A stretch of 64,000 nt of DNA from positions 62,001-126,000 of the forward strand of contig NZ_FOYS01000001.1 in the NCBI RefSeq assembly GCF_900115785.1, given 5' to 3'. Source of the stretch: Halogeometricum limi (GTDB lineage Archaea > Halobacteriota > Halobacteria > Halobacteriales > Haloferacaceae). Position numbers and translations under genes: made by a program. Below, in pieces: positions 1 to 64,000 of this stretch. Numbering within the stretch: position 1 is the stretch's first letter; the number at the start of each line of letters is the position of its first letter. The notes below the pieces were generated by a model, which was not told the DNA's origin, searched no databases, and was given only the letters and a program-made list of their open reading frames with translations.

Positions 1-179
1 CCGTCCAAGTCGACGAGGTGGAGCGTCGTCGCCCCCTCGTCGACCCACCGACGGGCGGCCTCGACGGGCTCGCCGTAGCGTTTCTCGGTGCCGCGTTCGC
101 CCTGTACCAACTGGACCACTTCTCCGTCCTGCATGTCCACCGCGGGAACCACCTCGAACGTCGGAAACGCCTCAGACAT
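1..179 (-). CDS. hisA: HisA isomerase, 5' end only (runs off the left edge)
   Basis: N-terminal 59 residues of the ProFAR isomerase, which converts the formimino-ribotide to the ribulosyl form (PRFAR) in histidine biosynthesis. Visible are the first beta strand ending in PAVDMQDG (the family Asp at the start of the TIM barrel), the phosphate-side loop VQLVQGERG and the second strand TLHLVDLDG, all diagnostic of HisA. The ATG start is followed by a short acidic haloarchaeal leader, SEAFPTFEV. A CTTTAC box about 27 bases upstream of the start fits a leaderless transcript. The gene is divergent from the phosphohexomutase to its right. HisF shares this fold, but the DMQDG and LVDLDG segments favour HisA. 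The rest lies outside the window. Confidence 0.93.
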   Translation of the reverse strand, partial: MSEAFPTFEVVPAVDMQDGEVVQLVQGERGTEKRYGEPVEAARRWVDEGATTLHLVDLD

Positions 180-344
180 GAGAGACGGTGGACGTGCGAC
201 GCGCGTAAAGTCACCGAAGGCGGCGGAACTGTGTCGAGACGGTCGGCGACCGAGCGAACCGTCGCGCGCTCCACTCTCGGGGCGGAATCCCTCGAAAGTT
301 CCGAGTCGGAACCGCTTTGATGCCGGACGCATCAGACAGAGGTA

Positions 345-1709
345 ATGAAACTGTTCGGTTCGAGTGGGACCCGCGGCGTGGTCGGAGACGGCCTCACGCC
401 CGAGTTCGTCCTGCGCATCGCGAAGGCGGCCGGGACGGTCTGGGAATCGGACCGCGTGGCCGTCGCGTGCGATACTCGAACGACGGGCGAGATGTTCTCG
501 AACGCCGCCGTCAGCGGACTCGCGAGCGTCGGCGTCGACGTGGACGACCTGGGCGTCGTCCCGACACCGGGCGTCGTCCGCTACTGCGACCGAGAGAGCG
601 TCCCGGCCGTCGTCATCACCGCCTCGCACAACCCGCCGGAGTACAACGGCATCAAACTCGTCGGCGACGACGGGGTCGAACTCTCGGTGGCCGACGTAGA
701 ACGCGACGAAAACCACGTCCTCGCCGAAGACTTCGCCACCGCGGCGTGGGACGAGGTGGGCGAGGTGCGCGACGTCCAGTCGGCGAACCGCGACTACGTC
801 GACGAGTTGGTCGCCTCCGTGAACCGCGAGGCCATCGCGGACGCGAACCTCACCGTCGCCCTCGACCCCGGCCACGGCGCAGGCTGTCTCACCAGCCCCG
901 AGTTCTTCCGCGAACTCGGCTGTGACGTCGTCACCGTGAACGCCAACCCCGACGGCTACTTCTCCGGTCGGGAGTCCGAACCCGTCGGGAGCAAACTCGG
1001 CGACCTCTGCCGCCTCGTGAAAGCCAGCGACGCCGACGTCGGCGTCGCGCACGACGGCGACGCCGACCGGGCCGTCTTCGTGGACGAGAACGGCGAGTTC
1101 GTCGCCGGCGAAGCCTCGCTGGCCGCCCTCGCGGCCGCCTACTTGGACGAGGGCGACACCACCGTCGCCGCCGTCAACGTCTCACAGCGACTCGTCGACG
1201 TCTGCGAGGACGTGGGCGCGAACCTCGAACTGACACCCATCGGCGCGACGAACATCATCACGCGCATCCGCGACCTGTGGGCCGAGGGCGAGTCCGTTCC
1301 CGTCGCCGGCGAGGGCAACGGCGGCGTCTTCTTCCCGGACTACCGCCTCGTCCGCGACGGCGCGTACGTCGCCGCGAAGTTCCTCGAACTCGTCGCGGAC
1401 CGACCGGTCAGCGAGTTCGTCGCCCCCTACTCGAACTACGTGAACGTCCGCGTCAACCTCCAGTACGACAGCGAGGCCGAGTTGGAGGCGATGCTGGACG
1501 CCGCGCACGACTACGCCGAGTCCTCGGAGGCGACGCCGAACACCACCGACGGCTACCGCCTCGACTACGGCGACGCGTGGGTGCTCGTCCGCCCCTCCGG
1601 AACCGAACCGAAGGTGCGCGTCTACGCCGAGGCGCGGAACGAGGAACGCGCACAGGAACTGGCCGACAGCGCCGAAGCGGCGCTGAGAGACGCGCTCGAA
1701 TCGGTCTGA
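345..1709 (+). CDS. glmM: Phosphohexomutase, GlmM/phosphomannomutase family
   Basis: Alpha-D-phosphohexomutase of 454 residues, full length for the family. It moves phosphate between C6 and C1 of a hexose or hexosamine phosphate; in archaea this feeds UDP-GlcNAc, GDP-mannose and glycan synthesis. Domain 1 begins KLFGSSGTRG and carries the phosphoserine loop TASHNPPEYNGIK near residue 95. The metal-binding loop DGDADRAVF is near residue 240, the sugar-binding GEGNGGVFFPD near 325, and the C-terminal phosphate-binding loop RPSGTEPKVRVYAEA near 415. The ATG is preceded by AGAGGT, a Shine-Dalgarno-like site. Substrate choice (glucosamine versus mannose or glucose) cannot be settled from the motifs; glmM is the usual haloarchaeal label. 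Confidence 0.88.
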   Translation: MKLFGSSGTRGVVGDGLTPEFVLRIAKAAGTVWESDRVAVACDTRTTGEMFSNAAVSGLASVGVDVDDLGVVPTPGVVRYCDRESVPAVVITASHNPPEYNGIKLVGDDGVELSVADVERDENHVLAEDFATAAWDEVGEVRDVQSANRDYVDELVASVNREAIADANLTVALDPGHGAGCLTSPEFFRELGCDVVTVNANPDGYFSGRESEPVGSKLGDLCRLVKASDADVGVAHDGDADRAVFVDENGEFVAGEASLAALAAAYLDEGDTTVAAVNVSQRLVDVCEDVGANLELTPIGATNIITRIRDLWAEGESVPVAGEGNGGVFFPDYRLVRDGAYVAAKFLELVADRPVSEFVAPYSNYVNVRVNLQYDSEAELEAMLDAAHDYAESSEATPNTTDGYRLDYGDAWVLVRPSGTEPKVRVYAEARNEERAQELADSAEAALRDALESV

Positions 1710-1789
1710 AACCGGTCTGAATAGGTCTGAAACCGGTCCAGATCTGTCGGGTCGTTTCGTTTTTGTCGCTACGCGGAGAGTGAGAAGTG

Positions 1790-2314
1790 ATGTCCGTCAC
1801 CGTCCGTCCCGTCGCTTCGTTCGAGGAGTACCTCACGGCGATGCGGACGTGGCGTCTCGCGTGGCGCGCCGCCTTCGACCACGTCGTTCCGGCGGAACAC
1901 CTCCCGTCGGCCGAACTCACGGAGGCACGCCGCGACTCGCTCGAAGCGGTGTACGACGACGTGAGAGACCGCGACGCGGTGTTCGTCGCCGACGCGGGAG
2001 GCGTAGTCGGCTACGCGCATCTCGTCACCGACACCGACCGAACGGGGGCGTTCGTCCCCGACGACGACGCCGAACTGCACGCGCTGTACGTCCGTCCCGA
2101 CCGATGGGGCGAGGGCGTCGGTTCCGCCCTCCTCGAACGGGTGGAGTCGGCCTGTTCGGAGGCGACCCGACTCGTCCTCCAGACGTTCGCCGCGAACGAA
2201 GACGGGAGAGCGTTCTACCGCGCTCGCGGGTTCGAACGGGTCGGCGACCACACGTTCGAGGTGGGCGGCGAGTCGTACCCCACCGTCGTCCTCGCGAAGC
2301 CGCTCAGAAACTGA
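1790..2314 (+). CDS. GNAT-family N-acetyltransferase
   Basis: Protein of 174 residues with the GCN5-related acetyltransferase fold, which transfers acetyl from acetyl-CoA to an amine. The middle shows the strand pattern VFVADAGGVVGYAHLV, then LHALYVRPDRWGEGVGSALL. There the RxxGxGxA-type acetyl-CoA pyrophosphate loop appears as RWGEGVGSALL. The C-terminus has the common motif FYRARGFERVG. I chose the ATG at 1790 over the adjacent in-frame GTG at 1787. It lies 80 bases after the phosphohexomutase gene on the same strand. The substrate is unknown; a ribosomal-protein or small-molecule amine target are both possible. Confidence 0.85.
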   Translation: MSVTVRPVASFEEYLTAMRTWRLAWRAAFDHVVPAEHLPSAELTEARRDSLEAVYDDVRDRDAVFVADAGGVVGYAHLVTDTDRTGAFVPDDDAELHALYVRPDRWGEGVGSALLERVESACSEATRLVLQTFAANEDGRAFYRARGFERVGDHTFEVGGESYPTVVLAKPLRN

Positions 2315-2582
2315 ACAGGCCGAAGAGGAGACAGAGCAGACCGAGGACGAGGAGGGCGACGCCGCGTTCGACCGCTATCTCCGAGGCCGGGTCGTCGGGC
2401 ATCTCGGGCGACTCGCCGGGCGGTGTCAGCCACGCCGTCGGCGCGTCGTCGGCACCGGTCACTTTCTCAGTCGCGTCGCGGCGGTTCACGCGGGCGACGG
2501 CGCGTCGGAAGTTCAGCGCCCGCGCACCGAAGTAGAAACAGGCGAGACCCGTGAGCAGTGCCACCGCGCCGACGACGGACAT
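2304..2582 (-). CDS. Small two-helix membrane protein, function unknown
   Basis: A 92-residue protein with a hydrophobic segment at residues 2-20 (starting SVVGAVALLTGLACFYFGAR), a polar central loop rich in Asp, Glu and Pro, and a second hydrophobic segment near the C-terminus (GVALLVLGLLCLLFGLF). This is the pattern of a small two-pass membrane protein. It begins three bases after the stop of the leftward gene at 2586 and probably ends the hisI transcript. Its last 11 bases overlap the 3' end of the convergent acetyltransferase gene. I do not recognise a named family. The conserved-looking neighbour order and clean coding character support it as real. Confidence 0.7.
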   Translation of the reverse strand: MSVVGAVALLTGLACFYFGARALNFRRAVARVNRRDATEKVTGADDAPTAWLTPPGESPEMPDDPASEIAVERGVALLVLGLLCLLFGLFSF

Positions 2583-2585
2583 CTG

Positions 2586-3722
2586 TCACCCTTCCTCTCG
2601 GAGTTCCGCCGCGAGTGCGTTTCGGGCCTCGCGGAGTTCGCGGCGCTCCGTCTCGACGGCCCCCGACCGGAGTCGGTCGACCTCTTCGTCGGTCAGTTCC
2701 GTCCGCGCCCGCGCCGCCGTCCGGAGGCGTTCGTAGTCGTCGCGTCGGGTGAGTTCGCGAACCTCGCGGAGACGCACGATGGTCTCCTCGCTGGCGAAGG
2801 TGTCGAGGAGCGAGACGAGTTCGCCCGCGCGCCGACGGAGCGTCTCGGCGTCCGGCGGCGGGAACGAGACGCAGAGCGGGTCGGCGTCGAGGCGTTCCAG
2901 ATACGTTCGGTGGACGGCGACGGTGGTCTGGAGGGCCGCCGGGTCCTCGGCGTAGTGGTCGAGTTTCGACCCGGAGTAGTCGGCGTAGTCGAGGAGCGTC
3001 GGAATCGGTTCGTCGGCGTCGGGGCTCTCGGCCGCGAACTCGCGCAGGTCCCGCGGCGGCGTCCGGAAGTCCACGAGCGAGGACCACTCGGCGCGTTCGA
3101 CGAACGAGAGCACGTCGGCGATAGACGCCGATTCGACGAACGAGCGAAACTCCTCGGTGACGGCCTCGTCGTACGCCTCGACGGGGTCTCTGAGGCGTTC
3201 GATGGGCGCGTCGACGTCGGCCTCTCCGAGCGTCTCCAGTCGGCCGAGTTCCGCGAGTCGCTCGTCGATGTCCTTTCGGAGGAGCTTCGCGTCGCGCTTG
3301 GCCGCCGTGAGTTCCTCTCGGGCGGTGCCGCGGCGGTCCAACAGGTCGACGTGGCGACTCGCCGGTTCCAAATCGTCGCGCGCCCCCTCGAAGTCCCGGT
3401 CGCGGAGTCGCCGTCGGTCCATCCGGTCGGCGGCGGCCTCGAACGCCTCGCGGTCCGGCAGGTCCTCGGGGAGGTCCTCGACGAGGCCGAGGAAGGTGTC
3501 TTGGAACTCGACGTACGCCTGAAAGTCGCCGGTTCCCACCGCCGAATCCTCGTATCGGTCGAGCAGTCGCGTCGCCTTCCGGTAGGCGTCCGCGGCCGCG
3601 ACGACGGACTCCTCGCCCACGTCGTCGATGGCCGACTCCGCGTCGGCGTACGCGGCGCGGGCGTCCGCGAGTCGCCCCCGCGCGTCCTCGGCGTCGGCCG
3701 TCGTCGGCGTCTCCTCCGCCAT
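2586..3722 (-). CDS. Coiled-coil protein of the DUF7118 type, function unknown
   Basis: A soluble, very acidic and Arg-rich protein of 378 residues with long helical stretches, e.g. the repeated Leu/Arg/Glu heptads around REELTAAKRDAKLLRKDI near 155-175 and the C-terminal helix RRELREARNALAAELREE. No membrane segment, signal peptide or enzymatic motif is visible. From memory it matches haloarchaeal proteins placed in DUF7118 that follow hisI. The ATG at 3722 lies two bases after the hisI stop, so the two genes are almost certainly cotranscribed and translationally coupled. The role is unknown; the helical make-up would suit a structural or scaffolding job, but that is a guess. Confidence 0.75.
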   Translation of the reverse strand: MAEETPTTADAEDARGRLADARAAYADAESAIDDVGEESVVAAADAYRKATRLLDRYEDSAVGTGDFQAYVEFQDTFLGLVEDLPEDLPDREAFEAAADRMDRRRLRDRDFEGARDDLEPASRHVDLLDRRGTAREELTAAKRDAKLLRKDIDERLAELGRLETLGEADVDAPIERLRDPVEAYDEAVTEEFRSFVESASIADVLSFVERAEWSSLVDFRTPPRDLREFAAESPDADEPIPTLLDYADYSGSKLDHYAEDPAALQTTVAVHRTYLERLDADPLCVSFPPPDAETLRRRAGELVSLLDTFASEETIVRLREVRELTRRDDYERLRTAARARTELTDEEVDRLRSGAVETERRELREARNALAAELREEG

Positions 3723-3724
3723 CG

Positions 3725-4093
3725 TCACTCGTACACGTCGTCGGGGTCGAACACTCGTTCGCCGACGTCGTCGCCGTCGACGGTGCGGTAGAAGCAGGAC
3801 CGGTGGCCGGTGTGGCACGCGCCGCCGGTCTGGTCGACGAGATAGAGCAGGGTGTCGGCGTCGCAGTCGACGCGGACCTCGCGAATCGACTGGGTGTGCC
3901 CGCTCGTGGCTCCCTTCTCCCAGAGTTCGTCGCGACTGCGGGAGTAGTAGTGCGCGCGCCCCGTCTCGCGGGTCAGTTCGAGCGCCTCGGGCGAGACGTA
4001 CGCGAGCATCAACACCTCGCCGGAGTCGGCGTCCTGCGCGACGGCGGGCACGAGTCCGTCCTCGCCGAAGTCCACCTCGACGTCGTCTGTCAT
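3725..4093 (-). CDS. hisI: Phosphoribosyl-AMP cyclohydrolase
   Basis: Third step of histidine synthesis: opening of the adenine ring of phosphoribosyl-AMP. The 122-residue stand-alone HisI shows the family core [20 protein letters not shown], the [18 protein letters not shown] block, the Mg/Zn-binding DCDADTLL segment, and the cysteines of [14 protein letters not shown] that hold the zinc at the dimer interface. No HisE (pyrophosphohydrolase) domain is fused, which is the normal archaeal arrangement. The ATG at 4093 opens an apparent leftward operon with the coiled-coil gene and a small membrane protein. hisA at the left edge is a separate transcript. Confidence 0.96.
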
Positions 4094-4146
4094 CGACTCG
4101 AACCACGAGAGTCCCGCCGATATGTCTTGTGTACCGCTGGCAGTCG

Positions 4147-4524
4147 TCAGTCCGTGCCGGTCTCCGTCGAGTCGCCGTCGGCCGGCGAAGCGCCTCCGAG
4201 AGCGAGGCCGAGGCCGATACCGGAGAGCGCCGCGCCGACGACGAGGAAGACGAGTGCCCAGCGAAGCGACGAGGGGACGGGAAGCCCGCGGTGGACGCCG
4301 AACAGTCCGACGACGAGGACGAGCGCGGCGGGCGCGCCGTCGAGGAGCGACGTGCGCTCGGGGTCGCCGGTCCACACCGCACGGTGCCGAGTCGTGAGGG
4401 CGCCGCCGACGCCCCAGCAGAGGCCCGCCGTCGCCGCGAGGAGCGGGTCGGGAAACAGCGTGTAGGCGACGAACGCACCGAGGAGCGAACCGGCGACGCC
4501 GACGAAGCGCGTGGTGCGACGCAT
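4147..4524 (-). CDS. Four-helix membrane protein, function unknown
   Basis: A 125-residue protein with about four hydrophobic segments: [44 protein letters not shown] and [21 protein letters not shown]. They are separated by short Arg/Asp loops, and the tail is acidic and Thr-rich. It starts five bases downstream of the prepilin peptidase stop on the same strand, so the two are likely cotranscribed. No named family is recognised. The link to the prepilin peptidase suggests, without proving, a role at the membrane near pilus or archaellum assembly. Confidence 0.68.
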
Positions 4525-4529
4525 CGACG

Positions 4530-5489
4530 TCAGACCAACCCGAGTGCGCCGACGACGCCGAAGACGATGTCGCCGTAGACGAACGCGACGACGGTGCCGA
4601 AGAACATCGGGACGATGAACGGGATGCCCGGCGAAATCCACACCTCGTCGCGGGTGGCGACCACCTGCAGGCCGTCGCGGAGTTTCTCGGGCGTCGTGCC
4701 GTACGCCGTCGTGTCGATGTCGTCTAGGAACGCCTCCGCACCCCACGGGTCGTCCGCCTCGACGACGCCGCCGTCGACGGCCATCCCGTCGCCCACCGCA
4801 CCGTCAGTCGGGTCGTGCGTCTCGGTGATACTCGTCGGGTCGCGGAGTCTGTCGGGGCGTTCGCGGAGTTCCGACAGCGTCGTACCGCGCCAGCGGAGGT
4901 ACATCCGAAGCGCGTCGATGTCGAGGCCGTTTCGAGTGTAGCCGCCCGTCGTCTCGAACAGGCGACCGTGGGCCGTCGAGAGCGACGAGACGCCGATTCG
5001 GCGACCGAGGAACATCAGCGGCAGTTCGACGTCGCCGTCCACGAGATTTCTCGCGGCGAGTCCGAGCGGGTAGCCGATGGCGAGGACGACGGTGTTCGTG
5101 AGGATGGTCATCGAGAAGACGCCGAGCGTCGTCACGACGAGGGGGAACGACTCGCCCGGAAGCAGGTACGTCGGGAACGTCGGCAGGAGGATGGCGATGG
5201 TGATGAGCGCTTTCGCGTCCGCGCCGCCGAACCCGCCGAGACGCCAGAACAGATACGATAACGGTGCGACGAACAGTAGGCTGATTCCGACGCGGAGGAA
5301 GTAGAGTTGGTCGACCGGACGGAACGAGAGGTGAGACAGCGAGTCCCACACGAGGAGGACGACGCCGAGAAGGACGAGCGGATACCACGTGACCGAGGGG
5401 ACCCGTCGTGTCTCGATGTCTCGCCACGCCGCCCATCCCAAGACGGGGACGATGGCGAGACGGAGGATGTCGGGTACGGACGCGAACAT
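4530..5489 (-). CDS. pibD: Prepilin/prearchaellin peptidase (A24 family)
   Basis: Membrane aspartic protease that removes class III signal peptides from archaellins and type IV pilins. The 319-residue protein starts with a helix holding the first catalytic Asp in the motif [14 protein letters not shown] (near residue 24). The second catalytic Asp lies in [12 protein letters not shown] (near residue 95), the archaeal form of the GxGD motif. Several more membrane helices follow, then a soluble loop, and the C-terminal helix is [21 protein letters not shown]. The family is called PibD or FlaK in archaea. The ATG at 5489 lies behind an ACGATAAC box about 27-30 bases upstream. The stop is five bases from the next leftward gene. 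Confidence 0.9.
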
Positions 5490-5582
5490 ACAGAGCGAAC
5501 GAGTCTGGGGGGAGTTATCGTTTTGGAATTCTGATACCCGGCGAACACGAATCGGAGAGATGTCGGACGGGGGGTACGAGCG

Positions 5583-5747
5583 TCATCGCTCGACGGGAAC
5601 CGAGAGCGTCGACTGAATCCACGCCGTGTACTGTTCGACGTCCTGGATGACGGCGACGACGCCGTCGTCCCCCTCGAATTCGAGGTAGTTGTACGTGCGG
5701 TCGGTGCGCGGTTCGGTGTTCGAGTCGGTGTCGGTGTTGGGTGCCAT
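5583..5747 (-). CDS. DUF7331-type small haloarchaeal protein
   Basis: A 54-residue protein with a Thr/Asp-rich lead of about 18 residues and the conserved core YNYLEFEGDDGVVAVIQD, then AWIQST, ending SVPVER. From memory this core (Y-x-Y-L-E-F-E ... VxVIQDxxxxxAWIQS) is the signature of the haloarchaeal DUF7331 family, whose function is unknown. The predicted fold is a small beta sheet. It is a single gene with a repeat-containing upstream region (5748-5854). No metal ligands or catalytic residues are visible. Confidence 0.75.
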   Translation of the reverse strand: MAPNTDTDSNTEPRTDRTYNYLEFEGDDGVVAVIQDVEQYTAWIQSTLSVPVER

Positions 5748-5762
5748 CGTCGGTGGAGAGTC

Positions 5763-5817
5763 TGGTCGTTGGTGATGGGTGCGGTCGTCGGTGGTGAGTA
5801 CGGTCGTCGGTGTTCGG
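5763..5817. repeat. Short imperfect GGTCGTCGGTG tandem repeats
   Basis: The stretch upstream of the 54-residue gene contains about three imperfect copies of a roughly 19-base unit, each ending in a GGTCGT(C/T)GGTG-like core. It has no convincing gene of its own. The repeats may overlap the promoter of the leftward small gene or may only be a slipped-strand simple repeat. Confidence 0.45.
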
Positions 5818-5854
5818 TTCGTATCGGACGGCGGTGCGGGGTGACAAGCGGCGG

Positions 5855-6073
5855 TCACTCCGTCGCCTCGGCGGTCCAGACCGTTCTGCAGTCCGTACTG
5901 CAGAACAGGTAGACGACGCCCGACCCGTCCGGTGCCGTCGCCGCGGGATGTCTGGCCGTCGGGTCTATCGCCGCCCCGCAGGTCGCACACCGCTTCGGCG
6001 ACCGGGAATCGTCGTCGGAGCGACAGACCGCGGCCACTTCGGAGTCGGAGTCGGAGTCGGAGTGTCGCGTCAT
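5855..6073 (-). CDS. Small zinc-finger protein (DUF7576-like)
   Basis: A 72-residue protein with four cysteines that look like a treble-clef zinc site: CATCGAAID in the middle and FCSTDCRTVW near the C-terminus (C-x2-C ... C-x3-C). The first 25 residues are a low-complexity Ser/Asp tract (SDSDSDSE) encoded by a simple hexamer repeat. Haloarchaea have many such one-domain zinc proteins, thought to be nucleic-acid or protein binders; one family is DUF7576. It lies between two other small leftward genes with gaps of roughly 65-107 bases, so co-transcription is possible but not shown. Confidence 0.74.
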   Translation of the reverse strand: MTRHSDSDSDSEVAAVCRSDDDSRSPKRCATCGAAIDPTARHPAATAPDGSGVVYLFCSTDCRTVWTAEATE

Positions 6074-6138
6074 GTTCGAGCGGTCGGCTGTGGCAAGTTA
6101 GTCTCCGCCGAGGAAACGTCGCCTCGGGCGGTCACGCG

Positions 6139-6426
6139 CTATCGGTGGTCGCCGGGTCGCGCGGCCGACACCGGAGCGACGGAGACGGTGCCGCCGCTCT
6201 CGACGGTGACGCCACACCCCTCGTACTCGAAGGTGAGGTCGACGTCGTGGGGGCGTGTCAACTCCGAGCCGGGGGCGAACAGTGCGTCTAACGCGTCGGT
6301 GTCGACGACGGCGCCGAGCGGAGAGAGTTCGAGAGGGTCGATAGCCCGGACGTCGGCGACGGCGTCGACGACGGTGAAACAGACGCTCTCGTCCGAATTC
6401 ACCCGGACGGTCTTTGGCTCCTGCAT
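6139..6426 (-). CDS. HalOD1 output-domain protein
   Basis: The 95-residue protein fits the HalOD1 family, a stand-alone output domain that in haloarchaea is also fused to receiver or sensor domains. Diagnostic features are the start SVCFTVVDAVADVRAID, then LSPLGAVVDTDALDALF, then the closing strands VDLTFEYEGCGVTVESGGTV. HalOD1 is presumed to pass on signals, but its mechanism is not established. The gene sits immediately downstream, on the same strand, of the large Bat-like sensor-regulator (stop at 6518, 91-base gap), which fits a signalling pair. Confidence 0.85.
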   Translation of the reverse strand: MQEPKTVRVNSDESVCFTVVDAVADVRAIDPLELSPLGAVVDTDALDALFAPGSELTRPHDVDLTFEYEGCGVTVESGGTVSVAPVSAARPGDHR

Positions 6427-6517
6427 GGTGGTGTACGACTCGTCGTAGTAGTGGTACCGCCAAGACCCTGTGGCGTATCCAGATAGCCTCCGCGCTCGGC
6501 AGGGGCCGTATACTGAT

Positions 6518-9370
6518 TCAGACGTCGGAGTCCGCCCCGTCGAAGACCAGCGAGAACAGTTCGTACTCGCCCTTCCTGACGTGCCGGTTCACCGTCGGTT
6601 GCGAGATGCCGAGGAGGGAGGCGACCTCCTCGCCGGTCGCTTTCCGCGGCCAGTCGAAGAACCCCGCGAAGTACGCCGTTCGGAGCACCTCCTCCTGCCG
6701 TTCGGTGAGTCGCTCGCGGTAGAGCGCGCGGAACTCCGACTCCGTCTGAATCGGGCGGTCTAACTCACGTCGCGCGACGAGTTCGGCACCGGCGTACGAG
6801 TTGACGAACGCGTCGAGGAACGCGCGGATATCGCCGTTCCGCGGGAGTTCGACGGTCAGCGTCCCCCCGTCCGGCGTCGCGGTGAACGCCGTCGGGTGCG
6901 CGCCGTAGTCCAGGAGCGTCCCGAGGAAACTCCCCTCGCCGAGCGTCGTCTCGAACCGGTAGTCGCCGTCGCGTTCGGAGATGAGGTTCACGTCGCCGAT
7001 GCTCGGGGTCCGTATCGCGTGTTCCGTGACCGTCTGCGGGTCGACCCCGGTGACGTGGAAGAACGCGCGAATCGTCCCGTCGCTCCGTTCGACGAGCGTG
7101 TCGAGCGAGAACTCGCCGCCGGTCTCTCGACAGAACCGAATCGCCGGAATCGACTCGTCGTCGACGGCGAACACCAGTTCGACCGCTTCGTCGCTCACGA
7201 GCGCGTTTCGACGTTCGAGCGCGTTGATAGCGAACCCGATGGTCTTTCCGAGTTCCGAGAGCACGTTCACCTCCAACTCGTCGAAGACGTTCGCCTCGTC
7301 CGCGTAGAGACACAACACGCCGTAGAGCGTCTCTCGGTAGACGAGTGGGATGGCGATGCTGGCGCGGAATCCGCGTCTCATCGCGGCCGACCGCCACGGT
7401 TCGAAAGACCGGTCCATGTTGATGCTGTTCTGGACCTGCGGTTCTCGCGTCCGAATCGCCCTGCCCGCCGGTCCCTGTCCCGTCACGTCGCCGGCGTCGC
7501 CCGTCACCGTAATCTCATCGAGGTAGCTTCGTCCGACGCCCGCCGACGCCCTCGGGACGAGTTCGCCGTCCATCGTCTCCTGTTCGCCGACCCACACGAA
7601 CCGGTAGGGGTCGGCGTTCGCCAACTGCGTACAGACGACCTGTTCTATCTCCTCACGCGTCGTCGCCTCCGTCAGCGCCCGCGTCAACTCCCGGATGACG
7701 CCGTTGATGCGGTTCACCCGCTCTAAGGTCGCCGTCCGCGACTCGAGTTCGGCCTTCTGTCGGCGAAGCGTCTCCTCGCGGTCGGTCCGTTCTAACGCGG
7801 CGAGAACGTTGGCCACGAGGATGTCGGCCACGAGAACGTCCGTCTCGGTGAAGGCGTCCGGTTCGGTCTCGCCGGTGACGAAGACGCCGTACTGCGCGAC
7901 GGGGAGGACCATCGCACTCCGCAGCGGAGTCGCCGACGGCGAGACGTCCGCGGCGTCGCAGACGTTCCCGACCACCGTCTTGGTCCCGTCGACGTACGCC
8001 TGCCAGGCGACGTCCGACTCCGACCCGAACAGCGCGTCCTCGCCGACGAGTTCGCTCGCGGCGGGCGTCCGCGCCGTCGGGGTGAGCGTCCCAGTCTCCG
8101 CGTCGTACAGTTGGAACGTCGAGATGGGCAGGTCGAGCGTCTCCGCCGCGGCGTGGACGGCCACCTCGCACACCTCGCGGGCCGTCTCCGCGGCGGCCAA
8201 CGCCTGTGCCATCTCGTTGAGGGAGGCGAGTTGCTGTTCTCGGCGCCGTCGCTCGGTGATGTCGCGAACGACGCCGATTCGACCGTATTCGCCGCTCTGC
8301 AACGGGAACAGGGAGATGTGTGCTTCGAGCGGGACCGGACCCGCGGGCGTGTCGAGCGTCGTCTCGTAGGTGACGGCGTCGGTGTCCCCTTCGAGCAACG
8401 TCCGTTGAAGCGCGTCGACCTCTTCGGAGACGGATTCGCCGGTCACCGTCGTCGACGGCGCACCGAGGAGTTCGTCTCTGTCTCTGCCGACCAACCGGGC
8501 GTACGCCTCGTTGACGCCGAGGAACCGACTCGACTCGTCGAGGACGTACACGCCGTCGTGGACGGATTCGAGCATCGCTTCGTACCGTTCTAGCTCGCGT
8601 TCGCGACGCGTCTGTTCGGTCACGTCGCGCGCGACGCCGACGAACCACCGGTCGCCGTCCACGCGGAGTTCGTTGAACGAGATGCTCAACGGGACTTCGT
8701 GCCCGTCGCGGTGACGGCCGGGGAGGCGGACGTCCTCCCAGTCGAGGGTTCGCTCCCCCGTCTCCAGATAGCGCCGCATCCCCCGCCGGTGGCGTTCGCG
8801 AAGTGTCGGCGGAATCAGGACGGTCAGCGGGTTCCCCGTTACCTCGTCGGGGGCGTATCCGAACACGTCTTCGACGGCCGGACTCGCGAAGGTGACGGTG
8901 CCCTCGGCGTCGACGACGAGGACGACGTCCGAGACGACGTCCATCGTGGCGGTCACCCCCGGTTGGTCCGTCGTCTCCGCCGACGAGGACGACGCCGACT
9001 GCCGGGCGAGGAGGTGGTCGACGAGGACGTCGACCGACGCCGACCCGGAATCGTGGACGTACTCGTCGATACCGGCGTCGGCGACGCGTTCGAGGAGGGC
9101 GGGCGAGTGGTCCTCGTCGTACAGAACCGTCGTGGCGGTATCGTCCGCGTCGACGGTCGCGAGCAAGTCGACGCCGTCGCCGTCCGAGAGGGTGGCGCGG
9201 GAGACGACGCAGTCGACGGACGCCGCGGTGCACGCCGCCTCGGCGGCGGCGCACGTCTCGGCGACGCGCATCTCTACCTCGGGGTGGCTATCGGTCACAG
9301 TCGAACGAATCGATTCGGCGCGGGAGGGGTTCGAGTCGACGTAGAGGACGCCGAGTTCGGTGGCGGTCAT
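6518..9370 (-). CDS. Bat-like sensor-regulator (pseudo-receiver, PAS, GAF, HTH_10)
   Basis: A 950-residue one-protein signalling chain of the bacterio-opsin activator type. Residues 1-115 resemble a CheY receiver (LGVLYVDSNPSRAESIRS), but the phosphoacceptor position in VDCVVSRATLSDGDG is Arg, so phosphorylation looks lost. Two PAS domains follow (about 140-255 and 265-375), then two GAF domains (about 385-540 and 560-705). Next come the Bat linker domain and a C-terminal HTH_10 (residues 888-940) with TERQEEVLRTAYFAGFFDWP and the recognition helix ISQPTVNRHVRKGEY. It is a cytoplasmic DNA-binding regulator with unknown ligand and regulon. No histidine-kinase domain is present. Confidence 0.92.
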   Translation of the reverse strand: MTATELGVLYVDSNPSRAESIRSTVTDSHPEVEMRVAETCAAAEAACTAASVDCVVSRATLSDGDGVDLLATVDADDTATTVLYDEDHSPALLERVADAGIDEYVHDSGSASVDVLVDHLLARQSASSSSAETTDQPGVTATMDVVSDVVLVVDAEGTVTFASPAVEDVFGYAPDEVTGNPLTVLIPPTLRERHRRGMRRYLETGERTLDWEDVRLPGRHRDGHEVPLSISFNELRVDGDRWFVGVARDVTEQTRRERELERYEAMLESVHDGVYVLDESSRFLGVNEAYARLVGRDRDELLGAPSTTVTGESVSEEVDALQRTLLEGDTDAVTYETTLDTPAGPVPLEAHISLFPLQSGEYGRIGVVRDITERRRREQQLASLNEMAQALAAAETAREVCEVAVHAAAETLDLPISTFQLYDAETGTLTPTARTPAASELVGEDALFGSESDVAWQAYVDGTKTVVGNVCDAADVSPSATPLRSAMVLPVAQYGVFVTGETEPDAFTETDVLVADILVANVLAALERTDREETLRRQKAELESRTATLERVNRINGVIRELTRALTEATTREEIEQVVCTQLANADPYRFVWVGEQETMDGELVPRASAGVGRSYLDEITVTGDAGDVTGQGPAGRAIRTREPQVQNSINMDRSFEPWRSAAMRRGFRASIAIPLVYRETLYGVLCLYADEANVFDELEVNVLSELGKTIGFAINALERRNALVSDEAVELVFAVDDESIPAIRFCRETGGEFSLDTLVERSDGTIRAFFHVTGVDPQTVTEHAIRTPSIGDVNLISERDGDYRFETTLGEGSFLGTLLDYGAHPTAFTATPDGGTLTVELPRNGDIRAFLDAFVNSYAGAELVARRELDRPIQTESEFRALYRERLTERQEEVLRTAYFAGFFDWPRKATGEEVASLLGISQPTVNRHVRKGEYELFSLVFDGADSDV

Positions 9371-9456
9371 AGTGAGGACACCGGTGGAGTGGGGAACAAT
9401 CGGCAGAATCGTTGTTACTGCGAAAACATAAGCATCTTGGCCAATCGGCTTCCGGG

Positions 9457-9464
9457 TAAAAAAT
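9457..9464 (-). terminator. T-run downstream of the ferredoxin gene
   Basis: Read on the leftward strand this is CCAGATTTTTTACC, a run of six T residues 35-42 bases after the ferredoxin stop. T-rich tracts without a strong hairpin are the usual archaeal termination signal. It would separate the ferredoxin transcript from the Bat-like gene that follows on the same strand. Confidence 0.5.
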
Positions 9465-9499
9465 CTGGGTCGGTGTGACCCTGAGAATCTGAGTGCGAC

Positions 9500-9889
9500 T
9501 TAGATGACGCGGTTCTGGAGGTAGTCGAGGTGCTTCGCGTTGTAGACGATTTTGACCTCGTCGGACTCCGGCGAACCGATGCAGGTGAGACGGACGTTCT
9601 TCTCAGAGACCTCCTCGTCGGAGAGAATCTGCTGCATGTCCATCTCGATTGCGCCCTCTTTCAGGATCGCTGCGCAGTTCGCGCAGGCGCCGGCGCGGCA
9701 CGAGAAGGGCCAGTCGTAGCCCTGTGCCTCGGCGGCTTCGAGGATGTACTCGCCCTGGTTGACTTCGAGCGAACCGTAGTCTTCGTCGCCGAGACCCGCG
9801 TCTGCGGCGTTCTCGAAGAGGTCGTCGTCGTCGATATCCCAGCCGTTGTCGTCGAGTACTTCGTAGTTGAGGTATTCTACCGTGGGCAT
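9500..9889 (-). CDS. fdx: Haloarchaeal plant-type [2Fe-2S] ferredoxin
   Basis: Electron carrier of 129 residues, the abundant haloarchaeal ferredoxin used by the 2-oxoacid:ferredoxin oxidoreductases. It begins [17 protein letters not shown] after the initiator Met and includes the acidic halophilic insertion [17 protein letters not shown] near the N-terminus. The cluster cysteines lie in [11 protein letters not shown] (C-x4-C-x2-C) with the fourth in LTCIGS. The C-terminus [10 protein letters not shown] is typical. The ATG at 9889 gives the exact known N-terminus; an in-frame upstream extension is possible but would add a non-conserved leader. It is monocistronic, with a T-run after the stop. 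Confidence 0.97.
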
Positions 9890-9999
9890 CGCCTCACGGT
9901 TCGCAACCCATCCCATTAGACTTTGCTGTTTTCGCGCACGGCGTGAAGATATCTCCGTGGGCGACACGGAGCGTCCGCCGATGCGAACCGCCGCCCGCT

Positions 10000-11154
10000 T
10001 CAGAGCGGCGTCAGCGAGAACAGCGCGTAGGAGGCGACGGCCGACAGCGACGGCGTGAGCAACCAGAAGAAGATGACGCGACCGGTCGTCCCGGGGTCGA
10101 ACAGGTCGGACCCGGCGAGGTCCGTCTCGGACTCCTCGCCGACGGCGGGCACGTCCTCTCTCGTCTCGGCGGTCAGCGCGTTCACCGACATACCGGGCGC
10201 CTTCCCGCCGATGGCCTCGCCCAGCGTCACGGTTCGCGTCGCCCGTCCCCACCCGAGGCCGACGATGCACATCGTCGCCGAGACGGCGAGACTCGCGGGG
10301 ATACCGATGAACGAGAGGAAGGTGATGAGCGACGCCGAGACGGTTTCGACGACGAGGGCGGCGAGAATCGGTAGCTCGGTCAGGTCGTTGCCGACGGTGT
10401 CGAGCGTCCGCCGAGCGATGGTGAACGCGCCGAGGCCGATGGCGCCCGCGCCGAGGAAGATACCCTCGTCGATGCCGATTGCCCCGTTACCGACGAGGGG
10501 GGCGACGGCGTTCGCGGCGTTCGACGCGCCCGCCGAGTACGCCATGTAACAGGCGATGGCGACGACGAGGACGGTACTCCCCGCCTCGCGGAGCGTCGTG
10601 TTCGGCCCGAGCGTCGGTCTCGGGAAGCCCTCTCGGTCGAGTACGACGAGCGGCCCCGGCGAACTGTCGAGTTTGAGTTTGGCGTCGAGATACGGGTAGA
10701 CGTAGCGGCCGACCACCGCGCAGATCCAGAAGGCGATGACGGGGGCGACGATCCACCACGACACGATTTCGAGCATCACGCCCTCGTCGAGCGTTCCGGA
10801 GGCGACGCCCAACCCGGCGATAGCGCCGACGGCGGTCATGGAGGTCGAGGCCGGAACGCCGAACGTGTTCGAGATGAGGAGCGCGAGACCGACGAAGAAC
10901 AGGACGGCGACGCTGGCGGCGAGTGTGAACTCGTCTTGCGGGACGATTTTCCCGCCCATCGTCTTGATGACCTCCCGGCCGGCCGTCCACGCGCCGAGGA
11001 GGGCGAACGTCGACATGAGCGCGGCCGCGAGGAGTTTACTGACGAGTCCGCTTCCGACGGCCGGGCCGAAGGCGACCCCGGTGGAGGAACCACCGATGTT
11101 GAACCCGACGAACGCCGCCACGAGGAGGCCGACCAGGAGGAGTATCTCGACCAC
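10000..11154 (-). CDS. PiT-family phosphate permease, copy 1
   Basis: Integral membrane protein of 384 residues in the inorganic phosphate transporter (PiT) family, which imports phosphate with a cation. The two signature halves are visible: [19 protein letters not shown] near the N-terminus and [20 protein letters not shown] in the middle. Each holds the conserved GxNxxN/S-type elements of the inverted repeat. [18 protein letters not shown] follows the first half. About ten hydrophobic segments can be traced. It lies 51 bases downstream of a close paralogue on the same strand. No PhoU gene is adjacent. Sulfate transport is an alternative for some PiT relatives. Confidence 0.9.
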
Positions 11155-11205
11155 ACTCTCCGTTCGATGCTGCGGTGGATAAGCCTCATCATCCCGTCCG
11201 CGGCC

Positions 11206-12384
11206 TCAGAGACCGACCGCGGGCCCGGCGACGGAGAAGACGAGATACGCCCCGACGGTGGCGATGAAGGGGACGAGGTTCTGCAGGGCGATGACGCGTG
11301 CCGTTGCCAGCGGACGGTAGAGCGGGTCGGCGGTGTCGGCGTCGGCGGCGGCGTCAGAACCGCCGTCGGCGGCGTCGACGCTCGCGGTCGAGCGGTGGGC
11401 AGCGACGGGTCCGGCGACGTCCGCGACGTTCGGCGTCGAGTCCGTCGGGTCGGGTCGCCGCGTCGTCTCGCGCCCCCACCCGAGACCGACGATGGACATC
11501 GTCGCGATGACGACGAAACTGGCCGGGATGCGGAGCCACGAGAGCGCGGTGACGAGCGTCGCACTCACCGTGGCGACGACGAGGGCGGCCGTGAGCGGTA
11601 GTTCCGTCAGGTCGTTGCTCACCGTCTCCAGCGTCCGCCGAGCGATGGTGACCGCGCCGACGGCGATAGCGCCGCCCGCCAACAGGATACCGGAGTTCAT
11701 CGACAGCGACCCGTTGCCGACGAGGGGGGCGACGGCGTTGGCGACGTTCGACGCGCCCGCCGAGAACGCCATGTAGCAGGCGATACCGACGACGAGAGCG
11801 GCCCCCGACAGTTCTCGGCGCGTCGTGCCTGCACCGAGCGCTGGTCTCGGGAGGAGGCCGTCGCGACGAATCCGAAGGAGGTCGCCGTCCGAGCGGTCGA
11901 TAGCGACCCGTGCGGCGATGTCTTCGTAGAAGTAGCGGCCGACGACGGCGCTGACCCAGAAACCGAGGATGGGGGCGACCAGCCACCACGAGACGATTTC
12001 CAGCGCCAGTCCGACCGCGAGACGGTCGGTCGCTAATCCGTAGCCCGCGACGGACCCGACGGCCGTCATGGACGTCGAGGCAGGCACGCCGAAGACGTTC
12101 GAGACGAACAGGGCGACGCCGATGAACAGCAAGACGACGACACCCGCGGCGACGGAGAACGGCGGGCCGACGATGAGGTCCGAACCGAGCGTCTCGACGA
12201 CGCGCCGACCGACCGTCCATCCGCCGAGAAGCGCGAACACGCCCATGAGGATGCCGGCACCGAGTTTCGAGACGGTGTTGCTCCCGACCGCCGGACCGAA
12301 GGCGACGCCGGTGTTCGACCCGCCGATGTTGAAGCCGACGAACGCGGCGACGGCGAGTCCGCCGACGAGGAGTGTTTCGACCAC
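11206..12384 (-). CDS. PiT-family phosphate permease, copy 2
   Basis: Paralogue of the preceding gene, 392 residues, with the same signature segments [37 protein letters not shown] and [20 protein letters not shown]. The C-terminal third differs: a poorly conserved cytoplasmic stretch rich in Asp, Ala and Thr lies between residues about 315 and 355, before the last helix. The tandem, same-strand arrangement and matching motifs indicate an old gene duplication. The two copies may differ in affinity or regulation. A sequence-divergent loop argues against recent duplication. Confidence 0.9.
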   Translation of the reverse strand: MVETLLVGGLAVAAFVGFNIGGSNTGVAFGPAVGSNTVSKLGAGILMGVFALLGGWTVGRRVVETLGSDLIVGPPFSVAAGVVVLLFIGVALFVSNVFGVPASTSMTAVGSVAGYGLATDRLAVGLALEIVSWWLVAPILGFWVSAVVGRYFYEDIAARVAIDRSDGDLLRIRRDGLLPRPALGAGTTRRELSGAALVVGIACYMAFSAGASNVANAVAPLVGNGSLSMNSGILLAGGAIAVGAVTIARRTLETVSNDLTELPLTAALVVATVSATLVTALSWLRIPASFVVIATMSIVGLGWGRETTRRPDPTDSTPNVADVAGPVAAHRSTASVDAADGGSDAAADADTADPLYRPLATARVIALQNLVPFIATVGAYLVFSVAGPAVGL

Positions 12385-12433
12385 GTTCGGACTGCGCGGG
12401 CACCCCCGTTAAATCCTCATACCGACGTTCGCG

Positions 12434-13741
12434 TCAGTTCGTCGCCGCCTCGATGGCCTGTCGCAGGTCGGCCACGATGTCGTCAGGGTCCTCGATACCG
12501 ACCGAGAGGCGGACCATGTCGGGCGTCACGCCGGCGGCCACCTGTTCGTCCTCGGTCAACTGCTGGTGGGTCGTCGAGGCGGGGTGGATGACGAGCGTCT
12601 TCGCGTCGCCGACGTTGGCGAGCAGCGACGCCAGTTCGACCTCGTTCACGGTCTCTCGCGCCGCCTCGTAGCCCGCTTCGAGGCCGAACGTGATCATGCC
12701 GCCGTATCCGCCTTCGAGGTACTCCGACGCCTCCTCGTGCGTCTCGTGCGATTCGAGGCCGGGGTAGTTCACCCACGACACGGCCTCGTGGTCCTCCAAG
12801 AACTCGGCGACGACCTGCGCGTTCTCGCAATGCCTCCGCATCCGCATCGGGAGCGATTCGACCTTCTCCAGCGTGTTCCACGCGTCGAACGGCGACTGCG
12901 CGTTCCCGAGGTCACGCAGGCCGCGGGCGATGGCGGCGTACGTGAACGCCGCGTCGCCGAACCGGTCGGAGAAGTTGACGCCGTGGTAGGCGGGGTTCGA
13001 CTGCGCTATCTCCGGGTAGTCGTCGGCGTACTCGGTCCACGGGAACGACCCGCCGTCGACGAGGACGCCGCCGATGGTGGTGCCCGCGCCGTGAATCCAC
13101 TTCGTCGTCGACTCCCAGACGAGGTCCGCGCCGTGTTCGAGCGGTCGGCACAGGTACGGCGTCGCGAACGTGTTGTCGACGAACAGGGGGACGCCGTTGT
13201 CGTGCGCCACCTCGGCCAATCGCTCGAAGTCGGGCGTGACGAGGGCGGGGTTCCCGATGGTCTCGACGTGGACGAACGCCGTGTCGTCGTCGATGGCCTC
13301 GTCGTACGCCTCGTAGTCGAGGGTGTCGACGAACTTCGTCGTGATTCCGCGTCGTTCGACGGTGTGGGTGAGGTAGGTGTACGTCCCGCCGTACAGCGAC
13401 GACGAGGAGACGATGTTGTCGCCCGCCGACGCGAGGAGGAACGTCGCGAGGTCGAACGCGGCCATCCCCGACGCCGTCGCCACCGCGCCGACGCCGCCTT
13501 CGAGCGAGGCGAGACGCTCCTGCAACGTCGCCACCGTCGGGTTCATCAATCGCGAGTAGATGAAGCCCTCTTTCTCCAAGGCGAACTGGCTGGCGGCGTC
13601 CTCGGCGTCGTCGAAGACGTACGAGGTGGTCTGGTAGATGGGCGGTGCGCGCGCGCCCGTCGCCGCGTCGGGCGTCTGTCCCGCGTGGAGACTCCGCGTA
13701 CTGAATCCCGGTGTCGTCTCTTCGCTTGGGTCGTCTGACAT
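12434..13741 (-). CDS. metY: O-acetylhomoserine sulfhydrylase (Cys/Met PLP enzyme), copy 1
   Basis: PLP-dependent enzyme of 435 residues that makes homocysteine from O-acetylhomoserine and sulfide. The N-terminal signature [11 protein letters not shown] with YQTTSYVFDD is typical of the long MetY class. PLP contacts are visible in SLYGGTYTYL, HVETIGNPAL and [13 protein letters not shown]. The Schiff-base lysine lies in the [13 protein letters not shown] loop near residue 208. The C-terminus carries the family block [13 protein letters not shown] and [13 protein letters not shown] second copy lies at 15891-17225 beside metX; this copy is a separate transcript. Cystathionine gamma-synthase activity is an alternative, but the length and GAGTTIGG loop favour MetY. 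Confidence 0.92.
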   Translation of the reverse strand: MSDDPSEETTPGFSTRSLHAGQTPDAATGARAPPIYQTTSYVFDDAEDAASQFALEKEGFIYSRLMNPTVATLQERLASLEGGVGAVATASGMAAFDLATFLLASAGDNIVSSSSLYGGTYTYLTHTVERRGITTKFVDTLDYEAYDEAIDDDTAFVHVETIGNPALVTPDFERLAEVAHDNGVPLFVDNTFATPYLCRPLEHGADLVWESTTKWIHGAGTTIGGVLVDGGSFPWTEYADDYPEIAQSNPAYHGVNFSDRFGDAAFTYAAIARGLRDLGNAQSPFDAWNTLEKVESLPMRMRRHCENAQVVAEFLEDHEAVSWVNYPGLESHETHEEASEYLEGGYGGMITFGLEAGYEAARETVNEVELASLLANVGDAKTLVIHPASTTHQQLTEDEQVAAGVTPDMVRLSVGIEDPDDIVADLRQAIEAATN

Positions 13742-13827
13742 ACGGAGACCGACGGGCGACTGAGTAGTAAAGCATCATGGGGTCGCAACGTTCGCCGGAG
13801 TCTACGACGCCCTGCGGATGGGAGTCC

Positions 13828-14226
13828 TCACGCCGCCGACCGGCGACGGACGCCGAGCGACGCCCCCGCGAAGAGCAGTGCGAACCCGACGACGACGAAC
13901 GAGAGGCCGAACAACGGCGTGAGCACCGGGTACGCGAGGACGACGACGCCGCCGACGGCGAGAGCACCGCCGAGCGAGACGGCCGCCGAGCGGCCGCGGC
14001 CGAACACGACTGCGAGGGCGACGAGCGTCACGAGCGTACTGAGCAGACCGAGCAGCGAGAACGGCGTCACGACGCCGCGAAGCAGGGCGTCGAGGCCGCT
14101 CGCCAGTTCCGGTGACGACGCCACGAGGCCGAAGAAGGCGACGACGAACCCGACGGCGGCGACGACGAGTGCGACGACGCGGGCGGCGAGAGCAGACGGG
14201 TACACACACGGGGTATCGCTCGCCAA
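13828..14226 (-). CDS. Four-helix membrane protein, tandem copy A
   Basis: Protein of up to 132 residues with four hydrophobic segments: ALAARVVALVVAAVGFVVAF, FSLLGLLSTLVTLVALAVVF, GGALAVGGVVVLAYPVL and GLSFVVVGFALLFAGASLGV. The loop FGRGRSAAVSLGG between helices 2 and 3 is identical to that of the next gene upstream (14257-14625), so the two are tandem duplicates. The same-strand gap between them is only 30 bases. The start is uncertain: ATG at 14226 is used here. The family is unknown to me; I infer nothing beyond membrane location. Confidence 0.68.
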   Translation of the reverse strand: MASDTPCVYPSALAARVVALVVAAVGFVVAFFGLVASSPELASGLDALLRGVVTPFSLLGLLSTLVTLVALAVVFGRGRSAAVSLGGALAVGGVVVLAYPVLTPLFGLSFVVVGFALLFAGASLGVRRRSAA

Positions 14227-14256
14227 CGAGAAAGTCGCTTTCCCGTCCGCGGAGGG

Positions 14257-14625
14257 TCACGTCGGCCGGGAGTTGGAGAGACGGAGCGACGCGCCGGCGA
14301 AGACCAACGCGAGTCCGCCGACGAGGAGAAGCCCCGCGACGAGGAGCGAGAGGACGGGGACGACGAGGACGACGACGCCGCCGACGGCGAGGACGCCACC
14401 GAGCGAGACGGCCGCCGACCGACCGCGGCCGAACACGACCGCCAGGGCGACGGCCGCGAGGAGGACGCCGAGGAGACCGACGGCGGCGAACGCGTTCGGT
14501 TCGCCGGCGAGGAGCGAGCCAAGACCCGGGGCCGGTGCGCGGAGGAGTCCGTACGCGGCGACCGAGAGGCCTTCGACGGCGACGAGAACCGCGACCAAGC
14601 GACCCGCGAGTTCGGAGGGAGACAC
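14257..14625 (-). CDS. Four-helix membrane protein, tandem copy B
   Basis: A 122-residue paralogue of the gene at 13828. Hydrophobic segments run LVAVLVAVEGLSVAAYGLL, AVGLLGVLLAAVALAVVF, GGVLAVGGVVVLVVPVL and LVAGLLLVGGLALVFAGAS. It shares VALAVVFGRGRSAAVSLGG with copy A at the same position, with very similar DNA over about 75 bases there and little similarity at the N-terminus. It is downstream of metX on the same strand with a gap of 57 bases, so it may be read from the metY2-metX transcript. The function is unknown. Confidence 0.7.
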   Translation of the reverse strand: MSPSELAGRLVAVLVAVEGLSVAAYGLLRAPAPGLGSLLAGEPNAFAAVGLLGVLLAAVALAVVFGRGRSAAVSLGGVLAVGGVVVLVVPVLSLLVAGLLLVGGLALVFAGASLRLSNSRPT

Positions 14626-14682
14626 GACCGGTCAGTCGCCCGGCGGCGGCAAAGTCGCTTCGAATGCGGTATCGTCGGCCGG

Positions 14683-15894
14683 TCAGCGACTGAACAGCGA
14701 CGAGTGGACCGGAGCGAAGTCTCGGTCGTCGGGGACCGACTCGGGTTCGTCCTCGGTGTCGTGGACGGCGCGCCCCTCGACGCCCGATTCGAGGAAGTCC
14801 CGAACCGGCGGGCCGACCTTCTCGGGTTCGACGAGGAAGGCGTCGTGGCCGTGGTCGGACTCGATGGCGTGGTGTGCGACGGGGACCGACCGCTCGCGGA
14901 ACGACGCCGCGAGCGTCTCCGCCTGTTCGGTGGTGAAGTGCCAGTCGCCGGTGAACGAGAGCAAGAGCGTCTCGCCCTCGAAGGCGGCGACGGCGTCGGC
15001 GTCCGACTCGTACCCCTCCGAGAGGTCGTAGTCGTCCATCGCACGCGTGAGGTAGAGATAGGAGTTCGCGTCGAAGCGGTCGACGAACTTCTCGGCCTGA
15101 TAGTCCAGGTACGACTCCACGTCCCGGTACGGGAAGAACGCCGCCGCGGGGTCCGAGGGGAACGAGTCGCGGCGGGCGTCGCGTCCGGCGGCCCGGCGGC
15201 CGAACTTGCGCTCCATCGACGCCTTCGAGAGGTACATCACGTGGCCGAGTTGGCGGGCGAGAGCGAGTCCGTCGGTCGGTTTCTCGTCGGCGTCGTAGTA
15301 GTCGCCGCCGTTCCAGTCGGGGTCGGTCGTGATGGCGCGGCGAGCGATGGCGTCCAGCGCGAGACACTGCGGGTCCAGGCGCGGGGCGGTGGCGATGCCG
15401 ACGAGGTAGCGCACGTCGTCGGGGTACTGCCGCACCCAGTCGAGGGCGTTCATGCCGCCGACGCTGCCGCCGACGACGGCGTGCAGGCGGCCGACGCCGA
15501 GTTCGTCGAGGAGTCGACGCTGCGCGCGCGTCCAGTCGCCGACGGTGACGGGCGGGAACTCCGTCCCGTACGGGTCGCCGTTCGGCGCGTCCGAGGCCGG
15601 ACCCGTGGTGCCGTAGCACGACCCGGGGACGTTCGCGCAGACGACGTAGTAGTCGTTCGTGTCGATGGCTTTGCCGGGGCCGACGATGTCGTTCCACCAC
15701 GCGCGGGCCTGTCCGGCCGTGTCGGTGCCGTAGCCCGCGACGTTCTGACTCCCGGTGAGGGCGTGACAGACGAGGACGGCGTTGTCGCCGTCGAACTCGC
15801 CGTACGACTCGTACGCGACTTCCATGTTCGGAATCTCCGCGCCGCACTCGAAGTCGAACGCGCCGAGTTCGACGGTGCCGCTGTCGGACTTCAT
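14683..15894 (-). CDS. metX: Homoserine O-acetyltransferase
   Basis: Alpha/beta-hydrolase-fold acyltransferase of 403 residues that activates homoserine for methionine synthesis. The nucleophile elbow [12 protein letters not shown] (Ser near residue 147) and the oxyanion-side segment [13 protein letters not shown] are typical of MetX. The catalytic Asp and His lie in the C-terminal blocks [11 protein letters not shown] and [14 protein letters not shown]. The block [14 protein letters not shown] is a further family marker. The ATG overlaps the stop of the upstream sulfhydrylase by four bases (ATGA), so the two are translationally coupled in one pathway. Whether the acyl donor is acetyl- or succinyl-CoA cannot be fixed by eye; acetyl is usual for archaea. 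Confidence 0.94.
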
Positions 15895-17225
15895 CGTGTC
15901 GCCTCCGCGGCCCGGCGAATCGACTCGTCCAAGTCGGCGACGACGTCGGCGGCGTCTTCGATGCCGACGGAGAGACGGAGCATGTCGGGGCCGACGCCCG
16001 CGGCGCGTTGTTCCTCGGCGCTCAACTGCGCGTGCGTCGTCGAGGCGGGGTGGATGACGAGCGTCTTCGCGTCGCCGATGTTCGCCAAGAACGAGGCCAA
16101 CTGCGTGTTCTCGCAGGTGCGCTTGGCCGCCTCGTAGCCCGCTTCGAGACCGAACGTGACCATGCCGCCGTAGCCACCGGCAGACGATGCGTCTGCCGAG
16201 GTCCCACTCGCTTTGCTCGCGGGACCCCCGTCCAGATACTCGCTCGCGTTCTCGTGCGTCGGGTGGTCCTCGAACCCGGGATACGACACCCACGCGACGT
16301 CGTCGTGGTCGCGGAGGAACGTCGCCACGTCGTGCGCGTTGTCGCAGTGTCTCTGCATCCGGAGCGGGAGCGTCTCGATTCCCTGCAGGGTCTGCCAGGC
16401 GTCGAACGGCGACTGTTGACTGCCCAGCGTCCGGAGCGAGCGCTGCCGGGCGGCCACCGCGAACGCCCTGTCGCCGAAGCGTTCGACGAAGTCGACGCCG
16501 AAGGCGGGGTTCTCCCCGGAGAGTTCGTCGTAGTCGGCGTGCTCCCACGGGAACGTCCCGCCGTCGACGAGGATACCCCCCACCGTCGTCCCCGACCCGT
16601 GAATCCACTTCGTCGTCGACTCCCAGACGATGTCCGCGCCGTGTTCGAGCGGTCGGCACAGGTACGGCGTCGCGAACGTGTTGTCGACGACGAGGGGGGC
16701 GGCGGCGTCGTGCGCGATGTCGGCGAGGCGCTCGAAGTCGGGTGTCTTCAGCGAGGGGTTGGCGATGGTCTCGACGTGGACGAACGCGGTGTTCTCGTCC
16801 ACCGCCTCCTCGTAGGCGTCGTAGTCCAGCGTGTCGACGACGCGCGTCTCGACGCCGCGGCGCGACGCCATCTTCGTGAGGTACGTCGAGGTGCCGCCGT
16901 ACATGTCGGCGGAGGCGACGACGTTGTCGCCGACGGACGCGAGGAGGCTCGCGGCGGCGTCGAAGGCGGCCATCCCGGACGCCGTCGCGACGGCCCCGGT
17001 CCCCCCTTCGAGGGCCGCCAGTCGGTCCTCCAGCACGCGCGTCGTCGGGTTGGAGATGCGCGAGTAGACGTCGCCCTCGGCGTCGAGCGCGTACAGGTCG
17101 GCGGCGTGGTCGGCGTCCTCGAACGCGTACGAGGTGGTCTGGTAGATGGGCGGTGCGCGCGCACCCGTCGCCGCGTCCGGCTCCTGCCCGGCGTGGAGAC
17201 TCCGGGTGTGGAACCCGTGTTTCAT
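15891..17225 (-). CDS. metY: O-acetylhomoserine sulfhydrylase, copy 2, with an in-frame insertion
   Basis: A 444-residue paralogue of the gene at 12434 with the same motifs: [36 protein letters not shown], the PLP lysine in [16 protein letters not shown], and [14 protein letters not shown]. Residues about 340-356 form a Ser/Ala-rich insert ([17 protein letters not shown]) absent from the paralogue, between YLDGG and [16 protein letters not shown]. At DNA level the insert is made of two hairpins and looks like an acquired element (see separate entry). The gene leads into metX with a four-base overlap, so its product would use the acetylhomoserine made by MetX. A TTATAT promoter lies 27-34 bases upstream of the ATG, fitting a leaderless transcript. 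Confidence 0.92.
16178..16232. mobile_element. Palindromic in-frame mini-insertion inside metY copy 2
   Basis: About 51 bases absent from the paralogous gene and made of two adjacent inverted repeats. One is GGCAGACG, a three-base loop and CGTCTGCC (16180-16198), a perfect 8-bp stem. The other is GGTCCC ... GGGACC (16200-16226), with internal copies of CTCGC. The length is a multiple of three, so the reading frame survives and the protein gains a flexible Ser/Ala linker. This looks like a non-autonomous miniature element or a repeated palindromic unit domesticated as coding sequence. I see no second copy in this window. No clear target-site duplication can be assigned because the flanks are GG-rich. 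Confidence 0.55.
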
Positions 17226-17251
17226 GTACTACACGCATATTCACAGAGAGA

Positions 17252-17259
17252 GATATAAC
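17252..17259 (-). promoter_or_regulatory. TATA box of metY copy 2 / metX transcript
   Basis: On the leftward strand the sequence reads GGTTATATCT, centred about 30 bases upstream of the ATG at 17225, the spacing expected for a leaderless haloarchaeal transcript. The intergenic stretch 17226-17332 also serves the divergent HEAT-repeat gene. Confidence 0.6.
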
Positions 17260-17332
17260 CTGCGGTTACGGCGCGAGCGACGGTGACAGTCGCACCGAAG
17301 TGTTTTTTCACTCCGACCGACGTGTGCGAGTC

Positions 17333-19645
17333 ATGTCGAATCAGGCGGGCGCGGCGGACGCCCGAATCGAGGTGGGGTACGACGCCGCGGTGTACCGACA
17401 CCTGCGGAGCGGGGACCCGAACCCCCCTGCGGCCGTCAGCGTGGTCACCGACGACAGAGAACTCGCCCGCGGCCACGACGGCCTCCGGTGGCACTGCGAG
17501 CAGTTAGTCCGCGCGTTGGAACCGCTCTCGAACGACGACCCCGCCACCGTCGAGTTCTACGACGAGGACAGCAGATACCACCTGTTCCCCGACGGCGACG
17601 TGATTCGTTTCGAGTTCGAGACGAACGAGCGAGCGGTGCCGACCGACGGCGTCGACCCGTCCGCGGGCGTCGTCGTCGACCGAGAGCGGTTCGTCACCGA
17701 ACTGCTCCGAACCGCGGAGACGTTCTGCGACGCGGTGGTCGGCGCGAACCCGGGACTCGCCGGCGAAGTCGCAGAGATACGCGAACGAACCGGGAGAGCA
17801 CGCGTCGTCGCCGCGGGGTTCGGTGACTGGGGACTCCCCGTCAGACTCCTCGACACCGTCCCCGAGACGGCGCACGACGGGACGGTGTACACGCAGACGA
17901 CGGTGTTCGCGACCGGCGACGCCCGGTTCGGCGCGTTCGACGGCGACACCCTCGCAGACGACTGCCCCCGCGATGCCCCGGCCGCCGCCCGCATCTGGCT
18001 CCACCGGCCCGAACTCGTCGACTGCGGCGACCAGGTCGACTTACAGATAGTCCCGAACCCCGACGCACTCGTCTGGCGGGACCACACGTTCGCGGGCGAA
18101 GTCGTCGACGTCTCACCCATCTCCGAATCGGCGCGGACCCCGTCGGACCACAGTCCGGACCGGCGTGCCCTCCTCCACGTCGGCGCGGGTACCGTCGCGT
18201 TCGACCCCGACGACGTGGACGGCGTGAGCGATGCGACGTCGTCCGGCGATATCGCCGTCGGCGACCGACTCCGTCTCCGCGCGGCGCGCGTCCACCTCAG
18301 CGACGTCGTCGTCACCGACGCGCCGTCGATGGCCGACCGCTCCGAGGAGCAACTCGAAGCCGCCCTCGCGAACCCGACGTTCCGGTCCGCGGCCGCGACC
18401 GAACTGGCTCGCCGCGGCGTCGACGCCGTCGACGCCATCGCGGACTGTCTCCGAGCGGCCCCGCCCGTCTCCGACCGGCGCGCACTCGTCCACGCACTGG
18501 ACGTCCTCGCCGACGAGGCGGCCGTCCCGGCGCTCGTCGAGTGTCTGAACGACGTCGACCCCGACGTTCGCCGCGCCGCCGCCGTCGCCCTCGCCACCGT
18601 CGGCGACCCCGGCACGATGGACGCCCTCCTCGCGGCCGTCCGCGCCGAATCCGACGCGGCCACGCGCCGCGCCATCGCCCGCGCCGCCCGGGACGTCGAC
18701 CCGACGAACGCCCTCGAACACTTCGCGAGTCTCGTCCGGACGGACACCGACTCCGCGGTGCGAGAGAGCGTCGTCCGCGTCCTCAGCGGGACCCAGAGCG
18801 TCCACGCGGAGGCACTCGTCGTCGAAGCCGTCGACGATCCGGACCCGGCCGTCGCCTGCGAGGCCATCGCGGCCGTCCGCTGGTTCACCGACGAACGGCC
18901 CGTCGGCGGCCTCCTGCGCCGACTCATGGACGACGACCCGACGGTCAGAGTCGCCGCCGCCGACGCGTTCGTCGAACTCGGCGCGCGCGCCTCGCACTAC
19001 CACGACGGCGACGAACTCGGCCCCGCGACTCGTACGCGGGTGGTTCGCGCACTCCTCGACAGACTGCACGACGAGAACCGAGCGGTCAGAGCGACGGTGA
19101 TGGAAGCGCTCGGGTCGCAGGCACACCCCGAGTCGGTGTCGCCGCTGTGTACCGCCTACGAGGACGACGAGGCGTGCCGACAGAGCGCCGTCGCCGCGCT
19201 CGGCCGAATCGGCGACCTACGAGCCATTCCGACCGTCGTGGCCGCTCTCGACGACGACGAGGCGGGCGTCCGCCGTCGCGCCTGTCGGGCCTGCGCCCGT
19301 CTCGACACCAGCGCGGGCGTCCGTCGCCTCTGTGACCTCGCGCGGACCGACCCGGAACTGGCCGTCCGCGTCGAAGCCGTCGAAGCGCTCGGACACGTCG
19401 GCGACGACAGAGACGAGGTGTTCGAGACGCTGGAAGCCGTCCTCGGCGTCGACGGCCAGTCCGGGGACGCACGGACGAAACAGCGCGTCTCGGACGCCGA
19501 GAGCGACGACGCCGACCTGCGCTGGGAGGCGGTGACGGCACTCGGCCGACTCGACCACCCCCGGGCGCGGTTCGTCCTCCGACAGGTCGCAGAAGACGAC
19601 CCCGACGAGTCCGTCAGAGACCGGGCGCGCAGTCGCTTAGACTGA
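17333..19645 (+). CDS. HEAT-repeat protein with a unique N-terminal half
   Basis: Acidic soluble protein of 770 residues. The first 330 residues have no motif I recognise. From about residue 332 to the end there are roughly a dozen HEAT/PBS-lyase-type helical repeats, with units such as AVPALVECLNDVDPDVRRAA, AADAFVELGAR and VRRRACRACARL. Repeats of this sort form a curved scaffold for protein binding, and some relatives are bilin lyases. No catalytic signature is visible here. The ATG at 17333 follows a T-rich tract (TGTTTTTTCA) about 30 bases upstream. The gene stands alone between the methionine block and an antiporter gene on the opposite strand. The function is open; an adaptor role is the most economical guess. 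Confidence 0.78.
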   Translation: MSNQAGAADARIEVGYDAAVYRHLRSGDPNPPAAVSVVTDDRELARGHDGLRWHCEQLVRALEPLSNDDPATVEFYDEDSRYHLFPDGDVIRFEFETNERAVPTDGVDPSAGVVVDRERFVTELLRTAETFCDAVVGANPGLAGEVAEIRERTGRARVVAAGFGDWGLPVRLLDTVPETAHDGTVYTQTTVFATGDARFGAFDGDTLADDCPRDAPAAARIWLHRPELVDCGDQVDLQIVPNPDALVWRDHTFAGEVVDVSPISESARTPSDHSPDRRALLHVGAGTVAFDPDDVDGVSDATSSGDIAVGDRLRLRAARVHLSDVVVTDAPSMADRSEEQLEAALANPTFRSAAATELARRGVDAVDAIADCLRAAPPVSDRRALVHALDVLADEAAVPALVECLNDVDPDVRRAAAVALATVGDPGTMDALLAAVRAESDAATRRAIARAARDVDPTNALEHFASLVRTDTDSAVRESVVRVLSGTQSVHAEALVVEAVDDPDPAVACEAIAAVRWFTDERPVGGLLRRLMDDDPTVRVAAADAFVELGARASHYHDGDELGPATRTRVVRALLDRLHDENRAVRATVMEALGSQAHPESVSPLCTAYEDDEACRQSAVAALGRIGDLRAIPTVVAALDDDEAGVRRRACRACARLDTSAGVRRLCDLARTDPELAVRVEAVEALGHVGDDRDEVFETLEAVLGVDGQSGDARTKQRVSDAESDDADLRWEAVTALGRLDHPRARFVLRQVAEDDPDESVRDRARSRLD

Positions 19646-19686
19646 CCGCGAACGTCGAGTACGGCGCACGACGACGCGAACGGCCG

Positions 19687-20889
19687 TCACCCCGCGGGTG
19701 AGAACCGCGTCACCATCCGTGCGAACAGGTCGGCCCGGCGCATGAGTACCGTCCCGAGGACGCTCGTCATGAGGACGTAGCCGACGGTGAACGCCGGAAT
19801 CGCCTCGCTGAGCGCGGGCGTCGTGCCCGCCGTCGTCAGGAACGCGGCGACGACGAGCGAGAACTCTCCTCTCGGAGTGAGCGCACATCCTACGCGTATC
19901 GCTCGTCGTCGGTCCAGGCCGTACGCTCGCCCGGCCAAGAACCCGCTCGATAGTTGCCCGGCCGTGGTGACGACGGTCGCGACGGTGACGACGGCGAACG
20001 TGTCGAACAGGAGTGCGGGGTCCGTCGCCAGTCCGATACCGAGGAAGAACGTCGCGGCGAAGAGGTCCCGACTGGAGGCGACCAATCGCCGGATGCGGTC
20101 GACGTGGTGCGTCCGTCCGAACGCCGTTCCGGCGACGAACGCCGCGACGGCCTCGCTCACGCCGACAGCGAGACCGACGCCGGCGACGAAGGTGGCCAGA
20201 CCGAGGACGCCGAGGAGGAACAGTTCCGACGGACGGTCGTCGAACAGGCGTTCGAGGACGCTCGCGCCGTAGTGAGCGAACGCCACCAGCGCGAGGAGAA
20301 ACAGGACGGAACGGACGAGAGAGAAGGGGAGGGAGGAGACGTCGCCGCCGTCGACCAGGAGGACGGCGAGCGCCGCGAACCCGAACGCGGTGACGACGTC
20401 CTCTACGACGCCGACGCCGAGGATGGCCTTCGCCTCCGGGTCGGCGACCCACCCCAGGTCGACGAGCAGTTTCGCGATGATGACCGTCGACGAGTTGAAC
20501 ACGATGAGCGCGAAGAACGCGGCTTCGAACCAGTCGAATCCGAATCCGAGACCGAGGAGAAATCCGAGCGGGAGGCTGATTCCGACGTCGATTACACCGG
20601 CGCGGAGGAGTTCGTCGCGATTCGCGAACAGTTCGTCCAAACTCAGTTCGAGACCGACGAAGAACAGCAGTAAGACGACGCCGATGTCGCCGAACAGGCG
20701 CACGACCCCGGGGTCGTCGACGAGAGCGAGAGACGTCCCGGCGACGGTCGGAGCGTGCGGACCGACCGCGATGCCGACGAGGATGTACGCCGGGACGACC
20801 GACTGGTCGAACCGAAGCGCGGTGACACCCGCGAGGGCGAGTATCGAGAGGAGTATCCCGAGCGTCGCAAGGAGGTTCAGTTCGACCAC
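19687..20889 (-). CDS. Cation:proton antiporter, CPA2/Kef type, membrane subunit
   Basis: Membrane protein of 400 residues with about 12 hydrophobic segments. It has the CPA2 features FGDIGVVLLLFFVGLELSL near residue 70 and IVFNSSTVIIAKLL near residue 130. GVGVVEDVVTAFGFAAL follows, with the acidic pair ED expected in the transport site, and then AFVAGTAFGRTHHVDRI. The family exchanges Na+ or K+ for H+. It lacks a soluble TrkA_N domain; a TrkA_C protein encoded just upstream (20934-21431) probably forms the regulatory subunit. The two genes are leftward with a 44-base gap, which supports one operon. The ion specificity is not readable from the sequence. Confidence 0.9.
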   Translation of the reverse strand: MVELNLLATLGILLSILALAGVTALRFDQSVVPAYILVGIAVGPHAPTVAGTSLALVDDPGVVRLFGDIGVVLLLFFVGLELSLDELFANRDELLRAGVIDVGISLPLGFLLGLGFGFDWFEAAFFALIVFNSSTVIIAKLLVDLGWVADPEAKAILGVGVVEDVVTAFGFAALAVLLVDGGDVSSLPFSLVRSVLFLLALVAFAHYGASVLERLFDDRPSELFLLGVLGLATFVAGVGLAVGVSEAVAAFVAGTAFGRTHHVDRIRRLVASSRDLFAATFFLGIGLATDPALLFDTFAVVTVATVVTTAGQLSSGFLAGRAYGLDRRRAIRVGCALTPRGEFSLVVAAFLTTAGTTPALSEAIPAFTVGYVLMTSVLGTVLMRRADLFARMVTRFSPAG

Positions 20890-20933
20890 GGTGACCGTGG
20901 TTCAGCGCACGCGACCATAGTCGTTGTCGAGTG

Positions 20934-21431
20934 TCAGGTCGGCGAGGCGTGACCGTCTCCCGAGAGGTACGAGTCGAACTCGCGGTAGGCCTCGTCGGTA
21001 CCGACGACGACGACGACGTCGCCGGGGCGAATCTCGGCGTCGGGAGATGGGGTCGAGAGCGTCCGCTCGCCCCGTTGGATGGCGAGTATCGACACCCCAG
21101 TCCGACTCCGAATGCCGGTCTCTCGAATCGTGCGGTTCGCGAGGGGCGAGTCGTCGTCGACTTCGACCCACCGTACCCGGGCGTCGTGAAGCGCCTCTCT
21201 CAATCCATCCTCGACGGGGGCGAAGTACGTCCCGTCGAATATCTCGGCTATCTTCCGCGATTCGGACTCGGACACCTCGAACAGGGCGTCGCCGTCGACG
21301 GACTGGTTCTCGCGCCAGTACGTCTTTCGCCCGCCGTCGTTTCGGAGCAAGACGACGAACTCCCCGCCGGCGGGGAACCGGAGCGTGTACCGTCGGCCGA
21401 CACCCGGAACTTGCGTCTCGAACACTCTCAT
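20934..21431 (-). CDS. TrkA_C-domain regulatory subunit of the antiporter
   Basis: Protein of 165 residues. The N-terminal half resembles a short stress/redox-sensor-like beta domain (VGRRYTLRFPAGGEFVVLLR). The C-terminal half is a RCK/TrkA_C domain, with the typical ANRTIRETGIRSRTGVSILA followed by IRPGDVVVVVGTDEAYREF. TrkA_C domains bind nucleotide ligands and gate K+ or Na+ transporters. It lies directly upstream of, and on the same strand as, the CPA2 antiporter gene, the standard arrangement for a cation:proton antiporter with a separate regulatory subunit. It is soluble, with no membrane segment. Confidence 0.87.
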   Translation of the reverse strand: MRVFETQVPGVGRRYTLRFPAGGEFVVLLRNDGGRKTYWRENQSVDGDALFEVSESESRKIAEIFDGTYFAPVEDGLREALHDARVRWVEVDDDSPLANRTIRETGIRSRTGVSILAIQRGERTLSTPSPDAEIRPGDVVVVVGTDEAYREFDSYLSGDGHASPT

Positions 21432-21510
21432 CCGTAGTATTTCGTCGATGAACGATATCGCTGTTCTGGTCGGGGCGGTCCCGGCCGGCCAGCGACGTGA
21501 GGCCGTTCGG

Positions 21511-21951
21511 TTAGACCGATTTTCGTCCCGCGGCGTCGGGTTCCGACGCGCCGTCGTCGGCGCGGAACTGGTCGACGGCGAACGCGAGCGTCGAGAGAAC
21601 TACCAACCCGGCGAACGGCGCGACGAACCCGCCGATGCTGAACCCCGTGAGGAAGGCGAACACCGGGAGAACGACGGCGAGGACGACGAGCGACGCGAAC
21701 GACTCCATCCGGACGGCGTACGACACCAGTATCGAGAGGACGACGAGGACGCCCGCCCAGAACGCCGCGACGGGTGCGTTGTCTGCGCCCAATCCCGGAC
21801 CCTCGACGAATCCGATGCCGGACGGAGACACCGAGAGGTACGGGAGCACCCAGCCGACGAACAACTGAATCGCGCCGACGAGACCGGCGAGGACGGCGAC
21901 GTAGCCGAGCAGTCGTCCGACGGAGCCCAGAGTGACGGGTGAACGGACCAT
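21511..21951 (-). CDS. Four-helix membrane protein, function unknown
   Basis: A 146-residue protein with hydrophobic segments GYVAVLAGLVGAIQLFVGWV, PVAAFWAGVLVVLSILVSYA, ASLVVLAVVLPVFAFLTGF and GGFVAPFAGLVVLSTLAFAV, then an acidic tail. It has no motif known to me. It is leftward, 79 bases before the TrkA_C gene, and divergent from ligA. It could be part of the antiporter transcript, but there is no functional evidence. Confidence 0.7.
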   Translation of the reverse strand: MVRSPVTLGSVGRLLGYVAVLAGLVGAIQLFVGWVLPYLSVSPSGIGFVEGPGLGADNAPVAAFWAGVLVVLSILVSYAVRMESFASLVVLAVVLPVFAFLTGFSIGGFVAPFAGLVVLSTLAFAVDQFRADDGASEPDAAGRKSV

Positions 21952-21979
21952 GCGGGAAGTAGGTCACGCGCCGGCCTAA

Positions 21980-24151
<2,172 letters not shown>

Positions 24152-24164
24152 GGCGGCGACCGAG

Positions 24165-24638
24165 ATGACGACAGACGACTCCCGTCGCTCGACCGTTCGA
24201 ATCTCGTCGCTCCAGCGACTCGTGGAGGCGCGATTCGCGAACCCGCTTCTCCGCCGTCTCCTCCGGTCGCCGCTGCACTGGCCGGCGAGTCGGTCTCTCG
24301 TCCTCGTGTCCTACGTCGGACCGCGGAGCGGGCGACGGTACACGTTCCCGGTGGTGTACGCCCGCGTCGACGAGCGTCTCGTCGTCGTCACACCGGGGCG
24401 GGAGAGTCGGTGGTGGCGGAACTTTCGTCGGCCTCGGGCGTGTTCGGTCTGGTTCCGTGGCGAAGAACGCCCGGCGACCGGAACGGTGGTCTCGGGCGAC
24501 GAACGCAAGCAGTTACTCGGCGCGTACGGCGACGAACACCCGCGATTCGGCCGGAGACTCGGCGTCGGAAGCAGGGAAGAACCGGAGACGGCCGCGGAAG
24601 AACTGGTCGTGGTTCGGTTCGCGTTCGACGATTCGTGA
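24165..24638 (+). CDS. Flavin/F420-type nitroreductase-like protein
   Basis: Protein of 157 residues resembling the split-barrel nitroreductase/quinone-reductase (Ddn-like, DUF385) family. Features are the lead LVSYVGPRSGRRYTFPVVYA, then the cofactor-side motif WWRNFRRPRACSVWFRGEER, and a short C-terminal helix. Relatives bind F420 or FMN in a split beta-barrel. The gene starts 13 bases after ligA on the same strand, so it may share the ligA transcript, although no functional link to ligation is known. The substrate is not predictable. The N-terminus is Arg/Ser-rich and may be flexible. Confidence 0.72.
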   Translation: MTTDDSRRSTVRISSLQRLVEARFANPLLRRLLRSPLHWPASRSLVLVSYVGPRSGRRYTFPVVYARVDERLVVVTPGRESRWWRNFRRPRACSVWFRGEERPATGTVVSGDERKQLLGAYGDEHPRFGRRLGVGSREEPETAAEELVVVRFAFDDS

Positions 24639-24689
24639 TTCGTGATTCGGTTCGCGTTCGGCGACCCGTAAGAGAGGTTTCGGCGGCCG

Positions 24690-25610
24690 CTACAGGTCCT
24701 GTTTCTCGAAGACGTAGTAGCCCACGAGCGTCGGGACGGCTATCCACGCCAGAAGGATGGTCATCATCGCCGCGCCGGAGAAGTACGGCGGGATGCCCTG
24801 TTCGAAGACGGGCGCGATGACGAGTTGTTCGCCGACGGTGGAACTGACGAGGCGGGCGCGGGCGGGGCCGTAGTACAACTGCGCGGTCAGCGTCTCGTAC
24901 GTCCGAAGCGGGTTGAGATACTTCAGGAACAGCCCGATTTGGACGCGCGTGACGTTCTCCAGCGCGCCGACGCCGGCCTCTTCGGCCACGTAGTTGAGGA
25001 GCTTCGGGATGCCCTCCGCGATGGGCTTCCAGAGGATGCCGAAGATGAGGAAGAGTCCGAGCGTCGCCAGCGTCGCCTCCCGGTTCGAGTCGGCGACGGC
25101 GGAGATGCCGAGGCCGATGGAGACGAACGCGAGGGCCAGAAGCGCCGTCAGCGCCACCATCGGGACGAACGAGCCGTAGCTAACGGCCGTCCCCGTGCCG
25201 ACGAGGACGACGAACGCGGCTAAAAAGCCCGTGAGGAGGGCGACGACGACGACGGCACCGCGGCCGAGCAGTTTCCCGGCGACGAGGTCCGTCCGAGAGT
25301 TCGGCAGCGACAGCGCGAGTTTGATACTGCCAGTCTCGCGTTCCTGCGTTATCGACCCGTAGGAAGTCGAGAGCGCGATGAATCCGAGGACGAGTGCGAG
25401 TAGGCCGGGGAACGAGAGGCTGAAGATGCCCAGGTCGACGAAGAATCCGAACAGGTTCGAGGCGTCCTTGAGGTCCTGCGGGAGGAGGAATCCGAACGCC
25501 AACAGCGCCGCGCCGCCGACGAAGAGGACGAAGAAGGCCGTCGCGCCGTGGAGCCATCGAGAGCGAACGGCGTCGTCGAACTCCTTACGGGCGACCGCTT
25601 GCCACGTCAT
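24690..25610 (-). CDS. ABC-2-type permease
   Basis: Membrane subunit of an ABC transporter, 306 residues. It has an N-terminal cytoplasmic lead (MTWQAVARKEFDDAVRSRWL) typical of ABC-2 permeases. Six or so hydrophobic segments follow, e.g. GATAFFVLFVGGAALLAFGF and LFLIFGILWKPIAE. The motif SYGSITQERETGSIKLALSL marks the family. Its ATG overlaps the ATPase stop by four bases, so the two subunits are translationally coupled. Together they probably form an exporter of unknown cargo; multidrug or membrane-component export is common for this class. Confidence 0.9.
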   Translation of the reverse strand: MTWQAVARKEFDDAVRSRWLHGATAFFVLFVGGAALLAFGFLLPQDLKDASNLFGFFVDLGIFSLSFPGLLALVLGFIALSTSYGSITQERETGSIKLALSLPNSRTDLVAGKLLGRGAVVVVALLTGFLAAFVVLVGTGTAVSYGSFVPMVALTALLALAFVSIGLGISAVADSNREATLATLGLFLIFGILWKPIAEGIPKLLNYVAEEAGVGALENVTRVQIGLFLKYLNPLRTYETLTAQLYYGPARARLVSSTVGEQLVIAPVFEQGIPPYFSGAAMMTILLAWIAVPTLVGYYVFEKQDL

Positions 25611-26668
25611 GCGCGCACCTCCCGTTCGTCGTCGGACTCGCTCGGTTCGCCGCCCCCGGACGGGGCGGAACCGCCGTCGGTCCGGTCCGTCCCGTCGTGA
25701 CCGGTATACGAGAGGAACAGGTCTTCGAGCGACGCCTCGCGCGTCTCGAAGTTCACCACCTCGACGCCCTGCGACTCCAGTTCGGCGATGACGGCCGTCT
25801 TCGCGTCGCCCGAGCAGGAGACGGTGAGTGCGTCCTCGGCCGCCTCGGTCGTGACGCTGTGGACGCCGCCGAGAGCGGTGACCGCGTCGGCGTTCACCGC
25901 GTCGACGTCGCCCGCGACGCGGACGTGGAGCGTCGAGTCCGCGTCGGACTTCTCGCGAAGGCTCTCGATGCTGTCGACGGCGACGAGTCGTCCCTCGCGC
26001 ATGATACCGACGCGGTCACAGACCGCTTCGACCTGTTCGAGGACGTGACTGGAGAAGAACACCGTCGTCCCGCGTGCCGCCTCCTCGGTGACGATGTCGC
26101 GCATCTCTTTCGCGCCCGCGGGGTCGAGTCCGCTGGAGGGTTCGTCCAGAATCAGGAGGTCGGGGTCGCCGACGAGGGCCATCGCGAGGGCGAGTCGCTG
26201 ACGCATCCCCTTCGAGTACCCGCCCGCCTTCCGGTCGGCGGCGTCCGAGAGACCGACGCGGTCGAGGACGGCCTCGACTCGGTCGCCGGCCTCTTCGAGT
26301 CCCTTCGAGTCGGCGGCGAACTCGACGTGTTCGCGGCCGGTGAGTCGGTCGTACACGTCGAATCCCTCGGGCAGGACTCCGGTTCGCGCACGGACGCCGA
26401 CGCTGTCGTCGTGGGCGTCGAGTCCGAGCACCTCTATCGTCCCGTCCGTCGGTCGGACGAAGTCCAGAAGCATGTTGATGGTCGTCGACTTGCCCGCGCC
26501 GTTCGGGCCGAGGAAGCCGAACACTTCGCCTTCCTCGACGGTCAACGACACGTCGTCGACGGCGGTGACGTCGTCGGGGTCGACGTCCCTGACCGAATCG
26601 ACGAACCGCGAGAGTCTCCCACCCTCCTCGAATCGTTTTGTCACGCTGTCGAGTTCGATGGCGGCCAT
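25607..26668 (-). CDS. ABC transporter ATP-binding subunit
   Basis: Protein of 353 residues with the ABC ATPase core: Walker A in FGFLGPNGAGKSTTINML (near residue 55), Q-loop region VLPEGFDVYDRL, the signature GYSKGMRQRLALAMALV (an SxGM variant of LSGGQ), and Walker B LLILDEPSSGLDP. The switch His lies in FFSSHVLEQVE. A 100-residue C-terminal extension follows (a domain seen in ABC-2 exporter ATPases, DUF4162-like) and an acidic tail. It powers the permease encoded by the downstream gene, with which it overlaps by four bases (ATGA). Confidence 0.93.
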   Translation of the reverse strand: MAAIELDSVTKRFEEGGRLSRFVDSVRDVDPDDVTAVDDVSLTVEEGEVFGFLGPNGAGKSTTINMLLDFVRPTDGTIEVLGLDAHDDSVGVRARTGVLPEGFDVYDRLTGREHVEFAADSKGLEEAGDRVEAVLDRVGLSDAADRKAGGYSKGMRQRLALAMALVGDPDLLILDEPSSGLDPAGAKEMRDIVTEEAARGTTVFFSSHVLEQVEAVCDRVGIMREGRLVAVDSIESLREKSDADSTLHVRVAGDVDAVNADAVTALGGVHSVTTEAAEDALTVSCSGDAKTAVIAELESQGVEVVNFETREASLEDLFLSYTGHDGTDRTDGGSAPSGGGEPSESDDEREVRA

Positions 26669-26756
26669 GGGCGTGGGTAGTCTGTTCTCCTGATAAAGTG
26701 TTTGGTGCGAGAATCAAGCCTGAGACTCGGCGTACGGCGGTCGCACCGAGAACCTA

Positions 26757-27002
26757 TCAGAGTTCTGCGTCGGGGTCGTAGCGGCCGCGGACGCGTTCGA
26801 CTTCGGTTCGGTACCGGTCCCGCGTCTCCTCGTCGGTGACGGCTTCGAGAGGCGACCGGTCCACCGTCGCCGCCGCCGTCGTCTCGACACCTCGCCGGCG
26901 AGCGAGCGTCGCGGAGTACTGCTTTCGGTGCGTCCACTCGCCGTCCGGCGTCGCGTACACGACGTCTATCATCCCGCGGTCGGTGTACGTCCGTTCGAGC
27001 AA
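26757..27002 (-). CDS. Small haloarchaeal protein with unclear start, possibly 5'-damaged
   Basis: The reading frame encodes about 81 residues: MIDVVYATPDGEWTHRKQYS followed by a helical tail RDRYRTEVERVRGRYDPDAEL. The pattern (VYATPDGE-x-x-x-x-x-Q) is a conserved haloarchaeal small-protein type. The frame extends upstream into RRWLLERTYTDRG, which also looks conserved, yet no ATG or GTG precedes it before a TGA at about 27043. The only starts are a TTG at 27002 or an internal ATG at about 26973. Either a rare TTG start is used, or the 5' end has decayed. The promoter of the divergent winged-helix gene lies to the right. The function is unknown. Confidence 0.6.
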   Translation of the reverse strand: MLERTYTDRGMIDVVYATPDGEWTHRKQYSATLARRRGVETTAAATVDRSPLEAVTDEETRDRYRTEVERVRGRYDPDAEL

Positions 27003-27116
27003 CCAACGGCGAACGGCGTCCGCGTCGTCGCTCGTACGTCGGCGTCAGACAGGGGACAATCGTAACTACCGCCGTATGTGTCTAGATGTTTGAAATAGAA
27101 CGTTAGCTCAGAGAAG

Positions 27117-27122
27117 TATTAA
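27117..27122 (+). promoter_or_regulatory. TATA box of the small winged-helix gene
   Basis: TATTAA lies 44-49 bases upstream of the chosen ATG at 27166. Transcription would begin near 27145, leaving a short leader with a GGAGG Shine-Dalgarno at about 27155-27159. That suits ATG 27166 better than the in-frame ATG at 27151, which the Shine-Dalgarno would overlap. Confidence 0.5.
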
Positions 27123-27165
27123 CTGCCGTGACGAACGTTGTCGTAATGGGATGGGGAGGGAAGCC

Positions 27166-27573
27166 ATGGATACACTCTACGAGATGCTGTCGGCACAGAA
27201 GCGAAGACAGGCCCTTAAGGTCCTCACCAGTACTGACGAACCGCTCGCGCGCGATGAGTTAGCGCGGCAGATCGTCGTCCGTCAACGCCCGAGCCCTCGA
27301 CGCACGAACACGGTCGATACCACTCAGGTCGAGAAGGTGAGAATCTCGCTCGAACACGTTCATCTCCCGAAACTGGAGTCGGGAGGTGTTGTCGAACGGA
27401 CGCCGGACAACCGGTACGACGTGACCCCTCTCGGACGCGACCTCGAACGTGCGGCGCGCGCGTTCGAGACGGAGTTCGACCGAGACGCTCAGAGCGGCGC
27501 GGACGGGTCCGAGACGACGAGAGTCGATGCCGAGGCCGTCACCGCGCACGAGTTCGACCGCGATACGCGCTGA
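27166..27573 (+). CDS. Winged-helix protein of the DUF7344 type
   Basis: A 135-residue cytoplasmic protein. It begins DTLYEMLSAQKRRQALKVL, the first helix of a winged-helix domain. ARDELARQIVVRQ is the second helix, and ISLEHVHLPKLESGGVVER is the conserved turn and recognition segment. The motif EHVHLPKLE recurs in the larger regulator at 48075-48938, so both belong to the haloarchaeal DUF7344 group of presumed transcription factors. The C-terminal 35 residues are acidic and poorly structured. The gene stands between a decayed-looking small gene and uvrC, with its own promoter. Its targets are unknown. Confidence 0.8.
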   Translation: MDTLYEMLSAQKRRQALKVLTSTDEPLARDELARQIVVRQRPSPRRTNTVDTTQVEKVRISLEHVHLPKLESGGVVERTPDNRYDVTPLGRDLERAARAFETEFDRDAQSGADGSETTRVDAEAVTAHEFDRDTR

Positions 27574-27673
27574 CACTTCATTTTCGACCGCGCCCGTCCG
27601 TCTCCGCCGAGAGCCGACGGTGACGGCGCGCCGCGCGTCAACCTCATACCCGTCGGGACGCTAGCTGGCGGAG

Positions 27674-29416
27674 ATGGACGCGACCGACGTTCGCGAACGC
27701 GCGACCGACCTTCCGACGAGTCCCGGCGTCTACCAGTTCTTCGAGGGAGACACCGTTCTCTACGTCGGTAAAGCGGTCGACATCCGTGCGCGGGTCCGGT
27801 CGTACGCCGACCCGCGCGGCGAACGCATCAGACAGATGGTCGACAGAGCGGAGACCATCGACTTCGCCGTCACGGACACCGAGACGCAGGCCCTCCTCCT
27901 CGAAGCGAACCTCATCAAGCGCCACCAACCCCGGTACAACGTCCGTCTCAAAGACGACAAGTCGTACCCGCTCGTCCAACTGACGAACCACGCGGTCCCG
28001 CGAATCGACGTGACGCGCGACCCGGACGAAGGGGCGACCGTGTTCGGTCCGTACACGAACAAGGGACGCGTCGAGACGGTGGTGAAAGCCCTCCGCGAGG
28101 CGTACGGCGTCCGCGGGTGTTCGGACCACAAGTACGCGAACCGGGACCGGCCCTGTCTGGACTACGAGATGGGCCTCTGTACGGCCCCGTGCACCGGCGA
28201 GATTTCGGAGGCGGCGTACCGGGAGGACGTCGAGTCGGTCGTACGGTTCTTCGAGGGCGAGACGGGCGTTCTCGCGGACCCCCTCCGACGTGAGATGGAG
28301 GCGGCGGCGCAGGCGGAGAACTTCGAGCGTGCGGCGAACGCGCGCGACAAACTGGCGGCCGTCGAGTCGTTCCACGGGGCGGGCGAGGAAGCGGTCGCCA
28401 CCCAGTCTGACGAACGCGCCGTCGACGTCCTCGGCGTCGCCATCGAGGGCGACTCGGCCACCGTCGCCCGCCTGCACAGCGAACGCGGCCAACTCGTCGA
28501 CCGGTCTCGGCACCGACTGGACGCCCCCGAAGGCGGCGAACGGGCCGCCGCCGTCCTCTCGGCGTTCCTCACGCAGTACTACGCCGAGCGTCGCCTGCCG
28601 GACGCGGTGCTCCTCTCGGAACGCCCCGACGACGAGGACGTGGTCAAGTGGTTGAGCGTGGAGGGCGTGAGCGTGCGCGTCCCCGGCGCGGGTCGGGAGG
28701 CGAAACTTGTCGAGTTGGCGCTGAAGAACGCCCGTCGCGGACCCGTCCGCGGCGACGAACTCGGCGCACTCTCGGACGCACTGGGCATCCCCGGCATCTC
28801 CCGCATCGAAGGGTTCGACGTGAGTCACGCGCAGGGGAAAGCCGTCGTCGGCAGCGACGTCTGTTTCGTCGACGGCGACGCGGTGAAGGCGGACTATCGC
28901 CGGAAGAAACTGCCCGAGCGAAATGACGACTACGCGAACATGCGGGCGCTGATTCGCTGGCGGGCGGAACGCGCCGTGGAGGGCCGCGACGACAGGCCCG
29001 ACCCGGACTTGCTCCTCATCGACGGCGGGGACGGCCAACTCGGCGCGGCGATGGACGCTCTCGCCGAAACCGGATGGGACGTGCCCGCCGTCGCCCTCGC
29101 GAAGGACCGCGAGGTGGTCATCACGCCCGACGGGGTGTACGACTGGCCTTCGGACGCCCCGCATCTGCACGTCCTCCAACGCGTCCGCGACGAGTCGCAC
29201 CGCTTCGCCGTGCAATACCACCAGACGCTCCGCGACGACGTGCGGACGGTGTTAGACGACGTGCCGGGCGTCGGCGAAAAGACGAGACGCGCCCTCTTGC
29301 GCCGGTTCGGGAGCGTCGAGAACGTCCGCGAAGCGACGGTGGCGGACCTGACGGACGTGCCGGGCGTCGGCGAGAAGACGGCCGCGGAACTCAGACGCCG
29401 ACTGTCTGGGCAGTAA
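27674..29416 (+). CDS. uvrC: Excinuclease ABC subunit C
   Basis: Nucleotide-excision-repair nuclease that makes both incisions next to DNA lesions with UvrA and UvrB. The 580-residue protein has the GIY-YIG 3'-incision domain at the start ([20 protein letters not shown]). Next is a Cys cluster ([20 protein letters not shown] ... GLCTAPC) that can hold an Fe-S cluster in UvrC. The UVR motif ([20 protein letters not shown], near residue 210) follows, then the RNase H-like 5'-incision domain with [18 protein letters not shown] and [13 protein letters not shown]. The C-terminal double helix-hairpin-helix carries [18 protein letters not shown] and [12 protein letters not shown]. The system is bacterial in origin but widespread in haloarchaea. 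Confidence 0.96.
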
Positions 29417-29446
29417 CGCCCGCAGGACAGTCCGTATCCACCGTGT

Positions 29447-29809
29447 TTAGGCTCGCGCCCACTCTATCGCGTCCTCCGCCGTCTCCGGCGTCTCGACGAC
29501 GACGTTCGTCTCGCGGAGTCGGCCGCGAAGCGCCACCTGCTTGCCCGGCGGGCCGACGAACGCCACGCGCCGGATGTCGAACTCGTCTATCTGCGAGGCG
29601 AGGACGTCGAATCGCTCGAAGAACCACTTGCTGATTCCACCGCCCTCGCTCACGACGAAGACGGCCGAGTGCACTTCCGGTCGCGCGAGGATGGCTTCGA
29701 CCGTCTCGAAGAACCGTTCGAGGAGGACGCCGCCGCCGACGTCGAACTCGGTGAGGTCGAACAGGGCGACACCGTCGACGACGTCGTAGCGGTACACATC
29801 TGCGCTCAT
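29447..29809 (-). CDS. STAS/SpoIIAA-like small protein, function unknown
   Basis: A 120-residue soluble protein whose alternating strands and helices resemble STAS or SpoIIAA-like domains: YRYDVVDGVALFDLTEFD, then VHSAVFVVSEGG, a helix with FDVLASQIDEFDIRRVAFVG, and a last strand-helix NVVVETPETAEDAIEWA. The likeness is structural and by eye only; I do not recognise a named family. It is convergent with uvrC, with a gap of 30 bases. There is no sign of a catalytic site. If it is STAS-like, it may bind a partner or small ligand. Confidence 0.6.
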   Translation of the reverse strand: MSADVYRYDVVDGVALFDLTEFDVGGGVLLERFFETVEAILARPEVHSAVFVVSEGGGISKWFFERFDVLASQIDEFDIRRVAFVGPPGKQVALRGRLRETNVVVETPETAEDAIEWARA

Positions 29810-30112
29810 ACTCGAGACGAACGGGAGAGACGTACCTGACTACGCGGCCGCTACTCGGGCCGTAACGGGCCGTTAACCGGGACGCGTTTACGTGCGAGAG
29901 GAGGACACGGTGAGGGGTCGGGGGCCGTCGCGTCACCGCCGTCCCCGCAGTTCTCATCGCACGCGGTTACGGACGGGATAGCCGACGGCCAGAGTTCGTG
30001 AACGACCCTTCCTCTTCGCGTCGAAGTCCCTGCAGCGGTACAGCCGCCGGTATCGCCACCCTCGCCGGGACCCGCCACTCGAGCTAAGTGAACCTGTCGA
30101 GTGTTCGAACGT
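29810..30112. other. 300-base gap with no convincing gene
   Basis: The stretch between the STAS-like gene and the ZIP gene has no tRNA, no conserved small protein and no strong terminator that I can see. The only notable item is a 29-codon GTG-initiated reading frame at 29998-30087 whose residues resemble the start of a Tat lipoprotein signal (SRRSPCSGTAAGIATLAG, then Thr where a lipobox Cys would be). It stops after eight more codons. It could be a relic or chance. Confidence 0.5.
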
Positions 30113-30796
30113 ATGGTCGGTCCGCTCGTGTTCGGCGTCGCCGCGTCGAGTTCGCTCGTGTTCGGGTCGATAGCCGGTGCCTACTGGGACCCGCCGGAGT
30201 GGCTCACCGGGTCGCTCGTCGCGTTCGCCAGCGGTGCGCTCATCGTCGCCCTCGCGTTCGAGTTGTTCGAACACGCCTTCGAGACGGCCGGGTTGGCCGT
30301 CGCGAGCGCTGGACTCCTCGCTGGTGGTGCCGTCTTCACCGTCGTCGACCACCTCTTAGACGAAGTGTACGGCACGGACTCCTCGGGTCTCGGACTCCTC
30401 GCGAGCGTGACGCTCGATGGCGTCCCCGAGAACCTCGCGCTCGGCGTCGCGCTCATCGGGCAGGCGAGTCCGTTCGCCTTGCTCGCGGCCATCTTCGCGT
30501 CGAACTTCCCGGAGGCGCTCAGCGGTGCGAAAGACGTCGCCGACGAGGCGTCGAAACTGTACACCGTCAGTATCTGGGTGGGCGCGGCGGCCCTCCTCGC
30601 CGCCGCCGTCGTCGTCGGGAACCGCGTGTTCGCGAGCACCGCCGAGGTTCCGCTGGCCGTCGTCCGGGCGTTCGCCGGTGGGTCGGTCGTCGCGTCGCTC
30701 ACGACCGAGGTCATGCCGGAGGCGTTCGAGGAGGGGGGCGACTACGTCGGGTTCGCCACCGCCGTGGGGTTCGTCCTCGCGTTCGCACTGAAGTGA
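30113..30796 (+). CDS. ZIP-family metal transporter
   Basis: Membrane protein of 227 residues (231 if the GTG at 30101 is used), with seven or eight hydrophobic segments. The ZIP signature lies in VTLDGVPENLALGVAL near residue 105, with the conserved His/Asp-x-x-P-E-N metal site represented by DGVPEN, and in ASNFPEALSGAKD with NFPEA. Family members import Zn2+ or other divalent metals; haloarchaeal relatives may act in either direction. The start at ATG 30113 begins VGPLVFGVAASSSLVFG, directly at the first helix. The gene is monocistronic, and the next gene (mdh) converges on it. Confidence 0.87.
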   Translation: MVGPLVFGVAASSSLVFGSIAGAYWDPPEWLTGSLVAFASGALIVALAFELFEHAFETAGLAVASAGLLAGGAVFTVVDHLLDEVYGTDSSGLGLLASVTLDGVPENLALGVALIGQASPFALLAAIFASNFPEALSGAKDVADEASKLYTVSIWVGAAALLAAAVVVGNRVFASTAEVPLAVVRAFAGGSVVASLTTEVMPEAFEEGGDYVGFATAVGFVLAFALK

Positions 30797-30860
30797 CGCG
30801 TGAGCGTCTACGCGGCCGATAAACGGGGTGTCGAAGAGAGAAGAGACGGGTCGTGTCCGT

Positions 30861-31775
30861 CTACGCGATTTTGCCGTACTGGTCGCGGAGTTTCTCCGCG
30901 GCCTCGTCCATCAGTTCCCGTTCGTAGTCGTCGAGGTCCCACTCGACGACCTCCTCGATGCCGTTCGAGCCGAGTTTGACGGGGACGCCGAACGCGGTGT
31001 CCTCGTAGCCGTACTCGCCGTCTAAGACGAGCGACCCGGGGAGTACCTCGCCGGTGTCGTTGAGGATGGCCTCGACCATGTGGGCGACGCCCGTCGCCGG
31101 ACCCCACTGGGTCGCGCCCTTGCGCGAGATGACGTCCATGGCGGACTCCTGCAGGTCGGAGAGAATCTCTTCGCGTTCGTCGGCGGAGAACTCGGGGTCT
31201 CGGCCGTCGACGCGGACCTTCGAGAAGACGGGGACCTGCGCGTCGCCGTGTTCGCCGAGGATGGTCGCCTCGACGTTCTTCACGGGGACGTCGAAGCGCT
31301 GGCTGAGAACGTAGCGGAAGCGCGCGGAGTCCAGACGGCCGCCGAAGCCGACGACCTTGTGTCGGTCGCGGTCGCCCGCCTCGTACAGGTGGCGGTTCAG
31401 GAGGTCGACCGGGTTCGACGTCGTCACCGAGACGAAGTCGTCGTTGTACTCCGCGAGCGACGACCCGATGTCGGCCATGATGGGCGCGTTGTCGCCCGCG
31501 AGGTCGATTCGGGTCTGACCCTCTTTGCGGGGGATACCCGCCGTGATGACGACGACGTCGGACCCCTCGGTGTCCTCGTAGCCGCCCTGATACACCTCAG
31601 TGTTGGAGTCGTACGCGATGCCGTGGTTCGTGTCGGCCGCCTGTCCGACCGTCTTGTCCTCCATGTCCGGGATGTCGACGAAGACCAGTTCGTCCACGAC
31701 GTCCCGAAGCGCGAGATTGTACCCGGCGGCGGCGCCGACCGTCCCGGCCGCTCCGACCACGCTAACTTTCGTCAT
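30861..31775 (-). CDS. mdh: Malate dehydrogenase
   Basis: NAD-dependent interconversion of malate and oxaloacetate in the TCA cycle. The 304-residue haloarchaeal LDH-like MDH starts [20 protein letters not shown] (Rossmann glycine loop). [20 protein letters not shown] includes the acidic residue that selects NAD, and [20 protein letters not shown] contains the mobile-loop Arg residues. The catalytic His lies in [16 protein letters not shown]. The length and the halophilic acidic surface match the well-studied Haloarcula enzyme. A TTTAAT promoter box lies 28-33 bases upstream of the ATG, fitting a leaderless transcript. Confidence 0.96.
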
Positions 31776-31802
31776 ACCACGTAAACGACGCCGCGGATTC
31801 CG

Positions 31803-31808
31803 ATTAAA
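31803..31808 (-). promoter_or_regulatory. TATA box of mdh
   Basis: TTTAAT on the leftward strand, 28-33 bases upstream of the mdh ATG. The spacing is right for a leaderless transcript. The divergent zinc-ribbon gene starts at 31948. Confidence 0.55.
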
Positions 31809-31876
31809 CGCTTCGGAACCGGCCTCTCCCGGGCTGTATCGTCGTACGAAAGGTTCGTCGTTCGTCGAACCAGAAG

Positions 31877-31921
31877 GGGAGAGCGTCGACGACGTGCGAA
31901 CGGCTCTCCCGGTGGGTTTTT
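31877..31921 (+). promoter_or_regulatory. Hairpin followed by a T-run upstream of the zinc-ribbon gene
   Basis: GGGAGAGC (31877-31884) pairs perfectly with GCTCTCCC (31903-31910) around an 18-base loop, followed by TTTTT at 31917-31921, about 26 bases before the ATG at 31948. This looks like an intrinsic-terminator or attenuator shape. The T-run is also at the right place for a weak TATA element, in which case the hairpin would be an upstream operator. A separate 20-bp inverted repeat (GGTTCG ... CGAACC) lies at 31852-31871. Confidence 0.4.
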
Positions 31922-31947
31922 CGACGCACGGCGCGTTCGTGGCCCAT

Positions 31948-32655
31948 ATGAGCGACTTCGACAAAGAAGCGGAGCGACAGCGTCTCCGCGAGAAGTACGA
32001 GAAAGACGAGGAGCGTCGCAAGGAGACACAACGGATGAGCGAACTGCTCTTGCAGGGCGCGACGATGACGAACAAGCACTGCAACGACTGCGGAACGCCG
32101 ATATTCCGCTATCAGGGCACCGAGTTCTGCCCCAACTGTCAGAGCAAGCAGGCCGAAGTCGCCGCGGAGGCGGCCGACGACGCCGCCGCCGGCGTCGTAG
32201 AGGGGACGCCGGCTTCGAACGGCGCGGCTTCGACGGCGAGTGCGGGTGCGGAGCCGAACCGCGATGCAGAGGAGACGGCGGCGTCGACAGCGGACGCCGT
32301 CGGCGAGTCACGCGTCGAGGCCGACGCAGAGTCGTCGCCCACCCCGTCGACGTCGGCGATGCAGTCCGGGTCGGAGACGCGGGCGGAGTCGACGTCGCCC
32401 GAACCGCCGGTCCAGTCGGGGTCGGCCGCGCGTCAGCCTCCCAAGACGGCGTCCGGACGCGCCGTCGGCACGGGTACCGCGCCGGCGGAAACGGGGTCAC
32501 CGGACGCCTCGGTGCAGGCCGCACGCGAGTCGCTCCTGCAGGCGATTATCGAACACGCGCGCCGGTCGACGGCGGCCGACGAACCTCGGCGGGCGAAAGA
32601 GCATCTCGAAGCCGCACACGAGGCGGCCGACGCCCTCGCCGCGCTCGACCGCTGA
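31948..32655 (+). CDS. SSSCA1/p27-type zinc-ribbon protein
   Basis: Protein of 235 residues of the Sjogren/scleroderma autoantigen 1 family (Auto_anti-p27), found in archaea and eukaryotes. It starts [20 protein letters not shown], a charged helix, then [20 protein letters not shown] and [15 protein letters not shown], which supply four Cys for a zinc ribbon (C-x2-C ... C-x2-C). A long Ala/Ser/Thr/Glu-rich disordered stretch (about residues 75-185) follows. It ends in a C-terminal helix ([20 protein letters not shown]) of a type common in these haloarchaeal proteins. The molecular role is unknown. It is divergent from mdh. Confidence 0.88.
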
Positions 32656-32699
32656 GCGTCTCTCGGACGCCCAGCTCTTTCTCTCTCGCTCACTACTCG

Positions 32700-32867
32700 G
32701 GGACGAAGATACTCGCACCCGTCGACGGGTCCGACTGCAGTATCCGCGCGCCGGAGTTCGCCGTCGAACTCGCCGTCCGCTTCGACGCGACGCTCCGCGT
32801 CGTCAACTTCTCGGACGCCGAGACGGTGGTCCGCGACGAGAGCGTTCCCCTGACCGTCGTCCCGTAG
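32700..32867 (+). pseudogene. Remnant of a universal stress protein (UspA) gene
   Basis: The frame reads TKILAPVDGSDCSIRAPEFA, then VELAVRFDATLRVVNFSD, then a short unrelated tail and a TAG at 32865. The first 35 residues are the N-terminus of a UspA domain (beta1 ILVPVDGS and helix 1). The codon where ATG-ACG-AAG is expected reads GGG-ACG-AAG (32700-32708), so the start codon has been lost, and no other start precedes it in frame. The remaining 100 residues of a normal 140-150 residue Usp, including the G-x2-G-x9-G(S/T) ATP-binding end, are missing. It is best read as a decayed fragment. Confidence 0.7.
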
Positions 32868-32881
32868 TCGGGCTGTCCGAC

Positions 32882-33082
32882 TCAGGCCGTCTGCGCGGCC
32901 ACTTCGGCGTACGCCCGCATCCACTCGGCGTCCTCGTAGTACGCGTCGCCGTGGAGCGCACGCTCGCACGTCGGAGGCGTTGGGGCGACACGAACGCGTT
33001 CGGCGTCGACGCACACCTCCGTCTCGTGCTGCGGCTCCCCGTAGAACGTCCGCACCACACCCTCCGAGAAATTAGTACTCAT
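32882..33082 (-). CDS. Small haloarchaeal protein, function unknown
   Basis: A 66-residue acidic protein beginning STNFSEGVVRTFYGEPQHE and ending YYEDAEWMRAYAEVAAQTA. The ATG at 33082 has a TCTATATGG promoter box 26-34 bases upstream, which supports a real leaderless gene. Two Cys residues are not arranged as a known metal site. I recognise no family. The gene faces the decayed Usp fragment and lies downstream of Hef on the same strand, separated by an AT-rich stretch with a hairpin. Confidence 0.6.
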   Translation of the reverse strand: MSTNFSEGVVRTFYGEPQHETEVCVDAERVRVAPTPPTCERALHGDAYYEDAEWMRAYAEVAAQTA

Positions 33083-33107
33083 GATGTAGTAAATAATTAT
33101 CTCGAAG

Positions 33108-33116
33108 CCATATAGA
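33108..33116 (-). promoter_or_regulatory. TATA box of the 66-residue gene
   Basis: TCTATATGG on the leftward strand, centred about 30 bases before the ATG at 33082. Confidence 0.55.
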
Positions 33117-33142
33117 CGTTTCGCCGACAGTTGTAACTCGTT

Positions 33143-33162
33143 ACTCTCTTTCGTACGAGAGT
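33143..33162 (-). terminator. Hairpin in the AT-rich stretch after hef
   Basis: ACTCTC and GAGAGT form a perfect 6-bp stem around an 8-base loop, 33-52 bases after the hef stop. No T-run follows it on the leftward strand, so termination is a modest inference; it also separates hef from the next leftward promoter. Confidence 0.4.
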
Positions 33163-33194
33163 GTAAATCGTGGACGAATCGAGGCCGCTATCCG

Positions 33195-35723
33195 CTACTC
33201 GTAGTCGGAACCGACGACTTCGCGGATGCGTTCTGCCGTCACCGATCCGATTCCGGACACGTCTAACAGGTCGTCTTCGCGGGCGGTCATCACCGCTTCG
33301 ACGGTGCCGAACGCCTCCAAGAGGTTACGGGCGGTGACGGGGCCGATGTCGGCGATGGCGGAGACGACGTACTCCTGTTGCTCGGTGAGCGTCTTCGTGC
33401 TCTTGCCGCCGTGGACGCTGACGGAGCGTTCGCGTTCGGTCTGTTCGCGCGTGGCGATGGTGAGGAGGAGTTCCGCCGTGTCCGACTCGTCGCGCGTCTG
33501 CAGGACGCTCACGTCGAAGTCGACGGCCAGCGAGGCGAGTGCACCTCGAATCGCGCCGGGGTGGATGTTTCGCTCCTCGTAGAGCCCCTCGCCTTCGAGA
33601 ATCAGAATCGGTCGCGCGTAGGCGCGCGAGAGGTCGCCTATCTGCTCGAACAGCGAGCGGTCGCCGCCGGTCAGCGTGTCGAGGAAGTCCGAGACGGACT
33701 TTCGCTCGACGGCGACGCGGTCCGAGAGAACGTAGTCGCCGACGGCGAGCGTCTCCAGCCTCGTCTCCACGCCGTCGCGCGTCGAGAGGTCCTTCGCGAT
33801 GTTCGAGTCGAGTTCGCGCTGGTCGACGACGAGTTCGACCACGTCGTCGTCGCGTCCGGCCGTCTCGATGGTGCCCTCGCGGTCTTCGACGCGGGGTCGG
33901 TCGTCGCCGTCGTCTCCGCCGCGCTCGCCGTCCGCGTCGTCGTTCGCACGCGATATCTCCGCGTCCGTCGCGGCGAACGAGTCCAGTCCCGACTGCCCGT
34001 TCGCGTCCGTCCCGTTCGCCGCCGAATCGACGCCCGTCTCGGCCGTCGTCTCCGCATTCGCCGTCTCTACGTTCGCCGCATCCGTGCTTCCCGCGCCCGT
34101 GGTCGCCGTTTCCGTCGCAGCCTGCTCGCTGCTCGCGAACGCGTCCAGTCCCTTCTGGGAGTCGTCTAACTCCGCCTCCACGTCGTCGGCGACGCCTTTC
34201 AGGTCCCGGAGTTCTGACTCCATCTCCTTCTCGCGGCGGCGCGATATCCAGAAGTACGCCTCGTCGCGCGTGTTCTCGGCCATCAGGACGACGACGCGTC
34301 CCTCCGCCTGTCGCCCGGTCCGTCCCTTCCGCTGGATGGAGCGAATCGCCGTCGGGACGGGTTCGAAGAAGAGCACGAGGTCGACTTCCGGCACGTCCAG
34401 TCCCTCTTCTGCGACGGAGGTGGAGACGAGCACCTCGAACTCGCCGTTTCTGAACTCGTCTAACGTCTCCTGCTGTTCTTTCTGCGTCATCCCGTCGGAG
34501 CCCTCTCTGTCGCCCTGCCCGACGAACCGCCGGACGTCAAACGACGCCGAGAGGAACTCGGTGAGCGCTTCGGCGGTGTCTCTGGACTCGGTGAAGACGA
34601 TGACTCGCTGGCCGCCCTCGATACCGAGCGTCTGCGCGAGGAGGATGCGCGTGCGGGAGAACTTCGGGTGGAGGCCGTCGAACGACTCGGCTTTCCGCAT
34701 CGCCTCCCGGACCTTCGGTTCGGCGACGAGTCGCTGACTCGCCTTCGACGCGCCCGAAGAGCGTGCGGCGTTTCGCTGTCGCTCGAAGTAGCGGCGAACG
34801 GACTCCACCGACTGCGTCTCGACGAGTTCGACCGCTCGGCGGAGTTTCATCACCTCCGCGTGCGTCGACATCCCCTTGTACCCCTCCGACTGGTCGTTGT
34901 TCATCAGCTTCTGCAACTCCGCGCGCATCCCGTTCAACTGCTTCTGGGAGACGTCCGGACTCGTCGTGTTCGTCACGCCGAGCGACTTCAGTTTCTCCAG
35001 TCGGTCCTTGATGACCTCGTTGACCGCGTCGCGTATCTCTAAAATCTCGTCGGGCAGTTGGATGCGCTCCCACTCGACGTCGGTGTCGTAGGTGTACTCG
35101 TCGACGTCGGCGTCTTCTTCGGTCATCACTTCGACTTCCAGCATGCCGAGGTTCTCACAGACTTCGAGGATGGACTCCTTGTCGCCGCCGGGCGAGGCGC
35201 TCATCCCGGTGACGAGTGGGTGCTCGGCGTCCGCGTGGTAGCGTTCGGCGATGTAGACGTAGGCGTAGTCGCCGGTACCGCGGTGACACTCGTCGAACGT
35301 GAGATGCGTCACGTCGCGAAGCGAGACGCGATTGCCGATGAGGTCGTTCTCCACGACTTGCGGCGTCGCGATGACTATCTTCGCGTCCTCCCACAGTTCC
35401 GCTCTGTCGTCCGGGCGGACGTCGCCCGTGAAGACGACGACGTCGTCGTCGGGTATCTGGAGGGCCTCGCGGTAGAAGTCGGCGTGTTGTTGTACGAGCG
35501 GTTTCGTCGGGGCCAGGAACAGCGCTTTCCCACCGACCTCGTGGAGTCTGTCTGCCGTGACGAGGAGACTCACCGTCGTCTTGCCCAGACCCGTCGGGAG
35601 GCAGACGAGCGTGTGCGCCTCGCGGGCCGCGCCCGCGAGTCGAATCTGGTACAGTCGTCGTTCGATGAACGACGGACTCAGGAGTGGGTGGTCGACGTGC
35701 GCGGGGTCGTCGGCGGCCGCCAT
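33195..35723 (-). CDS. hef: Hef helicase-nuclease (archaeal FANCM/XPF family)
   Basis: Processes stalled replication forks and branched DNA. The 842-residue protein has an SF2 helicase at the N-terminus: Walker A LPTGLGKTTVSLLV (near residue 45), TFDECHRGTGDYAY (DECH box), then FTESRDTAEAL and the motif VI block QRKGRTGRQAEGRVV near residue 465. An Ala/Thr/Asp-rich linker of about 100 residues follows. The ERCC4 nuclease domain is near residue 615 onward, with VVDQRELDSN and the catalytic VERKSVSDF (ERK-x3-D). The C-terminal tandem HhH carries IGPVTARNLLEAFGTVEAV and VSGIGSVTAERI. All key residues are present. It is a single gene with an ATG start. Confidence 0.96.
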   Translation of the reverse strand: MAAADDPAHVDHPLLSPSFIERRLYQIRLAGAAREAHTLVCLPTGLGKTTVSLLVTADRLHEVGGKALFLAPTKPLVQQHADFYREALQIPDDDVVVFTGDVRPDDRAELWEDAKIVIATPQVVENDLIGNRVSLRDVTHLTFDECHRGTGDYAYVYIAERYHADAEHPLVTGMSASPGGDKESILEVCENLGMLEVEVMTEEDADVDEYTYDTDVEWERIQLPDEILEIRDAVNEVIKDRLEKLKSLGVTNTTSPDVSQKQLNGMRAELQKLMNNDQSEGYKGMSTHAEVMKLRRAVELVETQSVESVRRYFERQRNAARSSGASKASQRLVAEPKVREAMRKAESFDGLHPKFSRTRILLAQTLGIEGGQRVIVFTESRDTAEALTEFLSASFDVRRFVGQGDREGSDGMTQKEQQETLDEFRNGEFEVLVSTSVAEEGLDVPEVDLVLFFEPVPTAIRSIQRKGRTGRQAEGRVVVLMAENTRDEAYFWISRRREKEMESELRDLKGVADDVEAELDDSQKGLDAFASSEQAATETATTGAGSTDAANVETANAETTAETGVDSAANGTDANGQSGLDSFAATDAEISRANDDADGERGGDDGDDRPRVEDREGTIETAGRDDDVVELVVDQRELDSNIAKDLSTRDGVETRLETLAVGDYVLSDRVAVERKSVSDFLDTLTGGDRSLFEQIGDLSRAYARPILILEGEGLYEERNIHPGAIRGALASLAVDFDVSVLQTRDESDTAELLLTIATREQTERERSVSVHGGKSTKTLTEQQEYVVSAIADIGPVTARNLLEAFGTVEAVMTAREDDLLDVSGIGSVTAERIREVVGSDYE

Positions 35724-35796
35724 CGGCGCAGACTTCGTCGCGACTCGGGTTAAGCGTTGGCGAACCGCGGCGAAAGTGAAGCCGGGAGCCTCGACG

Positions 35797-35943
35797 CTAC
35801 TGCGACCGCTCGGCGTCCGCCCACGGACCGGACGTCGCGTCGTGTTCGTCGTCGTCGACCGCGTCCGGAACGGAGCCGCCGACGAGGTCGGCCCACTCCG
35901 CGAGGCGGGTTCCGTGGCTGTTCCGCGTCGTACTGTTTCTCAC
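35797..35943 (-). CDS. Very small haloarchaeal protein (48 aa)
   Basis: GTG-initiated reading frame of 48 residues: start MRNSTTRNSHGTRLAEWADL, middle VGGSVPDAVDDDEHDATSGP, end WADAERSQ. The composition is halophilic and the amphipathic segment GTRLAEWADLVGGSVPDAV looks like a conserved helix. A TTATGTAT box is 23-30 bases upstream of the GTG, so a leaderless transcript is likely. No motif of known function is present. It lies between hef and the YihY gene, all leftward. I think it is a real small protein because of the promoter and composition, but there is no family to anchor it. Confidence 0.6.
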   Translation of the reverse strand: MRNSTTRNSHGTRLAEWADLVGGSVPDAVDDDEHDATSGPWADAERSQ

Positions 35944-35965
35944 AGCCGACTACCTTCTCGCGCGA

Positions 35966-35973
35966 ATACATAA
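35966..35973 (-). promoter_or_regulatory. TATA box of the 48-residue gene
   Basis: TTATGTAT on the leftward strand, 23-30 bases before the GTG at 35943. This is the best support that the small gene is expressed. Confidence 0.5.
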
Positions 35974-36042
35974 CGATTGTCCCGGTTCCAGTCGGGCGGC
36001 GAACGACCGCGGGCGTCTCGAACCCGATTGGAGAGGAGGGAC

Positions 36043-37107
36043 TCAGTCGTCCGCAGTGTCGGTGCGGTCGGTCGCGTCGTCGGACTCCCACCGGAGGAGG
36101 ACCGCCCACTCCTCGCTGTCGTCGTCGGTGTCGGAGAACTCGATGACGTCGACCGCGTCGTTCGCCGGACCCGGGCCGACGGGCGCGTCCCTGTCGGTGC
36201 CGCGGGAGTCGCTGGCGACGCGCGAGCGGAGTCGGTCGAGGTACCGCGCTCGTTCCTCCCCCGTGAGCGTCTCCTGTCGGCGCACGTTCCCACCTTTCGA
36301 GATGGCCTCGGCGCGAGCGAGCGTCTCGGTGGCGTAGCCGCCGACGACGGCGTTGATGAGCGCACCGACGAGAATCACCAGTCCCGAGAAGTACAGCCAC
36401 GTGACGACGAGGATGACGCCGCCGAAGACGCCCGTCGAACTCCCGCCCTTCATCGAGAGGTACAGTTGGAAAGCGACCTGCAGGACGCCCCACCCGACGG
36501 CGGCGAAGACGATGCCGGGGAGCACCTCCCGCCACGACAGGTCCTCGTCGGGGAAGAGGTAGTAGATGGGGAAGAACGCGAGCACCAGGCCGACGGCGAG
36601 GGCGGCCGGTATCGCGACGCCGACGTACGGGACGACGCCCGAGAAGACGGCGAACGCTCCGCTCACCGCGGCCGTCGCCAGTCCCGCGAGGATGAGCGCG
36701 AAGAGGACGATGGCTCCGTCTTGGAGTTGGTCGACGAACGACTCCTCACCCGTCGACTCGTAAATCTCCGAGAAGGCCGTGTCGAGGCCGCGAAACACCT
36801 TCAGCGCCCCCCAGAGGAGGACGGCGAGGCTGGCTATCGAGGCACCGGTCCGGACCGACTCGCTCTGGAAGATACTACTGACGACGTTCGCGATGGGCGT
36901 CGGGAACGACTGCTGTAAGAGTCCGAGGACCCGTGCTTCGAGGCCGCCGCCGACGAACGAGACGGCTAACAAGAGCAAGAGCAACAGCGGTGCCAACGAG
37001 ACGAACGCGTTGTACGCGATACCCGCCGCCATGAGCGTGACGTTCTTCCGAGAGAACTCGGAGACGACGCGACTGGCGGTTCGTTTCGTGCCGGAGAGCG
37101 TGACCAT
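36043..37107 (-). CDS. YihY/BrkB-family membrane protein
   Basis: A 354-residue inner-membrane protein of the YihY (virulence factor BrkB) family. It starts with a short amphipathic helix, then KNVTLMAAGIAYNAFVSLAP, the conserved family opening. About six membrane segments follow, including SIASLAVLLWGALKVFRGLD, then VPYVGVAIPAALAVGLVLAF, then VFGGVILVVTWLYFSGLVIL. The C-terminal 90 residues are soluble and acidic. The biochemical role of the family is not settled. The gene is monocistronic as far as I can see, with an ATG at 37107. Confidence 0.88.
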   Translation of the reverse strand: MVTLSGTKRTASRVVSEFSRKNVTLMAAGIAYNAFVSLAPLLLLLLLAVSFVGGGLEARVLGLLQQSFPTPIANVVSSIFQSESVRTGASIASLAVLLWGALKVFRGLDTAFSEIYESTGEESFVDQLQDGAIVLFALILAGLATAAVSGAFAVFSGVVPYVGVAIPAALAVGLVLAFFPIYYLFPDEDLSWREVLPGIVFAAVGWGVLQVAFQLYLSMKGGSSTGVFGGVILVVTWLYFSGLVILVGALINAVVGGYATETLARAEAISKGGNVRRQETLTGEERARYLDRLRSRVASDSRGTDRDAPVGPGPANDAVDVIEFSDTDDDSEEWAVLLRWESDDATDRTDTADD

Positions 37108-37227
37108 GTAGTGGGAGTCCCGAGGGAGGGTTAAGGAAGTCGTGGCCGTTTGCGCCGCTCACGGCTCACAAACCGTATTTTCGAGAGAAACTCCACGAAA
37201 CTAACCCGTCGCGGCGGGCGCTCCGGT

Positions 37228-37470
37228 TCAGACGACCTGTTCGCCGTCGTCGTCGTACAGTTCGATGGCGTCGACGGGACAGACCCGCGCGGCGAACTCC
37301 GCGTCGAACTCGTCGTCTTCGGGCACCTCTACCTCGAAGATGCCGTCTTCGACCTCCTCGGCGCCCGCGAGGTCGGCCTTCCCGTCGTCTAAGTTCTTCT
37401 CGAAGGTGTCCCACTCGTCGACGCACTGGAACATCCCGATGCAGGTGTCGCGGTCGTAGCGAATCTTCAT
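37228..37470 (-). CDS. Monocluster ferredoxin, [3Fe-4S] or [4Fe-4S] type
   Basis: An 80-residue ferredoxin beginning KIRYDRDTCIGMFQCVDEW and ending ARVCPVDAIELYDDDGEQVV. The cluster region CIGMFQC has Met where the second Cys would be (C-x2-M-x2-C), and a single distal Cys lies before Pro in VCPVDAI. Three Cys ligands suggest a [3Fe-4S] cluster or a [4Fe-4S] with another ligand; this monocluster type often serves cytochrome P450 or other oxygenases. The middle of the protein is very acidic, as in halophiles. The gene stands alone; no oxygenase or reductase neighbour is seen. The ATG is at 37470. Confidence 0.82.
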   Translation of the reverse strand: MKIRYDRDTCIGMFQCVDEWDTFEKNLDDGKADLAGAEEVEDGIFEVEVPEDDEFDAEFAARVCPVDAIELYDDDGEQVV

Positions 37471-37517
37471 GCGTCGTGTTGGCCGAGGGCGTACATATCG
37501 GTGGCGACGCGGGGGCG

Positions 37518-39185
37518 TCACTGGGGCGGCTTGGCGACGAGTTTCTCCGCGGACCGCAGCACCAGTCGTTCGGTGAACCCCGCGAGGAACGCGGCGACGA
37601 CGACCACCGAGGCAGCCACGCCCGACTCGTCGATGAGGTCCGGGTTCAGGACGACCTCCGAGAGTCCGGACGCGAGAAGCACGGCGGCGATGACGCCGGC
37701 CGTCGAACCGACGACGAGGCGCATCGAGAGTATCTCGACGTTCAAGAACGGGTTGGTCAGTTCCGAATCGGTCGCCGTCCCGGCCGAGATGTCACGGAGC
37801 GCGAACAGGCTACTCGTGACCGCACCGAGGAAGCCGAACAGACCGACGATGGCGAGCGAGAGCGCCGGCGAGGCGCCTCCGACGGACGGAACGACGCCCG
37901 TGAGCGCGCCCGAATCGGCGAGGAGGAACGCGACTCCGAGCGCGACGGCACCGAACACCGACCCGGCGCGCATCAGTCGCTTGACGGCGAACTGCTTCTG
38001 CTGTTCGCTCAGGAGGTAGTCGTGGATTCGCGCCGTCGCGACGCGGAGGTCCGTCGGCGTGAGGTCCGTCCGAACTGCGGACGCCTCGCCCTCCGTCGGC
38101 GTGGTCGTCAGGAGCCGCCTCAGATGAGAGGCGCGCGCCGCGGGGAGGCTCTCGTCCGCCCAGTCGAGCGTCCGTTCGGCCATCGCGGTCAGATAGTCGT
38201 TCTGAGGCGTGGGGGAATCCCGACGGCGGAGTTTCGGGAGGACCGTCGAGAGACGCGCCGGAAGTCGCGGCAGTGCACCGCCGTCCGTCCGGTACGGCGT
38301 TCGCAACGCACCGGCTCGCGACTCGAACTCTCGTATCGCGTACTCGATGGTAATCGTCTCGCGCTTCGCGGCTTGGTAGTGGAACACGTAGGCCTCGTAC
38401 AGTCGCTCGGCGATGGCTTCGTCCGCCACGGTGAGCCGAGCGTTCGCCTCTGCAAGCGCGACGCGAGCCTGTTCGACGTCGAAGCGGAGTTTCGGGTCCT
38501 CGTAGTACACCGTCGAGAAGGGGACGTTCGTGGTGAGTTCGTCGAGGTGCCGTTCGAAGGCGTCGAGCGTCGTTCGGTAGCCCTCGACGGCGAGTTCGTA
38601 CTGTCGCTGCGTTCCGGACGGGTACGACCCGAACAGCGCGAGTGCGACGACGACACCCAACGCGAGGGCGACGACGACGGCACCGCGTCCGAGCGTCGGG
38701 TCAAGCGTCGCCTCGAACACGGCGAACAGACCGCCGAGGAGAATCGCGACGAACAGCCCGTATCTGACCGTTCGTTCGACGCGTCGGTACGACGTCTCTT
38801 CGAGTGCGGTCGGTCGAACCAACGGGTAGGCGTAGACGGCACCGACGCCGACGGCGAACAAAAGCGCGACGAGCATCCACACCGAGAGCGCCCAGATGTC
38901 GGCCGTCGCAGGCTGCTGCAGCCACGCCGTTATGTCGGGCGCGAGTCGAAGTGCGACGAGGAACGTCCCCGCGATTCCGAACGTGACGCCCGACAACGCC
39001 AAGAAGTAGATCAGTCGTGCCCGATGGATTGGCCCCTTCGCCTCCTCCCCGTCGTCGCTCTCGTCGTCCGAACCCGACCCCCAGTCGACGACCCCTTTCC
39101 ACTGCTGTTGAACCTGTGTTGCGAGAGACACCCTCGTCACCTCCGACGCGGACTCACACGGAGCGCCCGAGTCTAGCAGTAACAT
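37518..39185 (-). CDS. Large multi-pass membrane protein, function unknown
   Basis: Protein of about 555 residues (start uncertain; the ATG at 39185 is used, though a GTG about 18 codons later beginning [10 protein letters not shown] is possible). It has two pairs of N-terminal membrane helices ([80 protein letters not shown]). A large soluble region follows (about 220-400) with helical segments such as [20 protein letters not shown]. Four more hydrophobic segments complete the protein, the last two being [20 protein letters not shown] and [21 protein letters not shown] do not recognise the family. Context gives no clue: ferredoxin downstream, hel308 divergent. Confidence 0.75.
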
Positions 39186-39317
39186 GGTCCGCAGAGAGCA
39201 AATAACTGCGCAGACAGGTCCGAAACGGAGACTGTCCGTAGCGCGTCGTGCACTCGGGCGAGACCCGTGACGGCGCGGTCCGACCATTTAAACCGGGTGA
39301 CGGCTTACTCCGGCGCA

Positions 39318-41738
39318 ATGAGACCGGAGGACGTGCCGGGCCTGCCGGAGGGGGTGCCCGAGCAGTTGCAGTCGGAGGGTATCGAGGAGTTGTACCCGCC
39401 GCAGGCCGAGGCAGTCGAGGCGGGGGTGACGGAGGGCGAGAGCGTCCTCGCCTCCATCCCCACCGCGTCGGGAAAGACGTTCGTCGCGGAGTTGGCGATG
39501 CTGTCGAGCGTCCAACGCGGCGGGAAGGCGCTGTACATCGTTCCGCTTCGCGCCCTCGCCTCCGAGAAAAAGGCCGAGTTCGAACGCTGGGAGGCGTTCG
39601 GTATCGACGTGGGCGTCTCGACGGGTAACTACGACTCCGACGGCGAGTGGTTGGCGTCGCGAGACATCATCGTCGCCACCTCCGAGAAGGTGGACTCGCT
39701 CATCCGAAACAACGCGCCGTGGGTGTCGGACCTCACCTGCGTCGTGAGCGACGAAGTCCACCTCGTGAACGACGCCCACCGCGGCCCGACGCTCGAAGTG
39801 ACACTCGGGAAGTTGCGGAAGATAAACCCCGGCCTGCAAGTCGTCGCCCTCTCGGCGACGGTTGGCAACGCCGACGAGGTGGCCGAGTGGTTGGACGCCA
39901 CGCTGGTCGAGTCCGACTGGCGACCCATCGACCTGAAGATGGGCGTCCACTACGGCAACGCCATCTCGTTCGACGACGGGACGCAAAGAGAGGTGCCGGT
40001 CGGAAAAGGAGACAGAAAGACGGCCGCACTCGTCGCCGACACCCTCGAAGAGGACGGGTCGTCGCTCGTGTTCGTCAACTCCCGCCGGAACGCCGAAGCG
40101 GCGGCGAAGCGGTTGAAAGACGTGACCGCGCGTGCACTGACCGAAGGAGAGAAAAGCGAACTCGCGGAACTCGCACAGGAGATTCGCGACGTGTCGGACA
40201 CGGAGACGAGCGACACTCTCGCGAACTGCGTGGCGAAGGGCGCGGCGTTTCACCACGCCGGACTCGCCGCCGAACACCGCAGTCTGGTCGAAGACGCGTT
40301 CCGCGACCGGTTGGTGAAGGCGGTGTCGGCGACGCCGACGCTCGCGGCGGGCGTGAACACGCCGAGCAGACGGGTCATCGTCCGCGACTGGCGACGCTAC
40401 GACGGCGAGTTCGGCGGCATGAAACCGCTGGACGTGCTCGAAGTCCACCAGATGATGGGCCGCGCCGGACGGCCCGGACTCGACCCCTACGGCGAAGCTG
40501 TGTTGCTGGCGAAAGACTCCGAGACGCGCGACGAACTGTTCGAGCGGTACATCTGGGCCGACGCCGAACCCGTGCGGTCGAAACTCGCGGCCGAACCCGC
40601 GCTCAGGACGCACTTGCTCGCCACCGTCGCCTCGGGGTTCGCTCACACCCGCGAGGGCGTCCTCGACTTCCTCGGCCAGACGCTGTACGCGACGCAGACG
40701 GACGAACCGGGACGACTCGAACGGGTCACGGACGCCGTCGTCCAGTACCTCGACGTGAACGGCTTCGTCGACGTCGAAGACGGACAGATAACGGCGACGC
40801 CCGTCGGCCACACCGTCTCGCGTCTCTACTTGGACCCGATGAGCGCCGCCGAGATACTCGACGGGTTGGAGTGGGCCGCCGACAACCGAGACGAGAACCT
40901 CCGCAAACTCGACGGCGTCGCGTCGGCTACGTCGGAACCACAGCAAACGGGCGAGTTCCAACGCGCCAGCGAGATGGTGAGCAACGACGAGGGAACGTAC
41001 GAGTCGGAGACGACGTACCCCACCGCGCTCGGCCTGTTCCACCTCGTCTCGCGCACGCCGGACATGTACCAACTCTACCTCAAGTCGGGCGACAGAGAGA
41101 CGTTCACCGAGGAGTGCTACGAACGCGAACCCGAACTGCTCGGGAAGGTCCCCTCCGAGTACGAGGACGTCCGCTTCGAGGAGTGGCTCTCCGCGCTCAA
41201 GACCGCCAGACTGCTCGAAGACTGGGCGGGCGAGGTGGACGAGGACCGCATCACCGAACGCTACGGCGTCGGCCCCGGCGACATCAGGGGGAAAGTCGAG
41301 ACGGCGCAGTGGTTGCTCGGCGCGGCCGAACGACTCGCGGGCGAGTTGGACCTCTCCTCCGTCGTCGCCGTCCGCGAGGCGAAAAAGCGCGTGGAGTACG
41401 GCGTCCGCGACGAACTCCTCGACTTGGCGGGCGTCCGCGGCGTCGGGCGAAAGCGCGCCCGCCGCCTGTTCGAGGCCGGAATCGAGACGCGGAGCGACCT
41501 CCGCGAGGCGGATAAATCCGTCGTCCTCGCCGCGTTACGAGGACGGCGCAAGACGGCCGAGAACGTCCTCGAAGCGGCCGGCAGACGCGACCCGTCGATG
41601 GACGACGTCGACGAGGCAGACGCCGACGTGCCGGCGGCGACGTTCGAACGGGCGAGCGGGCGGCAGAGCCACGGCGGAGACGGCGGTGACGACGGCGACG
41701 ACCCGCAGGAACAGGCGAGTCTGGGGGACTTCGGATGA
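39318..41738 (+). CDS. hel308: Hel308 DNA helicase
   Basis: Superfamily 2 (Ski2-like) 3'-5' helicase acting at stalled forks and in recombination control, 806 residues. It has the Q motif [17 protein letters not shown], Walker [16 protein letters not shown] (near residue 50), DEVH box [11 protein letters not shown], and motif [16 protein letters not shown]. Motif IV/V is [17 protein letters not shown] and [20 protein letters not shown], and motif VI is [19 protein letters not shown]. The winged-helix and ratchet domains follow, then the C-terminal HhH ([20 protein letters not shown]) and an acidic tail. It overlaps cgi121 by four bases. The ATG at 39318 gives the standard N-terminus; an upstream GTG is in frame but not needed. 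Confidence 0.97.
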
Positions 41739-42241
41739 GGTTCGTCGAGGGCGTCGCCGACGTCGCGGACGTGGGCGCGTTCGTCGAGCGAGTCGGCGAG
41801 ATAGCGACGGAGACGGCGACGACGGTGCAGGTGTTCGACGCGCGGTACGTCGTGAGCGAGGCGCACCTCCGACGGGCCGTCGCGTTCGCGGACAGGGCGT
41901 TCGAACGCGGCGAGAACGTCGCTCGCGACAGGGGCGTCGAGATACTGCTGTACGCCGCCGGACGCCGGCAGATAGACGACGCGCTGGCGATGGGCGTCGA
42001 AGAGGGAGAGACGCCCGTCGTGGTCCTCGTCGACGGCGGAGACGACGCGGACGACGCGGACGAATCGGCCGCCGAACGCCGAGTCTCCGCGTTGCTCGCC
42101 GAGGGGGAGACGCTCGGCCGCTACGACGAAGCGACCGTCCGGTCGTTCTTCGACGTCGGCGACGCCGAACTGGCGACGGTCGAGGGTGACCTCGAATCGC
42201 TCGTCTGCGAACGCGTCGCGCTGTTGAACGTCGAGAAGTAG
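41735..42241 (+). CDS. cgi121: KEOPS complex subunit Cgi121
   Basis: Small subunit of the KEOPS complex that makes threonylcarbamoyl-adenosine (t6A37) in tRNAs with Kae1, Bud32 and Pcc1. The 168-residue protein matches the family through [20 protein letters not shown] near the start and [20 protein letters not shown] in the middle, with a C-terminal helix block [15 protein letters not shown]. Cgi121 binds the tRNA 3' end. Its ATG overlaps the hel308 stop (ATGA), and this pairing is conserved in haloarchaea, so the two are coupled even though they act on different nucleic acids. Confidence 0.93.
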
Positions 42242-42249
42242 CCGCCGAA

Positions 42250-42318
42250 AACCCCTTCGTTTCGTGTGGAGATTCGAACCTGTGAGTAGCCGTCTAACCC
42301 CCTCGTTTCGGGTGGAGA
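42250..42318 (-). repeat. Pair of ORB-like repeats (possible Orc1/Cdc6 binding sites)
   Basis: Two 23-bp direct repeats, 21 of 23 bases identical, at 42250-42272 and 42296-42318 (period 46 bases). Both have the form AACCCC(T/C)TCGTTTCG ... GTGGAGA. Read on the other strand this is TCTCCAC-x2-GAAACGA followed by a run of G, the layout of the haloarchaeal origin recognition box with its G-string. They lie in the 194-base gap between cgi121 and the convergent histidine kinase, outside coding sequence. A third box differing by one base in 20 lies in the PolD small-subunit gene (61387-61406). The flanks are not strongly AT-rich, so an active origin is not shown. Confidence 0.6.
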
Positions 42319-42435
42319 ACAGTAGACTGCGCGGTGGTCCGGCGTCCAAACGAAATCGGGCGAACGAGTTCGGACCGAACTGGGGATTACCGAGTAACCG
42401 GGGAGGGAACTAAAACGATTCGAATCTCTCGACGG

Positions 42436-45336
42436 CTACGCCGGAATCGTGAAGAAGAACGTCGACCCCGCTCCCGGTTCGGATTCGGCCCAGATTCGAC
42501 CGCCGTGGCGTTCGACGATGCTCCGACAGACGGCGAGGCCGATGCCGGTGCCCTCGTACTCGGCGCTCGTGTGGAGTCGCTCGAATATCTGGAAGATGCC
42601 GTCCGTCCGGTCGGGGTCCATTCCGATTCCCTCGTCGCGGACGGAGAACACCCACTCGTCGTCTCGGCGGTCCGCGGCGACGTGGACCACGGGCGGGTCG
42701 TCGCCGCTGTAGCGGACGGCGTTGCTCACGAGGTTCTGGAGCAGCGTCAGTAACTGCGTCTCGTCGCCCCTGACGGTCGGAAGCGGGTCGGCGGTGACCG
42801 TCGCGTCGCTCTCTTCGATGGCCAGTTCGAGGTTCGACACCGTCCGGTCGAACACGAGGTCCATCTCGGTCGGTTCGAGCGGGTTCCCCTGCGTGTCGAC
42901 GCGCGAGTAGGTCAGGAGGCCGTCTATCATCTCCCGCATCCGGTCCGCGCCGTCGACGGCGTAGTCGACGAACTCCCGCGCGTCCTCGTCGAGTTCGTCC
43001 CCGTATCGGCGTTCGAGCAACTGAACGTAACTCGACACCATCCGCAACGGTTCGGTGAGGTCGTGCGAGGCGACGTAGGCGAACCGTTCGAGGCGGTCGT
43101 TCGAGCGTTCGAGTTTCTCGACGGTCGCTTCTATCTCCGCCTGCGCGCGTCGGCGTTCGAGGCCGTACCCGACCCACTCTGTCATCAGTTCGGCGAACGT
43201 CTGCTCCGCGTCCGTGAACGGGTCGTCTCTGGGCGTCGTATCTGCGAAGCAGAACGTCCCGAACGTCTCGCCGTCGACGACCACCTCCGACCCGAGATAG
43301 CAGGAGAGACCGCTTCCGTAGGCGGGGTCGTCCGCGAACCCCTCGGCGACGGCGTCGCGAATCGAAAAACCGCTCGGCGACCCGACCACGTGCTTGCAGT
43401 ACGTGTCCCTGAGCGGTGCCGAGAGTCCCTCGTGGAACTTCTCGTGCGTGCCGTACATTGCGGCGACGTTGAACGCGTCCGCCTCCTCGTCCACCTCGAT
43501 GAGAAAGCCGTAGTCGACGCCCAGTCGGTCGCATCCGAGTTGGAGGAACCGGTCGACTTTCTTCTCGAACGTCGACCCCGTGTCCGACGCGATTTCGTAC
43601 AGTTCGCGGAGGTAGAACTGGCTCTCTTCGAGTTCTCGCTCGGCGCGCTTTCGCTTCGTGATGTCCGAGAGCGCGCCCGTAAAGCGGACCGCCTCGCCGT
43701 CCTCGAACTCGACTTCCCCGCGGGCGAGCACCCAGCGAACCGTCTCGTCGGCCGAGACGACGCGGTACTCGTGCTCGAAGGAGCCACCCGACGCCAGCGT
43801 GGCGTCTATCTCCCGCTTCGTCTCCCGCCGGTCGTCGGGGTGTATCGACGAGAGGAACGTCTCAAGCGGCATCCCCTCGCGAGCGTCCGCCGGGTCGAGT
43901 CCGAACAGGTCGGCGAGCGCCGCGTCCGCGAGCACTTCGTCCTCGGTGACGTTCCAGTCCCACGTCCCGACCGAACCGACGGTCATCGCCACCTCCAGGC
44001 GCTCTTTCGTCTCCTGTAACTCCCGTTCGCGCCGTCGACGGTCGGTGACGTCGGTGAGCGCGCCGTTCATCCGAAGCGCCTCGCCGTCCTCGTCGTACTC
44101 GACCTCGCCGCGAGACGACACCCACGAGACGTCGCCGCTCCCGTCTCGAACCCGGTACTCGGCCGCGAACTCGCCCGTCTCTTCGACCGCTTCGTCGAGG
44201 CTTCGCCACACCTCCTCGCGGTCCGCCTCGTGTACCGGTTCGAAGAACTCCTCGATGTGCGCACCCGAAACCGTCGTCTCGGGGTCCATCCCGTACGCCG
44301 CCGCGAGCGACTGGTCCGCGGTCACGACGTCCGTGTCGAACTCCCACGTCCACGTCCCGAGCGACCCGGCCTCTGTCGCGACTTCGAGTCGCTCTTTCGT
44401 CTCCCGTAACTCGCGTTCCTGTCGCTTCCGTTCGGAGACGTCGTAGTAGAGTTCCAGACGGCCGCCGGCGTACTCGCCGGACTCGATCGGTTGACTGCGG
44501 TACTGGAGGTACCGTTCGGGACGGTTCTCGCTCGACGTGACGTGAATCTCGAACTCCTCGGCCGGGTCGTCCGTTCGGTACACGTCGGCGAGTCCACCCG
44601 CGAGTCCGTCCGCGTCGACCACGCGCGCTTCGAGGCGGTCCGTCACGAGTTCCGCCATCTCCCACCCCTCCGGAACGGTTTCGTCGAGTCCGAAGTACGT
44701 CTCGACCGTCCGGTTCGCCCACGCCACGTCGCCGGCGTCGTCGAGGACGAAGACGCCGACGTCGGACTCGCCGAACACGTCCTCGGCGAGCGACCGGTAG
44801 CGCTCGACCGAGGGTTCGCGTCCGGAGTCCCCCTCCTCAGCGAGTTCGTCGGCCGTGGGGACGTCCCCGGCGACGGCCGAGAGGATGCGACGCGCGAGGA
44901 GTTCGACGCCGTCTCCCGGCGGTCGGTGAACGTAGTCGGTCACGCCGGCCGAAAGCGCCTCCGCGGGGAGTCCCGAGACGGCGTCCGCCGAGACGAGAAC
45001 CGACGGAATCGTCCGGGAGTCGTCGACGACGCGGGAGAGGACGGCCACGCCGTCGTTGCCGTCGTCGTCGCTGTCGTCGTGGCTGTCGTCACTGTCGAGT
45101 CGGTACTCGCTGACGACGCAGTCGACGTTCGCACCGTCGTCGAGTTCGTCGAGTACGTCCGCCGCGTTCGTCGTCGACACCGTAAACCGGGAGTCTGCTC
45201 GGAGCGCCGTCGTCGCGTCGGTGTCGTCGCCGTCGGCGGTGACGAACAGGACGCGAGTCGTGTCGCGTTCCCGTCTCTGTCGGGCGGACCGGTTCGCCCG
45301 GTCCGGCGTCCGCGCCGCGTCCCGTTCGCGAGTCAT
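42436..45336 (-). CDS. Multi-PAS/GAF sensor histidine kinase
   Basis: Cytoplasmic sensor kinase of 966 residues. An Arg-rich lead is followed by a receiver-like domain (TRVLFVTADGDDTDATTALR) in which the phosphoacceptor position is Glu (CVVSEYRL) and an acidic DSDDSHDDSDDDGNDG insert follows. Three or four PAS/PAC domains come next (e.g. VFVLDDAGDVAWANRTVETY), then a GAF domain (about residues 560-715). The kinase core has the phospho-His in FAYVASHDLTEPLRMVSSYV, N box NLVSNAVRYSGD, G1 DEGIGMDPD and G2 GTGIGLAVCRSIVERHGG. No membrane segment is seen. The start ATG at 45336 is preferred to upstream in-frame ATGs, which would add an Arg-rich non-conserved lead. The divergent receiver gene at 45509 is the likely partner. 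Confidence 0.92.
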   Translation of the reverse strand: MTRERDAARTPDRANRSARQRRERDTTRVLFVTADGDDTDATTALRADSRFTVSTTNAADVLDELDDGANVDCVVSEYRLDSDDSHDDSDDDGNDGVAVLSRVVDDSRTIPSVLVSADAVSGLPAEALSAGVTDYVHRPPGDGVELLARRILSAVAGDVPTADELAEEGDSGREPSVERYRSLAEDVFGESDVGVFVLDDAGDVAWANRTVETYFGLDETVPEGWEMAELVTDRLEARVVDADGLAGGLADVYRTDDPAEEFEIHVTSSENRPERYLQYRSQPIESGEYAGGRLELYYDVSERKRQERELRETKERLEVATEAGSLGTWTWEFDTDVVTADQSLAAAYGMDPETTVSGAHIEEFFEPVHEADREEVWRSLDEAVEETGEFAAEYRVRDGSGDVSWVSSRGEVEYDEDGEALRMNGALTDVTDRRRRERELQETKERLEVAMTVGSVGTWDWNVTEDEVLADAALADLFGLDPADAREGMPLETFLSSIHPDDRRETKREIDATLASGGSFEHEYRVVSADETVRWVLARGEVEFEDGEAVRFTGALSDITKRKRAERELEESQFYLRELYEIASDTGSTFEKKVDRFLQLGCDRLGVDYGFLIEVDEEADAFNVAAMYGTHEKFHEGLSAPLRDTYCKHVVGSPSGFSIRDAVAEGFADDPAYGSGLSCYLGSEVVVDGETFGTFCFADTTPRDDPFTDAEQTFAELMTEWVGYGLERRRAQAEIEATVEKLERSNDRLERFAYVASHDLTEPLRMVSSYVQLLERRYGDELDEDAREFVDYAVDGADRMREMIDGLLTYSRVDTQGNPLEPTEMDLVFDRTVSNLELAIEESDATVTADPLPTVRGDETQLLTLLQNLVSNAVRYSGDDPPVVHVAADRRDDEWVFSVRDEGIGMDPDRTDGIFQIFERLHTSAEYEGTGIGLAVCRSIVERHGGRIWAESEPGAGSTFFFTIPA

Positions 45337-45508
45337 AGGTGTACGCGTCGCCCGAGGCTGAAAATCTCTGCGGCGAGCGTCGCGTCCGTCTCCGAGAACG
45401 GTTCCCGTGATTCTCCGTCCCGAGCGGCGACAGATACTTTTCCACCCGTCGGTCATAGCCGGTCATGCATCTGCCAGCGCCGACGAGTGCGGCCGTTCGG
45501 AGCGAAGG

Positions 45509-45970
45509 ATGACCGGGGGACGACGCGGGGACGCCGCGGACATCCTCCTCGTCGAAGACAACCCGGGCGACGTTCGACTGACCCGTGAGGCGTTCGAACG
45601 GGGGAACATCAGCAACGAACTCCACGTCGTCACGGACGGCGCGGAAGCGCTGGACTTCTGCTATCGACGCGGCGCGTACGAGGACGCACCGCGACCCCAC
45701 CTCGTCCTCCTCGACCTGAACCTCCCCAAAGTCGACGGAACCGAGGTACTCGAACGACTCAAAGGTGACCCGGACCTCAAGTCCATCCCCGTCGTCGTCC
45801 TCACGAGTTCGGAGGCGGAGACTGACGTCGTCGAGAGCTACGAGTTACACACGAACGCGTATCTGACGAAACCCATCGACCCCGACGAGTTCGTCGACCT
45901 CGTCCGGACGTTCGAGGACTTCTGGCTGACGCTCGTCAAGTTGCCGCCGCGGGAGGGGGGCGACAGATGA
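45509..45970 (+). CDS. Stand-alone response regulator (receiver domain only)
   Basis: Receiver of 153 residues, Rcp1-like, with no output domain. It has the acidic pair in [20 protein letters not shown], the phosphoacceptor Asp in [20 protein letters not shown] (near residue 70), Thr/Ser in [11 protein letters not shown] and the conserved Lys in [12 protein letters not shown]. All are intact, so it should accept phosphate, most likely from the adjacent, divergent histidine kinase (42436-45336). The ATG at 45509 starts immediately before the domain; a longer in-frame start at 45407 would add about 34 unrelated residues. It overlaps the next gene by four bases (ATGA). Confidence 0.92.
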
Positions 45971-48018
45971 GTAGGGGCGAAGGCGAGTCCGCCGAACCCG
46001 ACCGCGGGGAGTCGCTTCACGTCTTGCTCGTCGAGGACAACCCCGGCGACGTGCGGTACATCCAGGAGATGCTCAAAGACGCCGGCGAACTCTCCCAGCG
46101 TCTCGTGTCGCGGAACCGCGAACTGTCGGCGTCGGCGGTCGACGCTCCCACGCGGGAACCGACGCTCGTTCACGAGACCCGACTCGCCGACGGCCTCGAC
46201 AGACTGGACGACACCCCAATCGACGTCGTCCTCCTCGATTTGAACCTCCCCGACAGCGAGGGGTTGGAGACGCTCCGGACGGTTCGAGAGCGCACGAGTG
46301 CGACCCCAATCGTCGTCATCACCGGACTGAGCGACCGGAAGACGGGGATGGACGCCCTCGAACAGGGGGCCGAAGAGTACCTCGCCAAGGGTGAGGTGAA
46401 CCCGGACTTGCTCGTCCGGTCGCTGTACCACGCCATAGAGCGCAAGGCGCACGAACGCGAGCGAGAACAGTATCGCACGCTCATCGAGACGGTGAGCGAC
46501 GGCGTGTACGCCGTCGACGACGACTCCCGGTTCACCCTCGTGAACGACGCGTTCGCCGAGATGACCGGCTACTCCCGCGACGCGTTGCTCGGGACGTCCT
46601 CGTCGCTCCTCGGGTGGGCCGACGAACCCGAAGACGGAGCGGAGAGCGTCGAAGCGGCCCGGACGGGGGTTCGCGAGGGCGAACTGCGGACCGCCGACGG
46701 CGACGCCATCCCCGTCGAATCGAACGTCTCGTCGTTCCCGTTGGAAGACGGCCGTCGAGGCAGTGCCGGCGTCGTCCGCGACATCACGGACCGGCGGGCG
46801 CGCGAACGGCAACTCGAACGCCAGCGAAACCAGTTGGTGACGCTCGACGCGTTGAACGAACTCGTCCACCGAATCTCCGCGGCGGTGCTCGAGTCGAGCA
46901 CGCGAGAAGCGATCGAACGACTCGTCTGCGAACACCTCGCGGCGTCGGAGTCGTACGAGTTCGCGTGGTTCGGCGACCGCGACCCCACCGACGAGACGGT
47001 CAGACTGAGAGCGGAGGCCGGCGCAGAAGACGACTTCGAGGGATTCGGTGGCACCGCCGACGACGGACCGGCGGGACCGACGGCGAGAGCGCTCCGAGAC
47101 GGCGAGGTACACGTCGTGCAGAACCTGACCGACGCGCCGTCGGACGAACGGTGGCGGAACCGCGCGAGCGAACGCGGCCTCCGCTCCGTCGCGGCGATTC
47201 CCGTCGGCTACGACGAGACGCTGTACGGCGTGCTGACGGTCTACTCGGAGCGTCCCGACGCCTTCGGCGACGACGAACGCGCGGTCGTCGGCCGACTCGG
47301 ACAGGTCGTCGGCCACGCCATCAACGCCATCGAACGCAAGCAGGCGCTGATGAGCGAGGACGTGGTGGAGATTCGCTTCATCGTCGAGAACGCCTTCGAC
47401 GTCGTCGACGCCCGGACGGCGACGGATAGCGAGATATCGTTCGACCGGGCCGTCCCCGTATCCGACAGCGTCTACCTCATGTACGGGACGGCCGACGGCG
47501 ACGCCATCGACACACTCCGCGCACTCGTCGACGAGGTACCCCAGTTCGAGTCGCTGAACGTCTTCGACGACGACGCGGCGTCGACCCGGTTCGAGGTTCG
47601 ACTCACCGAACCCCCGCTCATCTCGACGATTGCGGCCGACGGCGGGCGCGTCGAGTCCGCGACGATTCGGGGGTCCGACTACCACCTCGTCGTCCACGCT
47701 CCCCCGAGCGTCGACGTCAACCGGATGGTCGAGGCGGTCAGAGACGACTACTCGAACGCCGTCGTCCGGGCGAAGCGACACACGACGCGAACGACGCAGT
47801 CGGTGTCCAGCCTCGAATCGACGGTGTTCGAGGACCTGACCGAGAAACAGCGTGCGGCGCTGGAGGCGGCGTACTACGCGGGCTTTTTCGACTGGCCGCG
47901 GGAGTCCTCGGGCGAGGACGTGGCCGAATCGCTGGGCGTCTCCGCGCCGACGTTCCACCAACACGTCCGAATCGCCGAACGCAAACTGTTCGCGGAGATG
48001 TTCGAGTCGGACCACTGA
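45967..48018 (+). CDS. Bat-like regulator: receiver, PAS, GAF, HTH_10
   Basis: A 683-residue signalling protein. The receiver (residues 15-145) is intact: [20 protein letters not shown], phosphoacceptor Asp in [19 protein letters not shown], Thr in VVITGLSDR and Lys in [12 protein letters not shown] domain (about 165-280, [20 protein letters not shown]) follows, then GAF (about 285-455), then the Bat domain. The C-terminal HTH_10 carries [20 protein letters not shown] and [17 protein letters not shown]. It is a DNA-binding output for phosphorelay signals and is translationally coupled to the stand-alone receiver. It differs from the regulator at 6518 in keeping its phosphoacceptor. The targets are unknown. 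Confidence 0.93.
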
Positions 48019-48025
48019 GCAGCAC

Positions 48026-48037
48026 CTAAAATTTTAG
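48026..48037. promoter_or_regulatory. CTAAAATTTTAG palindrome between the Bat-like gene and the next regulator
   Basis: A perfect 12-bp palindrome, 8 bases after the stop of the Bat-like gene and 37 bases before the ATG at 48075. It may be the TATA region and operator of the downstream regulator, a terminator of the upstream gene, or both. Related CTAAA half-sites occur at 49291-49306. Confidence 0.5.
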
Positions 48038-48074
48038 ACTAGCCCGTTTTGCAGATAGACCATCACCGTCTAGT

Positions 48075-48938
48075 ATGGTCGACAATATCGCGTTTTCTTC
48101 GCCTGCGGACGAGAAGGCCTACGAACTCGACGTCGAGTCCGACGGCCGACTCGTCGACGCACTCTCTGAGGGGTGCCGCCGCCACGTTTTGACGTATCTG
48201 CGGGGACGCCGCGACCCGGTCGAACTGGACGCGCTCGCACGACAGGTCGCCGCGTGGCGATACGACGCCGACGACGAGTCCGTCACCGAGGAACAGCAAC
48301 GGCGGGAACTGGTGAGACTCCACCACGTCCACCTTCCGAAACTCGAAGCCGCCGCGCTCGTCCGGCGTCGGGGCGGCGGCGTCGTCGCGACGTTCCAGCG
48401 CTCCGACGTCGGCGAGGAGTGCGCCGAGCGCCTCGGTCACGACGACCACTATCCCGAAGCACGACTGGACGGACTGTTCGAGGTGCTCTCGAACCCGATT
48501 CGGATGAAACTCGTCGTCGCCTTCCAAGCGGAACTGGAAGCCGAGACGCCGTACACCGTCGCCGAACTCGCGGACGCCGTCTCTGCGGTCGACTCGAAGT
48601 CCGGCCGTCACGCCGGCCGGTCTGACCGACCCGCCGACGAGTCCGAGCGAATCGCGGTGGCGCTTCGACACGTCCACCTGCCGAAGATGGCCGACGTCGG
48701 CGTCGTCTCCTACGACCCGAACGGAGAGACGGCGGTGTACGAGGGCCACCCCGCCCTGTGGACGGAGTCGGAGTCCCCTCGCCCCGACGTCGTCGTTCGG
48801 AACTGCACCCAGTGCGGCGGGATGCGAGAACACGAAGTGGAGACGGCGCGCGAGGACCGGCACGACGCTCGGGGGCAGCGTCACCGAGAGCTTCGCTGTC
48901 TGTACTGTCAGCACGTCAGCGAACGAATCCTCGCCTGA
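48075..48938 (+). CDS. Double winged-helix (DUF7344-type) protein with C-terminal zinc ribbon
   Basis: A 287-residue protein built of two winged-helix units. Unit 1 (residues about 20-115) has ALSEGCRRHVLTYLRGRRDP and LVRLHHVHLPKLEAAALVRR. Unit 2 (about 135-230) has LFEVLSNPIRMKLVVAF and VALRHVHLPKMADVGVVSYD. The pair of HVHLPK motifs shows an internal duplication, shared with the single-unit protein at 27166. The C-terminus has NCTQCGG and LRCLYCQHV, two CxxC pairs for a zinc site. It is a likely transcription factor. It follows the Bat-like gene with its own palindromic promoter region. Its targets are unknown, but nearby palindromes are candidates. Confidence 0.85.
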   Translation: MVDNIAFSSPADEKAYELDVESDGRLVDALSEGCRRHVLTYLRGRRDPVELDALARQVAAWRYDADDESVTEEQQRRELVRLHHVHLPKLEAAALVRRRGGGVVATFQRSDVGEECAERLGHDDHYPEARLDGLFEVLSNPIRMKLVVAFQAELEAETPYTVAELADAVSAVDSKSGRHAGRSDRPADESERIAVALRHVHLPKMADVGVVSYDPNGETAVYEGHPALWTESESPRPDVVVRNCTQCGGMREHEVETAREDRHDARGQRHRELRCLYCQHVSERILA

Positions 48939-48983
48939 GTGGGAGCGCGTGCCGTCGTCGCGGGGTCCGCGCCGCGAGAACGC

Positions 48984-49277
48984 CTACTCGACGTTCGGTG
49001 CCTTCTCGTCGGTTCGCCCCGGAATCTCCACCTCTATCTCCAACTCGGGTTCGCCGACGCCCTCGAAGTCGACTTCGAGTTCGACCGGTTCGCCGAACGC
49101 GAACGGGAGTTCCCACTCGTCCGTCGAGAGCGTCAGGTCGTCGCCGTCGCGGAGTTGTTCGCCGAGTGCGACGAGGAAGTCGCCCGCCTCCGCCGCGTCG
49201 AGGCGGAACTCCTGTTCGAAGTCGCGACCGGACCGAATCACCGTCTTCTCGTCTGTCGTCTGCTGGTCGTCGGACAT
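48984..49277 (-). CDS. Amphi-Trp domain protein
   Basis: An acidic 97-residue protein of the small amphi-Trp domain family found in haloarchaea and some bacteria. Features are an N-terminal strand and helix (KTVIRSGRDFEQEFRLDAAE, AGDFLVALGEQLRDGDDL), the conserved Trp in LSTDEWELPFAFG, and closing strands VELEVDFEGVGEPELEIEVE. The biochemical function is unknown; the domain is often near stress or chaperone-like genes. The ATG at 49277 has an inverted repeat (TTTAGG ... CCTAAA) 14-29 bases upstream, in the promoter. It is convergent with the preceding regulator gene. Confidence 0.85.
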   Translation of the reverse strand: MSDDQQTTDEKTVIRSGRDFEQEFRLDAAEAGDFLVALGEQLRDGDDLTLSTDEWELPFAFGEPVELEVDFEGVGEPELEIEVEIPGRTDEKAPNVE

Positions 49278-49290
49278 GGCTGTGCACTAT

Positions 49291-49306
49291 TTTAGGGGGG
49301 CCTAAA
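49291..49306. promoter_or_regulatory. TTTAGG-GGGG-CCTAAA inverted repeat at the amphi-Trp promoter
   Basis: Perfect 6-bp arms around four bases, 14-29 bases upstream of the amphi-Trp ATG and overlapping its probable TATA region (TTTTTTGATTTA on the leftward strand). It is a good candidate operator. The CTAAA half-sites also occur in the palindrome at 48026-48037. Confidence 0.55.
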
Positions 49307-49324
49307 TCAAAAAAGCCGGGGCCG

Positions 49325-49330
49325 ATTTAT
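49325..49330 (+). promoter_or_regulatory. TATA box of the small zinc protein gene
   Basis: ATTTAT, 24-29 bases before the GTG at 49354. This spacing favours a leaderless transcript and supports GTG as the start. The stretch between 49278 and 49353 is shared with the divergent amphi-Trp promoter. Confidence 0.5.
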
Positions 49331-49353
49331 GTTGTCGTCGCTACTCGCTAGTC

Positions 49354-49527
49354 GTGTTGGGACTGCGTTTCTTCGCGTGTGACCGCTGTGACACCGTCTT
49401 CGCCGACGTCGCGGAACCACCGTGGTGCGACGGGTGCGGCGGAGACGATGGGTGCGGCGGTGGGTCGTTCGCCGAGATTACGTCGCGGGTGCAGCGTGAC
49501 GAGTACTTCTTCGCGCGGGGAGAGTAA
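49354..49527 (+). CDS. Small zinc-finger protein (rubredoxin/zinc-ribbon-like), 57 aa
   Basis: GTG-initiated protein of 57 residues. It has a zinc-ribbon pattern: FFACDRCDTVF, then PPWCDGCGGDDGCGGG, giving two CxxC pairs plus a fifth Cys. It closes with a helix-like tail FAEITSRVQRDEYFFARGE. Haloarchaea have many small zinc ribbons of this look whose function is not known. The start and promoter fit: ATTTAT lies 24-29 bases upstream. No longer in-frame start with a plausible leader is present. It lies before the leftward tRNA-Gln gene, so the two converge. Confidence 0.7.
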   Translation: MLGLRFFACDRCDTVFADVAEPPWCDGCGGDDGCGGGSFAEITSRVQRDEYFFARGE

Positions 49528-49642
49528 CGGCAGACTCCCTTCCCACGGGTACACGAGATGTCGTGACTTAGTCAGGAGACGTCCCGTCCACCGTGAGTTG
49601 ACAGAGAATAGACACCTCTCGAAGCGTCGAAATCGAGAGAAG

Positions 49643-49715
49643 TAGTTCCACCAGGATTCGAACCTGGGTCGTTGCCCCCAGAAGGCAACAGGATTGGCCA
49701 CTACCCCATGGAACT
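49643..49715 (-). tRNA. tRNA-Gln (anticodon CTG)
   Basis: A 73-base cloverleaf on the leftward strand. Acceptor arm AGTTCCA pairs with TGGAACT, followed by discriminator A. The D arm is GGGTAGTGGCCAATCC. The anticodon stem TTGCC/GGCAA encloses loop TTCTGGG, giving anticodon CTG (reads CAG). The T arm is CCAGG-TTCGAAT-CCTGG. CCA is not encoded, as is usual in archaea. No intron is present. The gene lies between the small zinc protein and vapC. I saw no integrase or direct repeat of its 3' end nearby. Confidence 0.93.
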
Positions 49716-49906
49716 GGTACGTCTGCTGTCGTCGGCTCCGTCCAACGACGTACCTACACGTATCCAGTGCCGAACTATGAATGTTGCGAAACGGGTCACG
49801 TGACGATTCGTGGGTGGAAGCGAGCGAAGTGCAGCCACCGTTGGACCACACGGGTTCCGAAATCCGTCTGTCACGAACGGTGTTCGTCTCTGGTCTCTGA
49901 GCTAGC

Positions 49907-50338
49907 CTACGACTGGTGTGGCCTGTCGGCAATCTCCAACCGATTGACCCAGTCGAGTGCGTCGAAGTCGTCGTCGAACGAATACAGATACTCGACGCCT
50001 TCTCGTTCCATGTAGGCGGCAATCGTCGCGTCGCCGAAGGCGATGCCGTCGTATCGCTCGAACAGTTCCATGGCCCGTCTGAAGTCCTTCTGCGGTGCGT
50101 GGTGAACCTCGAAGCCCGAAGAGGCGTTGAGACGCTGGTACGTCTCTGTCGCCTTGTCGTGCCGATTGCGTCCGTGAATCCAGTTCAGCGTTTCCAGCAG
50201 GACGTAGGTCGTCACTCGACCGGTCGGCAGGTCCCCCGAGTCGATTCCGCGGACGATATCGAAGCCCGTGCTGTGTCGCTCGTCGTCGGCGTCGAACCCT
50301 GCGATGAGAACACTCGTATCGACGACAGCGGAGACCAC
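49907..50338 (-). CDS. vapC: VapC-type PIN-domain toxin
   Basis: A 143-residue PIN-domain ribonuclease. The acidic active site is visible: Asp in SAVVDTSVLIAGFD near the start, Glu in TTYVLLETLNWIH, Asp in GIAFGDATIAAYM, and Asp residues in YSFDDDFDALDWVNRL. Together with the partner at 50339 it forms a VapBC toxin-antitoxin pair; related toxins cut tRNA or rRNA. It starts with GTG at 50338, directly after the vapB stop, so translation is coupled. It lies upstream of a tRNA gene, but no specific target can be inferred from that. Confidence 0.9.
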   Translation of the reverse strand: MVSAVVDTSVLIAGFDADDERHSTGFDIVRGIDSGDLPTGRVTTYVLLETLNWIHGRNRHDKATETYQRLNASSGFEVHHAPQKDFRRAMELFERYDGIAFGDATIAAYMEREGVEYLYSFDDDFDALDWVNRLEIADRPHQS

Positions 50339-50590
50339 TTACTGCTGCTCCGTCGCTTCGCTTTCGTGGCCCGCCAGGTCGTGCGTTCCGAGACCGTCAC
50401 CGCCCATCGACACGGGCTCGAAGTCGGTGAAGGCTCCGTACTGCTCGTGGACCACGTCGACGCTCAGTTCGCCGTCTTCAGCGACTTTCCACCGAATCGT
50501 GTCTCCGGGCTCGATGTCGAGACGGCGACGAACGGCGGCCGGAATCGTCACCATGCCGCTCTCGCTCACCTTCGTCTCTTCGGTGGCCAT
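50339..50590 (-). CDS. vapB: VapB antitoxin (AbrB/SpoVT domain)
   Basis: An 83-residue antitoxin. The N-terminal AbrB swapped-hairpin DNA-binding domain is clear: TKVSESGMVTIPAAVRRRLD then IEPGDTIRWKVAEDGELSVD. The acidic C-terminus (GLGTHDLAGHESEATEQQ) is the segment that usually binds and blocks the VapC toxin. The TAA stop abuts the vapC GTG. A near-perfect palindrome of ACATGT half-sites lies 28-45 bases upstream of the ATG and is a likely operator for autoregulation by the VapBC complex. Confidence 0.9.
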   Translation of the reverse strand: MATEETKVSESGMVTIPAAVRRRLDIEPGDTIRWKVAEDGELSVDVVHEQYGAFTDFEPVSMGGDGLGTHDLAGHESEATEQQ

Positions 50591-50617
50591 GGTCGTCTGT
50601 AGGCGGTGACGGATGAG

Positions 50618-50635
50618 ACATGTTGCGCCACATGT
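50618..50635. promoter_or_regulatory. ACATGT-tgcgcc-ACATGT palindrome, probable vapBC operator
   Basis: An 18-bp palindrome with one mismatched pair in the centre, placed 28-45 bases upstream of the vapB ATG. Each arm, ACATGT, is itself palindromic. VapB-type AbrB antitoxins commonly bind such sites to autoregulate. Confidence 0.6.
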
Positions 50636-50767
50636 AGACCAGTAAACCAGCGTAGACCGACGGTGCCAAACCGGCTTCGTGGGGTCGCGCTGGCATCCGG
50701 TCGACAACGACGAACTCGACACCCGAACCGACCACGACGTTATCTCCGCTGTCGTCCTTATGACGGT

Positions 50768-51154
50768 GTGGCAGACACGAAGCGCGGCCGAGAGAAACAG
50801 GCTCGAAACGCAGAGCGACGGCGGTGGGAACGGGAGATGGCGGACGAGGTGGCTCGCTCCGACGAATCCGAACCCGAATTCGAACCCGAACCGGTGGACG
50901 ACGAGGAGACCGCGGAGACCGAAGCGGAACCGTCGGGAGAGGCGTGCCACCGTCGCGGCTGTACGGAGCCCGCGGCGTTCGTCGTCGTCGAACGCTATCA
51001 AGAGGAGACTGGGCAGGGTGCCGTCGAGGCGAGGGCGGCCCTGTGCGTCGACCACACCGCCGAAGAAGGCCCGACGAACCTCGACCACGCCTATCCGGGA
51101 TACGTGTTCCGCGTCGAACCGTTCCCGGAGACGACGGTGCAGAAACCGGAGTGA
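50768..51154 (+). CDS. Cys/His small protein, haloarchaeal, function unknown
   Basis: A 128-residue protein starting with GTG: ADTKRGREKQARNAERRRWE, a basic helical lead typical of a haloarchaeal family. An acidic stretch follows, then a putative zinc site ACHRRGCTEPAAFVVVERY with LCVDHTAEEG (C-x4-C ... C-x2-H). The C-terminus LDHAYPGYVFRVEPF looks structured. I chose GTG 50768 because the homologous-looking lead begins there; an upstream start at 50606 would add about 54 residues of unrelated sequence overlapping the vapB promoter. The gene is divergent from vapBC. The role is unknown. Confidence 0.7.
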   Translation: MADTKRGREKQARNAERRRWEREMADEVARSDESEPEFEPEPVDDEETAETEAEPSGEACHRRGCTEPAAFVVVERYQEETGQGAVEARAALCVDHTAEEGPTNLDHAYPGYVFRVEPFPETTVQKPE

Positions 51155-51216
51155 GCGAGCGACGAGCGAGGGGGAGCGCGGACCGTTCGCGCGGCCAATC
51201 GCCGCTGTCCGGGGGT

Positions 51217-51852
51217 TCAGTCCTCGCCGAGGGGGTTCGCGAGCGCGTCCTCGATAGCGTCGTCGCCGCCGAGCATCTCGAACGTCACTCCGTACGTACG
51301 CTCCGCGGTGAGCGCGGTGACGAGCGTCCGAGCGACGTCCTCGCGAGGCACGTCACCGTCCGGGTCGATGTCGGCGCCCGTTCGGATACGACCCGTTCCC
51401 TCCTCGTTCGTCAGTCGACCGGGTCTGACGATGGTGTACGTCAACTCGCTCTCGCGGAGTCTGTCGTCCGCCTCGGCCTTCGCCCGAAGGTACTCTCTGA
51501 GCGCTTCCGGGCCGTCTGCCGGCGAGTCGGCGCCGAGAGAACTCAACATCACGAACCGCTCCACGCCGTGCGCTTCGGCGGCTTCGACGAGGTTCACCGC
51601 GCCGTCTCTGTCGACGCCCCACACGTCGTCACCGCCGGACCCGGCGGCGAAGACGACGGCGTCACAGCCGTCGACGGCGTGCGTCACGTCCTCGGTCAGG
51701 TCGGCGACGACGGCCTCCGCGCCGAGCGCTTCGATATCGGCGACCTGCGACGCTTCGCGGACCATCCCACGAACGTCGTGAGCGCTCTCAGCCAGCAGTT
51801 TCGTGACGTGCTGTCCGACCTGTCCGTGAGAACCCGCGACGAGTACCTGCAT
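51217..51852 (-). CDS. Atypical SDR / NAD(P)-binding protein (NmrA-like)
   Basis: A 211-residue Rossmann-fold protein of the atypical short-chain dehydrogenase type. It starts QVLVAGSHGQVGQHVTKLLA with the G-x2-G-x2-G nucleotide loop. Blocks VADLTEDVTHAVDGCDAVVF, then VNLVEAAEAHGVERFVMLSS and LTYTIVRPGRLTNEEGTGRI complete the family pattern. Such proteins often act as NAD(P)-sensing or reductase-like enzymes, and the catalytic Tyr-x3-Lys of classical SDRs is not evident. The ATG at 51852 begins directly at the first strand. The substrate is unknown; it is convergent with the Cys/His gene. Confidence 0.87.
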   Translation of the reverse strand: MQVLVAGSHGQVGQHVTKLLAESAHDVRGMVREASQVADIEALGAEAVVADLTEDVTHAVDGCDAVVFAAGSGGDDVWGVDRDGAVNLVEAAEAHGVERFVMLSSLGADSPADGPEALREYLRAKAEADDRLRESELTYTIVRPGRLTNEEGTGRIRTGADIDPDGDVPREDVARTLVTALTAERTYGVTFEMLGGDDAIEDALANPLGED

Positions 51853-51987
51853 CGTGAGTGAACCTCGGACCGGGAGTCGGAAGACGTCATCGGCCGTCAC
51901 TGGTCGTCATCGGCCTCACCGGACGTCGCCCCGCCGGCGGCGGCCGTCGGCGGTCCGTCACCGGTCGACCGGTCGACCGCGACCGAC

Positions 51988-52560
51988 TCAGGCCAGCGCG
52001 CTCCGGTCGACCTCGCCCTCGGCGAACGTCTCGACGATGCCCTCGCAGAACGCTTCTAAGTCGCCCGGGTTCCGACTCGTCACGACGCCAGCGTCGACGA
52101 CGACTTCCTCGTCGACCCACTCGCCGCCCGCGTTTCGGACGTCCGTCTGAAGGCTCGGGTAGGAGGTGAGCGTCAGGTCCTCCACCACGTCGGCTTCGAC
52201 GAGCGTCCACGGTCCGTGACAGATGACGCCGATTGGCGTCCCCGTCTCGAACGCCTCGCGGACGAACGCCACCGCGTCGCCGTCGGCGCGGAGTTCGTCC
52301 GCACCGACCGTCCCGCCGGGGACGAGAACGGCGTCGTAGTCGGCCGCGAGCGTGTCCGCGACGGCTCGCTCCACCTCGACCGTCTCCGCCGGTTCGAGGT
52401 CGTTCTCGACCGTCTGCACCTCGCCCGTCTCGGGGCCGACCACCTCGACGGTCGCGCCCGCCGCTTCGAGGGCGTCTCGCGGTTCGGTGAACTCGACCGA
52501 TTCGGTGCCTCTCGGTGCCACCAGCGCTGCGACCGTCGTTCCTTCGAGTGTTTCGGACAT
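51988..52560 (-). CDS. DJ-1/PfpI-family protein (class I amidotransferase fold)
   Basis: A 190-residue protein with the DJ-1/PfpI pattern. An initial strand TVAALVAPRGTESVEFTEPR includes the family Glu. DYDAVLVPGGTVGADELRAD and the nucleophile elbow GVICHGPWTLVEADVV (Cys near residue 117, followed by His) come next. C-terminal strand-helix blocks with TSRNPGDLEAFCEGIVETFA complete the fold. Members include peptidase-like, glyoxalase-like and deglycase enzymes. The Cys-His pair is present, so it is probably catalytic. It lies on the same strand as the SDR gene downstream (gap 135 bases), but no shared function is obvious. Confidence 0.9.
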   Translation of the reverse strand: MSETLEGTTVAALVAPRGTESVEFTEPRDALEAAGATVEVVGPETGEVQTVENDLEPAETVEVERAVADTLAADYDAVLVPGGTVGADELRADGDAVAFVREAFETGTPIGVICHGPWTLVEADVVEDLTLTSYPSLQTDVRNAGGEWVDEEVVVDAGVVTSRNPGDLEAFCEGIVETFAEGEVDRSALA

Positions 52561-52660
52561 GGGTTCGAATCGACACGAGCCAGCCCCATACGAGCGGTGC
52601 CTAACTCTGAAGGCCGCGCGTCGAGCGGTGCGCGGCAAACGAACGTGTACAATCCGCCAC

Positions 52661-52668
52661 CTATTTAC
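52661..52668 (+). promoter_or_regulatory. TATA box of purO
   Basis: CTATTTAC, 24-31 bases upstream of the purO ATG at 52692, consistent with a leaderless transcript. Confidence 0.55.
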
Positions 52669-52691
52669 CCTCTGTCTATACACCCTCGTGT

Positions 52692-53270
52692 ATGTACGTC
52701 GGACGATTCATCGTCATCGGTCCCGATTTCGGCGCGTACCGCGTCTCCTCACGGTCGTTCCCCAACCGCCGCGTCGTCGAGCGTGACGGCACGCTCACCG
52801 TCTCGCCGACGCCGGACGCGCCAGAGACGGACAACCCCTACATCTCCTACAACTGCGTCCGCGAGGGCGGCGACGGCGTCGTCGTCGGCAACGGGTCGCA
52901 CGTCGACCCCATCGCCGAGAAGTTGGACCTCGGCTACCCCGCCCGCGACGCCCTCGCGGAGTCGCTGCTCGCGATGGACTACGAGAAGGACGACTACGAC
53001 ACACCGCGAATCGCCGGCGTGGTAGGCGAGCAGTCGTATATCGGCATCGTCCGGAAGGACGCCCTCCTCGTGCGTCCCGTCGAAGACGACCCGATGCTCG
53101 TCGCCACCTACGAACAGGCCGACCCGGGCGCCGTCACCTTCGACGGGAGCGGGTCGCCCGCCGAGATAGCCGAACGCGCCTACGAGATGGAGTACGAACA
53201 CGCCGTCTGCGCCGCGGGCGTCACCTACGACGACGGCGACGCGGACGTGGGGTTCTACAACGGCGAGTAA
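52692..53270 (+). CDS. purO: Archaeal IMP cyclohydrolase
   Basis: Last step of purine synthesis: closing FAICAR to IMP. The 192-residue protein starts [20 protein letters not shown]. It has [20 protein letters not shown] in the middle and closes with [20 protein letters not shown], the layout of archaeal PurO (unrelated to bacterial PurH). The conserved Arg, Tyr and Glu residues of the Ntn-hydrolase-like active site appear in these blocks. It is monocistronic as far as I can see, with a CTATTTAC promoter box. Haloarchaea usually pair it with a separate AICAR formyltransferase, which is not in this window. Confidence 0.93.
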
Positions 53271-53320
53271 GCGTCGTCCGCCGCACATCGTTTTTGCATC
53301 TCGCGCGTGTACGCGGAGCC

Positions 53321-53980
53321 ATGCGAGTCGCCGTCATCTCGGACGTGCACGCGAACCGCGTCGCACTCGACGCCGTCCTCGCCGATATGCCCGACGTGGA
53401 CGGGATGGTCTGTGCGGGCGACGTCGTCGGCTACAACCCGTGGCCCGCGGAGTGCGTCGCCGAACTCCGTCGCAGGGAGGTTCCGACGGTGATGGGCAAC
53501 CACGACAGGGCCGTCGCCGCCGGGAGTTCGTTTCGGTTCAACAGCATGGCCGCCGCGGGCGTCGAGTACGCGCGAGAGCGACTGGACGAGGAGGCGATGG
53601 AGTGGCTCTCCGAACTCCCCACCGAGCGAACCGAGTTCGGCGGGCGAGTGAAACTCGTCCACGGCCACCCGGCGGACCCCGACCGGTACACCTACCCGGA
53701 CGAGTTCGCGCCCGAGTTGCTCGAAGACGAGGACGTCCTCGTCCTCGGCCACACCCACGTACAGGGACACCGAACGTTCGACGGGGGAATCGTGATGAAC
53801 CCCGGGAGCGTCGGCCAACCGCGCGACGGCGACCACCGCGCGGCGTACGCGATTCTGGACCTAGACGAGATGACCGTGGAGGAACGCCGCGTCGACTACG
53901 ACGTCGACGCCGTCGTGGACGCCGTCGAAGAAGCGGGTCTCCCGGAGCGAATCGGGACGCGGTTGTACGACGGGCAGTGA
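53321..53980 (+). CDS. Metallophosphoesterase (YfcE/MJ0936-like)
   Basis: A 219-residue calcineurin-like phosphoesterase. Metal ligands are clear: RVAVISDVHANRVALDAVLA (D-x-H), CAGDVVGYNP (GD), VMGNHDRAV (GNHD), LVHGHPADP (GH), and VLGHTHVQG (GHTH). The family hydrolyses phosphodiester bonds; relatives act on cyclic nucleotides or dinucleotides. The ATG at 53321 begins at the first strand, with no leader. It follows purO on the same strand after 50 bases and could be cotranscribed, but TTTTT at 53290 may separate them. The substrate is unknown. Confidence 0.92.
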   Translation: MRVAVISDVHANRVALDAVLADMPDVDGMVCAGDVVGYNPWPAECVAELRRREVPTVMGNHDRAVAAGSSFRFNSMAAAGVEYARERLDEEAMEWLSELPTERTEFGGRVKLVHGHPADPDRYTYPDEFAPELLEDEDVLVLGHTHVQGHRTFDGGIVMNPGSVGQPRDGDHRAAYAILDLDEMTVEERRVDYDVDAVVDAVEEAGLPERIGTRLYDGQ

Positions 53981-54026
53981 CACTCGCTGATTGCCGAGGC
54001 TCTCCTCGGCGACCGACGCGCGTCGG

Positions 54027-54737
54027 CTACGTCCGCGAATCTCGCCGAACCGGGACGTGGGCCGTCCCTTCGATACACACGGACATGTTCTTCACGTCAC
54101 CGTCAGCGAACGGCCGGTCCGGCCGGACGACCGCCCCCGCGTCGACGCCGTCTATCGTCGCCGTCGCGTCGGTGACCGCCCACGTCCTGTCAGCCGTGAA
54201 TCGATACGGCTCGCCGGTCCCGAACCGTCCGGCGACTTTGGTTCCGTTCGCGTCTACCAACCGGTTGAGGAGCGCCGTACTCAGCGCGCTCCCGAACCGA
54301 GTCCGGGCGACTGCGTCCGGCGTCACCGCAGACAGGACGTTCAACACCCGTGTCCCCACCGTCTTCTCGAACCGAACCTCGAACGCTATCGACGCGTCGT
54401 CGCTCACCACCGTGACGATTACCTCTCCGTCTCTCGGTCGGTCGATAGAGACGTCGGCGACGACCGTCCGGTCGAAACGGTGGTTCCCCGAGATGACGTC
54501 TCTCGCCACCGCCGAGTCGATGTAGAGCGTTCGTTCGCCGTCGGGAGCGAACACCCACACGTCGCTGAACGGAGCGAGGTCGTCCGGGACCGAACGGAAG
54601 TCGAACGCCCACAGACAGTATCCGCTGTCGAAGCAGATACCCGGGACGAACGTCCCCGAGAACGGTTCGAGTCTCGGGGATTCCGGTACCAGAGACTCGC
54701 TCGCGTCGCCTGTCGGTTGTACGGCTGATTCGGCCAT
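54027..54737 (-). CDS. Haloarchaeal protein of unknown function, beta-rich
   Basis: A 236-residue soluble protein with no recognised family. Notable parts are the opening SLVPESPRLEPFSGTFVPGI, the aromatic block DSGYCLWAFDFRSVPDD, strands TLYIDSAVARDVISGNHRF and EVIVTVVSDDASIAFEVRF, and the conserved-looking VTPDAVARTRFGSALSTALL. The alternating strands suggest a beta-barrel or beta-sandwich. No metal or catalytic signature is evident. It faces the phosphoesterase gene and is divergent from the lipoprotein gene. The ATG at 54737 gives a short unstructured lead. Confidence 0.7.
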   Translation of the reverse strand: MAESAVQPTGDASESLVPESPRLEPFSGTFVPGICFDSGYCLWAFDFRSVPDDLAPFSDVWVFAPDGERTLYIDSAVARDVISGNHRFDRTVVADVSIDRPRDGEVIVTVVSDDASIAFEVRFEKTVGTRVLNVLSAVTPDAVARTRFGSALSTALLNRLVDANGTKVAGRFGTGEPYRFTADRTWAVTDATATIDGVDAGAVVRPDRPFADGDVKNMSVCIEGTAHVPVRRDSRT

Positions 54738-54877
54738 CGTCGTGTCAGTTCGTCGTAAGCGTCGATAGCCGTTTTTCACGATGTCGAGGACAGTACGACT
54801 TTCCGGCGTTGGCCTCGTACGAAGGTACGGACAGTCCGCGAAAACGCTTTTTTCCGAGCCACACCGAGAGACACGCC

Positions 54878-55315
54878 ATGTCGAAGCGAACGCTGTCGAC
54901 GGACGCCGAGCACAGCACGACGCGGCGACGACTACTCACGGTCGCGAGCGCTGGCGTCGTCGCCGGCCTCGCGGGGTGTTCTTCGGGGCCCGGGGAGTCG
55001 ACGCCGATTCCCTCCGAAGAGGCCACCGTCACCATCACGCTCGAGAACCGCGACTCGGTGCCGCGTTCGTACGAAATCGTCGTCGACCAGGGGTCGAGCG
55101 TGAGCGACCAGTTCTCGGGGACGGTTCCCGCCGGCGAGTCCGTCGAGATGGTCGCCTCGTTCAAACTGACGGACGAACAGTACGACTTCTCTATCAACAC
55201 CGATGGCGGTCAACGCGGACAGACGTGGGACCCGACCGAGTGCGCGGACCTCGCCGTCGACGCGGCGATTCAAGACGGCAATCCGCAGTTCGAGACCCGC
55301 TGTCGGTCGGAGTGA
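54878..55315 (+). CDS. Tat-exported lipoprotein
   Basis: A 145-residue secreted lipoprotein. The N-terminus has a twin-arginine signal (STTRRRLLTVASAGVVAGLA) ending in a lipobox, LAGC, with the lipid-anchored Cys near residue 34. Folded Tat export with lipid anchoring is the main haloarchaeal route. The mature part is a short beta-rich domain: ATVTITLENRDSVPRSYEIV then SDQFSGTVPAGESVEMVASF. It ends with two Cys (ECADLAVDAA and TRCRSE) that could form a disulfide. It looks like a small Ig-like or cupredoxin-like fold, but no metal ligands are evident. The ligand is unknown. Confidence 0.86.
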   Translation: MSKRTLSTDAEHSTTRRRLLTVASAGVVAGLAGCSSGPGESTPIPSEEATVTITLENRDSVPRSYEIVVDQGSSVSDQFSGTVPAGESVEMVASFKLTDEQYDFSINTDGGQRGQTWDPTECADLAVDAAIQDGNPQFETRCRSE

Positions 55316-55357
55316 CCGTCGTGGACGGCCTCGCGGCCGCCGCGAACGCTCCGGCGT

Positions 55358-56719
55358 TCAGTCCGCCGTCCCGGTCTCGGTGACGGGCTCCAACCGCGCC
55401 GAGAAGTGCCTGAGTTCTTTCATGGGTGGTTCCTCCACAATCTCCAGTCCCTCGTAGAACGCGGCGGACTGCTTCACCTTCGCCGCCGTCTCCGCGACGT
55501 GTTCGAGGTGTTCGCGCGAGTACGTCCGGCGGGGGAGTGCGAGGCGGACGAGGTCGGGTCTGTCGGTGCCGGGGAAGGCGAACCCACCGAGTTCGACGCC
55601 GCGAACGCCCCCTTCGAGGTAGAGTGCGCAGACGAGTTCCTGTCCGGGGAAGCGGTCTTTCGGGACGTGCGGGAGGACGGACTCGGCGTCGAGGTAGACG
55701 GCGTGCCCGCCGGTCGGTTCGTAGACGGGCACCCCCGCCTCCGCGAGGAGACGGCCGAGTTCGGCCACCTGTTCGACGCGTTCTTCGACGTACGGCGGTT
55801 CGACCGCCTCTCTGAGACCGACCGCCATCGCGGCGACGTCGCGGCCCGCGAGGCCGCCGTAGGTGGGAAAGCCCTCGTAGAGGATACCGCGCTGTTTCGC
55901 GTGCTCGAACAGTTCGGGGTCGTTCATCGCCGCGAAGCCGCCGATGTTGACGAGGGCGTCTTTCTTGCCGGACATCGTGACGGCGTCGGCGTACGACAGT
56001 TGCTCGCGGGCGATGTCGGCGACGGCAGCGTCTTCGAACTCCGCCTCTCGCTGCTGGACGAAGTAGGCGTTTTCCGCGAACCGGCAGGCGTCGACGACGA
56101 AGGTCGCGTCTATCTCGTCGGCGAAGGCGGCCACCTCGCGCGTGTTCTCGACGCTCACGGGTTGCCCGGCGACGGAGTTGTTCGTGATGGTCTGGACGAC
56201 GACCGGAATCGCGTCCGCACCGACGTCTTCGACCAGTTCCCGGCCCGCGTCGAGGTCGAAGTTCCCCTTGAACGGGTGGTCCGCGTCCGGGTCGCGAGCG
56301 AGGGGGTGCGGACAGTCCACCGGGTCGGCACCCTGATTGGCGACGTGGGCGCGGGTCGTATCGAAGTGCGCGTTGTTCGGGACGACGTCGCCCTCCTCGA
56401 CGAGGACGCCGTACACGACGTTCTCCGCGCCGCGGCCCTGGTGGGTCGGGACGACGTACTCGAAGCCCATCACGTCGCGGACGGCGTCGCGAAGTTCCGA
56501 GAAGCTACTGCTGCCGGCGTACGCCTCGTCGCCGCGCATGAGAGCGGCCCACTGCTCCGCGCTCATCGTCCCCGTTCCGGAGTCGGTCAAGAGGTCGACG
56601 AACACGTCGTCGGCGTCGAGGTTGAAGACGTTGTATCCGGCCGCATCGAGAGCGTCCTCGCGTTCGGCCCGCGAGGGGAGCGTGATGGGTTCGACCATCT
56701 TCGATTTGTACGAGCGCAT
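55358..56719 (-). CDS. tnaA: Tryptophanase (or related beta-tyrosinase)
   Basis: PLP-dependent C-C/C-N lyase that splits L-tryptophan to indole, pyruvate and ammonia. The 453-residue protein has RSYKSKMVEPITLPSRAERE at the start, then TDSGTGTMSAEQWAALMRGD. THQGRGAENVVYGVLV follows, then TITNNSVAGQPVSVENTREV, with the PLP lysine in TMSGKKDALVNIGG near residue 265. The length fits TnaA. Tyrosine phenol-lyase is a close relative and cannot be excluded by eye. The ATG at 56719 is used; an in-frame ATG three codons upstream is less likely. Tryptophanase in haloarchaea is thought to have come from bacteria; composition here matches its neighbours. Confidence 0.9.
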   Translation of the reverse strand: MRSYKSKMVEPITLPSRAEREDALDAAGYNVFNLDADDVFVDLLTDSGTGTMSAEQWAALMRGDEAYAGSSSFSELRDAVRDVMGFEYVVPTHQGRGAENVVYGVLVEEGDVVPNNAHFDTTRAHVANQGADPVDCPHPLARDPDADHPFKGNFDLDAGRELVEDVGADAIPVVVQTITNNSVAGQPVSVENTREVAAFADEIDATFVVDACRFAENAYFVQQREAEFEDAAVADIAREQLSYADAVTMSGKKDALVNIGGFAAMNDPELFEHAKQRGILYEGFPTYGGLAGRDVAAMAVGLREAVEPPYVEERVEQVAELGRLLAEAGVPVYEPTGGHAVYLDAESVLPHVPKDRFPGQELVCALYLEGGVRGVELGGFAFPGTDRPDLVRLALPRRTYSREHLEHVAETAAKVKQSAAFYEGLEIVEEPPMKELRHFSARLEPVTETGTAD

Positions 56720-56950
56720 GCGGAGAAACACGCCGCCGGACGTGAAGGTCCTTCCCGACGGAAATCGGGCGACGACGGGCAGTCAGCGACGCTAGTGAAC
56801 CGAGACGGGGTGTCGATGGTCGATATCTGCGCGGTGATGGACGGACTCGTCCGTCGGCGTCTGCTGTCGGGCGATGCGGCGGTCACGGCACCGTGGAGAC
56901 CGGTCCGCGTACGAGAGCGAGCGAACGAGAGGGGCGCGACCGGTCGAGCC

Positions 56951-58129
56951 TCAGAACTCGTTTTGGACGATACGGAGCGTCTCTTCGCGGTCGTCCCACG
57001 CGACGAAGATGGCGACGGACGTCGCGGAGGTGATGACGTCGTGGATGTTGATACCCGCGTCGGCGATGGGTTGGACGATGTTCAGGATGACGCCCGGTCG
57101 GTTCGGGAGTTCGCCACCCGTGACGCGGATGACGGCGATGTCGTCCTCGACGGTGACGGAGGAGAGCGACTGCTCGTCGACGACTTTCGCGTGCAGGAGG
57201 TTCTCGGCCTCTTCTGCTCTCTCTTCGTCGACGTAGAACGTCACCGAATCCATCCCGGAGGCGACGGCGTCGACGTTCACCTCTTTCTCGCGGAGGGCCT
57301 GCGAGAGGTCCGCGAGGATGCCCGGTCGGTTCCGGATGGAGCGACCGGCGACGGTGACGCAGGAGAGCGGGTTCTCCTGCATGTCGATGAGGTTGTGGAA
57401 CTCGCCTTCGATGAGCGTCCCGCCCGTGAGGAGGTTGCCGTGCTGATAGTGGACGACGCGGACGGCCAGCGTGTCGTCTTTGTAGGAGAGCGCGGAGGGA
57501 GCGACGACTTCGGCCCCGCGGAACGAGAGGTTGCGGAGTTCGTCGACGGTGATGCGTCCGACGTTTCGCGCGCCTTCGACGACGTGCGGGTCGCCCGTCA
57601 TGACGCCCTCGACGTCGGTGACGATGACGACTTCGTCGGCGTCCATGTAGCGTCCGAGCATCACGGCCGTCGTGTCGGACCCACCGCGGCCGAGCGTCGT
57701 TATCTCGCCCGCGTGGTTCTGCGCGAGGAACCCGGTGATGACCGGGACGACGCCGTCTAACCCCTCTGCGAGTTCGGCGGCGCGACGCTGGGTCTCCTCG
57801 ACGTCGACTTCGCCGAGGTCGTTCGTGATGACGGGCCACTCGTCCGCACCCGGTTCGACGAACAACGCGTTCACGCCGCGGGCGGTGAGTGCGGCCTTCA
57901 GCATCCGGACGCTGGTCCGTTCGCCCATCGAGACGATTTCGGCGCGGTCGCGGTCGTCCGCCTCGAACCGAATCTCGTCGAGGAGGTCGTCCGTCGTGTT
58001 GCCCATCGCGGAGGCGACGACGGCTATCTCGTGGCCCTGTTCGACCGCGGCGGCGATGGAGTCGGCCGCGCGGTTGATTCGGTCACCGCTCCCGAGCGAG
58101 GTGCCGCCGAACTTCGCGACTACGCGCAC
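56951..58129 (-). CDS. lysC: Aspartate kinase
   Basis: First step from aspartate toward threonine, methionine and (where present) lysine: phosphorylation to aspartyl-phosphate. The 392-residue protein has the kinase motif VVAKFGGTSLGSGDRINRAA at the start and VVASAMGNTTDDLLDE. GGSDTTAVMLGRYMDADEVV and VTDVEGVMTGDP follow. The C-terminal third holds two ACT domains (LSCVTVAGRSIRNRPGILAD, and IAVIRVTGGELPNRPGVILN), which usually bind threonine or lysine for feedback. Together with metX and metY in this window it supplies most of the route to homocysteine. The gene is not fused to homoserine dehydrogenase. Its ATG is at 58129. Confidence 0.95.
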   Translation of the reverse strand: MRVVAKFGGTSLGSGDRINRAADSIAAAVEQGHEIAVVASAMGNTTDDLLDEIRFEADDRDRAEIVSMGERTSVRMLKAALTARGVNALFVEPGADEWPVITNDLGEVDVEETQRRAAELAEGLDGVVPVITGFLAQNHAGEITTLGRGGSDTTAVMLGRYMDADEVVIVTDVEGVMTGDPHVVEGARNVGRITVDELRNLSFRGAEVVAPSALSYKDDTLAVRVVHYQHGNLLTGGTLIEGEFHNLIDMQENPLSCVTVAGRSIRNRPGILADLSQALREKEVNVDAVASGMDSVTFYVDEERAEEAENLLHAKVVDEQSLSSVTVEDDIAVIRVTGGELPNRPGVILNIVQPIADAGINIHDVITSATSVAIFVAWDDREETLRIVQNEF

Positions 58130-58284
58130 GGTCGGTCCTCCGTTCGGTCCGCCAGACGAGACTGAGACTGGTGCTGCATCATGCGCGGGGATAGCGTAGG
58201 GCCGGGTATAACTGTGTCTCCCTGTTCAACCGTTGCCGACGCCGACAGTCCGTCCGCCCGTCAGTCTACGCTGCGTGAGTTGTC

Positions 58285-58290
58285 TTTATC
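58285..58290 (+). promoter_or_regulatory. TATA box of the GNAT-like gene at 58314
   Basis: TTTATC, 24-29 bases before the ATG at 58314. The region between 58130 and 58284 holds the divergent aspartate kinase promoter and no gene that I can see. Confidence 0.5.
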
Positions 58291-58313
58291 CGTGACGCGT
58301 GGTAACGAGTAGT

Positions 58314-58745
58314 ATGGACGCGGACGTACGCGACGCCCTGGAGACGGACGCGGAGTCGTTGGCCGCCATCGCCGACGTGCCGACGGACGTGATGCGCAAC
58401 GTCGTCCACGACCGAACGGTTCGCGTCGTCGAGCGTCGGCGGTCGACGACCGACCCCAACGTCGACACCGACGCCGACGAGACGGAACTGCTCGGATTCG
58501 TCGCGTTCGACGTGCGCGACACGACGGTCCACGTGACCCAACTCGGCGGGTCGGTCGAAGCAGTCGAGCGACTGCTGGGTGAACCGGTTCGCTTCGCCTC
58601 GAACGAACGACTCGACGTGGAGTACCTCGCGACGGCGTCGGCGACGGACCTCCACGAAGCGGCAGAACGGGCGGGGTTCGAACGCACCGGACCCGGACCA
58701 CGGTTCCTGGGCGAAGAGACGGTGAAGTTCCGACTCGACCCCTGA
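58314..58745 (+). CDS. Haloarchaeal protein with a degenerate GNAT-like fold
   Basis: A 143-residue protein with MDADVRDALETDAESLAAIA at the start, strands LLGFVAFDVRDTTVHVTQLG, and a C-terminal block LHEAAERAGFERTGPGPRFL. The last resembles the closing motif of GNAT acetyltransferases (AxxGFxRTGxG). The acetyl-CoA pyrophosphate loop (R/Q-x2-G-x-G/A) is not visible, so it may be a non-catalytic relative or another ligand binder. The length is normal for a single GNAT domain. Its own TTTATC promoter box supports a leaderless transcript. Confidence 0.72.
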   Translation: MDADVRDALETDAESLAAIADVPTDVMRNVVHDRTVRVVERRRSTTDPNVDTDADETELLGFVAFDVRDTTVHVTQLGGSVEAVERLLGEPVRFASNERLDVEYLATASATDLHEAAERAGFERTGPGPRFLGEETVKFRLDP

Positions 58746-58794
58746 GCGGTCGCCGGAGCGGTCGCGGTCGAACCGCGGCGGTCACGGATAGCGT

Positions 58795-58881
58795 GCCGTT
58801 TCAGTCGCGGGAGACGCTTCAGTCGTCGGCGAATGCTTCAGTCGTCAGCGGCCGTTTCGGTCGCGGGAGACGCTTCGGTCG
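58795..58881. repeat. Duplicated 31-bp segment at the 3' end of the flavin oxidoreductase gene
   Basis: GCCGTTTC(A/G)GTCGCGGGAG and the rest of a 31-base unit occur at 58795-58825 and 58851-58881, differing at two positions. The right copy encodes the C-terminal residues EASPATETA; the left copy lies just past the stop. The 56-bp period suggests a local tandem duplication that left the stop in place. Confidence 0.65.
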
Positions 58882-59977
58882 GAATTTCGTGAGTCGACAG
58901 TTCCGCGGAGGGGACGAGAAACTCCGCCGGGTCGAACCCGTCGAGTTCGTCGCCGGCGGCGACGCGGTGCGGCCAGTCGGGGTTCGCCAGCGCACTCGTC
59001 CCGAGCGTCAGGAGGTCCGCGCCCGTCCGCAGGACGGAGCGTGCGGTGTCCGGGTCGCCGAGGCCGCCGTTCGCGACGACCGGTGCGTCTCCGTACTCGA
59101 CGGCGTACTCGGCCAGCGTCGGCCCCTCGTCGCCGAACGCCGGAGCGGTGATGTCCGGTTCGGTGACGTGGACGTAGTCCGCGCCGGCGGCGGAGAACGC
59201 CTCGAAGAACGCTTCTGCGGCCTCCTCGCCTTCCGCCCACTCGTAGCTGTCGTCGACGACTTTCGTCTGCGAGACGCGGACGCCGACGACGAACTCCTCG
59301 GGCAGTTCCTCGGCGACGGCTTCGACGACGCTCGCGGGGTAGCGGACGCGCGCCTCGGGGTCGCCGCCGAACTCGTCGTCGCGTTGGTTCGTGTCGCTCG
59401 CGAGGAACTCGTTGAGCAGGTAGCCGTTCGCGCCGTGAATCTCGACGCCGTCGAATCCGGCCTCCTGCGCGTTCCTCGCCGCGTCGACGAAGCCCTCGCG
59501 GGCCGCGTCGAGGTCCTCGCGCGTCGCTTCCGTCGGGACGGCGAACTCGCCGGTCCCACCGTACGCTTCGGCCTTCTCGCCCGGCGGTTGGACCGCCGAC
59601 GGTGCGAGCGTCTCGTCGCCCTCGACGTGGGGGTTACCCTGCGCCTGCGCCCCGGCGTGCATCAACTGCGCGAAGATGGGCGCTCCGGCGTCGTGGACCG
59701 CTTCGGTCACCGTCGTCCACGCTTCGACCTGTTCGTCGGTGACCAAGCCGGGTTGGTTCAGGTAGCCCTGACTGTAGGCGTCGTCGGTGTAGGTGCCCTC
59801 GGTGAGAAGGAACGAGAAGCCGCCGTCGGCGAACTTCGTGTAGTACCGCGCCATCTCGTCGGTCGCGCGGCCGTCGTCCGTCGCACTCACCCGCGTCATG
59901 GGGGCGAGTCCGACGCGATTACCGAGTTCCAGTCCGTTCAGCGCAGTCGACTCGAAGAGCGGGTCGGCGTCAGTCAT
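58838..59977 (-). CDS. Old-yellow-enzyme type NADH:flavin oxidoreductase
   Basis: FMN-dependent ene-reductase family protein of 379 residues. The TIM-barrel motifs are present: NRVGLAPMTRVSATDDGRAT near residue 25, FAQLMHAGAQAQGNPHVEG near 105, and DGVEIHGANGYLLNEFLASD near 185 with the substrate-binding HGAN. The FMN phosphate site is LRTGADLLTLGTSALANPDW near 330. The Tyr that donates a proton is not certain by eye. It may reduce activated alkenes or act in stress. The gene is a single leftward unit with a duplicated segment at its 3' end. Confidence 0.9.
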   Translation of the reverse strand: MTDADPLFESTALNGLELGNRVGLAPMTRVSATDDGRATDEMARYYTKFADGGFSFLLTEGTYTDDAYSQGYLNQPGLVTDEQVEAWTTVTEAVHDAGAPIFAQLMHAGAQAQGNPHVEGDETLAPSAVQPPGEKAEAYGGTGEFAVPTEATREDLDAAREGFVDAARNAQEAGFDGVEIHGANGYLLNEFLASDTNQRDDEFGGDPEARVRYPASVVEAVAEELPEEFVVGVRVSQTKVVDDSYEWAEGEEAAEAFFEAFSAAGADYVHVTEPDITAPAFGDEGPTLAEYAVEYGDAPVVANGGLGDPDTARSVLRTGADLLTLGTSALANPDWPHRVAAGDELDGFDPAEFLVPSAELSTHEIPTEASPATETAADD

Positions 59978-60151
59978 CACCCGGCGTTGGGTCGGGGAAC
60001 ACAAGAACGAGACGCGGAAATGCCGGACCCGCGCACATTCCGTGTGCTGACGCGGGGCATACGGAGCGCGATGAACAGTCGGAGCGCGAGGAACGGTTCA
60101 CTCGGTCGTTGGTGGACCGGCGCGGCAGTGCTGGCGGTTCGAACAGTCCGC

Positions 60152-61774
60152 TCAGGCGAACTTCCGAACGGTCATGTCGAGGGTGTCGAGGTCCACGATG
60201 GGCGCGTAGCCCGAGTCGGGGTCGATGTTGACGGACTTCTGGAAGTCGGTCTGCGACTGCCAACAGCCGGAGTTGACCGCGAGGACGTTGTGGTACTTGC
60301 CCCAGCCGAGTTTGTGGACGTGGCCGGTGTGAAAGATGTCCGGCACCTCCTCCATCACGAGGTAGTCTTTCTCTTCGGGTGCGAGGCGAGTGTGGCCGCC
60401 GTACTGCGGCGCGACGTGGCGCTTCTTCAGGAGTTGGTACATCGCCTTGTGCGGTTCGTCGTAACTCGCCGACTCCGCGGGGAGTTCCGCGATGACTTCG
60501 TCCAAGGAGACGCCGTGGTACATGAGCACCTTCACGCCTTCGAGCGTCACCATCGAGGGGTTGCTCACGATGCGGGCGTCGTGGACGTCCATGATGTCGC
60601 GGAGTCGGTCGTCGAACCCGGGTTGCGGTTCCGCGAGTCGGACCGCGTCGTGGTTGCCCGGTATCATCACAATCTCGATGTCGCCGGGCACCTCCTTCAG
60701 GTGCTCTGCGAACTGCTCGTACTGGTCGTAGATGTCGACGATATCCAACTCCTCGTCCTGATTCGGGTAGACGCCGACGCCCTCCACCATGTCGCCCGCG
60801 ACGAGGAGATACTCCACGCGTTCGGCCTCCTGCGTGTGAAGCCAGTCGGTGAAGCGATGCCACGCCTCGGCCATGAACTCCTGACTCCCGACGTGGACGT
60901 CGGAGATGAGTGCGGCCTGCACGTCTCTGTCGGCGGTGTTCGGTTTGTACGTCCGGGGCACGTCCGGCGAGTACATCGAGTCGACGAACATGATTCCGGC
61001 GTCACCCGAGAGCGTCCCCTCAACGGCGATGCACTCGTCCATCAGGAGTTCGTCGACGGCGGAGGCGAACTCGCGGTCTTTCATCACGAGACAGGGAAAC
61101 GTGCCCGTCGTGTCCTCCAACTCGACCAACCAGTGACCGCTGGCGGTCGACCGGATGTCGTTCACGAGGCCGACCATCGCGGCGTCGCTGCCGCCCGACA
61201 TCGACTGAATCGCCTCGGCGGGACGGTGGTTCACCCGCCCGCGGAGTTGCCGAGAGAGCTTCTCGTATCGGTCTTTGAACACCTTCACGAAGTCGCCGTA
61301 CTCGCCGGTACCGGTGCTCTGTCCGGTCATATCGTTCTCTATCTCGAGCGAACGGAGCGAGCGGTCGGGATTTCGACCGTTCCAGGACCCCCCCGTTTCG
61401 GGTGGACCGGTCGTCTCGGTGGCGGTGGTCGTGTCAGCCGAAGTTGCAGTCGAAGTCGAGGGGTTCGACGTTCGCGACGCGGAGGCGTTCGACGCTTGCG
61501 ACGCAGAGGCGTTCGAGGCCTGCGTGGCCGATTCGGCGTCCGTCGGCGTCGGGTCGGAGACGGCGGCGTCGGTGGCGTTGGCGTCCGCGTCGAGGACGGC
61601 CCGCACGTCGGCGGCGGTGACGCGGAACGCGTCAGGTCCGGCGTGTTCGACCGCACGCGCGAGCGTCGTACCGGGGTCCGCCGCACCGGCGATGAGCGTC
61701 ACGGCCTCTCGTTCGGCGTTGTAGCCGTGGCGCGCGAGTTCGCGGACGATTCGGGCGGGCGTCTCCAGAGGCAC
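60152..61774 (-). CDS. polD1: DNA polymerase D (family D), small subunit DP1
   Basis: Exonuclease subunit of the archaeal replicative polymerase PolD, 540 residues. GTG start. Residues about 75-135 form a disordered Ala/Ser/Thr linker that includes three imperfect octapeptide units (QASNASAS type). The OB fold lies near residues 190-260 (GLVNDIRSTASGHWLVELED), then the calcineurin-like exonuclease with AALISDVHVGSQEFMAEAW, LVAGDMVEGVGV, VMIPGNHDAVRLAEP, and the C-terminal FHTGHVHKLGWGKY. All metal ligands are visible, so the 3'-5' exonuclease should be active. An ORB-like box lies inside its linker-coding DNA. The arrangement with sec11 and orc1 matches the oriC1 side of Haloferax. Confidence 0.95.
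   Translation of the reverse strand: MPLETPARIVRELARHGYNAEREAVTLIAGAADPGTTLARAVEHAGPDAFRVTAADVRAVLDADANATDAAVSDPTPTDAESATQASNASASQASNASASRTSNPSTSTATSADTTTATETTGPPETGGSWNGRNPDRSLRSLEIENDMTGQSTGTGEYGDFVKVFKDRYEKLSRQLRGRVNHRPAEAIQSMSGGSDAAMVGLVNDIRSTASGHWLVELEDTTGTFPCLVMKDREFASAVDELLMDECIAVEGTLSGDAGIMFVDSMYSPDVPRTYKPNTADRDVQAALISDVHVGSQEFMAEAWHRFTDWLHTQEAERVEYLLVAGDMVEGVGVYPNQDEELDIVDIYDQYEQFAEHLKEVPGDIEIVMIPGNHDAVRLAEPQPGFDDRLRDIMDVHDARIVSNPSMVTLEGVKVLMYHGVSLDEVIAELPAESASYDEPHKAMYQLLKKRHVAPQYGGHTRLAPEEKDYLVMEEVPDIFHTGHVHKLGWGKYHNVLAVNSGCWQSQTDFQKSVNIDPDSGYAPIVDLDTLDMTVRKFA
61387..61406 (-). promoter_or_regulatory. ORB-like box inside the PolD small-subunit gene
   Basis: The rightward strand reads ACCCCCCCGTTTCGGGTGGA; on the other strand TCCACCCGAAACGGGGGGGT. 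It differs by one base in 20 from the box at 42297-42316 and has the haloarchaeal ORB layout (TCCAC, GAAAC, then a G-string). It is in coding sequence for the residues GPPETGGSW, so selection on the protein is an alternative reason for the sequence. Confidence 0.5.
61474..61545. repeat. 24-base tandem repeats in the PolD small-subunit linker
   Basis: Two near-identical 24-base units (61474-61497 and 61498-61521), with a weaker third copy on the left, encode ASNASASQ-type octapeptides. They expand a disordered linker between the N-terminal domain and the OB fold. Confidence 0.55.
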
Positions 61775-61868
61775 ACCCGTCGAAGGACGAGGCCGAAGAA
61801 AAGCGTACTGAAAACCGAGACGCTCTTCCCAGAAAGTTGAAACTCGGTGACGGCGAATCGAGGGGTAG

Positions 61869-62660
61869 ATGAACGACGACCAGGGCGAGACAGGCGTCGA
61901 CGACGCACCCCGTCCGGAACCCGACGCGTCGAATCGCGAATCGTCGAAGACCCCCCTCCACCGACTGCTACACGCGCAAGACGGCGTCCTCCTGTTCGTC
62001 CGCGAGGTACTCGTCAGCGTCTCCGCCGTCGTCGCACTCGGTCTCCTCCTCTTCGCCATCAGCGGCGTCTGGCCCCCGATGGTCGCCGTCGAGAGCGGAA
62101 GTATGGAACCGGAGATGTACCGCGGTGACCTCGTGTTCATCACCGCGCCCGACCGGTTCACGCCCGGGTACGCATTCGAGGATACCGGCATCGTCACCGT
62201 CGACATCGGCACCGAGGAGGGCTACACGTCGTTCGGCGGGGCGGGGTCCGTCGTCGTCTTCGACCCGCCCTCCCGCATCGGGTCGCCCATCATCCACCGC
62301 GCGCACTTTCACGTCGAGAAGGGAGAGAACTGGTACGACAAGGCGAACCCCGACTACATCAATGCGGAGAACTGCGAGGAGTTGCGCTACTGCCCCGCCC
62401 CGCACGCCGGGTTCATCACGAAAGGCGACGCGAACGCCCGCTACGACCAAGCGAGCAACATCGCCGAACCGGTCAGACCCGAGTGGATAGAGGGCGTCGC
62501 TCGACTCCGCGTCCCCTACCTCGGGTACGTTCGACTCGAACTCGCGGGGATGCTCTACCCGTCACCGGTGGCGGCGGAGTCCCTCGCCGACGAGAACAGG
62601 CCTGCGTCCGCAGACCCCCTCGGTTTCGGGTCCACGACTCGAACAGTCGGCGTCGCGTAA
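61869..62660 (+). CDS. sec11: Signal peptidase I (archaeal/ER type, Sec11)
   Basis: Membrane serine protease of 263 residues that cleaves Sec signal peptides. After an acidic cytoplasmic lead and a helix LLFVREVLVSVSAVVALGLL, the catalytic Ser lies in VAVESGSMEPEMYRGDLVF (near residue 77). IIHRAHFHVEKGENWYD holds His (in place of the bacterial Lys), and the Asp lies in GFITKGDANARYDQASNIAE. This Ser-His-Asp set defines the archaeal/eukaryotic type. It lies divergent from the PolD small subunit and convergent with orc1. Confidence 0.94.
   Translation: MNDDQGETGVDDAPRPEPDASNRESSKTPLHRLLHAQDGVLLFVREVLVSVSAVVALGLLLFAISGVWPPMVAVESGSMEPEMYRGDLVFITAPDRFTPGYAFEDTGIVTVDIGTEEGYTSFGGAGSVVVFDPPSRIGSPIIHRAHFHVEKGENWYDKANPDYINAENCEELRYCPAPHAGFITKGDANARYDQASNIAEPVRPEWIEGVARLRVPYLGYVRLELAGMLYPSPVAAESLADENRPASADPLGFGSTTRTVGVA
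62614..62635 (+). promoter_or_regulatory. Weak ORB-like sequence at the 3' end of sec11
   Basis: ACCCCCTCGGTTTCGGGTCC resembles the boxes at 42.3 kb with one inserted base and a changed end (CCAC for GGAG). It is in coding sequence near the sec11 stop and may be coincidental. Confidence 0.25.
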
Positions 62661-62751
62661 CCGTCGGTCGTATCTCACAGTCACGTCCGGTTCAGTTTCG
62701 GAAACCATCGGAGAATCGGTGACTCGCCGAACCGTGCAGTTGTCGAACCGT

Positions 62752-64000
62752 TCAGTTGTCGAACCGCGCTTGGACGAACGGTTGCGCGTTCTCGATGTCG
62801 CCGAGACGCGAGTCCGACAGGAGAACGGCTTCCGTCTCGTCGATAGGGACCGAGAGCGAGATTTCTTTCGTGCGGCCGTACCGGCCCTTCGAGACGACGA
62901 CGGCGTTGACGATACCGAGCATGTCGAGTTCGGAGATGAGGTCCGTCACGCGCCGTTGAGTGAGGATGTCGGCGTCGATCTCCTCGCAGAGGCGTTTGTA
63001 GATGTTGAACACCTCGCCGGTGTTGATGTTGCGGACGCCGTTCTTCTCCAAGAGGATGATGGCGAAGAGGACGATTTTCGACTGCGTCGGGAGGGTGCGG
63101 ACGACTTCGACGACCCGGTCTAACTCTATCTTGTCCTGCGCCTGCCGGACGTGCGCTTCCTCGACGGTGTCGGCCTGCCCGCGTTCGGCGAGTTCGCCCG
63201 CCGTCCTGAGGAGGTCGAGTGCGCGCCGGGCGTCTCCGTGCTCCTGCGCGGCGAAGGCGGCGCAGAGCGGAATCACGTCGTCGGTGAGTGCGCCGCCTTT
63301 GAACGCGACGTCCGCGCGGTGTTGGAGGATGTCGCGCAACTGGTTCGCGTCGTACGGCGGGAACACGATCTCCTCCTCACCGAGACTCGACTTCACGCGC
63401 GGGTCGAGAAAGTCGGTGAACTTCAGGTCGTTCGAGATACCCATGATGGAGATGCGCGAGTTGCTCAGCTCCGAGTTCATCCGTGAGAGGTTGTACAGCG
63501 TGTCGTCGCCGGATTTCTCGACGAGTTTGTCTATCTCGTCGAGCATGATGACGACGACGCGTTCGTTGTAGTCGACGGCGTCGAAGAAGGTCGAATAGAC
63601 GCGGTCGGTCGGCCACCCCGTCATCGGTACCGTCTCCATCTCCTCTCTGTCCGTCTCCAACTGCTCGATTCGTTCCTCGACGGCCTCGACGCTGTCGAAG
63701 GAGGTGTCTTCTAACGGGGCCGGGGACTCTCCGACGCGCGTTCGGAGGTCTTCGAGTCGGTCGAGTCGGTTCTCGATGATATCGAAGTTCTTCTCGATGA
63801 ACTTGTTCGCGAGTTGCGCGAGGACGCGGTACTGGGTGTCCGTCACCTCGCAGTTGATGTACTCGACCTCGCAGGGGACGTCGTACTTCTGGGACGTCGA
63901 CTCCAGTTCCTGACTGACGAACTTCGCACTCGCGGTCTTTCCTGTCCCCGTCTTCCCGTAGATGAGGATGTTCGAGGGCGTCTCCCCGCGGAGTGCGGAG
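62752..64000 (-). CDS. orc1: Orc1/Cdc6 replication initiator, 5' end beyond the window
   Basis: AAA+ origin-binding protein; 416 C-terminal residues are present. Visible are Walker A NILIYGKTGTGKTASAKFVS at the right edge, Walker B VVVIMLDEIDKLV, sensor 1 ISIMGISNDLKFTDFLDPRV, and sensor 2 HGDARRALDLLRTAGELAER. The C-terminal winged helix follows, with LDRVVEVVRTLPTQSKIVLF and LTQRRVTDLISELDMLGIVN, which binds ORB sequences. The window cuts the first residues and the promoter. Its position beside sec11 and polD1 indicates the oriC1-associated Orc1, whose origin repeats should lie just outside the window. No other orc gene is seen here. Confidence 0.95.
   Translation of the reverse strand, partial: SALRGETPSNILIYGKTGTGKTASAKFVSQELESTSQKYDVPCEVEYINCEVTDTQYRVLAQLANKFIEKNFDIIENRLDRLEDLRTRVGESPAPLEDTSFDSVEAVEERIEQLETDREEMETVPMTGWPTDRVYSTFFDAVDYNERVVVIMLDEIDKLVEKSGDDTLYNLSRMNSELSNSRISIMGISNDLKFTDFLDPRVKSSLGEEEIVFPPYDANQLRDILQHRADVAFKGGALTDDVIPLCAAFAAQEHGDARRALDLLRTAGELAERGQADTVEEAHVRQAQDKIELDRVVEVVRTLPTQSKIVLFAIILLEKNGVRNINTGEVFNIYKRLCEEIDADILTQRRVTDLISELDMLGIVNAVVVSKGRYGRTKEISLSVPIDETEAVLLSDSRLGDIENAQPFVQARFDN

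Follow-up and report, generated by a model that had tools for sequence, protein, structure and literature searches.

Why should two repeats with the layout of origin recognition boxes (ORBs) lie about 20.5 kb from the nearest orc gene? The repeats in question, A1 (42250-42272; TCTCCACACGAAACGAAGGGGTT) and A2 (42296-42318; TCTCCACCCGAAACGAGGGGGTT), are 23-bp direct repeats on the minus strand of a 64,000-nucleotide stretch of Halogeometricum limi DNA, hereafter the window (C8:62001-126000; the 3.6 Mb genome is in 8 contigs). They agree at 21 of 23 positions with a period of 46 bp, exactly as the original prediction had described them, and occupy the convergent gap between cgi121, which encodes a KEOPS subunit (41735-42241, plus strand; PF08617, E 2e-13) and past whose stop codon they run antisense, and a PAS/GAF histidine kinase gene (42436-45456, minus strand). 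Upstream of cgi121 is an archaeal helicase gene (39267-41738, plus strand; PF21280 and PF00270), which we take to encode Hel308. GC content in the pair region is about 54-61% with no AT-rich stretch, in keeping with the earlier remark that its AT-richness is too weak for an unwinding element.

The nearest orc gene is orc1, the gene for the oriC1 initiator, which runs on the minus strand from window position 62752 to beyond 64000 and past the window end (C8:124755-126494). Its origin, which had been guessed to lie beyond 64 kb, was found at C8:126993-127208, where inverted ORBs (GTTCCACCCGAAACGAAGGGGTGGGGG) flank an AT-rich stretch; this corresponds to 64993-65208 in window numbering, beyond the window end and at a distance of 22.7 kb from the pair. 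Another ORB (TTTCCAGTCGAAACGAGGGGG; TCCAGTCGAAAC type) is located just before the orc1 start codon and likewise outside the window, at C8:126503-126523 on the minus strand (L012:6503-6523). Counterparts were observed near orc1 in four other genomes (G003, G033, G010 and G058), and this box may be a site of orc1 autoregulation.

The repeats carry the oriC1 core, which is confined to the oriC1 region

When the pattern TCTCCACNNGAAACGANGGGG was searched with up to 3 mismatches, the window gave 3 matches against 0.12 expected from shuffles, and no shuffle reached 3; comparison with shuffled sequence, which had been proposed as a way to refute the assignment, therefore left it standing. Both members of the pair are exact matches, and the third is a 3-mismatch copy at 61388-61408. 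Across the whole genome, TCTCCACNNGAAACGA has exactly 4 exact matches, all within C8:104257-144028, namely A1, A2 and two further satellite sites, B (C8:134843-134858, minus strand) and C (C8:144013-144028, plus strand). The core TCCACNNGAAACNNNGGGG has exactly 7 exact matches, all within 40 kb around oriC1: A1, A2, B, C, the two boxes of oriC1 and a copy inside the gene for the PolD small subunit. The reversed core has none. Both repeats contain the exact core of the ORBs of the cognate origin, and the confinement of this core to 40 kb indicates that it marks the oriC1 region and is no general intergenic or 3'-end element.

This behaviour extends well beyond H. limi. The TCCACNNGAAACNNNGGGG pattern is present in 118 of 119 Haloferacaceae genomes, with no match to the reversed control in any of the 119 and a single one among 69 genomes of the order. 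In an evenly drawn sample of the family, 52 genomes had a recognised inverted core pair; among the matches listed for these, 98 of the 114 further exact ORBs that share a contig with oriC1 fall within 50 kb of it, as do 36 of 42 among those listed for 23 genomes of other haloarchaeal families. Short contigs bias these counts upwards, but chromosomes on a single long contig cluster likewise. For the TCCAG variant, TCCAGNNGAAACNNNGGGG, the count is 66 of 79 within 50 kb, and its reversed control found nothing in 39 genomes. Genome-wide specificity, shuffles and reversed controls together rule out a chance repeat.

The match within the PolD small-subunit gene lies in the coding sequence for the linker of this subunit, DP1 (window 61388-61406, minus strand; TCCACNNGAAACNNNGGGG). 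Boxes of ORB type were also observed in the DP1 linker at seven other loci (L135, L140, L143, L168, L177, L190 and L204), and one or more occur in 13 of the 23 DP1 genes read. An inverted pair at exactly 57 bp, encoding DPSVSxG...PVETEGS, is present in DP1 of Natronomonas, Halegenticoccus tardaugens, strain XH8 and metagenome-assembled genomes. The codons GTT and GAA used in the DP1 boxes are non-preferred, hinting at selection at the DNA level.

The box behind cgi121 is conserved in position and strand

Using a score of at least 13 of 15.3 to call a box (shuffled sequence reached 12.8 at most), we found an ORB-type box no more than about 125 bp beyond the stop codon of cgi121 in 38 of 61 Haloferacaceae genomes, antisense in 38 of 38; three of the 38 score exactly at the threshold. 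The genera concerned include Haloferax, Halogranum, Halobellus, Halegenticoccus, Halobium and Halobonum, and a box at the same spot was absent from all named loci outside Haloferacaceae. The tandem arrangement, with a period of 46-47 bp, is limited to Halogeometricum (5 of 5 genomes) and its sister genus g7 (2 of 2), other genera having a single box. The pair is found in all close relatives, whose uniform lack of it had been named as grounds for abandoning the prediction. In an alignment of the gap from the seven genomes, mean pairwise identity is 92% for A1 and 87% for A2, where the relatives have the TCCAGT variant, against 42% for the 23-bp spacer (42273-42295) and 82% for the last 60 bases of cgi121.

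The gene on the far side of the gap does not share this conservation. Searches with tblastn over about 1.5 kb on each side did not find the kinase in the corresponding position in three further Halogeometricum and two g7 genomes, and the kinase is therefore not linked to the ORBs. Elsewhere, too, the neighbours downstream of the cgi121 box vary, as judged from open reading frames (ORFs) chosen by length and acidity only. A separate conserved block, ACTAAAACGATTCGAATC, was noticed past the pair at about 42410-42427; it is present in 6 of 7 gaps from Halogeometricum and g7, even though the kinase is not shared.

Presence of the box also goes with proximity to orc1. The median distance from cgi121 to orc1 is 18 kb with a box and 64 kb without one (Mann-Whitney p = 2e-4, 35 vs 19), a result we take as supportive only, since related genomes are not independent and the p value is uncorrected for shared ancestry. 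There are exceptions in both directions: genus g21 keeps the box with cgi121 178-205 kb from orc1, and a few genomes have cgi121 close to orc1 yet no box. Three g4 genomes have no box within 350 bp of the cgi121 stop.

Sites A, B and C are all syntenic in 7 of 7 genomes. Site B lies next to where an ABC permease gene ends, and it has a methyltransferase gene on its other side in the four genomes for which sufficient sequence was read or in which this gene occurs; site C lies between an ORF without a Pfam match and uvrB. Two variants were observed outside Halogeometricum and g7. In three species of Haladaptatus (L144, L163 and L167) the distance from cgi121 to a downstream box is about 450-490 bp; this box is on the strand opposite to that of the Haloferacaceae box and about 5-6 kb from an oriC1-like cluster. 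All Haloferax loci read (L145, L155, L160, L161, L166, L172, L173, L178 and L183) have a second box, on the plus strand, about 3.4-4 kb before the cgi121 stop.

The ORB-like layout originally proposed is borne out by the match to the oriC1 core, by genome-wide specificity and by deep syntenic conservation, and on these sequence comparisons we regard the ORB identity of the pair as well supported.

Satellite boxes lack the extended G-string of origin boxes

An extended G-string of the GGGGTGGGG type accompanies 75 of 82 ORBs in the oriC1 region and 0 of 40 cgi121-linked boxes (Fisher p = 2e-25, with related genomes not independent). In a plasmid carrying the Haloarcula hispanica oriC1, altering either G-string abolished function, and the extended G-string is essential (PMC3936714). 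The cgi121 satellites lack this halophile-specific element of oriC1-type ORBs; the pair, moreover, consists of direct repeats 46 bp apart, not of inverted ORBs around an AT-rich unwinding element, and has no orc/cdc6 gene directly adjacent.

Sites that many genera keep in place but that lack the part required for starting replication probably serve to retain or count Orc1 and do not act as origins. We put at about an even chance the reading that the pair is one of several non-initiating candidate Orc1 sites near oriC1 that titrate or hold Orc1. Under this proposal, boxes at fixed spots no more than tens of kilobases from oriC1 would each probably bind one Orc1 monomer through the core common to the oriC1 boxes; in Sulfolobus, one Orc1 monomer binds per ORB with a defined polarity (PMC12141716). 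Because the satellites have neither the extended G-string nor an inverted partner across an unwinding element, productive loading of MCM is not expected there, and they would bind Orc1 yet be unable to fire. Lying near oriC1, they would be copied soon after initiation, and such early duplication would withdraw or hold Orc1 at the time when re-initiation must be restrained. The whole set would then constitute a dispersed initiator-titration system. The near-origin position, multiplicity, conservation and missing G-string of the boxes all fit a restraint of re-initiation by titration of the initiator.

The steps of this proposal differ in strength: binding of Orc1 by the satellites is predicted from the shared core, and titration as the purpose, as against maintaining a particular architecture around the origin, is the most inferential step. 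Initiator boxes do occur outside the origin, but with 1-2 boxes per dispersed site they do not form the dense single-region cluster of a titration locus. Each genome has only a handful of satellites, a small number for a pure titration role unless the supply of Orc1 is low. A strict titration argument is also weakened by the polyploidy of haloarchaea and by the several origins that they often have. That synteny and strand are fixed suggests that location counts for more than it would in a simple sink, and g21 keeps its cgi121 ORB at great distance from orc1. Of the three functions originally offered, the dormant or minor origin is contradicted and the promoter disfavoured, for the reasons given below, and titration or another non-initiating role in holding Orc1 is the leading reading.

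Alternative roles for the satellite boxes

The strongest competitor, unlikely in our estimate though given about half the weight of titration, is that the boxes are architectural or centromere-like sites, at which Orc1 on fixed boxes bridges them by handcuffing or looping, or recruits segregation or condensation factors, in the manner of the scattered parS sites that mark bacterial origins. A structural or segregation role would account for the fixed positions at least equally well: the sites around oriC1 are few, single or paired, and conserved in strand and position, the cgi121 site is mostly missing where cgi121 is far from oriC1, and the clustering is also seen in other families. However, no partner protein or spreading mechanism is known here, no Orc1-based bridging was found in the literature searched, and the conservation of position could merely follow conserved gene order.

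A gene-regulatory or 3'-end element, with Orc1 or another protein past cgi121 ending or blocking hel308-cgi121 or antisense transcription, is improbable. The invariably antisense box close behind cgi121 in the 38 genomes would suit such a role, and the ORB before the orc1 start codon may regulate orc1. Against it, the motif is restricted to the oriC1 region, which rules out a general 3'-end or terminator motif, the remaining satellites adjoin unrelated genes, and genomes with cgi121 far from oriC1 are mostly without the box. The promoter controlled by Orc1 that had been suggested earlier is disfavoured because the gap is convergent, upstream of neither neighbour, and the gene downstream differs from genome to genome where the ORB is retained; a promoter of the kinase, absent there in relatives, is ruled out on the same grounds.

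Less probable still is a dormant or minor replication origin, the remaining earlier suggestion. The pair does comprise two ORBs of oriC1 type, and dormant origins exist in Haloferax mediterranei, but these have inverted ORBs beside orc/cdc6 genes (PMC4595724). Direct repeats across a 23-bp spacer, the absence of an AT-rich stretch, of an adjacent orc gene and of any extended G-string, and the retention of a single box in most genera contradict an origin here, and we reject it on this anatomy. Least probable of all are relics, ancestral ORBs near oriC1 persisting by shared descent without present function. Losses in several genera, such as the three g4 genomes, speak for relics; against them, the boxes are better conserved than the spacer between them or the end of cgi121 and have persisted in many genera, with losses only here and there.

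Comparison with known systems

More broadly, we consider it slightly more probable than its opposite that haloarchaea, Haloferacaceae above all, possess a dispersed, syntenic network of initiation-incompetent candidate Orc1 boxes that would control initiation or mark the origin region. As proposed from these genome comparisons, its sites would lie after cgi121, beside the methyltransferase gene, before uvrB and, in some genomes, within the PolD small-subunit gene; the network would be to archaea what DnaA-box clusters or parS sites are to bacteria, with the missing G-string separating its boxes from those of true origins. The candidate regulatory sites collected here share a sequence mark, presence of the core and absence of the G-string, that distinguishes them from origin boxes, and they caution that an ORB match is not enough to predict an origin. 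Satellites occur in Haloferax, a genus in which genes are routinely deleted and marker frequencies routinely analysed.

The satellites share an identical TCCACNNGAAACNNNGGGG core with the ORBs of haloarchaeal oriC1. The latter form an inverted pair with an extended G-string, whereas satellites are direct or single, without GGGGTGGGGG, an unwinding element or an adjacent orc gene. In Escherichia coli, datA is a single cluster of DnaA boxes that acts together with IHF and stimulates DnaA to hydrolyse ATP. Both datA and the pair are loci outside the origin with boxes for the initiator; datA limits initiation, for which the pair is a candidate, but IHF and DnaA ATP hydrolysis are features of datA, and none was seen at the pair.

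Bacillus subtilis has oriC-proximal DnaA-box clusters, for which deletion of six showed function (Okumura 2012, as described in PMC5295017). According to that description, several initiator-box sites outside the origin there jointly restrain initiation; those are clustered bacterial DnaA boxes, whereas here archaeal ORBs stand singly or in pairs and the role is a candidate one. The nearest precedent, and the only report of ORBs dispersed, or of Orc1 bound, outside haloarchaeal origins that we found in the open-access literature, where others may exist, is oriC2D of H. hispanica, an ORB-rich non-origin region that restrains oriC2, probably by titration of Cdc6E (PMC3936714). Like the satellites, it comprises haloarchaeal ORBs outside an origin that are proposed to titrate an initiator and restrain the origin. 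It differs in having 11 ORBs in one 722-bp gap directly downstream of cdc6E, acting on oriC2, whereas the boxes described here are of the oriC1/Orc1 type and are spread, 1-2 per site, over several sites about 8-23 kb away.
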